The translations under genes were made by a program, and so were the position numbers. From Dermatophagoides farinae (taxonomy: Eukaryota; Arthropoda; Arachnida; Sarcoptiformes; Pyroglyphidae), in contig NC_134684.1 of the NCBI RefSeq assembly GCF_024713945.1, forward strand, positions 1,221,001-1,285,000: a stretch of 64,000 nt of DNA. Direction: 5' to 3'. This document shows, in pieces, positions 1 to 64,000 of the stretch. Each line of letters opens with the position of its first letter. Within the stretch, counting starts at the first letter, position 1. Under the pieces are notes generated by a model that worked only from the letters and a program-made list of their open reading frames with translations, was not told where the DNA came from and made no database searches.

Positions 1-633
1 AGTTCCATTTGTGACTTATTATTATTGCCTGAATGAATATACATCCACAGTAGCTACGAATATATCGATTGGTTTGTTCATCAACATCATAAAATTATTA
101 TTATTTTATTTTGTTTGTTTGTTTGTTAATAATCGTTTACGAAATTTGATTTTCTTAAATGTTTATATTATATATTAATATATATTATATATGAAATCAT
201 TTATTGAATATTTTGATTGATTTATTATTTTTCAGTTTTTTTTTCTCTGAATTAAATTCCAAAAAATGTGTTATATACAAATTTTATAAAAGTAAAAAGA
301 TTTTTTTTTCTATATTTTTTCCCGGGAAACTTCAACACCACAAGTTTATAAAAGAAGGTGGTAGTTGATAGTAACGCCATCCATAAACGGAGAAAAAAAT
401 TTCAAAAATTGTTCTATTTTAGTCTACAAGATGGCAACATCTGTTTCAAAACTGGACACGTCACACACCCATGTGCTTGATTTATATTTTTAAAAGCTTA
501 CCTTTCCGTTTAATTAACAATTTTTTTTAAAAAATCAAATCAATAAATGTTTGATTGAAAATGGTAACTGTTCATTAAAAAATATTGCAATCAAATGATT
601 GATGATTAATTTTAAGTGGCATTCCATCGATTG
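1..633. other. Upstream AT-rich non-coding region
   Basis: No convincing coding sequence. The stretch is AT-rich, with short TTG and TA repeats and T runs, and a TATA-like TTTATAAAAG near 345. The ATG at 431 opens only about 20 codons. It may hold the distal promoter of the RlpA-like gene, or the 5' side of a gene outside the window. Confidence 0.5.
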
Positions 634-643
634 TATTTAAAAG
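634..643 (+). promoter_or_regulatory. TATA-like box of the RlpA-like gene
   Basis: TATTTAAAAG lies 51 bp before the ATG at 694. A start of transcription about 25-30 bp downstream would fall near 665 and leave a leader of roughly 30 nt. Similar A/T strings occur by chance in this DNA, so the support is its position only. Confidence 0.35.
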
Positions 644-693
644 AAGATCATCATAAATGGTGTTGTCATTAGATCATTTGACTGTGTTCCAAA

Positions 694-1100
694 ATGCATC
701 GTATAACATTAATTTCGTTTTTAGTTTTGGCTACCACCGTTTCATTGGCTGGTAAGTCGATACCTTAATAATTTATTTACAATGCTGAATATTCTAAATA
801 ATAATGCGTTTCCAATTGACAGTTTCCGAATCAGGCCTTTGTTCATGGTACAATGCCCGAAGAGGAGCCAAAACAGCCAATGGTGAAGGATTCGATCCGA
901 ATGCCATGACTGCTGCACATAAAACCTTGCCATTCAACACTAAAGTTCGTGTGACCATTGGCAGTCGACATGCAGTAGTACGAATCAATGATCGTGGTCC
1001 ATTTGTTAAAGGAAGAATTTTGGATGTAACTCCTAAAGTTGCCGATATACTTAATCTGCGACAAAAAGGTGTTGCCCAATGTACTGTTGTCAGAGCTTGA
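694..1100 (+). CDS. Secreted RlpA-like double-psi beta-barrel protein (two exons)
   Basis: Exons are 694-751 and 823-1100, with a 71-bp GTAAGT...CAG phase-1 intron; the product has 111 residues. Exon 1 encodes a classical signal peptide (MHRITLISFLVLATTVSLA), with cleavage likely after residue 19. The rest is a single DPBB domain carrying the hallmarks of bacterial RlpA: SWY (27-29), TANGE (37-41), TAAHKTLPF (49-57), VVRINDRGPF (71-80) and GRILDV (83-88). E41, H52 and D76 sit where RlpA lytic transglycosylases keep conserved polar residues. Bacterial RlpA usually has a lipobox and a C-terminal SPOR domain; neither is present. The only cysteines in the mature part, C26 and C106, lie near its two ends and could form a disulfide. 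The predicted product is secreted and may bind or cleave peptidoglycan; activity is inference. Expansin or barwin proteins share the fold but lack this spacing. The gene converges on the zfh1-type gene. Confidence 0.88.
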
Positions 1101-1114
1101 ACAACAACAACAAA

Positions 1115-1120
1115 AATAAA
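1115..1120 (+). terminator. Polyadenylation signal AATAAA of the RlpA-like gene
   Basis: AATAAA lies 15 bp after the stop codon, with a second copy at 1191-1196. The second leaves a more usual 3'UTR of about 100 nt. Either could serve. Confidence 0.45.
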
Positions 1121-1196
1121 TTGATCAAATTTTGCAGATTTCTTAATTGATAACCAAGATCTTTTTTCTTGTTGAATGAAAAAAACAATGAATAAA

Positions 1197-2965
1197 TTAC
1201 ATTGAAAATATTAATGTATTATGTTCTCTAGTGCAATTCAAATGTCACTGGAATAGCACTTTAATTTTATTTAGTTTTTTTTTGGTATCAATCATCATCA
1301 TCATCATTCGAAAAAAATACACAGTATTACTACGGAAAAAATATATAAATATATAATAAACAAACGCATCAAGATTTACAGACAAAAAAAAAGTTCGAGT
1401 CGATGGATGGATTCTGATTCTGAGACAACAGACGCATCTTGATCGTTTATTATTTTTTTTAGTGAGAGGGTTTGGCAAGATCAACAACGACAATAAAATT
1501 GTTCCGGTTATTAAAAGTGTTTTGGGGGGCAAAAAAAATGCTCCTACGTGTGTGTGTGTGTGTGTCTGTGTGTTGGGTGTTTGGGTGTGATTGCATATAT
1601 ATATAGATTTCGATCGATTTGATTGATCATATTGACTAATTAGTAATATATATATAGAAAACTATATTTAGAAAAATTGTTTGAAATGGCTCTATTATAA
1701 TTTTTATATATAATAATTATTAATAATATCATATATGGAACAGATAGAAAAGAAGAAGAGAAAAAAATTTGTGTTGATCATCATATCAATTGCAAATTGT
1801 TCCCAGCAAAGTGGATGGACCTTGGTGGTGGTGGATTGTTTTTGTTGCCACTGTTTGTTTCAATTTTCTGTGTTGTTGGTGTGTTTGTGTAACCAAATAA
1901 TTGGTGAAAATATACAATCGAAAAAAAAAGAATTTTTTTTTTTGGACAAAATTCAAAAAATCTTTTCTTGTTTTTTAAACATTTATATGAAGAGACTAGG
2001 TTCTACACTCTCGAATAGCGAATAGAACGAGTAAATAATTTGATGAAATGAATGTATCAAAAAAAAAAATGTATTCATTCCACTGTGGTGTGTATAACTG
2101 AAAGTTTGAGACAATTTCAAACAATTTAACGTGGATAATAGATATATATGTGTATAGATTCCCCATTCGACACATTGTGAAGAAGAATCCTGAGACGAGA
2201 GATAAGCAAAATTTTTTGTTTTTTCTTTAAAAATTCGTCAATCAATAAAATAATTGATAATAAGTGTTTTTTTATATGGATTATAATCATGAAACATAGT
2301 GTGTGTGTGTGTTGTAGGTGATGCACTAATTGCATTGTGACAGACAATAACAATTTTTTCAATTCAATTAATTTTCTAATCATCATCATTATCATCAAAC
2401 AAACAAAAAAAAAACATTTCAATGATGATAATAGGAAGTATTTGTTTTTTTTTTATAAGTATTAACTCTTGACTGAATGACATTGGAAAACAATTAATTG
2501 CATCGAAAAGTAATCAAGTAGAGCAATCAATTTTTTTTTCTTGGCACAAATTGATGAAAAAAAAAACACAATTTGTTTGTATATGTGTGTGGTATATTTA
2601 TTGGTTTAATTTGTTACATTTTTTTTAATATGTAAAATTAGAGGTATAAATACGTGTTGCGTTTACAAATAAATTATTATATGGACAATAGAAATAATTT
2701 AACCGGAGTTAACCACACACACACATACACACACTCACACTAATAATTTCCACATAATAATTTGAGATAAATCGAAGACGTAGGTGTTTGATGAAATCAA
2801 AAAAAAAAACAATAACAATATTTATATAGAAGATCGAAATAGAATAGGTAGTTGTTGTTGTTGGTTGATTGTATTATTTTTCTGGCTCATCGGCGACAAC
2901 ACAGGGCTGAATTGTGAATTATTAACCAAAATTCAAAATATGAACATGACCATTCATGATCATGA
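1197..2965. other. Region between convergent genes, including the zfh1 3'UTR
   Basis: No gene is seen. It holds A/T runs, (TG)n at about 1550-1580 and (CA)n at about 2714-2740. On the minus strand AATAAA occurs at 2602-2597, about 365 nt after the zfh1 stop, and is the nearest reasonable 3' end for that gene. The short ORFs here are low-complexity. Confidence 0.5.
2597..2602 (-). terminator. Possible polyadenylation signal of the zfh1-type gene
   Basis: AATAAA on the minus strand, about 365 nt after the stop codon. Other copies lie further on (for example in 1447-1452), so it is a candidate only. Confidence 0.3.
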
Positions 2966-22902
<19,937 letters not shown>

Positions 22903-25900
22903 TACACAGACAAATAATGAAAAAAAAACACACACAGAATGTGAACAGGTGAAATAATTTTTTATTCAAAAAAAAAACAAAAAAACAAAGGGCAGTGTCA
23001 ATATGGGCAAAAAAAAAATTCACAGATACACACACACACACTTGATTCTGTAATATTCAAGTTGGTGATGCTTTTAACCAAACTTAAAACAAACACACAC
23101 ACAAAATCCCGTTATTTTGAGGTTCGTGTGTACAAAAAAAACGTGTATATGTGTGTGCATGTGTGTGTTTAATGATCACTGCATAGTTTACGACTGACAC
23201 CGATCGGACCAAAGACAGCAGTCTAAAAGGTTTTTTCTTTTCTGGTTAGCGGTGTTAGCCATGGCCAGGATTAGTAGTGTTGGTGTGTCTGTGTGCTGTG
23301 TATGTTTATTTGTATATAATTTTTCGATACACTTATTCTGTTCTCGTTTCGTTTGGTTTGGTTTGGTTTTTTTTTTTTTGGTTGTTGTAATGGCGGGCCG
23401 GTGCTATGCGCTTCTACATACACATCATTCTACTATACATATAATACTTATTATATTACATTGAATAAGGCAAACTTACCGCCAATTGAGAATAAGATAG
23501 AGAATGATGCCTGCTGAATTGAATTGAATATATAAAAAAAAAATTGGATTGGAATATTGAATTGAATGAACCGATATATAATTTGTGCGCCTGTGCCCTG
23601 TATGTTTATATGTGTGTGTGTGTATGGAATCGTGATGATCCACCAACCACCAAACACCACTACAACAATACGAATATTTGAAACACTAAACAAAACGAAA
23701 ACGAAAATTTTTTTTACCAGAAAAAGAAGAAAAAAAACAACGCCTCATCATCATCATCATCATCGTGATCATCATGATCATCTCATCACATCTATACAAA
23801 ACGTATATATACGTTGTTTACCATTTCATTCATTTTCTATCTGATGATAAAATGAGAGAAGAATTGTGATGATTGTGTGTGTGTGTGTACCAGGACCCAA
23901 GACGACTATGACGACGACATTTGAAACCTAAGTACATACCTTGTTTAAATTATGTATATTGGTGGACACAGACAAACACACACATGTGTGTGTGTGGTGA
24001 ATGTGTCTAAGTAAACCTCTATGGTCATCCATTTTCTTCTTAATGTTTGTAAATTTGTTTATTCGATATGGCGTGGTCTTAATTTATATATTTCTGAATT
24101 GGTGTGTGTGTGTGTGTTTGCATAGCTATCGAATATATTTATCAAAGACAAAGAATACTAATTAGAACCACACAATTTTTTTTTACTGATTCAAATAAAT
24201 GAAACAAATGTGTTGCGTGTGAATCAAATGAATGAATGAATGACACATATGTTTAACCTTATTTTACATGTGGTGGATTGATTGATTTTTTTAAAGAAAA
24301 AAAAATAGGTTTGTAAATGACCAAAACAAACCTGTTAATTATTGACACAAAATGACCATATGGACAGTGGACAGATATTTGTTTTGTTGCAAACAGAAAA
24401 CAGTAACAAGAAAAAAATTTCAATGATGAAACGATATTGAATTGAATTTATGGAATTGAGAATTCATAATAATAATCGCATCAATGATCATAATCATCAT
24501 AATTTGAATTAGAAAGAATAACAGAATAATAATGGAAATGAAGAGTGAATATAGAGTGAAAGAATTGGGTTGAAAAGTCAATGTTGATTATGATTATGAT
24601 TATGATGATGATGATTATTATTATTCACATCAATTTTTTCCCCCCATTTGATTCACACAGCTTTTTTTCAGTCATTAATATAAAAGTAAACGAATAAAGA
24701 ATATCGTTTTGTAATTATACACACACACAGGGATTCTGTATATAAAAAAAATTATTCTGATTCTGATTCTGATTATTAATAATATCCACATATTATCTTT
24801 ATTCAATTTTTTTGCGTGTGTATATGAGCCTATTATTAACAAATGTCATCACACACACAAACTAGGAGAAAAAACCAGTCAAAATGACAACTCAATTCTA
24901 TTCGGTGGATAATTTTTTTTTTCATTCGTTCAACAAAAAAAAAATGAATGAATGAATGAATGAATGAATACAACGATAAAATGAACACATGAATATGAAT
25001 CAATTTGTTCGAAGCAATCGACAAAAAAAAAATGAAAATTTTTTTCTTCTCTCTCTCTCTCTATGATTCCAAATATATGAATATATTATGAATGTCAATC
25101 GCCATTTAGAACTGAAAATGAAGGAAAAAAAGGTTTTTTTTCAAATGAAAAAGTAGGAGTTTTTCTATTTCTAGTCATTAGATTACCATCCAATGATCAT
25201 GTGGATGTTGATGATAATGATAATGATGATTATGGCAATCAAATGCTAATAATTGTCATTACAAGTCAGCAAGCCATCCACATCGAGCCATCATCATCAT
25301 CGTCATGATGATGATTTTTTTCCCTTCAATATCATCTCACATATTTATTATCCAAAAAAAAAACAGAACGATAAAGCTTTGAATATTTTTTCCCACTCAT
25401 TTTGAATTGAATTTCGAATGAAAAAAAACCCTTCCTGTATTAATCTCAGCCTGTGTGTATAATGAATGAATGGATGAATAAATGAATGAATGGCAATCAC
25501 ATCATCGTTACTATTAGAACGGTAATTAATTACGATACACACACACACACACACTGGGTGAATGAGTTAGAGTTGAACATTATGATTATAATCTTTGGAT
25601 GATATTTTTTTTTTTTCATTCCCCTTGTACAAAATTCAAAATGAAAACGGAAATTCAATGATGATGATGAAATCCTAGAAAAAAAAAAAAAGAATTGGAG
25701 CGAATCAATTAACTCATACACACAACGGTGAGTGAGTGAGTGAAAATTTTCATTTTTTTTCCTTTTTTGACTTGCATGACAACTGTAAATGAATGAATGA
25801 ATGTGAAAAAAATAGACATCCTGTATACACTTGACATTGTCATTTTTTTTTATTTTGGATCAAGCATATCGGCGGATCATGATATACCCCCCCCCCCAAA

Positions 25901-28329
25901 AAAAAAACAAATTGTGTAATAGTTTTGATAATTTATAACCATGATGATTATTATGTTGATGATGACATTATGTCATCATCATAATCATCATTTTGAATGA
26001 TTAACCCCTAGTTGTTTGGAGTTTTTTTTTACATGAAACGGGAAAAAAAATAATAATTCTGTGGGGTGATGATGTCATTACATTCAATTCATTTTCATTT
26101 TCACTTCTCTCTCTCTCTCTCTATCTCTTGGATAGAACACAAAGAATATTTGGCACATAAATAATGTTCATTTCATTTCAAATAATCACACATCATATCC
26201 GAGAATTTTGTATCACTCTAAAAATGTTGCACCATGAAGAAGAAGAAGAAAAAAAAAGCCACATTATCTGATTTTTTACATAATCGGATCTCATATATAT
26301 ATCTATTCAAATAGTCTCTGGAATCGAATATTGTTAATGTTTGTCATCATCATGAATATTTCAAAAAAAAAACTCAACTCGTGTGTGTACATCAATCAAA
26401 AAAAAAAGAAAAAATTTAATGGGTGAAATCAAAAAAAAAGGAAACAAAATACCATAATAATTGAATATTGTAATTCTGGTTATTACATTTATTGTTTGTG
26501 TGTGTGTTTGTTGCACTCAATTAACCCTTTTTTTCGCTGTTGTTGTTTTCGTAGTTTTTTTTTCGATAAAACAGAACAAAAATCTTGATTCCCGACCAAG
26601 AAAATTAATTGTAATGGTATGGTATTTTTTCATTCACACACAAACACACACACACATCTAAGATCTGATAATGATGATGGAAATAATGGAGATAATATCC
26701 TGGGAAATGGTAATGATACCGATCAAATGATGATGATAATGATGATCATGATCATCATAAAAAAAGCAAAACGAATAAATCAAAACATTGGAATTAGATC
26801 GATAATTTTGTATTTTTTTTGGTTAAAGCCAGAAAAAAAAAATTTTGTTTTCATCATTTTGTATCTGCTGCTGTTTTGTTTGTCGTTATTCACATTTGAT
26901 TTGACATTGTACAATAGACACAAACACCAGAAAGCCAGAAAGAGAGGGAGGGAAGGCAAAAAAATTTTTAATAAATCAAATTAAAAAGGAAAAATTCAAT
27001 GAAGACATATACACGCATACACAAATCAATGATATGATGCATAAAATTATCAAAATTTTAAAAAAAATTGAAAATAGCGCCATTTCATCATCATCATCAT
27101 CATTATTATCATCATTGGTGATCATCATCATCATCATTATTACGAATTGGAAAGAAGAAAAAAAAATTTTTTTTTTTTTTGAACGTAAAACTCGTGTTCA
27201 TTGCATTGTCAAATGTGTCAAACGTGTCGAAATCATCGTGTGTGTGTATGAGAGTAATGCCTGTCTGATTCTTCTGCTGCCAATTTTTTTTATTATTATT
27301 TTTTTTTTAGATTTCAAATTTGTTGAATGCGACCGAATCGAAAATTTTTTTTTTTTTTTTTGACTTTCGTTTCTTGACTTGTGTTCATTCATATTCTGAT
27401 TCCAATTTATGCTTCAATGGATTCACAATGTACTAGACACACACACACACACATCGAATGCGCTTTGAAGCGATTTTTTTTTTCGTTAGTCTACTCTACA
27501 AGGAGAAGAATATTCACAAATTGAAATGATATATTTCTAAATCAAAGAACAGGAACAAACAAAAAAAAAAAGAAATTTCATTGTATGCTGACTGAATATT
27601 GTGGAAAAAAAATGAAAAAATAAAAATTAAAAATAAACAAACAAACAATCAAATGGAATAAATAAATTTTTTTTTCAGAATTTTTTTTTATTCACAATTC
27701 GAAACAATCGGTTACCAAACAGGGCGGTGACAAATCATTATCGATTGTCAAATGAATTCTGTGTGTGTGTGTGTGTGTGGATGTTTTTGCTGATGATTGA
27801 CTTATTATTATTTTCATCATCAATTTTTTTTTTGTTCTGCCACTGATTGTATATTTGCTTTATTATTAGAATATATATAAAACAGAATTTCGTTGTCATA
27901 TTCGTTGTTAAACGGAATTCAGAATTTTTTTTTCTCATGGATTGATGTTACGCTCCAGAAAACATTGAATATAGAATCTGAATCGAATGTTTGAATTAAT
28001 AAATAACGAATCTCTGTATTATTCTGTTGTTGTTGTTTTTTTTTGCACTAGAAATATATACATCTTGGTGGATATAAATTGGTTATTGTTGCCGTTTTGT
28101 TTTTTTTTTCTGTGTGTAGAACACAATATATCCAATATGTTTCTCTATATCTCTGTGTGTGTGTGATTAGGATCTTAATCAACTCAATTTATCTAAATAC
28201 CAAGATGAAGAAGAAGAAACAAGAAACAAAAAAACTATCAGTGCTGTGAAAAAAAAACCAATGTGTCCACCACGAAAATATATTGACCGGGTTATAATAA
28301 TAATAATAACCAAAATGAATCAATCTGAA

Positions 28330-28360
<31 letters not shown>

Positions 28361-29663
28361 GGTTAAATCTTTTTTTTTTTTTTTTTGGATCTAAAAACAA
28401 AAAAAAAATTTAACCCAAAAAAAGTCTAGATTCTTGTATGTGAGAAGGAGAGAGAGAGAAAAAAAAGTAAATCTCCAAAACCAAAGTCATTAATCTATTC
28501 AATAATAATAATGTTCGAGGGGAAGTGAAAGAGAAAAAACAAATCGGAAAACATCGATGAATGTAATACAAGTACCTAGAAAAGTTTTTTTTTCTTTTTG
28601 CTTGTTTTTCTAGTTGCTAGATCACCGGCTATATGGACGAAATGATGAAGAGGCATCGTAGTAGTAGAAAGACACGAAAAATAAAAACATTTATGCACCC
28701 TCAAAAAACATTCAATTCAATTAATCTCAGACATTAATCTTGTGTGTATAAAGTGTATATCATATCCACAATGAACAAGATCCTATTCAATTCGATATAT
28801 AACACATTGAATCGGTGTGTGTGTGTGTAGTATGGATGTTTGTAATGGAAATTTTTTTTCTGAAAACCAAAACAATTATATATTGCCAAAATGGTGGTCA
28901 ATCGATTCCGGTTTTCGGTGGAATAAAAACCAAGGAAGAAAGAAGAAAAAAAAACCATATTTTACAGCAACACAGCAAGTGTATCTTGTTTAAATTGTGT
29001 TTGAATAAAACCAAATTTGCAACAACAACAACAACAACAACAAATTGAGAGACAAACTAGATTGAAATGGATTTTTCTGTTGGAAATGAACGAAAAAAAA
29101 ATTGTCATCACATCTCATCTCATTTTTTTTCATTTCATTCAAAATTCATCCATCTTAACTATACGATGAAAACAACAATCTTTCATTCTGGTTTTTATTT
29201 GATTATAATTCGATTATGAATATATATACACAGAATACTAAAAATTCACTATTCTCGATACCCAAAAAAAAAAAATCAAAATGACAATTCTTGAATTAAA
29301 ATGAAAAAATGAAATGGTCTCAGAATGCGGAAAAAAAACGCATAAATTCAAATATGGGTTATTCATAACGGACGGGACAGAAAAACAAATTCTTGCCAAA
29401 TGATGACAGGAAAACGAGAGAGAATTGAATTAAATCCATCCATTGGATAGATAAATATGGAGAGAGAGTGAGTGTGTGACAGGATCATTAGGTTAACAGT
29501 ATTTTTTCAGATTTAATAGGAAAAACCGATTGAGAAAAACCTCATTTTTTTCCATTTCAACAACAACAACAACAACAACAAACTAAAATCACAAAAAAAA
29601 GAGAGAATGCAACTAACAAGCAGCTAATTTGATTTAATTTTTTTTTCTTCATGTTAAACTTAC
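22903..29663. other. Non-coding region upstream of zfh1 exon 1
   Basis: No gene supported. It holds (TG)n and (CA)n tracts, (ATG)n tracts, a C9-A9 junction near 25889-25907 and long T runs. A GTAAGT donor on the minus strand at 23479 could end an untranslated exon, but the frame before it has a stop and no ATG. Confidence 0.5.
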
Positions 29664-29682
29664 GAGATTTCATTTTGTCCAT
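29664..29682 (-). other. Possible alternative first coding exon of the zfh1-type gene
   Basis: On the minus strand, ATG at 29682 encodes MDKMKS plus one base and then meets a consensus donor C|GTAAGT at 29663. Both ATGs (29682 and 29673) have A at -3. It ends in phase 1 and so joins exon 2 (22599) in frame, the extra base giving Leu exactly as with the 22.9-kb exon. It cannot join an exon starting at 22875 in frame. No transcript evidence is available here. Confidence 0.3.
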
Positions 29683-30213
29683 TTTGTCCGTATTATTATT
29701 GGTTATCATCATCATCATCATCATCAAATTCTCTCATCACATTGATGATGGAGTGAACCGAGAGAAATTCGGCAAATCAAATGAAATTGAATTGAAACAA
29801 ACTCCCTGATGATGATGATGATGATGATCAAATGAAAACGATAAAAAAAGGACAATTTTAAAATTACTTTGATTATATATATATATAGACCATAGACCAT
29901 AGAAAATTGACCATTTTTTTTGGCCAATTGAATTTTCAAATTGAAAAAAAAATTGTGGCCATTTTTTATCCACACACACACAATAATATTCGATGGCTTT
30001 TCACTAAATAACGAATGACCAATTAAGAATACAAAACAAATGACCAGAAAAAAAACTTTTATACGTCATGGTCACATTGAACATATACCAAAAAAAAATA
30101 TGGTAACCCATCTATTATATGACACAGCTACCCAATGGTCATTTGGATATATATGACGAGTAAGAAAGAAAAAAATTAAGAAAATTGAAAAGAAACAAAA
30201 CATTTTTGTATGT

Positions 30214-30256
<43 letters not shown>

Positions 30257-30882
30257 AAAAAAGTAAGCAGATCATTGATAGTGGACATTTTGGTCATTTT
30301 TTGCTGCTAATCATTAACAATTTTCGTTTGTTTGTTTGTTATCACTTGCACACACATGAAATATCAACGAAGAAAAAAAATCAATATAGCAACTGGGAAG
30401 CAAAAAAAAAAAAAAAATAGCCGATTGAAGCTATTTATCACACCCAAAAAAATCACGGGTTATTGGTGAAAAAAATTTTTTTTTGTTTTGTTTTCTTAAC
30501 AACAGGAAACATTGCCAATTTGATTTGAAACAGACTGAAAACAAAAATCGATATACAGAAATCAAACAAGAATCATTAGATCATCACCAATGTAATTAAA
30601 GCATTTACACTGGTTATCCGTGGAAAAAAAAACAAGATGAAAATGAAAATTTGATTGACATATTAATAAAAAAAAAAGTAAAAGAATTTGTCAATTGCCC
30701 TAAAGATCTATAATTGTAAATCGTGTAAACACACAGTAGTTAATCTTGTAAAAAAAAAACATAAAACAAGATTGCTTCAAATGACTTGACATCATTGAAA
30801 ATTGTGTGTGTGTGTGTGGGTGGGTGGCTGTGTGACAATGGTAAACACAAAATAATAAATTTGATGATGATGAGTTTCCTTT

Positions 30883-31028
<146 letters not shown>

Positions 31029-31981
31029 CAAACATTCATAAAAAAAGCAAGATAAAGCAAGATTAAAAAAAAATCGAAATGAGAAAAAAAAATTAGACAA
31101 TCGAAATGTATCGAAAAACGATTTGACCAATGACACATTTGATGATGATGGCGATAAATATGAAAAGAAACTACATGATGATGATGATGATGATGGTGAC
31201 ATTCAGCTGAATCAGTAAGAATCTTTGTGTTGGTGTGTGTGTGTGTGTTGTCCATATATCTTGTCATATTTTTTATTGTGATGGTCATTTTTTTCATTCT
31301 ACATCTCTACTATCTCTCTCTCTCTCTCGGATATGAGTGCCGGTTCAAAAGACTAATTTGGATCAATGTGGAAAAAAAAGAAATAAACACACACACACAC
31401 AGAGATAGACATTCGGAATGAATCATGTTTTTATTTTTTTTTCTGTAGAATGAAGCAGATGCACAAACCTTCCTTGTTGTTGTTGTTGTTTTTTTCAGAT
31501 TCTCCAAAAAAAAACAACAACAACAAATGATATACACACAAAAACGACAAGAATTGATGAAGATGGCGGATTTTCTTCTTTTTTTTTGTTTTGTTTGTAA
31601 ACTGGATACAGCTAAAACCGGCAAAAATATAGGAGAGAAAAAAAAATAGTCACCAATCGAAAAAATCGACCAGAAAAGATGGCCATCGACAGTAAGTGTT
31701 ACTGTGTGTGTGTGTATGTGTGTGTATAGAATATTCCATGAATGAAATGTTCGATTTCTAGAACATTGGAGCTACTTGATATATTTTTTTTTCTCATTCT
31801 CCAAGTTGATAATATCGAATCAGGAATGAGAATCGATCCGTTTGAAAACAACAACAACGACAATCGACGACGGGAATCATCGATGTCGTGTATGTTCATT
31901 TCAAAAAGACAAAAAAAAAAAAAAATAACGAAACGAAACGATCGACATTCACAAAGTTAATTATATTAAAAGTCATCTATT

Positions 31982-32012
<31 letters not shown>

Positions 32013-35000
32013 AACGATAAACTAGCAATACAATTGATTGTCAACTGTCTATTTTCAGGGGATGAAAATACAAAAAAAAAAAATAGTGAAGTGGTCCACA
32101 TACACACACACACATACGCAGAAAAAAAAATCTATAGTAATCATCTATTGTCATCATAATCAAAGGCCAATTAAAACTGTTTCGCTCTCTCTCACTTTCT
32201 CTTCATTTCATTTGAAACAATAAGAACAACAGCAACAGCAACAACAACAACAACAAATGATGCCGTTATAATTAAAATCAATGAAATGATATTTTCAAAA
32301 AAAAAAAAAAAACGATTCCAAATGGTGCAACAAAATCAGCAGCAGCAGCAGCAACGGCTGCGGCAGCGGCAGTGACTTTTCGATTTACGGATCATTTTAA
32401 TGCTGGACCGGCTTGTTGAAATAATAATCGAGGGGTAGAAGAAAATTTTTTCCATTTTTAAATTAATAATCTACAGTTTTTATCTTTCGGAGAAAAACAT
32501 TTTTTCTTAACGATAAACGACAAACGACAAACGACAACAGCAGTTTTGTACATAAGGAAACAAACAGCACATGCTGAAACAAGAATCCAAAGAAAAAAAA
32601 TCGAATCAAATCAAATCAAATCAAACAGCAACAGCAACAGTATTTTAGACAATTAAATAAATTGCCAATGGATGGAAAAACAAAACAAAACGAATGGAGC
32701 AAAGAGAAACAAAAAAAAATCCAAATCAAAGTTATCGGTTTTTTCTTTGGTTCCGATATTGCGTTGCGATTTTTTCTAATTAATTTTATAATCACGATAA
32801 TAGCGTACAGTGTGTGTGTGTGTGTGTGTGAATACGGCGTTTTTTGTTTTCAATTTTTTTTTCGTCAATGAAAGTAGATGAACCAGAAACGGAGAAAATG
32901 AAAAAAAAAATTCAAGTCATAATTATCATCATTATGAAGTTGTAATATTTCTCAACATTTTTTGTTTCTGGTTGTTGTTGTTGTTGTTGTCGTCGTCATT
33001 GTTATTGGGCATTATCATTCACATAAAAAAGACGAAATTTTTTTTGTTTTCTCCCAAAAAAACAAAAAATTTTACTTGACATTTGTTTTTTTCCCCACAC
33101 CATTGAGAAACATAAGTGGCAATTTATTCATTCATTTATCATCAAATAATGGCTACAACTACCAAAATGAAAGCATTGCTGCTAATCTTGGAATATTCTG
33201 TGATGACAACTACGACGACAACAACAACAAAATGATTAACACATTCAATGGATATGATGATGACAATTTACATATTTTTTTTGTTTTGTTTCATAATGGA
33301 AATCATTAAGATTTCATTCATTCATTCAACTAATTATTAATTGTGTAAAAAAAAGAGTTCACAATGATGATGATGATCATGATCATAATGATGATGTTTT
33401 TCAATGAATAGGAATAAAAATAAAAACACGCGTTATGAACGTGTGTGTGTGTGTGTGTTGACAATGATGTTGTTGTTGTTGTTATTTATGGATAAACAAC
33501 AACAACAACAACAAAGAATTACAAAAAAAAAATGTAATTTTCAAAGGGAAACAACAAAATATTCCACACACACACATTGAATCTCATTATTCATTCTCGT
33601 TCAATTGAATTGTTTTGCTGACTAACCGACCGACCAACTATTATTCAACGATTATTTATATGATTGTAAATTGCAAATTTTTTTTCCTTTTTTTTGGGTA
33701 TTAGAATTTTGTCACAAAAGGATTCGTCATCATCATCATCGCCATCATCATTATCATCAAGCAAAAGCCATATAGAATTTGGCATCCAAAAAAAAATCAT
33801 TGTCGGCTTACACCACCAACAACAACAAAAAAAAGAGATAAGAAATCGAAATGATGGTGTTGGTCAACCAAGCAACCAACGACACATTCATTCATTTGGC
33901 CATGGCTTCAACATGGTGTTCCAGAAAACAAAAAACAAAACAAAACAGAACACGAACAAACGAAATTATTAGATCATTTATATTTGTATGTGTGTGTGTG
34001 TGGAAAACATTTATCATTAAATACAGATATCTGTGCGTGTGTGTAATGAGAGAATGCCGAACCCTGAATTTTTTTTTCACCAGGACCAAATTAAATGGAC
34101 AAAACTATGTGATCATTTTAGTAGATCACTGTTGATGACACATTTATATAATATAGTGCCACATTTATAATTAGTCCTTTGTGTTACAGTGTGTGTGTGT
34201 GTGTGGGTCCACACACCGAAATATCCTAGAAAAAAAAACGTATACAAAGTTGTCGATTTCATCGGTGGCTGGATACCATGTTTGTATAGTTCATATCTTA
34301 ATCTAAAACCCTAGCAAAGAATCATTATTTTTATTTTTTTTTCTGGTATTGTGAAAAAAAAACTCTATGGATGACAATCAATTAGTAATGTGAATGTGTG
34401 ATAATGTTGTAGTCGTAGTCGTCATCATCGTCGTCGTTAACATTGGTTAAATGAAAAAAAAAACTTTTGGCTTTTGGATCGCCAAACACCAAAAATAAAA
34501 TAGAACTATTCTTTTCTGGAACCATTATGAAATCATCATCACGATGATCACACACACACACACACACACATACACACAGAGTGAGGAATAAAAGTTACGT
34601 TGTCATATACCATTATTATTATTATTATCCTGTTTCATGTGTATACAAACTGTCTAATTGTTGTATCACATTCGGACAAATGATAATAATAATAACAACA
34701 ACTGCAACAACAACAACAACAACAATTAGACATTTTCATCTCCCTTCCTTACACATTCATGCCCCCCATTCTTTATCACCAAAAAAAAAAAATAATAATA
34801 ATAACATCAGAAAATGAAAGAATCCAAGAATTCAATTTTATTAAAGAACTAGCCAAGATGATGATGATGATGATGGCTGTGATAGAAATAAAAGTCATTC
34901 ATTTGTCCTGTTTAGCTTGACCACACACACACACACTGATACACACAGATTGTGCTTTTATAGAACTTGGTAGTGTGTGTGTGTATGTTTCTAATTGTTT

Positions 35001-36216
35001 CATACAAACAACATCATTATATCACACAAAAATAGCCACAATATAATACACGTTTTTCATTTGTTTCTGTGTGTGTGTGTGAATTCAAGTTATGTGCGTG
35101 TCACTGGCCACCACTAAAAACTATTGAATCGACAACAACAACAAATGAATGAATTTCTTCCATTTTTTTTCTGTTATACACGCACGATAGAACAAAAACT
35201 TTTATCAGTTTTTTTTTCATCATCAACTAAAATATTACTTTTTTTGTTGTTGTTGTTAGTTGGTGTTAAGTACTGGCAGGAAATGGAACCTAAATATATA
35301 TACGCACACCATAGAAAAAGGCCATCATTATCATCATCATCATCATAATTGTATAGCAACAATAAATGTGAATAGCCCAAAGGCTGAAGGCACATACACA
35401 ATCGACCAATGACAAATGATTTGTCATTTTTTTTCTCTCTTTTTTATCATCATCATCACTTTACTCTTACATTGGCTTGTTTGTTGTTAATGTAATGTAA
35501 TGTGAACAAAAAAAAAGGCAGGATAAATAAATGAATAAGGACATGCCTACCATATATATATATTTACCTGTATGTTTGCTATGTTCAAATTTTTTTTTCT
35601 CTATTACCACACCTGACTGATGGGAGTCACTATAAAAAAGCTGTTTTTTATTATATATCATTAACAGGTAACACAGTACAAATGGTACAGGTAAGGCAGC
35701 GGCAAGCATTCAGGCAGTCTCTATAGTGTACATATATCAATGATGTTAACACTATGGTAACCATTGATAACCACTGTATTTTTTATCATATGTCAATGGC
35801 ACACAAGAAAAATGAACAAATAAAATTTTCAATGAAACTTTATATTTGGATTATTTCCATTGCATCAACACGAACATCAACACGAATATCGTGGATTCAT
35901 TGTCTTGTCATCAACAAACTTAAAGTCAGTAGTATCTAGTATTTTGAAATGAAAATATTAGTTTGGAAATCAGAAAAATAAAAACTTGCAAAAAAAAAAA
36001 AAAACATCACTACTACCGAAGATCATCATCATCATCATCATCACCACCACCATCAACAGTATGATGATGATGTTGGTGGATACAAGTGAAAAAAATAAAA
36101 AAACATTTGAACAACAACAAAAACAACAACAACAACTGTATGCTTCACTTGATCACATTTACATTAAGCTGAATGCACATGGAGACAAAAAAAAATCCTA
36201 AGAAGAATATAACCAA

Positions 36217-36218
<2 letters not shown>

Positions 36219-36247
<29 letters not shown>
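36219..36247. repeat. (AC)n microsatellite
   Basis: About 14 uninterrupted units in the gene-poor region. Confidence 0.93.
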
Positions 36248-36248
<1 letters not shown>

Positions 36249-37814
36249 TGGATAACTTGAATTGAATTGTGAAAAGTGGATTCTCATCAAACTATATTGA
36301 TATAAAAGTAGCCAAAAAAAAATACAAAATTTTGCAACAACGGTAACTGAACACATACATAGAGGCTATTCATGATAAAAACGAAAAAAAAAGAAAGAAT
36401 CAGAATCAGAATCGCATAGAATAAATGTGAATACATCATCATGTCGCATTCGATTACTTATGCCTCATAAACTGAACATATATTCATACATACAACAACA
36501 ATACATACATCTAAATCATCAGAAAGAAAGAAAAAAAAAAGACAAACCAAACCAAACCAAACCAACCGACCAACGAAAAACGCGATCCATGATGATGATG
36601 ATGCATTCATGATGAAACCAAAAAGAAAAGTAAAGTAAAATAAAAGCAACATGCAGAGTTTGAATCATGACATCATCATCATCCTGTGATCATCATAAAT
36701 GAATATATGGATGGATGAATGAATGTTTCTCGTTTTCTTTGCCTTGAAGATGAATTTGTTGTATGTGTGTGTGTGTGTGTAAATAGCGGCGCCCAGGATC
36801 TCATCATCATCAACATCTCCTGTACTGATCTTTTTTTTTGGTTCCACTAACAAATAGGAAACAACAACTAGAACAAACTAGGCCATTGAAAAAAACCAAA
36901 AACCACCTAAACATTATCAAATGAACACGAAGAATGATCGACCGACCGACCATAAGTGAACAGGATCTAAAATCTCGAGAAGCCTAACCATTTTTTGTTT
37001 TTCAATGAAGAATGAATAAAAATGATTCGGCACATTGACTTTTTACATTGATCACCATCATCGTCATTTCATTTGTCTTTCTTGTGTTGTATTCTGGTTG
37101 GTTGATTCACCATGAATGGATGCATGAATCAGTCAGTCAACCAGTCAGTTATATATTCTTTGAATGTTTAGTTCTTCATCTGCTTTACCTAATATTATCT
37201 GTTTTTTTCCCCATTATAAATTGTTTTGAAAACGAATAACGGTCAAACATTGCAATACAATAGAAACACAATAGGTGGCCAACACACACACACAAACTCA
37301 ACATTATCCTGGTGTGTATGGTATATATATGGCCAAAAAGGAATCCATTAATGTAATGTGCAATCAGAATTTTTTTTTTTTATTCATCTACACACACACA
37401 GTATGGATTCTGTTCATGATTACAGCTAATATCCTGAACGCATACACACATCAAGATATCTGCTCTGTTTTAATCACACACACATGACCACAATAGAATG
37501 GAATGGAATTTTTCCATTTACAATCAATATACAGATGCAGGTATGATCATGAATGAGATAACAAAAGCATTATCATCATCATCATTTTGATCGATATGAA
37601 TATAGATCATCATCAGACATTGCATACGAATTTAAAATGACTAGACCAGGATCAATTGAATTGAAATATAAATACATTCTTCATCGATGGATACAAGTTT
37701 TGATCATCATCATCTTCATCATCATCATCGATCTAGCCTACCATACAGTGATCTAGACATACGACTGGATCCAGGATAAAGAAATATGGAAAAAACAAAA
37801 AAAAAGTTAAAGAC

Positions 37815-37842
<28 letters not shown>
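37815..37842. repeat. (CAGA)n tetranucleotide repeat
   Basis: About six CAGA units. Other tetranucleotide arrays are (ATCT)n at 58413-58437 and (TCCA)n at about 63326-63351. Confidence 0.9.
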
Positions 37843-37845
<3 letters not shown>

Positions 37846-38517
37846 TATAGTGAATGAACAAAAACAATGCAAAGTTTCAAGAATAAAAAGAAAAAAAAAA
37901 TCATTCAACTTGAATACACTGCCAATTCAAAATATATACATTTTTTTTATAGACAGACATATATATTATATATATAATTCGCTTCATCGATTATGATTTA
38001 GAATTTAACTAAAGTAAGAAAGAAAAAGTAAGAAAAAAAAACCTAGCAAAGATAGATATTCTGTATATTTGTTTGTTGGTTTCTGTGTAACAAACAAACA
38101 AACAAACGAACGAATCAACGATGATGATAAACGAGATACACACACACACACACACACAGAAAGTGTATTTGTCCAGAAAAGCCATTTAATAATGATGATG
38201 ATGATGATAATAATAATTCAGGCATTAAAAGCATCATTCTTTGTTGGAACATACACACAAACACAAGATATTGGACATGAAAAAAAAACATCAAATCAAC
38301 AATGAACAAGGCCAATGATTATATAGAGTTACCGTTATACAAAGTGAATTTGGTTACCGAAAACAAAACAAAACAAACCGAAACAAAAAATGAAAATATA
38401 CAGGATGGACAATAACAATAACAGCAAAAAAAGTACTGTGATAGTAAGTGTGATTGGCAAACCACCTTGGATCATTCATACACACACACACACACAACAT
38501 ACACCTCTCATACACTA

Positions 38518-38555
38518 TTTTTGGCCATCATCATCATCATAATGATGGCCAAAAA
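38518..38555. repeat. Inverted repeat, 14-bp arms, 10-bp loop
   Basis: TTTTTGGCCATCAT at 38518-38531 pairs perfectly with ATGATGGCCAAAAA at 38542-38555. The GGCC core makes it more than a simple-repeat coincidence. Function unknown. Confidence 0.9.
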
Positions 38556-39354
38556 ACGAAGGAGTAGTAAAAGTTTATAATCGATTATTGACGTTATATG
38601 ATGATCATGATGACGACAAGCATTACGGAAGCAGCAGCAACAGCAGCAGCAGAATCGGACATAGACACGCACACGATAATAATAGACTTTGTGAATGTGT
38701 AACAACACAAAAAGAACCAAAAAAAAAAATTTCTTTTTTTTAGATGAGAAAATGACAAAGAAAAGTGTGTATGTCTCTGCCTTGTAATCATCAACATTTT
38801 TTTTCAACTTTTATTTTTTTTTACTTTACTTTGCTTTACTTGTTATTGTCGTCAACCTTGTCATCATCATCATCATCATCATCATCTACGGTTATTCAAT
38901 CGGATGATAGTGTTTGGTCGATTCATACAGAATTCAATAAAAATATAAATAACATTCACACATAGACACACACACAAACGAAATTCTGGATCCAATTGAT
39001 CTTGCTATGTAGCATTACTACTACTACTATTGTAATGGCTACGACGATAAAACAGGAGAGAATCAAGAACAAAAATAAAAAAAAACCTAATAATATACGT
39101 GTTTTGGTTCGATATAATCGATTATTGGATTGAATGTAAAGTCAAACAACTAATGAATAGAAATCACTGCATCATCATCAACAACAACAACAAGCAATAG
39201 TGGTGAATGTGAAACAAAACAGAAAAAAAACTTTCGATACACACACAAAACAAAGAAAAAAAAAGTCGAATTTTTTTTTCCAGTACTGGTGTTGGCTAGT
39301 AATTAGACATATATACACAAACACACACTATTGACCGATTGAGAAAAATCAAAC

Positions 39355-39357
<3 letters not shown>

Positions 39358-39398
<41 letters not shown>
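39358..39398. repeat. (CT)n microsatellite
   Basis: About 20 units, ending in CTGTCTC. Confidence 0.93.
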
Positions 39399-39403
<5 letters not shown>

Positions 39404-42400
39404 GATTAAATGGACTTTGTTACAACAACAACAACAACAACAACTTTAATAACACAAATGTCCGCCTTTTTTTTCTTTGAGATATCCCAACACCTCGCTC
39501 TCTTTTTTTCTAAATATCACAAAACGGAAATGATTAATCGAATGTAATCGGGAAATAATAATAATATTTGTGTGAATATAAAATTTTTGTTTGTGTGTGT
39601 GTGTGTTCCAAATTCAATAATGATATTGGAAACAAGAAACAATAGAAAGTGGTCACCATCACCATCTCACCGCCCGCCCTCACATAAATCCATTTCCATG
39701 GCCCCAGTGAAATCAAATTGAATTTTTTTTTCTTGTTGTTGTTGTTCCTTACATATTGAAAACAATTGTGATATAGCGATTGATTGGTAGTTAGTTAGTT
39801 AGTTGAGGGATGTTAGATATGTGAAACATGTGGATCTGACAGGTGTAATAAAATGAAAAAAAAACAATCAAGATATCAATAAGAGGGAATATGGGAGGGG
39901 TGGAAATCATCAGAAGAAAACGGATGATTTTTCTTTTCTGTATGTTAGCCGGTTTAGTAAATGATGGCTGGCGTACATTTTTTTTCAATATATCCAATAC
40001 ACCTATTGTTGTTCAAGTTTATTGATGATGATGAAAAAAGTGAAATGTGAAATGAAACATCAACAAACGTATCCATCATAATCAATTGGGCGAAAAAGGA
40101 AAAAAACACACACATGACAATCAATCGATTTTTTGTGATTAAATTTTATGTTATATATGTTGTCGTATATTATAATCATCGTCACCAGTGAACGGAACCT
40201 GATAGATTCGAATTTATTAGTGATCTCAAAACATTTAATTTACTGAAATACCAGTGTATAAGCCTGTTAATTTAATGGAAAATACACACACACACACACA
40301 AATAGTCGTAGTGTAGTAGACAGGATTTTTTTTTTTGGTGAGGTATAGAAAGGAAAAAAACGGAAAATAAAACGGTGCTGATTTGAAAAATACGGTAATG
40401 ATGACGATGAAGCAAAAGACTATGAAATAAATAGACGAGAAAAAAAATCAGACAAATCTCCTGGTTTCGCTTGAAATTGTTGCTTATAATTGTGTTGTCG
40501 TTGTTGGGTATTGAACGAAAAAAAAATAAAAATAAAATCCGAATCGGTATAAACAGCCAAAAAAAAAAATAACGACAAAAAACGCGGAATTTACGTTAAA
40601 GGCGGCTCATTAGGTGGCTTAATGTGTGTGTGTGTGTGTGTGTATGTATCCCACGCATAGATGAATCCAATATATATCCTCTGTCGTTTTCTCTATGTGT
40701 TTTTTTTTCCAAATCCAAAAATTACACATGCCCGTCATATAAAAACGAACGAACAAGCAAAAAAAAAAAAAAAATATAACGATGCTTTTGACAGGTGAGC
40801 TCGAAATATTATAATTGAATAAGAAAAAAAAAATGCCGACCAAAAAAAAAAAAAAAAAAAAACACTAAAGCTAAGCCACAATCGACCGGATCGAATAGAA
40901 AAAAAAAATGAAAAAATCTTGTTGCTTGTCATCGGGTACATTGCCTCTCTCTCTCTTTCTCTCTTTTGGTTATAAGAAAAACCATCAACGATAAAAACAT
41001 TGATGTTGACGATGAAATTAAATAGAAAAAATAACTTAATCATCATCATCATCATCATCATTGTAATCATCGGTGTGTTGTAGTGTTTGTCATTGTATAG
41101 TATAGTAGTATTAATGCCCAAAACATTCTTTTCGTGTGTGTGTGTGTGTTATGTGTATATGGATGTAATACGTAATAATAATAACATCAACCACATTACA
41201 TTTGCTTACAAGGACAAATAATAATAATATAATATAATCTGGCCATTGAAAGAGAGAGAGAGAGAAAGAGAGAAAGAATTATCAACATGACACACACAAT
41301 ATAGCTTATCGGATTCTGCGTGAGAATTAAATTTATTTTGATGGAGGTATACGTAATAAGAGAAAAAAAAATATTGATTATGAAGAAATAGGAATCAGTA
41401 ATACTAATAGCTACTACACAAGAATCTAATAAATAACAATGGATAGAAAATTTTTTTTGGATTTTTTTTTCTTTTGGCAATTCTCTAACACCTGAGTACC
41501 ACTAGAAGAATTTTTTTTTTGTTGTGTGTGTGCGGTACATTGATGGTGTGTGTGTGTGTGTGTGTGTGTAACGAATTTAATAGAAGCAAAGAAATCTCTA
41601 GAAAATTGTGAATCGTGATCATGATCCTCGATGATAATGATTTTTAGCCAAACATACACACACAGAGAGAGAGAGAAAGATTCAATGATGACAGCCAACC
41701 AAACTCTCTATTACTGAAATAATTAGATTATGGTTTTATAAACGAAACGTTTGTGATTGAAATACAATTCACAAACAGTATATTTCGATCCAGAATAGAT
41801 TGATCATTATAATAGGTTGGTTGTTTCAATCAAAGCAAAAAAAAAACGAGAGCAAAAAAAAATGGAAAAGAATCCAGTGTATAATAAAGTGGGGTGGAAA
41901 GAAAAATTGAAAATTCAATTTGAAAGATTTATTTTGATTATTCAAAGATTCATTCTGCTATATTGAAGAATCTAGTTTGTCACACCAGATGATGATGGCG
42001 ATGGTGATGATAATGTTAAGCCAATGTTTTTCTTAAGTTTTTTTTTTATTAATACAAAAAAAAAATTTTCTAATCAAAATATTCAATCATCATACACACA
42101 CACACACACACATATCGACAAATGGTCCATTTTTCAATGTTTTGGATGTTTTTTTTTTGTCTTGCACTTTTCAATGAGTTTATATGCAAATTTGCAATAA
42201 AAACATTGTACATACAACAACAACAACAATCAGAGTTTAACCTTTTAAATGTCAATACAGAGAGAGAGAAAAAAAATGTAGTCATCATTATCATTGATAA
42301 ATATTGTTCAATAAATGATGAACGTGTGTCGAGAGAGAAAAAATCAAGTTAAAATGAGTGGAAAGATGAAACAAATGATGATGATGATGATGATGAAGAA

Positions 42401-45400
42401 AAAGTGAACAAATTAGATCAATGTTGTAAATGTGTGTGTGTGTATGCTTCAGGGGTTGAGACAATACCCAAAACCAAAACGAAGAAGAAAAAAAGCCAAA
42501 TTAGACTTGATGTGTGTGTGTGTGTGTGCAACAAGGATGAATGGACAGGGAGAAAAAGTGAGTGAATAACGATACAAATATAAAAATGAGCAAAAAGTAA
42601 ATCAATTCATTTAGAGTTCTTTATAATAATAATAATAATAATATGTAATCAAACTTGGAAAATCTCTATGGGTTGGTGGTGTTGGTGGTGGATAAGTTTA
42701 GTGTATCCAAGTTCATGTGTGTATGATGATGATCATCATCATTGCTAAATCAAATAAAAACCACGGCAATGATGATGATGATGATGATGAAATCAACGAA
42801 CCGCAGGCATCAGGACAAGTAAAAAAAAAAGAATCAATACAACCAAAGAAAAAAAAGGAATAAATTCAGGAACAAAAAAAAAAGAGTTAATCAAAGATTC
42901 GTCGGTTCGGTTCAGTTTCGGTCATCATATGTTGTTGTTGTCATATAGTTTTTGTCATCAGCCACAGTGTGTGTGTGTGTATAGTTGTTGTTAATCAACT
43001 CGATCAAGTTTTTTTTGTTTGTTATTTCTTTCTTTTACACTAGATGATAGAATCTATTCAAGTGTGAATTTTTTTTTGCGTGTGTGTGTGTGTGTAGAGA
43101 TTCAGTGATTTGTAGAATATTATTTAGTGGCAGCCGCTAGGCAATTTAAGAAGTCTATACACAAACACCAATCAAGCTCAATCGGTATGTGTATGTTATA
43201 TAATGACTGAGACTGACACAGTAAGTGAAATGTTCACTTTCCTGCATTGCATTTTTTTTCGTTTTTTCTTTTGCTATTTTTCTGTTTTTATTGTGCAACA
43301 AAAAAAAAACCATGGTGGCTGAACAATTTTCATCTTTATTCCCTCAGAACACACACAAACACACAGAGAGAATGAATGAATGAATGAATTGGAATGGCAA
43401 ATAAAAACAAACGCATACGCAAAGCGAGTGAAAAAGTAAATTAACAATTATTTGATGATGATAATGATGAAACAAGTTGGATACAATAATTTCCTGCATC
43501 AATAACATTTTGAAATCAACGAAAACAAAAACAAAAAAATATAACACATTTAACAAACAGCTACTAAATACTACTGCTACTAATAAACCTGGATTGTAGA
43601 ATAAATTTAGAATGGATGTGTAGAATCGGTCATTTAATTCTTGGTGTTTTTCTTTCTTTCTCTTTCACTCACTTTTTGCCGACTGATATGACCATTTGGT
43701 ACTGAACTAATTATATTCCAGTAAACTATCATTGTTGATGTTTAATGGTGAAAATGGACATTTTCAAATTCCAAACGGTAGAATAGAGTTCAGCTTCTGC
43801 AGTAGCAGTAGCAACAACTAAAAAAAAAAATTCTTTAATAGATGACAGACACACACACACACACGAATATTTCTTTGCTTTTATAAACAAAAAGCTTAAA
43901 GTAGATTAAGTTCCAACAACAACAACAACAGAGTGACATACACACACACATTTATGGACCAAATAAACAAACAAACAAACAAAATCTAAAAACAATTTGA
44001 TGAACAACATTTTGACAAACGGAAAATCTTTCCCATGTCTATCTGAATGAATGAATGTTCAAAGTTTATGTCCATTCAGGTGGCAATTATCCCGTGTAGA
44101 GAAAAGAAAAACTCATCAAATTTAATCGAAGAAATAAAAATGATGAACATTGGTAAGCTACCAATAGAATATGTTGTCAAATTCTGTTGGTCTGATCATC
44201 GCCATCAATGATGTTGGATCAATCGTGTGATGTCAGCATCCGAACACACATACACACACACACTATTACCGGACATAATTAAGAAACTGGTAAATTCGAT
44301 AACACCATTATGAATTGTGAAAAACAAAACCCTAAAAAATGAGTGCACCGTTTGAAAACACTTAAACGAATGTCACAAGACAGGAATTTTTTTTTGTTGT
44401 TGTAAAAATAACACAGGAATAAAACAACGGTTAGGATTTATAAATTGTACACCAAAATGATGGTTTGCTTGGATAAACAAACACAATATTATATCGTGTC
44501 ATCAACAAATGAGAGGGAGAGAGACACAGAGCTTACGTAAGGCTAAAAAAGAAGAAAGAAAATTTACCCATCCAATAATTTGTTTGCCTTGTTCACCAAA
44601 CAAAACATAATCGTAGATATGAATCTTTAGGAACCATATATATAGATGATTATTACACCAAATCACCATCATCAACTTTGTTTTTTTCTTTTTTTTTTGT
44701 CAAATAAATGAGAAGATCACGTTTGTTTTTCTGGTTTGTTCATGGGTCATTCGTGTTCATTCTACCTATTTTTTTTCTGCACACCCACACACACACACAC
44801 ACACACATGTGCCACAGAATCATCATTGATTACTAACAGAATCGAGTATTGTTTTTTTTTTATTCTTTCAGGAATAAAAGACAAAATCGAATCGAATGAA
44901 TGAAAGCCAGAGGAAAAAGCATCACAACAATTATCCGACAATAAATTATCTTGCCATTGGATTGTTTGTTTGTTTGTTTGCTTGTTAGCCCATTGTTACT
45001 ATGGCAGATTCTAATATATTGGTCATACAAAGCTAAAACAAAGCCAAAACAGAACAGAACAGAAAAAAAAGATATCTCAGGAATTTATTCATTAATCTCT
45101 CCTGGAAATTATTTTTTTGTCCACTGCTGAACACTCTTCTTCCCCCCACACAGAACAGCAATATTCGATTAAATTAGGCTAATGAAAACGACAAACGAAC
45201 CAGAGACCAAAACAAAACAAAAAAATGTCAAATACAAGATCTGGTGGACAACATGAAAATAACATGAAAATTGAAAACATCCCATTAAACAACACAAAAA
45301 AAAACAAAAAAAAATTAGCCAAACAAACCAATAGAACGATGGTCTCAGGAGGATGACCAACAACACAACGAACGAAAAAAAAAACAATAAAAAACAAATG

Positions 45401-47002
45401 ATTCACTTAACAACTAATGATATTTCGTTTTGTTTTTTCTGGCTCAGGTAAAATGTTTAATACCAACGAAAAAAAAAAAAATAAAAACCTTGGTATTATT
45501 ATCAGGATTGTATGTCATTTTGGTTGTTTTAAATTGGAAAAAAAATTTTTTTTGTCCAATTTGAAAAGCTGTCGTAAGCGAAACGAAACAAAAAAATCCG
45601 ATGAATCGCAACCAAAATCGAATGCTCAGTCATCAAATTTTGGATTCGGTCAAATAAAAATTTTCTTCCATTGATTCACATGGGACATATTTAATTAGAA
45701 TGGTGATGACCCCTTCATCCGCTTTCACCACCACCCCATCCACTATCCCCCATATACGAAAAGTAAATACAAAACTAAAGAAAAAAAAAGTTGACCAAAA
45801 GTAAATCAACACTGGGCAAAAAAAAAAAAAACAAATGGCCCTCAAGCTCATCAAAAGAGAGATCAAAAATTCAAAATTAACCTTTTCATAGATGAGGTTA
45901 TCGTGAACCAGAAAAAAAAGTCATCCATGCAGGATTTCCGACTATGTGTGTGTGTGTGTATGTGGAAGTAAACACAATCCTTTTCAGCAATTCACATTCA
46001 ATTCATTCGAAATGAGCAGCACACACACACACAAAACAAACTAAAAACTTTTTTCTCTCTCTCTCTTTTGGGAATTTTTCCATTTTTTTTCACAGGAATA
46101 ATTCGTCAAAACAGAACCAAAAAAAAAAAAAAAATTGAAACCTAAAATAAATATCAATACTAATCATTCAACAACAACAACGAAAACAAAACGTGAGCAC
46201 TTTGTGGTCTTGCCACACACACACACACACACATGAAATGATCCATTTGATTTTTCAGATGGCAATGGACATTAAAGAATTTAGAATTACCATTGCAGTG
46301 TACACGTACACAATGATCATCATCATCATCAAAAAAAAAAAACAAATCCATCAGAATATAGACACACACACACCAACCCTCTTTCTCTTATCGACAAGCT
46401 GCTATTCAAAGATTAAATTTTGAATTAAAATTCAAGACAGATTCAAAATCGAAAAAAAACTAAGAAAAAAGATAGACAAATAAACAAATTAATGGTAAAA
46501 AAAACCAAATGACCATTGTTTCCCATCAGATGACCAGGAATAACGAATTGGCCGTTGAAAATTGATCGGCCACGCACATACATACATTTTGGTCACATAA
46601 ATTGTCTATCAAAAAAAATCAAATTGTCCATCTTTTACAATTGCAAATTTTCATTATGATGACCAACATTACATTTACAAAGAATCAAATCACATACTTT
46701 ATACATCAACACAACAATATATTCACAGGGCCATAGATCTAATCAACGAGAGCAATCCATTTTCACCGAATATACATGTTTGGTGGATTGATCAATTGGT
46801 AGTTTTGGTGATTGGAAAACAAAAACAAAAAAGATGAAAATTGATATTGTAAAACAAAGAAAGAATATTCTTTCTCTCAATATAGAAATAAAAATTCTGT
46901 GAAAAAAAATGAAAATGTGATCATCAAAACATTTTTGACGGGTATAAGTACAACAACAACAACAACAACAAAAAAAATCTGAACATCCTGGAAATAAATT
47001 GG

Positions 47003-47038
<36 letters not shown>

Positions 47039-47115
47039 AAAGGACATGACAGATTGTGATGAACAGTCATTTTCTCTTTCTTTTTTTTTTTTTTTTTTTT
47101 TTGTAGGTTACAATG

Positions 47116-47167
47116 GTCATCATTATCATTATCATTGAATTGAATTGATGATAATGATAATGATGAC
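47116..47167. repeat. Perfect inverted repeat, 20-bp arms, 12-bp loop
   Basis: GTCATCATTATCATTATCAT at 47116-47135 is the exact complement of 47148-47167; the loop is TGAATTGAATTG. The arms are imperfect (ATT/ATC) trinucleotide sequence, yet the irregularities mirror exactly. Confidence 0.92.
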
Positions 47168-48278
47168 AACGACGATTGTAAATATGAAAAAATAGAGAGA
47201 TAGAAATAAAGATAGAGATAGAGAGAATAATTTTAGAATTCTGTCATAAAATTAATAGCTATATATCATGAATGAATCAACAACAACAACAACAACAACA
47301 ACAGAGAAAAAAGATGGTCCAAAAAAAAAAAGATTTTTTCTCTAGCCTCAACAAAAGATTGGCCAAAATTCGGTTATTCTTTAACTTTCAAATGGCCAAT
47401 ACCAGCCAGAGAACGAGAGAGAGAGAGAGAGAGAGAGAACATAATAAAATTACAATCCATAATCAAAATGACTTAATGAGATGTCAACAATATGACATCA
47501 TGATGATGATGATGATTTTTTTTGTGATTTCAATAACAAATGACTATAAAAGAAAAGAAACAAATCGGTTATATTTGTGTTCAAAGATGAAGAAGAAAAA
47601 AATTCACCCTGGTCAGTTTTTTTCCTATATATATTTATTATTATCATTATTGAAAGAACCGAATGATAAAAAAAAAGTAACCGAGTAAAAAAGAAAAACC
47701 AAGTATGAATGGAAAAAAAAGTCAAATGATGGTCATCGTCATCGTCATCGTCATCATACATAATAAATCAGCAGCCTATGTGGATAATAATAATACACAA
47801 AATGGCAATGATGATGATGATGATGATGGTGGTAGTCATTCATATAGAGATCATCATCGTAAATCGTCATCATAGTCGATTGTTGATGATGATGATTTTA
47901 TTTGATTGTTGTTGTTGTTGTTGTTGTCGTTGATGATGATGAACATTCATTTGTAAAGCAAATCATTTCTGGTTTTTCATTCTATAAAAATAGAATAGAC
48001 AGGCTCGTTCATTCATTCATTTATTCATTCACAAACAAAATCAAAATCAAAAAAAAAAAGCTTGACCGGATATGACAAACGACAAACATCCAAGAATAAC
48101 AACGACAATAACAACAACGATGATGATGATGACGACAAGAGATTGAATAGATGATTTTTCAACAACAACGACAACAACAACAGAAATAAAAATAAAAACA
48201 AGACTTATAACGATCGGAAATGAACAGAATAAAATCAGAAATGTGAATGGAAAAACTATGCTGTTTGATTTTTCGAAA

Positions 48279-48280
<2 letters not shown>

Positions 48281-48329
<49 letters not shown>
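48281..48329. repeat. (AC)24 microsatellite followed by (AG)n
   Basis: About 49 bp of AC then a short AG run; another (CA)n follows at about 48367-48384. A (CT)n array of about 47 bp lies at 48689-48735. Confidence 0.95.
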
Positions 48330-48332
<3 letters not shown>

Positions 48333-48684
48333 AGAGAGAAACAAATTCATTGTTTACCTGTCACTGACACACACACACACACACCAAATATTCTGAGTTA
48401 ATACAAAAAAAAAAAAAAAAATAATGGTCGAACGAAAAGAGAATCTTTTTGTGTGTGTGTGTCGCATCTAACAAACAAACAAACAGAAAAAAAAGACGAC
48501 AACGGAGACACGGACCAAAAGATTCATTTTGATTCAAAGAAAGAGAGAAAATCATTCATTTCAATTCAACAAGAGAGACAACAAACGGTGAAACAAATGA
48601 AGCGTTTCGTTTTTGTCGTTGTTGTTTTCATTGATTCGTCCGTTTGCTTGCCTGAACATATTTTCCATCATTCTATTCTTGTTG

Positions 48685-48736
<52 letters not shown>

Positions 48737-51164
48737 GAGAATCGCATCCAGAATCGTGGCGTTATTGGTGGTGGTGGTCATTGTAGATTACGTATATCGT
48801 TTCTAATCAGTTGACAATAAAAAGCCAAAAAAAAAATCGGTATACCGAATACAAAAATTGTTGGCCTTGTTTCCAAACAAATATTATACATCTCAAGGGA
48901 AAAAGAAAGAAGGAAGAACAACAACAACAAAAAATTTTCAGTATCACAATCTGTTTTCTTTTCTTTTTTTTTTTGTTTTTTTTTACTCGTTTCAATTTGC
49001 TTGCTTGCTGGATCGTCGTCGCGGTCCAAGATCCATTGTGTTTGTAGATGTGTTTCATTCATTCGCCATTCATTCATTATTGTTGACCAACAATGTTTTA
49101 AATTATCATAGTTTGTCATACATAAAACGATAACAACAACAACAAAAGATCAACAACAAACACACACAGACAAATGGTCAGTCTGAGAATTGAATAGACA
49201 CACACACACACACAGAGACAGACATTGCTTCTTTTTTTTCTTGGTTATCATCAAAATTTATGGCTCCGGTAATTTGTGTGTATTCATATCAACGATACAA
49301 CATCAACAAAAAAATAAAATAAAATGACAACTACCACTATTGACGGCGATTTTCTAAAATAATCTAAAAGATCATCATCATCAAATGAAAGATTTTAACA
49401 TTGACAGTAATAGTACAGAGTGAGAGACACGTGTTATATTGATTGAACAGAGGATAAAAAAAAAATTTTCCAACAAACTTCCGGTAATGATTCGTTAGTC
49501 AAACAATCGATTTGAATCAATTCTCTCTCTCTCTCTTTAGCTCAAATTCAATGCATTTGTAAATGAAAATTCCAAGCTCTAGTTGATTGGCAACAGAATA
49601 GAATAGAAAAAACCTTAATGGGCAGCCAAGCCAGCTAGCAAGTATCCATTTCTACGTTTGATTACTCTTGAGCGACAAACTAGACTACTACAAATCATTT
49701 TGATGCCAGAAATTCAGAAGAATATACAGAACGTCATCAACGTCATCAACATCATTATCAGTGAACAATGATTAAAATCGTTTATTCTACTTTGGCCACC
49801 ATCATTGGCCACGATTAAGCTTTTCAGTCAGCCAAACAGCCAAACAAAACAAAACGAGAAAAAAAGACAATTCATAAATGATATTGGTATATGAAAGTTA
49901 ACAACAACAAAAACAGCAACGATGACGACGACGACGAATGATTCGATTAAGTGTGTCCACCAAGTGAATGAGAATCTTTTTTTCTCTGTGTTGAAAATCG
50001 AAATCGGAATCGAAATACAAATATAAAACAAACTCAAACAATCAAGTGGCCAAACTAAATAAAGGAAAAGAGATGAGCATCCAAGTGGATCATACAGCAG
50101 TCAGTACTTATGTGGTGATGTAGAAATGGACATTTGAATTCTATGAGTTTTCTTCTCGACATATATCGAAAATTAAAACACGTGTATTGTTTGTGGAATA
50201 GTAAAATGATTCAAATTCAGTAATTCATTTCAATATTACGAATCGGTTTCGGTGTGTGGTCGTCGTAGTCGTCGTCGTCATCGTCATCGTTGATCGGCTG
50301 GTCCAAAAATAAATATAAATAAAATAGACACATTTCAACAATAACAACAACAACAACAACAACAACAACAAAACAGGACCAAAATTATTTTCTGATCTCT
50401 TTCTCTTGGTTTGATGTTGTGTTTATGCCATGTGCATAAACAAAAAAAAAGCAAATGCAGCACACACTCGTACACAATTCATTAGGTCTAATTTAGCTAA
50501 GTGGCCTATCATCATTTCTCTTTTCATCTTTCTATTTTTTCTTTCTTTCGTTGGTCCAGTTTTTTTTTCAGTCTTTTTCGGTAACATCAAAATGGACCAG
50601 GACCACATGTCAGTTAGGACAGATCCATCACCAACAAGATCCGTTGAAATGAGTTGGACAACAAAAAATGAGATAGAGAAAGATGACCATAATCAATTTA
50701 CTTTCCATTTATGTTATTTGGTGAACACACAATGTGAAGAAGAAGAAGAAGAAAAAAAACGGTCAGCAGCAGTAGTGTAACGTTTTTAGTGAAAACAGTC
50801 ACTTTAATTAAAAGAAATTCAACTGTGCAACATATATATATATATAATGATAATGATAATAATACACACATGTGGACATTGGACACAATGTCCATTTAAA
50901 CATCAATAATTGTTAAGGTTTTGAAATGAAAACAATGATGATTTGGATTGATTGACGCCACAATACCCATACACACACACAGAGAGAGAGAGAGAGACAG
51001 ACAAAATTCTAATTTAATTCATTCATTCAATGAAATTTATTTTTAAGAATACGGCAAAAAGAATCCAGGAAAACATAATCGTCAAGATATGAATGGTGGA
51101 TTCTATTGCGAAATAAAACAAAAAAAAAACAGCAACAAAACAACACAACCAACCAATCATGAGC

Positions 51165-51424
51165 TGTTTGAGAATTTAGTTTATTGAAACAAGCAAAGAA
51201 AATATGGATATGGATGAAAGAAATTAATACAAAGAAATGATGTGAAGATCATAATAACAAAATGTATGTAGCCAAGAAAGTGTGTGTAACGATTGTCAGA
51301 GTGTATTTGTCACTGTGTGCATCTGCTTTTATAAGCATGTTCAATCTAAAATGATTAGGGTTCAATCAAAGATGTTAGAAGACATAGTTCAAACATGAGA
51401 CATCGTCTATCGTTTTCTCTAACA
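51165..51424 (-). repeat. 3' LTR of the copia-type element
   Basis: 260 bp, identical by eye to 55237-55496. It contains the last 70 nt of the ORF including its stop codon, and AATAAA at 51185-51180 near its far end as polyadenylation signal. Confidence 0.95.
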
Positions 51425-54400
51425 CTTCCACCCGATTGACGAATGGTCATGCAGCTCCTGGAAATAAAGATGTGATCAAAAACAAATTGAATGTTGTAAC
51501 GATGGATATGATGAATGAATATGTCCACAAATGAAAGGACCAATAATTTAAATGCCATGGAAATGGGCTTCAATGATACCAAGTAATCCATCGATAATAA
51601 ATCCAGAAGTTCAATTGAAATCCAATCAAAATATCGATATAATCGTTTTACCGTTTTGATATTGACCAATGTGTTGAGCAGAAAATGAGCGAGTAAAACG
51701 ATGCGTGCGAAAATCAATCGCTTGATGAACAATAAATATAACTTAATACGGATATTTTCAAAATCCAAGTTATTTTGTAATCGGTTTCGTCCAATCGAAG
51801 TAGATTTGTAGAAATTGATCAATACGTCCAAATAAGAGATAAAATTGTACCATTTTGGTTTGTTCAATGTTTGTAGGACAGATACGATATGATCAAATAA
51901 AACTAAATACAAACGTAAATCTACTTCGTAGGTTAAATTCAACCAATAAAAGGTTTCGTCTAAAGGATCAAATAAATATTTCACGAAATAATTAAAGAAG
52001 ATAAAAACGATGATTAATTTAAAAACTTGAGATATGATCAAATCATCAAATCGTATGGTTCGATACAATCGAATCTTCAAGTCAACCCGTTTACGTGATA
52101 CAATAATTTCATTTGGTGGTGGGTCAACCAATCTTGGTTTTGCGATTTTACCAGCTATGTCGAATAGTAATGGTGAATAATTTGACAGTACATAATCGGT
52201 GGTCAGTAGACTTCTTTCAAATGATGCTAAAAATATGTCTTTTTGTCTACGGAAGAACTTAGCAGCCGCTGGTAAACGTCTATAAGACTGTTCATAAATA
52301 ATTTGAGCAATGATCAAATTGCTAGTACCAGAAAACTTTTCGAAAATTAAAGATATGCTGCTTCCACCACAATTTGTGTCGAGAAAATTAAAAACGCTTC
52401 CACCGGAATCGATGGTGATAATCTTTACGTTGTTTCTTCCACCATTATCGACATTGATTTTGGGAATATTTACCTTAAAACGATGAAGAGCATTGATAGC
52501 TGTAAAATCGGTAAATTTCTTTAAATACGATTGATGTGACGACTTCCATGAGACTTTTTCATAAATAGTGATAAGATCGGATAGCTCAATGCGTCGATAA
52601 TAACGATAACATGAAAAATTTTCGATAAAATATCCGATCATTCGAAACTTGATTTTCACTAATTTAACAATGTTTTCATCACGATTGTTCGTGGAATATT
52701 CAATAAATGTGAAAATATGGAAATTTGTTAAATAAATTCGTCGTCCAAAATTTTGCTCGATAGAAAAATAATAATTTGAAATGATCATATGATTGTTGAT
52801 TGTTATACCATGAAGAGCAAACAATTTTGACGAGAATAATAATGGTTGGCTCGCAATTTTTCGTATCAATAAATCCACAAGACCATGTTGCAATGGCAAT
52901 TCAGAAGAAATAAAACCAGATTTTATGCCATGCCGTGCCAGACACAAAACAGCATCCTTGGCAAATATCACAGATTGATGGTCTGTCCGGATAGATGAAA
53001 CATCATAGTCGGTATCGACTACGGAGATATTTTTGATACGTTCAAAATCATACGATAAAATAGATGGATTTTCCATAAAAACAGAATAATCAAAAATTGC
53101 GACCAGAAATAAATTTCCATAAAATGATCGTCCATTGACGTCGTCTGTAACGAGACAAGAAATTGTTTCAGGTAAAAACTTACGATATGGTTCCTGTTGG
53201 TGTAAATTAAAACGTTTGCTCAAACAATAAAGAGCACGTGAACCAATATCAATAAAATCAGCAGTGACATGATCGATAAAAATTTTCATAGATTTAACAA
53301 CGTGATCAGTCAGTAAATAATTCGGCTTATTGTGTCGATGCAGCGTCATCCCCGTACCATTTATCGTTTGGCCAGATAATCGGCAGAAATAAGAAATGAA
53401 AATCAAATTTTGAGGTATTTTGGGGGTATAAAATATGATGACAATAAAGCCAGAAAAGATTGAGTGTTGGCCAAAATGATATTCATAAATAATGTGCCCA
53501 ATAAAAGAGCTTCGAATCAGATGATGCCAAAGTGAATAATTAAATCCAGAAAATTCATCAGGAAAAGAATGGGAAAACATCTGATGATTGACGAAATGAA
53601 AATTCGATTCACTTTTGTTAAAAATTGATAAACGATTCAAATCGGGATATTTGTCAGGAATTAAACATTTGAAAATAGGCTGATAATTCAAAAGAAAATT
53701 GTCATCCGATTCAATTTTGGTAACAATACGAGAAAATTTATATTTGAGATCGGGAATATCATAGCCAATACGGTACATCTTCATCTGACAATTGTACAAA
53801 ATTTCATCCGATTTAATCAATAGAGGCAAATCGTTGATTCGATAAACATCATCAGATTCAGTTCGTTTCGAACCAGACTGATGGTAAGCCATGACACTAT
53901 GAGCAATATGCTGCATGTTGATATAATGATAATTGAAATCATAAAAATTACGTGGCGGATCGATAATATGGCCGATTTCATTAAAAATACCACGATTTGA
54001 AAACGATGATTTAAAAACATCAATAGGAAATGATCCAAAACTTTTCAATAAAATCTCGGCTTCTCTGGAAACACTTGTCCAGGATAAAATATCATTGTTG
54101 CCGGTAAGAACATAATGTTCGTTCACGATTCGTTTAAAACCAAAGAAGGGAATTTTGTTGTTTACGCCGATGTTCATCATCTTTTCGGATGGAAATTGTG
54201 TCGTATCACCGTTAAAATTTGATTCATTGATGTCAATATGTCGGTTTGGAAGCTGTTGATCATCAGCAACCCTTCTGGAAATACCAGGTAAACAAAAAAT
54301 AATAGATTCATCGACGATATTGCGGCCAACTTCATCAACCTCTGATTCAATAGTTGAGGTGATGGTATCTGGTGATGATTCAGCAGCACACATTTGTTTT

Positions 54401-55131
54401 GAAACGTATTCGTTTTGCTTAGAAGCCATAGTTTGTGGCGCTGTATTTTGCTCGACACGTAAACGAAGCTCAAACATGTTGACATATTGATCGCTCCAAT
54501 CGGCTATCATCATTGGTTGATCATGGCGGTAAAGGATCATGCCTTCACTATCAGTTTCGCCATTAAAACCCTTCTCGCGGCAAAGTTGACCGATTGAAAT
54601 GACATTAAATGGTTGATCTGGGATGAACAATACATCGCTAATTACACTTTTGATCCACTGTTTGCCATTGAAAACTTCACAAGGAAGATCGCCGATGATG
54701 GTATTTCGAACAGATCCATTCATTGATTGAATTGATTGTTCAGTACGACGCTGATTAATCAATAGATTTTGGTCGTTCACCATGTGATTACTTGTACCAT
54801 ATCCAGCATAAAATTTTGGCGTTGGTGGTGTTGGCAGATCAGCTGACTCAATCGTTGACACTGCTGCAATCAGAGAAACTTTTCGGTCTTTTAGTTTCTT
54901 TTCATCATCGTACCGTTGTTGTTCGTCGTTCATGCCGCTTTTGCAATTTACGAATCGATTTACGATTTGACGAACATGTTGAAAACGCCTTTTCGGGCTT
55001 AAGACTTTTGTCTTCTTCGCAAACACCATCGATGTACCATTCGAGTGATTCTTCATTGATGAAGTATTGGTGATGCGGGATGATGATGATTGAGCAAAAC
55101 GTTTGGCTTTCTTTCTTAAGCACAAATCCAT
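51355..55131 (-). CDS. Copia-type polyprotein, uninterrupted (1258 aa), catalytic motifs degenerate
   Basis: Start: ATG at 55131 with a strong context (A at -3, G at +4). By eye: residues 84-225 resemble the gag end, protease and pre-integrase segment (VSLIA, TSNHMVND, DVLFIPDQPFNVISI). Then a second copia polyprotein: gag-like 330-370 (VLTGNNDILSW), decayed zinc knuckle near 445-460, protease-like 505-580 (FHFVNHQMFS, FYTPKIPQNLIFIS), integrase 595-760 (HRHNKPNYLL, VTDDVNGRSFYGN, IRTD, ARHGIK), post-integrase 820-862 (MIGYFIENFSCYRYY), RT from about 870 with LFDPLDETFYW (1053-1063) and LFDHIV (1078-1083), and the RNase H approach 1130-1170 (KTVKRLYRYF). Protease DSG is absent from both copies, RT YVDD reads LFDH, the LYGLKQ part of RT is missing and most of RNase H is gone. 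The product is predicted to lack enzyme activity. The last 23 codons lie in the 3' LTR. A recombinant of two elements is likely. Confidence 0.8.
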   Translation of the reverse strand: MDLCLRKKAKRFAQSSSSRITNTSSMKNHSNGTSMVFAKKTKVLSPKRRFQHVRQIVNRFVNCKSGMNDEQQRYDDEKKLKDRKVSLIAAVSTIESADLPTPPTPKFYAGYGTSNHMVNDQNLLINQRRTEQSIQSMNGSVRNTIIGDLPCEVFNGKQWIKSVISDVLFIPDQPFNVISIGQLCREKGFNGETDSEGMILYRHDQPMMIADWSDQYVNMFELRLRVEQNTAPQTMASKQNEYVSKQMCAAESSPDTITSTIESEVDEVGRNIVDESIIFCLPGISRRVADDQQLPNRHIDINESNFNGDTTQFPSEKMMNIGVNNKIPFFGFKRIVNEHYVLTGNNDILSWTSVSREAEILLKSFGSFPIDVFKSSFSNRGIFNEIGHIIDPPRNFYDFNYHYINMQHIAHSVMAYHQSGSKRTESDDVYRINDLPLLIKSDEILYNCQMKMYRIGYDIPDLKYKFSRIVTKIESDDNFLLNYQPIFKCLIPDKYPDLNRLSIFNKSESNFHFVNHQMFSHSFPDEFSGFNYSLWHHLIRSSFIGHIIYEYHFGQHSIFSGFIVIIFYTPKIPQNLIFISYFCRLSGQTINGTGMTLHRHNKPNYLLTDHVVKSMKIFIDHVTADFIDIGSRALYCLSKRFNLHQQEPYRKFLPETISCLVTDDVNGRSFYGNLFLVAIFDYSVFMENPSILSYDFERIKNISVVDTDYDVSSIRTDHQSVIFAKDAVLCLARHGIKSGFISSELPLQHGLVDLLIRKIASQPLLFSSKLFALHGITINNHMIISNYYFSIEQNFGRRIYLTNFHIFTFIEYSTNNRDENIVKLVKIKFRMIGYFIENFSCYRYYRRIELSDLITIYEKVSWKSSHQSYLKKFTDFTAINALHRFKVNIPKINVDNGGRNNVKIITIDSGGSVFNFLDTNCGGSSISLIFEKFSGTSNLIIAQIIYEQSYRRLPAAAKFFRRQKDIFLASFERSLLTTDYVLSNYSPLLFDIAGKIAKPRLVDPPPNEIIVSRKRVDLKIRLYRTIRFDDLIISQVFKLIIVFIFFNYFVKYLFDPLDETFYWLNLTYEVDLRLYLVLFDHIVSVLQTLNKPKWYNFISYLDVLINFYKSTSIGRNRLQNNLDFENIRIKLYLLFIKRLIFARIVLLAHFLLNTLVNIKTVKRLYRYFDWISIELLDLLSMDYLVSLKPISMAFKLLVLSFVDIFIHHIHRYNIQFVFDHIFISRSCMTIRQSGGSVRENDRRCLMFELCLLTSLIEP
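51425..51434 (-). promoter_or_regulatory. Polypurine tract of the element
   Basis: CGGGTGGAAG directly before the 3' LTR on the minus strand, the expected place for plus-strand priming. It is short and interrupted, and is read through by the ORF (SGGSV). Confidence 0.6.
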
Positions 55132-55224
55132 TTTTCATATATCGCAGATTTTAAAAATGATGAAATTCAAAATTGATATCACAAAGATAAAATAAATCTG
55201 GATATATCACAGCGTTAAGCATGT

Positions 55225-55236
55225 GGACCCATAACC
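55225..55236 (-). promoter_or_regulatory. Primer-binding site (initiator tRNA-Met, internal)
   Basis: GGTTATGGGTCC begins directly after the 5' LTR. The complement, GGACCCATAACC, matches the anticodon-loop sequence of eukaryotic initiator tRNA-Met (GGGCCCAUAACC) at 11 of 12 positions. Drosophila copia is known to prime with an internal fragment of this tRNA. Confidence 0.8.
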
Positions 55237-55496
55237 TGTTTGAGAATTTAGTTTATTGAAACAAGCAAAGAAAATATGGATATGGATGAAAGAAATTAAT
55301 ACAAAGAAATGATGTGAAGATCATAATAACAAAATGTATGTAGCCAAGAAAGTGTGTGTAACGATTGTCAGAGTGTATTTGTCACTGTGTGCATCTGCTT
55401 TTATAAGCATGTTCAATCTAAAATGATTAGGGTTCAATCAAAGATGTTAGAAGACATAGTTCAAACATGAGACATCGTCTATCGTTTTCTCTAACA
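55237..55496 (-). repeat. 5' LTR of the copia-type element
   Basis: 260 bp, TG...CA. On the minus strand it carries TATAAAAG at 55405-55398 and AATAAA at 55257-55252. Transcription probably starts about 30 bp after the TATA box, giving a short U3 and a longer R-U5. Confidence 0.95.
55398..55405 (-). promoter_or_regulatory. TATA box of the 5' LTR
   Basis: TATAAAAG in the context GCTTATAAAAGC on the minus strand; a strong consensus in the right part of an LTR. The same box occurs in the 3' LTR. Confidence 0.7.
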
Positions 55497-57184
55497 TGAG
55501 CTGATTTTCATCAACTGATTGAACTGTCAGAATACAGGATTCCTAATAAAACAGTAACAACAACAACAACAACATACACACACACCATACAAAGTTATAA
55601 ATAAATGTCGCCAAACCAGAACACAAACGCTTTACAATTATTGTTTGAGTGAAAAACACAAAAACACAAAAAAAAATCCATTATGGAAATTGTACTGTAA
55701 CGAATAAAAACCTTGTTTCAAATAAAAAACGGTGTGAAACGCTAAAATGTTTTACCGTTATTTAGAAATTGTTTTTTCGCTCGTTCGTTGAACACAATCA
55801 GAATGATCATTGTTGTTTTCTCTGTTGAAAACAAAAAAAAAAAGAAGAAAACACACACAATAAAAACAAACTTTGCTTTCACCAAACATTTGGTTGGTTA
55901 TAGCCGAGGATGATGATGATGATGATATTAAATAAAATCCAAAAAGGATTCTAAAGGTTGGCTTTATTTTTATTTTTATTTTTATTTTTTTTTGCAATCG
56001 CAATAATGTACCTCAAATGAATTAGCATTGTTGCTGCTGCTGCTGCTACTGCTGTTGTGGAGCAAATAATAAAATTACCGGATTCAGGAGAATGAAACAA
56101 AAAAAAAAGAAATTCAAGGCCGAGATTTTGATGATGATGATGCCATATCCCAACAACAACAACAATGACGACGACGACGACGACGACAATAAGAGCAACA
56201 GTATATGGACACACACATTAGGTTGATTAAATTGCCAAACATTTTCATTTTCATTTTCTTTTTTTTTATTTATTTATTCACATTCTTTATTATTTTATAT
56301 TTGTTGTTGATGATTCTGTTGACGTGTGTGTGTGTGTGTAAGTGTATACGGTTCGTGTGTGTGTGTGATTGGTTACCGAAATTAAAGCGAAAAAAAAAGT
56401 TTTCGTTTAGTAAAAAAAACCAACCACAATGACAAACAGACAAACAGAGCTGTGAAAATGTTTCAGGATGATGATGATGATTATAGAATAAATAAAGAAA
56501 TATGATCAGACAAAATCAAGAATTTTTTGTTCTAATGTTTGTTGGTTGATGATTGGCTAGTTTTTATTTTTTTATTTATTTTTTTTTTTGAAAACAAAAA
56601 CAGAATCCATCATCACGACCAATGAATTAGATTTGATGTTGATGTTGATGATGTCCCCCCCCAGTTTTTTTCTAGTGTGAAACACGTGAAGCTTGACACT
56701 TGAAAAAAGAGAAAATGAGGTGATAGTAGATGGCAGATGCCACCATCATCAAACGGTTAAAAGTGGGCAAATAATAATATATCAATGAAACACACAGTAG
56801 TAGTAGTAGTAACAGCAGCAGCATCAGCCATTTTATAGAATGAATGCTGGCCAAAAAAAAAATAAAAATAAAAATAAAAAGCATCAACCATCAAAACCAC
56901 AGAAAAAACAAAACAAAAACCAAAATATAACAAACTTTAACGTGAATTAATCAAAAAAAAACCACCACCACCACCAGGAAAAAGAGACACATGCGTCAAA
57001 ATAGTAATAAAAGGAATATAAAATTCCAAACCAAAAAAACAAAACAAAAAAAGAACAGCGAGAGTGTGTGTGTGAGAGAGAGAGAGACAAATTAAATTAT
57101 TCTTCATTCATCAATTCGAGAGAAGAAAGAAAAAAAAATAAATAAATAGATAAAAGGACGATTCTGTATTTATCAGTGATTCTT

Positions 57185-57221
<37 letters not shown>

Positions 57222-60200
57222 ATCTATCCATTTTCATTATGTAAAGGTTTCATGATTTTGGAAAAAACCAGAAAAAAACATTTACTGACTTGCTGTGGTG
57301 GAATATACACGCAAACACACCAGCAATCAACCCGTATACGTCAGCAAGTATTCTCAATCTCTCTGTCTCTCTTTTTCACTCTTCAATCATCGGGTAAAGA
57401 TTGAGTTATCAAACAAAAAAAAAATTGATTCAAATATCAACATAAAGTTCCCAATACTATGAATCGAATATAGACAGAAAGAGAGAAAGAGATTGACTGT
57501 CGCCATTCTTTCTGAGTAGTAGTGGTGATAGTTTTTGCTTACCGACAAGAACATTTGACAACTCAAATGTCAAACCAAATGTTGGACTAAATTACCGAAG
57601 AAAAAAAAATAAAATAAAATAAAATAAAGAAAAGAAACGGAAACACCAGAACATGAGGCTGAAAAAAAACATTCAAAACCTAACGGAATTGTAAAGGTTT
57701 TTTTGTTGTTGTTTCGTTTGTTTAATACCAGAATCCAAAGAATAAATTCTTGTCTCATCTCCTCTTTTTCATTCATTCAATTTTTTTCGATTCTATTGCA
57801 CCCCAAAAAAATGAAATAAAATGACGGGAAAGGATGACAATGGATTTTTATTTTTTTTTTTTTTCATTCATCCACATTTATATATAGAAATGCTAATAAT
57901 TTATTGAGGTAAAATTGACAAATGAATCGAACCGAAAATGCATTCGATGACAACAACAACAACAACGATACATAGATATGACAAGAATGAGATGAAATGA
58001 ATCGAAACGATAATAATAAAAAATACATGAAACATGGAGAATCGAATTTGAACAAATGACAGATAGGTCAATCAATATTAAAAACAGAGAAAGAGAGAGA
58101 GATAGGGAAAAGAGGTGCTGCAAGTTGATGATCACGATCATCATGATGATGATGATGATGATGAAATCCAAAAAAAAAATCCGAATGAAATGGCCCAAAA
58201 ATGTATGTATGATGGATCGAATTCATCCCCGTTCAATGAAAAAAAGGGCAAACCCAAACCCCCCCAAAAAAAATCTGATTCGAAAATGTGAAAAAAAATA
58301 GCGTCCGGACAAAGGAAATATATATAAAAACGAATCGAAACGAAACGAATAACAAACGACCGAATGGATATTAATCGTATGGTGAATTTATTCACCATAT
58401 ACAGAATATATGATCTATCTATCTATCTATCTATCTATATATATGTGAATAATATTTTTTTGTGAGTGAATGAAAAAAAACAAAATAATAAATTTCGACT
58501 AACATTCAATTTGTGCCCCATTGAAAGATTTTATCGAATGAAAAAGAATAAAAAAAAATACGAGAATACGAGAATAGTATGTGGATAAGCAATGCAAAAA
58601 AAACATTCACAACAACCGCATCAAATCAAGAAGCTGAATGTGAAAACTGAAAACCGAAAAACCAAAAAACAAAACTACTGGGCAAAAAAAAAGTTATTGC
58701 CGAATTGATTTGAGAGATGGAAAGAAAGGAATAAAAAAGGAAGTCATAAGTGGAAAAACGACATGTAATGAAAAAAAAAAGAAAAGAAAAATAATCTAGA
58801 ATTACAGTAAAATAGTTCATTGCTATCGTCATAATCATAATCATTGTCGGTTTTTATATATCAATTCATTCAGATTCCAATGTATGTATGTATCATCAAT
58901 CCTGGTGATCACCACACACACACACACACACACATTCACATCATCATCATCATTTTGTTTTTGGGTTGAAAAGGGTCATATACAGGAAAAATAAAAATGC
59001 GTAACGACATCCTTTTATCATCATCATCAACATCATCATCATTGTCGTTGTGGTGTAATCAATGATAGAATACCATTGGAGAGAGTAATTCGGTATATTC
59101 TGCTCACTTAATATTTTGATGACATATTGTATATACATACTGTGACCATACAGGATGTGATGAAAAAATGCATGTGATGGTTATATGTCATGTCAAATTC
59201 TTAATTCTTATTTTTTTTTCTTTGCAAAATCATTGAAAGGATTCAGAAAAATAAAAATCCAGTAACCAACTTGTACCATATGTTTTTACAATCGGCATGA
59301 TTTTAAGCAGAAGAAGAAAAAAAATACAGCCTAATTAATGGCAAATTATGATTCTTTGGCTAAGGAATCTCAACTCGTTGTGTATCATCAAGTGGTTTGT
59401 TTATTATTTCAAGTGTTATTTAATTTATGAATGGCCAAATATGTTTTTACCATTTTTGATTTGATGATTATTATTATGCATATGGACTATTACTTACCAA
59501 CATCATCATCACCACACGCATATTTTTTTTTGTTTGTGTGTAAACGAAAAGATTGACGAAAAATTAATGCTGATTAGCTACATTCATTCAGTTTCAATTT
59601 AAATTTTTCATATTATGCATATGTGTGTGTGTGTGTGTGTATGTTTGTACATAATGCAAACAAATGCGTACGTTGACGTCTGGTTTGGTTTGGGGATGTG
59701 TTATGTTATTATTGTGGATGGATGTATGTATATGAATATAATTACGATATACGAAGATTACAAAAAAAAGAAAAAAAAAATGTTTGCATGTTGTATGGCC
59801 ATGAAGATGGTTGGTTGGTTGGTTGGTTTATCATCATCACCGTTAACCATCATAATTTTTTTTTCTTTCGCTGTCAAGATATCCAATTTTTTTTTGCTGG
59901 TGTGTGTGTGTGTGTGTGTGTGAGGGTGGATGTCGAAAGTCTTTCTCTCTCTCTCTCTCTGTCTCTTATTCACATACACACAAACGAAATTACAAGTTCA
60001 GCTTGCAAAAAAAATGTTGATTTGTCGGATGATGAAAGAAAGGTCGTAAATGCACACACACACACATACATACACAGATACACAGAGGTCGACTTTTGTA
60101 AACGATTTGACTTTTAGGATCCAGCTTGCTGGCTGGAATTCATCATTAGAGAAAATGAAAATGATTGCCAGATAATCCAAAAATAGCATCATTTATACAG

Positions 60201-61770
60201 AAAAAAACACATCCATGCATGCAGACAGTGCTATAACACATACAAATAGAAATAGAAATAGATCAGACATGGCTAAAAGATTCAAAGACGGACAAGGACG
60301 AATAAACGAATGATGATGATGATGATAACTTAAAGGCCAACAACAGTCAACATTTCTGTATGTGGAAACTGAATTAAGATTTCATTGAAAAATGAATTTT
60401 CCCTACACACACACACACAAACCCCCTCACAATCAGTTTGGATAAAAATTGATCCGTTACATAGAATGAAGCACGAATCCGATGCTAAAAAGACGAAAGT
60501 GATTATTATTATAAGCTCGGTTATGCATGATCCAATTCCATTGATTTTAGAAAAAATGGGAGAAAAAAATCGTAAATTGTAAAAGAAAAATTACAGCATA
60601 CACACAGACACAGATTGGTGAACGGAAGCATGATCCATAATAAGATTAGGAAATTAAATGCCATTTTCTTTCGTTCATTCGTTCTTGGATTCTGTTCACA
60701 CCATTTTGTTTTTGTTTTTTTTTGTTTCGCTTTCACGCTTAACGGAATAACGGTATTCGTTCGTTGTTAGTTAGTTATGAATAATTGATATGAGAAAAAA
60801 GGAAAAAAATGGCAAAGAGAAACAGTGAAAAAAAATCACTTAAAAAAAAAATACTGCGCTTTCTACATTGAATATCACACAAACACAGCAATTGGATATT
60901 TCTCAATAAAAAAAATTCAAATCATTTAAATGATGATGATGAAGAAGCCTTGAAAAAAACATCAAATTTGTCTATATATGGTTCACCCAATTGGGTTTCA
61001 AATTTACACACACGCATAATCACCGGGCCCAGAAAATTTATCATTGGAAAATTTCGTCATATAACCGATATGATTCAATATATGAATATCGTAATCATCA
61101 TCATCAAGTATACACACATTTTGATAACGGGATAATGGTTGTTTAGAGAGAGAGAGAGAGAAAGAAGAAAAAAATCCCTGTGCATCATCAACAACAAAAT
61201 TATTGGTATTATACTATATCGAATATCGTCGTCGTCGTCGTTGTATTTTGTATATTTTGGCCATCGATATCATATCGAGTGCGAAATGAAAGAAAATTGA
61301 TCATCATCAAATCTTGTTGCATGAACCAATGAATGAATTACCTCAATTTTGTCAACAAAAAGAAGTAGGAAAAAAAACCACAACAAACGATGAAATATTG
61401 ACTTGAAGAAATTGTCATTGAATAATAATAATAAAAAATGTATTAACCAATTAAATAAATCAGGATTCAAATTTCATTTTTTTTTCATAGATTCTCGTCG
61501 AAAACGAAAGATTAAAAATTATTGAACAACAACAAGGGAAACAATTTTTTTTCGATTCTTTCATTCATGAGAATTTGAGAATCGTTTGAATAAATTTGTT
61601 CGCAATATCAGAAAAAAAATAAGCCAGAACCAATTTTACAATATACGAGCGGTAATCATCATTATGATGATGATCATGAAGGAATCAAGTGACATAATAA
61701 CAATACATGATGAAAGTAGGAGAAAAAAAATAGCTGGAAACCGGATCATCATCAAAATGACCACAACCAC

Positions 61771-61803
<33 letters not shown>

Positions 61804-63942
61804 GTGATGGTAATAATAAAATCCAAAACGTATAAAAATGATCGATCCATTTATCTTTCGTTTCTTTTCACACATTGATTTAATAATGATAATGATAATG
61901 ACCACTAAAGAAATGAAAATAAAAGGTAATCATTGAATGACCGAAACAATTTTCAAATTAATTTCGATCGAAATTTTCAATAAAAAAAATGAAAAAAAAT
62001 CGATCAAAATATCCGTTTCATTGATATTGGAATTGATGATAATGTGAAAAATTCTACTTTATGACCACTATATATATCGGAAATGTAGGAATTACCGAAG
62101 AATATTCCTCCATTTTTTTTACCAATACAATCTTTATATTTCATTTCTAGAAAAATTATCGATTGATTTGTAGCCAAAGAAAAAAAAAATGACACGGCTT
62201 TGTCTGTTTAAATTTGTTAATTTGAATGAACCAAAAAAACAACTTGCATTTTGTCCAAATGAAATCTTGTCATTCTCATCATCATCATCATCGTCATTGC
62301 TGAAAGATATTATGATACACAAAATGAAATGACAGAACGAAAAGTTTTTCTTTCACACTAACTGTCAAAAAATTCTTCACGAAACAAACAAACAAACGAA
62401 TAAACAGAAAAAAACAACTACCCAGGCAAATATATTTTGAATTGGCGTGTGAAAAACTTTTCTCTTTTTCAAGAAGACTGTCGTCCGTTTGTATTGTAAG
62501 TCATAAAAAAAAGATTCATAGAATCAACGACACTATAAACGAGGATTTTTTTTTTGGTTTGGTTTGGTTTGGTTTAGTTTGGTGTTGATTTTGCATGATT
62601 TTTTGCTGTGTGTTTCGATAATTAATTACAATGCTCAAGATAAAATAGACCTTGTGTCTTGGTGTCAAATTTTTTCTGAAAACAGGTCTGATTTGATCAA
62701 AAAAAAAGAAAAAAAATAAACAGGTCCTATACAATACAATCGACAATCGCACAATCACACAAACAAAATGTCATGTCACTGACATTTATATATATTTTAC
62801 AAGTCAATGAAGGAAAATTGATTGAAAAATTGTTGATTTCAAAAAAAAAACACCAAATTCTTCCTTTGATGATAATGTGTGTGTGTGTGTGCGTGTTTAT
62901 AATAAGCAGGAACAAGCAGGGTATTTTTTCATTTTCATTTTTCTTGTTTTGTTCTGTCGGTGGCCTGTGTTTGTGTAATGTATACAAATCGAACAACAAC
63001 AACAACAAAAAATGAACTCGATTTTTATTTTTGTATAAACAATTAAAAGAAAGAAGAAAAAATTACCACAACCACCACACAACAAGGATTTGTCGTGAAA
63101 TTAAAAAAAAAAAAACAAAATGTGAATAACCAAACAAAAACGAGCAAGATAGAGAGAGAGAGAGAGAGATGAAGATAAAATTAAAACATCACCTAAAACC
63201 AATTTTTTTTCTCGTCTTTTCTCAAGAAAAATAAAAATCAAAAATCTTACAGGCCATATCCATACACAGGCTGAGATAAACAGACGTTGCATTCATTAAA
63301 AGCAATTTTCATAAAAATCGACCATTCATCCATCCATCCATCCATCCATCCAGCCATCCATACATCCAAGTGCATTTTATCATAAATCTCGAATATATAC
63401 AGAAATCTTGTAATTAAATAACAAAATAAACTAAACAATAACATACACTTGCACACACACACACACGGATGGGTAGTGTGTATTATACAACAGGATCCTT
63501 AATTATCAACAACAAAAAATGGTCATATTTGTCAACCAGCCAACCAACAACAACAACAACAACAACAGCCAATCAAAATTCGACCGATACCAATTTTTTT
63601 TATGGATTCACGAAAAAAAAGAAGGAAATGCTTTTTTTTTCGCCAAAAAAAAGATTAGATTTTCACATTTCTTTTCTTCAATACACACACACACACACAC
63701 ACATTGATTTTCCAGTGCAACAACTTTTTTCTTTTACACTCTGTGAATGAATGTGATGGCAAATTTTTTTTTCTTTTTTTTTGATTTTACACTAATAATA
63801 ATAATAACAATAAACGGCAATCTGTGTGTGTGTGTGTGTGTGCATCAATGATTACGCGATATGATGGTGATGATGATGATGAAAATACAAAAAATTTGTC
63901 TACAATAAGTAAAGCAGAAAATATTTGAATTATACGAAAACC

Positions 63943-63977
<35 letters not shown>

Positions 63978-64000
63978 AAATCAAACACAAAAACCTACAA
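55497..64000. other. 8.5-kb gene-free region to the window end
   Basis: No gene recognised. Contents: (ATG)n tracts (for example 58142-58162), (CT)n at 57187-57219, (ATCT)n at 58413-58437, (TG)n at about 59622-59640 and 61777-61802, (TCCA)n near 63326-63351, (CA)n at about 63683-63701 and A28 at 63943-63970. The open frames translate these repeats. Confidence 0.55.

Follow-up and report, generated by a model that had tools for sequence, protein, structure and literature searches.

A young non-autonomous copia family of Dermatophagoides farinae with an open polyprotein frame whose residues appear to change almost freely

Long open reading frames (ORFs) are normally taken as proof of a useful protein. 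Among non-autonomous LTR retrotransposons, LARD and TRIM elements have no long ORFs, and TR-GAG elements retain a gag ORF. A p22-like restriction factor of Ty1, which is a C-terminal Gag fragment, inhibits helper particles in trans. The element described here is, like TR-GAG, a non-autonomous LTR element with a retained ORF, but no gag is recognised in it; the L050/L053 family of the same genome, although Pfam names no gag family there either, fits TR-GAG better. It resembles LARD and TRIM in its intact LTRs and primer-binding site (PBS) and in its presumed movement in trans, whereas one 1258-codon frame fills nearly its whole interior. To the Ty1 p22 factor it offers only a weak gag C-terminal alignment at the start of the ORF. 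The non-autonomous Athila elements of Arabidopsis are pol-less LTR families of recombinant ancestry, which have long open frames and are moved by the enzymes of other families (PMC2410132). The likeness lies in the lack of autonomy, the long open frame, the enzymes from elsewhere and the recombinant ancestry, but the Athila ORFs code for Gag and Env under purifying selection (PMC2410132), whereas here gag is unrecognised and no clear purifying selection is seen. Among titles and abstract openings, no paper on mite copia elements and no description of such an open-frame pattern was found.

The window (the whole 64,000-nucleotide stretch of Dermatophagoides farinae DNA analysed) contains a complete copia-type LTR retrotransposon of 4332 bp on the minus strand (Table 1). 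Its LTRs are identical at 260 of 260 positions and it is flanked by the target-site duplication (TSD) GCTCA, which confirms the youth ascribed to it in the original prediction. A DNA search of the genome gave three further copies (L002, L003 and L004), each with the dead protease site described below, so that the family comprises at least four copies; more remote elements of the genome were recognised through Pol_BBD or RVT_2 matches, and distant relatives with neither may escape. LTR ends of the TG..CA type, a 5-bp target duplication, a PBS and a purine tract, as in Ty1/copia elements, are present in all four copies. Since the two LTRs of each copy are identical and each insertion has a TSD of its own, all four look young, and most of the differences between them should predate the present insertions, although LTR conversion is possible. 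The GGTTATGGG that follows the 5′ LTR is also found in L032, L034, L035, L036, L037 and L038, and presumably represents a half initiator-tRNA-Met site. The intact copia elements of this genome (L034, L035 and L037) have the same LTR layout and a single polyprotein frame ending near the start of the 3′ LTR, and significant matches to such elements are 24-33% identical in protein. Their frames contain RVT_2, whereas Pfam reports Pol_BBD alone here.

Table 1. Features of the element in the window (positions are those of the window; all on the minus strand).
Feature	Position	Strand	Basis
Whole LTR retrotransposon, copia type, non-autonomous	51165..55496	-	LTR pair, TSD, PBS, polypurine tract; 3 further genome copies
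5′ LTR, 260 bp, TGTTAG...AAACA	55237..55496	-	Same sequence as 3′ LTR; genome matches
3′ LTR, 260 bp; ORF stop 70 bp inside	51165..51424	-	LTR comparison, genome matches
TSD, upstream copy: GCTCA in element orientation	55497..55501	-	Sequence
TSD, downstream copy: GCTCA in element orientation	51160..51164	-	Sequence
PBS GGTTATGGGTCCACATGC, immediately 3′ of 5′ LTR	55219..55236	-	Position, sequence
Polypurine tract region ATCGGGTGGAAG, immediately 5′ of 3′ LTR	51425..51436	-	Role by position alone
1258-codon ORF	51355..55131	-	Frame scan
Gag C-terminal (weak)/protease/GAG-pre-integrase block, copy 1, residues 12-284	54280..55098	-	Pol_BBD (Pfam), 2.8e-10 at 111-189; 156 bits with the profile of six intact pols
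Protease active-site stretch AGYGTS, catalytic Asp to Gly	54790..54807	-	Shared by the four family copies
Protease to degenerate integrase, copy 1, residues 85-395	53947..54879	-	33% identity to L034 pol, E 2e-42
Second, very degenerate protease/pre-integrase block, residues 501-603, including NKSESN	53323..53631	-	Weak profile match: 0.3 bits, 4.9 bits as piece
Second integrase core, degenerate, with the linker after it, residues 675-906	52414..53109	-	25.8 bits
Weak trace aligned past the RT domain, residues 1143-1168	51628..51705	-	Borderline: -0.3 bits, 4.1 bits as piece

Homology places the ORF among copia-type polyproteins. In comparisons with Pfam and with a profile of six intact pols from the same genome, it seems to start within the C-terminal region of gag (a weak match), carries the protease-integrase block twice, degenerate both times, and then shows only a trace beyond the reverse transcriptase (RT) domain, which is probably the start of an RNase H part. 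Where the six intact pols have the protease Asp, all four family copies have Gly, so that the protease site was rightly predicted to be lost at residue 109. The second putative protease motif, NKSESN at residue 505, is where it was placed, but it sits in the weakly matching second copy of the region. BLAST aligned residues 537-920 to residues 321-781 of the L034 pol (E 4e-19), and the second integrase core retains IRTDH but not the glutamate of QNG..E. LFDH, predicted to be a mutated RT box, does stand at residue 1078, but neither Pfam, the six-pol profile nor BLAST supports that identity. Residues 900-1160, compared as a piece with the profile, gave no match, and the sole BLAST stretch of the region (residues 1050-1168, E 2.1) is not significant and begins past the YVDD of L035. 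The RT is therefore unrecognisable or lost, and its inactivation by point mutation is unsupported. For residues 396-500 and much of 907-1142 no relative was found, and a search of solved structures with the ORF sequence (E up to 5) found nothing.

An autonomous element whose intact motifs had been misread was considered and rejected, since a Pfam scan of the ORF that admitted E values to 10, with most matches above 0.1 removed by the filters of HMMER, reported Pol_BBD but neither Retrotran_gag_2 nor RVT_2. Both a gag and an RVT_2 match were found in L037, the one intact element scanned, together with Pol_BBD, pre-integrase, SH3-like and integrase matches, the last below its cut-off. As predicted, the locus belongs to a non-autonomous copia family, several copies of which share a polyprotein that is long and open yet enzymatically dead: intact LTRs, PBS and purine tract are combined with a gag, RT and active sites that are lost or unrecognisable. 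Recent transposition without enzymes of its own is indicated by the identical LTR pairs, separate TSDs and dead protease site of the four copies and by the unrecognised RT of the window copy. With its own enzymes missing, the family must be supplied with them in trans.

The frame itself is as long and as free of stops as first described, in DNA of 34% GC. It begins shortly beyond the PBS and stops 70 bp into the 3′ LTR, and the pol frames of ten other elements end close to the LTR boundary, between 47 bp short of it and 9 bp past it. From stop to stop, with one codon before the ATG included, it spans 1259 codons in the window copy, 1244 in L002 and 1259 in L003, and is broken in L004. In the window copy, each of the other five frames contains 68-103 stops, and about 48 would be expected in codons 230-1258 from their own position-specific composition. 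On the tree of the three open copies no stop has arisen against about 7 expected (P about 0.001), or against 5.15 without the branch of the window copy (P 0.003). Stops new in L002 or L003 relative to the window copy number 0 in the ORF frame and 3-6 in each of the other five; these gains are the fair control, and the 8-15 stop positions at which the other frames differ are unfit for this purpose because old stops that were lost are counted among them. Upstream of the LTR part, 4 of 4 ORF indels are in frame, compared with 1 of 9 in the 5′ LTR and leader (P 0.007). A fifth indel, of 7 bp and out of frame, lies at codon 1239 of L002, where the ORF is already in the 3′ LTR; it costs the frame 15 codons and was omitted from this count.

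Residues are a different matter. The tree carries 130 substitutions, which are not independent events because the copies, only three of them open, form a mosaic with swapped LTR types and clustered differences. They are spread as 44/40/46 over the codon positions, with 37 synonymous changes against 36.1 expected and a dN/dS of 0.97; a value of 0.5 was rejected (P 0.0003, or 0.014 without the branch of the window copy). Pairwise values for the three open copies are 0.74-1.05, compared with 0.04-0.43 by the same counting method in intact copia loci, a range taken from 10 informative of 12 listed pairs that are not all independent. Comparison loci with near copies (L017/L018/L020, L019/L023/L024 and L027/L028) show a third-position bias, and the element here shows none. 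Between the window copy and L002, substitution density is no lower in the ORF (2.0%) than in the LTR (1.5%) or leader (1.0%). Purifying selection of the Athila type is thus not seen, and the suggestion that the protein was kept for a structural or interfering role finds no support in dN/dS, although such a role is possible. The data agree with the accompanying argument that stops and frameshifts should come with drift, but they point to the open frame, and not to the residues, as what is conserved.

The absence of stops, the in-frame indels and a dN/dS near 1 together make the frame look kept open with its residues nearly free. We give a probability of about 0.4 to the reading that this is a young non-autonomous copia family whose frame is kept open for end-to-end translation while its residues matter little. 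Capsid, RT, RNase H and integrase would be borrowed from other elements, most likely the intact copia of the same genome, and the frame from just past the PBS into the 3′ LTR would stay open because the RNA must be fully translated. A ribosome reaching a stop near the poly(A) end may shield the RNA from the decay of early-stop messages. Alternatively, translated RNA may be kept from feeding the RdRP/Dicer siRNA defence, which dust mites have in place of piRNAs. Either shielding would last until a helper particle packages the RNA. The stricter proposition, selection for translatability with none for the product, in which a 3.8-kb frame is kept only for the passage of ribosomes and the polypeptide drifts, is more doubtful.

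Several observations hint at some constraint on the protein. The amino-acid replacements are milder than expected at random (P 0.028; 0.013 with the branch of the window copy left out), and pairwise dN/dS is lower in the first 230 codons (0.35-0.82) and in codons 930-1258 (0.52-0.77); by an unweighted method over six pairs the latter gave 0.09-0.55 and the whole ORF 0.55-0.90. The best-preserved domain lies in the first 230 codons, where 13 events fall as 3/1/9 over the codon positions. With the frame open in three copies, these features would suit a polyprotein with an undemanding or fast-changing task, such as binding helper Gag or RNA and so poisoning or coating it, and with weakly constrained or diversifying residues. 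This alternative is possible but rather unlikely, since dN/dS is near 1 over all the changes and reaches 0.88-1.42 in the middle 700 codons, and the integrase motifs, RT and protease site are either damaged or beyond recognition.

Less likely still is pure drift, in which the frame is a relic of a dead pol that three copies have kept open by chance. A dN/dS near 1 would be expected of it, the mosaic copies leave fewer than 130 independent changes, and L004, despite 24 deletions relative to the window copy, 17 of which have lengths not divisible by three, has two identical LTRs and a TSD of its own. Such a heavily deleted copy argues against a strict need for an open frame; either the frame is unneeded, or the damage followed insertion, or it is an assembly error. 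Drift is opposed by the missing stops, the in-frame indels and the new stops in every other frame, and also by the divergence of the ORF body, since at only 24-33% identity to ten intact pols many stops should have come. The ORF is very improbably an artefact of assembly or frame choice, even though the patches of L004 look suspicious, because three copies on three contigs carry it and homology and codon usage fall in its frame; a genome report, if it concerns the same assembly, describes long reads polished with short reads (PMC11074847).

Returning to a frame kept open for translation, open frame and residues seem to be under different pressure, and both can be measured in one set of sequences. 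A stop-free frame with almost freely changing residues hints that being translated may matter more than the protein. If so, 'translated' could be separated from 'encodes something', the pattern would suggest how a family with a dead polyprotein stays mobile, and one could test directly, in an animal that lacks piRNAs, whether transposon RNA is protected by being translated. If this reading fails, a non-autonomous copia lineage is still documented in an allergen-producing mite.

Against the reading of a frame kept open for translation, the codon usage of the ORF body is still like that of intact pols (r 0.89), so the body was an ordinary coding sequence for long. Antisense coding was rejected, with 76-100 stops in the antisense frames of the window copy, and so was a captured host gene, as the DNA search gave four copies only (a lower bound) and the body aligns partly to intact pols in the same frame. 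A set of Pol_BBD matches with shared stop codons was rejected as an LTR family for comparison: neither of the loci examined, L048 and L049, gave an LTR pair, and L048 shows inverted repeats of about 230 bp. Also against the translation reading, ahead of the ORF stand 4-5 upstream ATGs, 3 of them after the PBS, and the intact L034, L035 and L037 have 1-2 after the PBS.

The window element belongs to the copia kind and is non-autonomous; the predicted ORF within it was confirmed (see the table). Its LTRs, 260 bp each and mutually identical, start with TGTTAG and finish with AAACA, and the 5-bp target duplication GCTCA is present at both flanks. The primer site, GGTTATGGGTCCACATGC, directly adjoins the 5′ LTR, and a purine-rich ATCGGGTGGAAG immediately precedes the 3′ LTR. 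The stop codon of the ORF lies 70 bp within the 3′ LTR; in ten other copia elements of this genome (L030-L039), the pol frame ends from 47 bp before the 3′ LTR to 9 bp inside it, with LTR ends taken as given by BLAST.

Coordinates of the elements and ORFs
Feature	Location	Strand	Remark
LTR retrotransposon, complete	window 51165-55496		encloses the 1258-codon ORF
ORF of the window copy	window 51355..55131	minus	1258 codons counted from ATG
L050 element, young non-autonomous copia	L050 1986-4831 (C4)		2846 bp; identical 154-bp LTRs
ORFs with homeodomain and C2H2-finger matches	window 4584-5744 and 3284-4612	minus	homeodomain 2.4e-11; C2H2 finger below cut-off

Pfam reported Pol_BBD alone in the ORF (residues 111-189, 2.8e-10); the same library matched gag, Pol_BBD, GAG-pre-integrase, integrase (below cut-off), SH3-like and RVT_2 in the intact relative L037. 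A profile of six intact pols gave 156 bits at residues 12-284 and 25.8 bits at 675-906, with weak matches at 501-603 and 1143-1168, and found nothing in residues 900-1160 and 380-560 searched as separate pieces. The copia assignment of the original prediction was thus upheld by Pol_BBD and by the six-pol profile; gag, integrase and RVT_2 were not reported by Pfam. In BLAST against ten intact pols of the same genome, residues 85-395 (33%, 2e-42) and 537-920 (25%, 4e-19) aligned to residues 271-585 and 321-781, respectively, of the pol of L034, another intact relative, and therefore the protease-integrase block occurs twice in the ORF. In codon usage, the ORF body correlates with the intact pols (r 0.89) as closely as these do with their pool (0.82-0.93), against 0.40-0.81 for the other frames; the body therefore derives from real coding sequence read in this frame.

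The protease of the six intact relatives reads D.GAS.H; in the window family the catalytic Asp is lost as predicted, Gly standing at its place in all four copies. The first integrase lacks the IRTDH stretch; the second retains it and has lost the glutamate of QQNG..ER. The reading of LFDH (residue 1078) as the RT box YVDD did not stand: no match found aligns the two, and the sole BLAST stretch in that region (E 2.1) begins beyond YVDD. Because protease and integrase motifs are damaged and no RT is recognised by Pfam, the enzymes must come in trans, which agrees with the predicted mode of movement.

A search of the genome with the element DNA recovered at least four copies (the window copy, L002, L003 and L004), each with its own 5-bp target duplication (GCTCA, CTTCC, GATTC and TGAAT) and with LTR pairs identical within the copy (260, 293, 243 and 243 bp, in the order listed); the four are hence recent, unless their LTRs were converted. 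The LTR alone matched eight places, two per copy, and revealed no solo LTR (both counts being lower bounds) and no intact element bearing this LTR. From stop to stop, the frame spans 1259 codons in the window copy and L003, and 1244 in L002. It is broken in L004, which carries 24 deletions compared with the window copy; the lengths of 17 are not divisible by three. Twenty-one of the 24 cluster at codons 544-890 (window frame) with short replaced patches, and the six stops that L004 shows in the window frame all adjoin deletion patches. An identical LTR pair is thus possible in a broken copy. The cluster could reflect an assembly error or faulty reverse transcription, and the damage may have arisen before insertion, after it, or in assembly. 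By eye, one replaced patch resembles L004's own 5′ flank.

L003 and L004 carry the same LTR, despite a 3.6% difference between their ORFs; the window LTR (55237-55496) differs from that of L003 by 14%, and the ORFs of these two copies by 2.3%. Judging from these sequences, the latter LTR divergence probably came from LTR exchange through recombination. The copies are mosaics, so some of the changes were acquired in blocks and cannot be treated as independent events. As the LTR pairs are identical, most differences between copies would predate the present insertions, in lineages still moving.

In the open copies (window copy, L002 and L003), the ORF gained no new stop against about 7 expected (P about 0.001), or 5.15 without the window branch (P 0.003). 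Stops present in L002 or L003 and absent from the window copy number 0 in the ORF frame and 6, 3, 6, 5 and 5 in the other five; with losses included, these five have 9, 8, 10, 8 and 15 differing stop positions, an unfair control because a stop-free frame has none to lose. Upstream of the stretch of the ORF that overlaps the 3′ LTR, all four indels have lengths divisible by three, versus one of nine in the 5′ LTR and leader (P 0.007). This count omits an L002 insertion of 7 bp, hence out of frame, which falls at codon 1239, within the 3′ LTR.

The residues themselves seem nearly free. Alignment of the three open copies, a small sample, gave 130 polarisable substitutions at codon positions 44/40/46, with 37 synonymous changes where neutrality predicts 36.1 (dN/dS 0.97); a dN/dS of 0.5 was rejected (P 0.0003) and 0.7 was not (P 0.057). 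Without the window branch (100 substitutions), 0.43 (P 0.002) and 0.5 (P 0.014) were rejected. By one counting method, pairwise dN/dS was 0.74-1.05 in three pairs of the family, versus 0.04-0.43 between intact copia loci (12 pairs listed, 10 of them informative, from 25 loci, partly non-independent). An unweighted method on six pairs of the four copies gave 0.55-0.90 across the full ORF and, for codons 930-1258, 0.09-0.55. The dN/dS comparison proposed with the original prediction thus came out near 1 for the ORF, the last part of which may be constrained. Amino-acid replacements are milder than expected at random (P 0.028, or 0.013 with the window branch left out; 0.105 in codons 230-930).

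A frame that stays open while its residues are almost free is consistent with a requirement for translation. Alternatively, the ORF may encode a weakly constrained interfering protein, for which Ty1 p22 is a precedent. As background to the first reading, piRNAs have been lost in dust mites, where Dicer siRNAs silence transposons, and D. farinae has RdRPs (PMC5805368). RNA that is untranslated or stopped early might be destroyed or copied by RdRP. Four or five ATGs precede the ORF after the presumed transcript start, and three of these follow the PBS. Translation need not be prevented by them, since the intact L034, L035 and L037 also carry one or two downstream of the PBS.

The primer site GGTTATGGG is common to L032, L034, L035, L036, L037 and L038, among which L034, L035 and L036 moved recently, the two LTRs of each being identical. 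For L036 and L038, the ATG within this site supplies the first Met of the open polyprotein frame, and priming and translation start may therefore overlap.

The nearest precedent found for non-autonomous elements with intact ORFs is Athila of Arabidopsis, whose ORFs, unlike that of the window family, are under purifying selection (PMC2410132). A literature search on mite copia elements and on open frames of this kind, covering titles and abstract openings, turned up no description of the pattern, which does not prove its absence. A second non-autonomous copia family of the mite, L050/L053 (L053 on C6), has a gag-protease-integrase region akin to L039 (47-48% identical to the L039 pol over residues 1-701), lacks RT, and has a protease site that, read by eye, is altered; Pfam gave Pol_BBD and a zinc finger, both below cut-offs, and no gag family. 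The 777-codon frame of L050 is open, and that of L053 is disrupted by a single base close to its end. Their 12 substitutions fall 3/1/8 by codon position, the usual pattern, against which the window family stands out, though 12 changes are few.

Among further repeat loci, L048 has inverted ends of ~230 bp, and the L048/L049 repeat seems to contain a fragment of an L031-type copia gag-protease region; akin matches at C4:1491046, C10:813481, C10:1418581, C9:2847107, C6:2883426 and C3:329354 have similar internal stop codons. L051 (C10:1071500-1077500), by its sequence an internal-deletion derivative, has a 584-codon frame 87-94% identical to the L036 pol, with the integrase core absent in frame. 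A group-2 allergen exon of the host genome aligns with the solved Der f 2 across 122 residues, of which 120 are identical. The ORFs of the window with homeodomain and C2H2-finger matches are probably exons of host transcription-factor genes.
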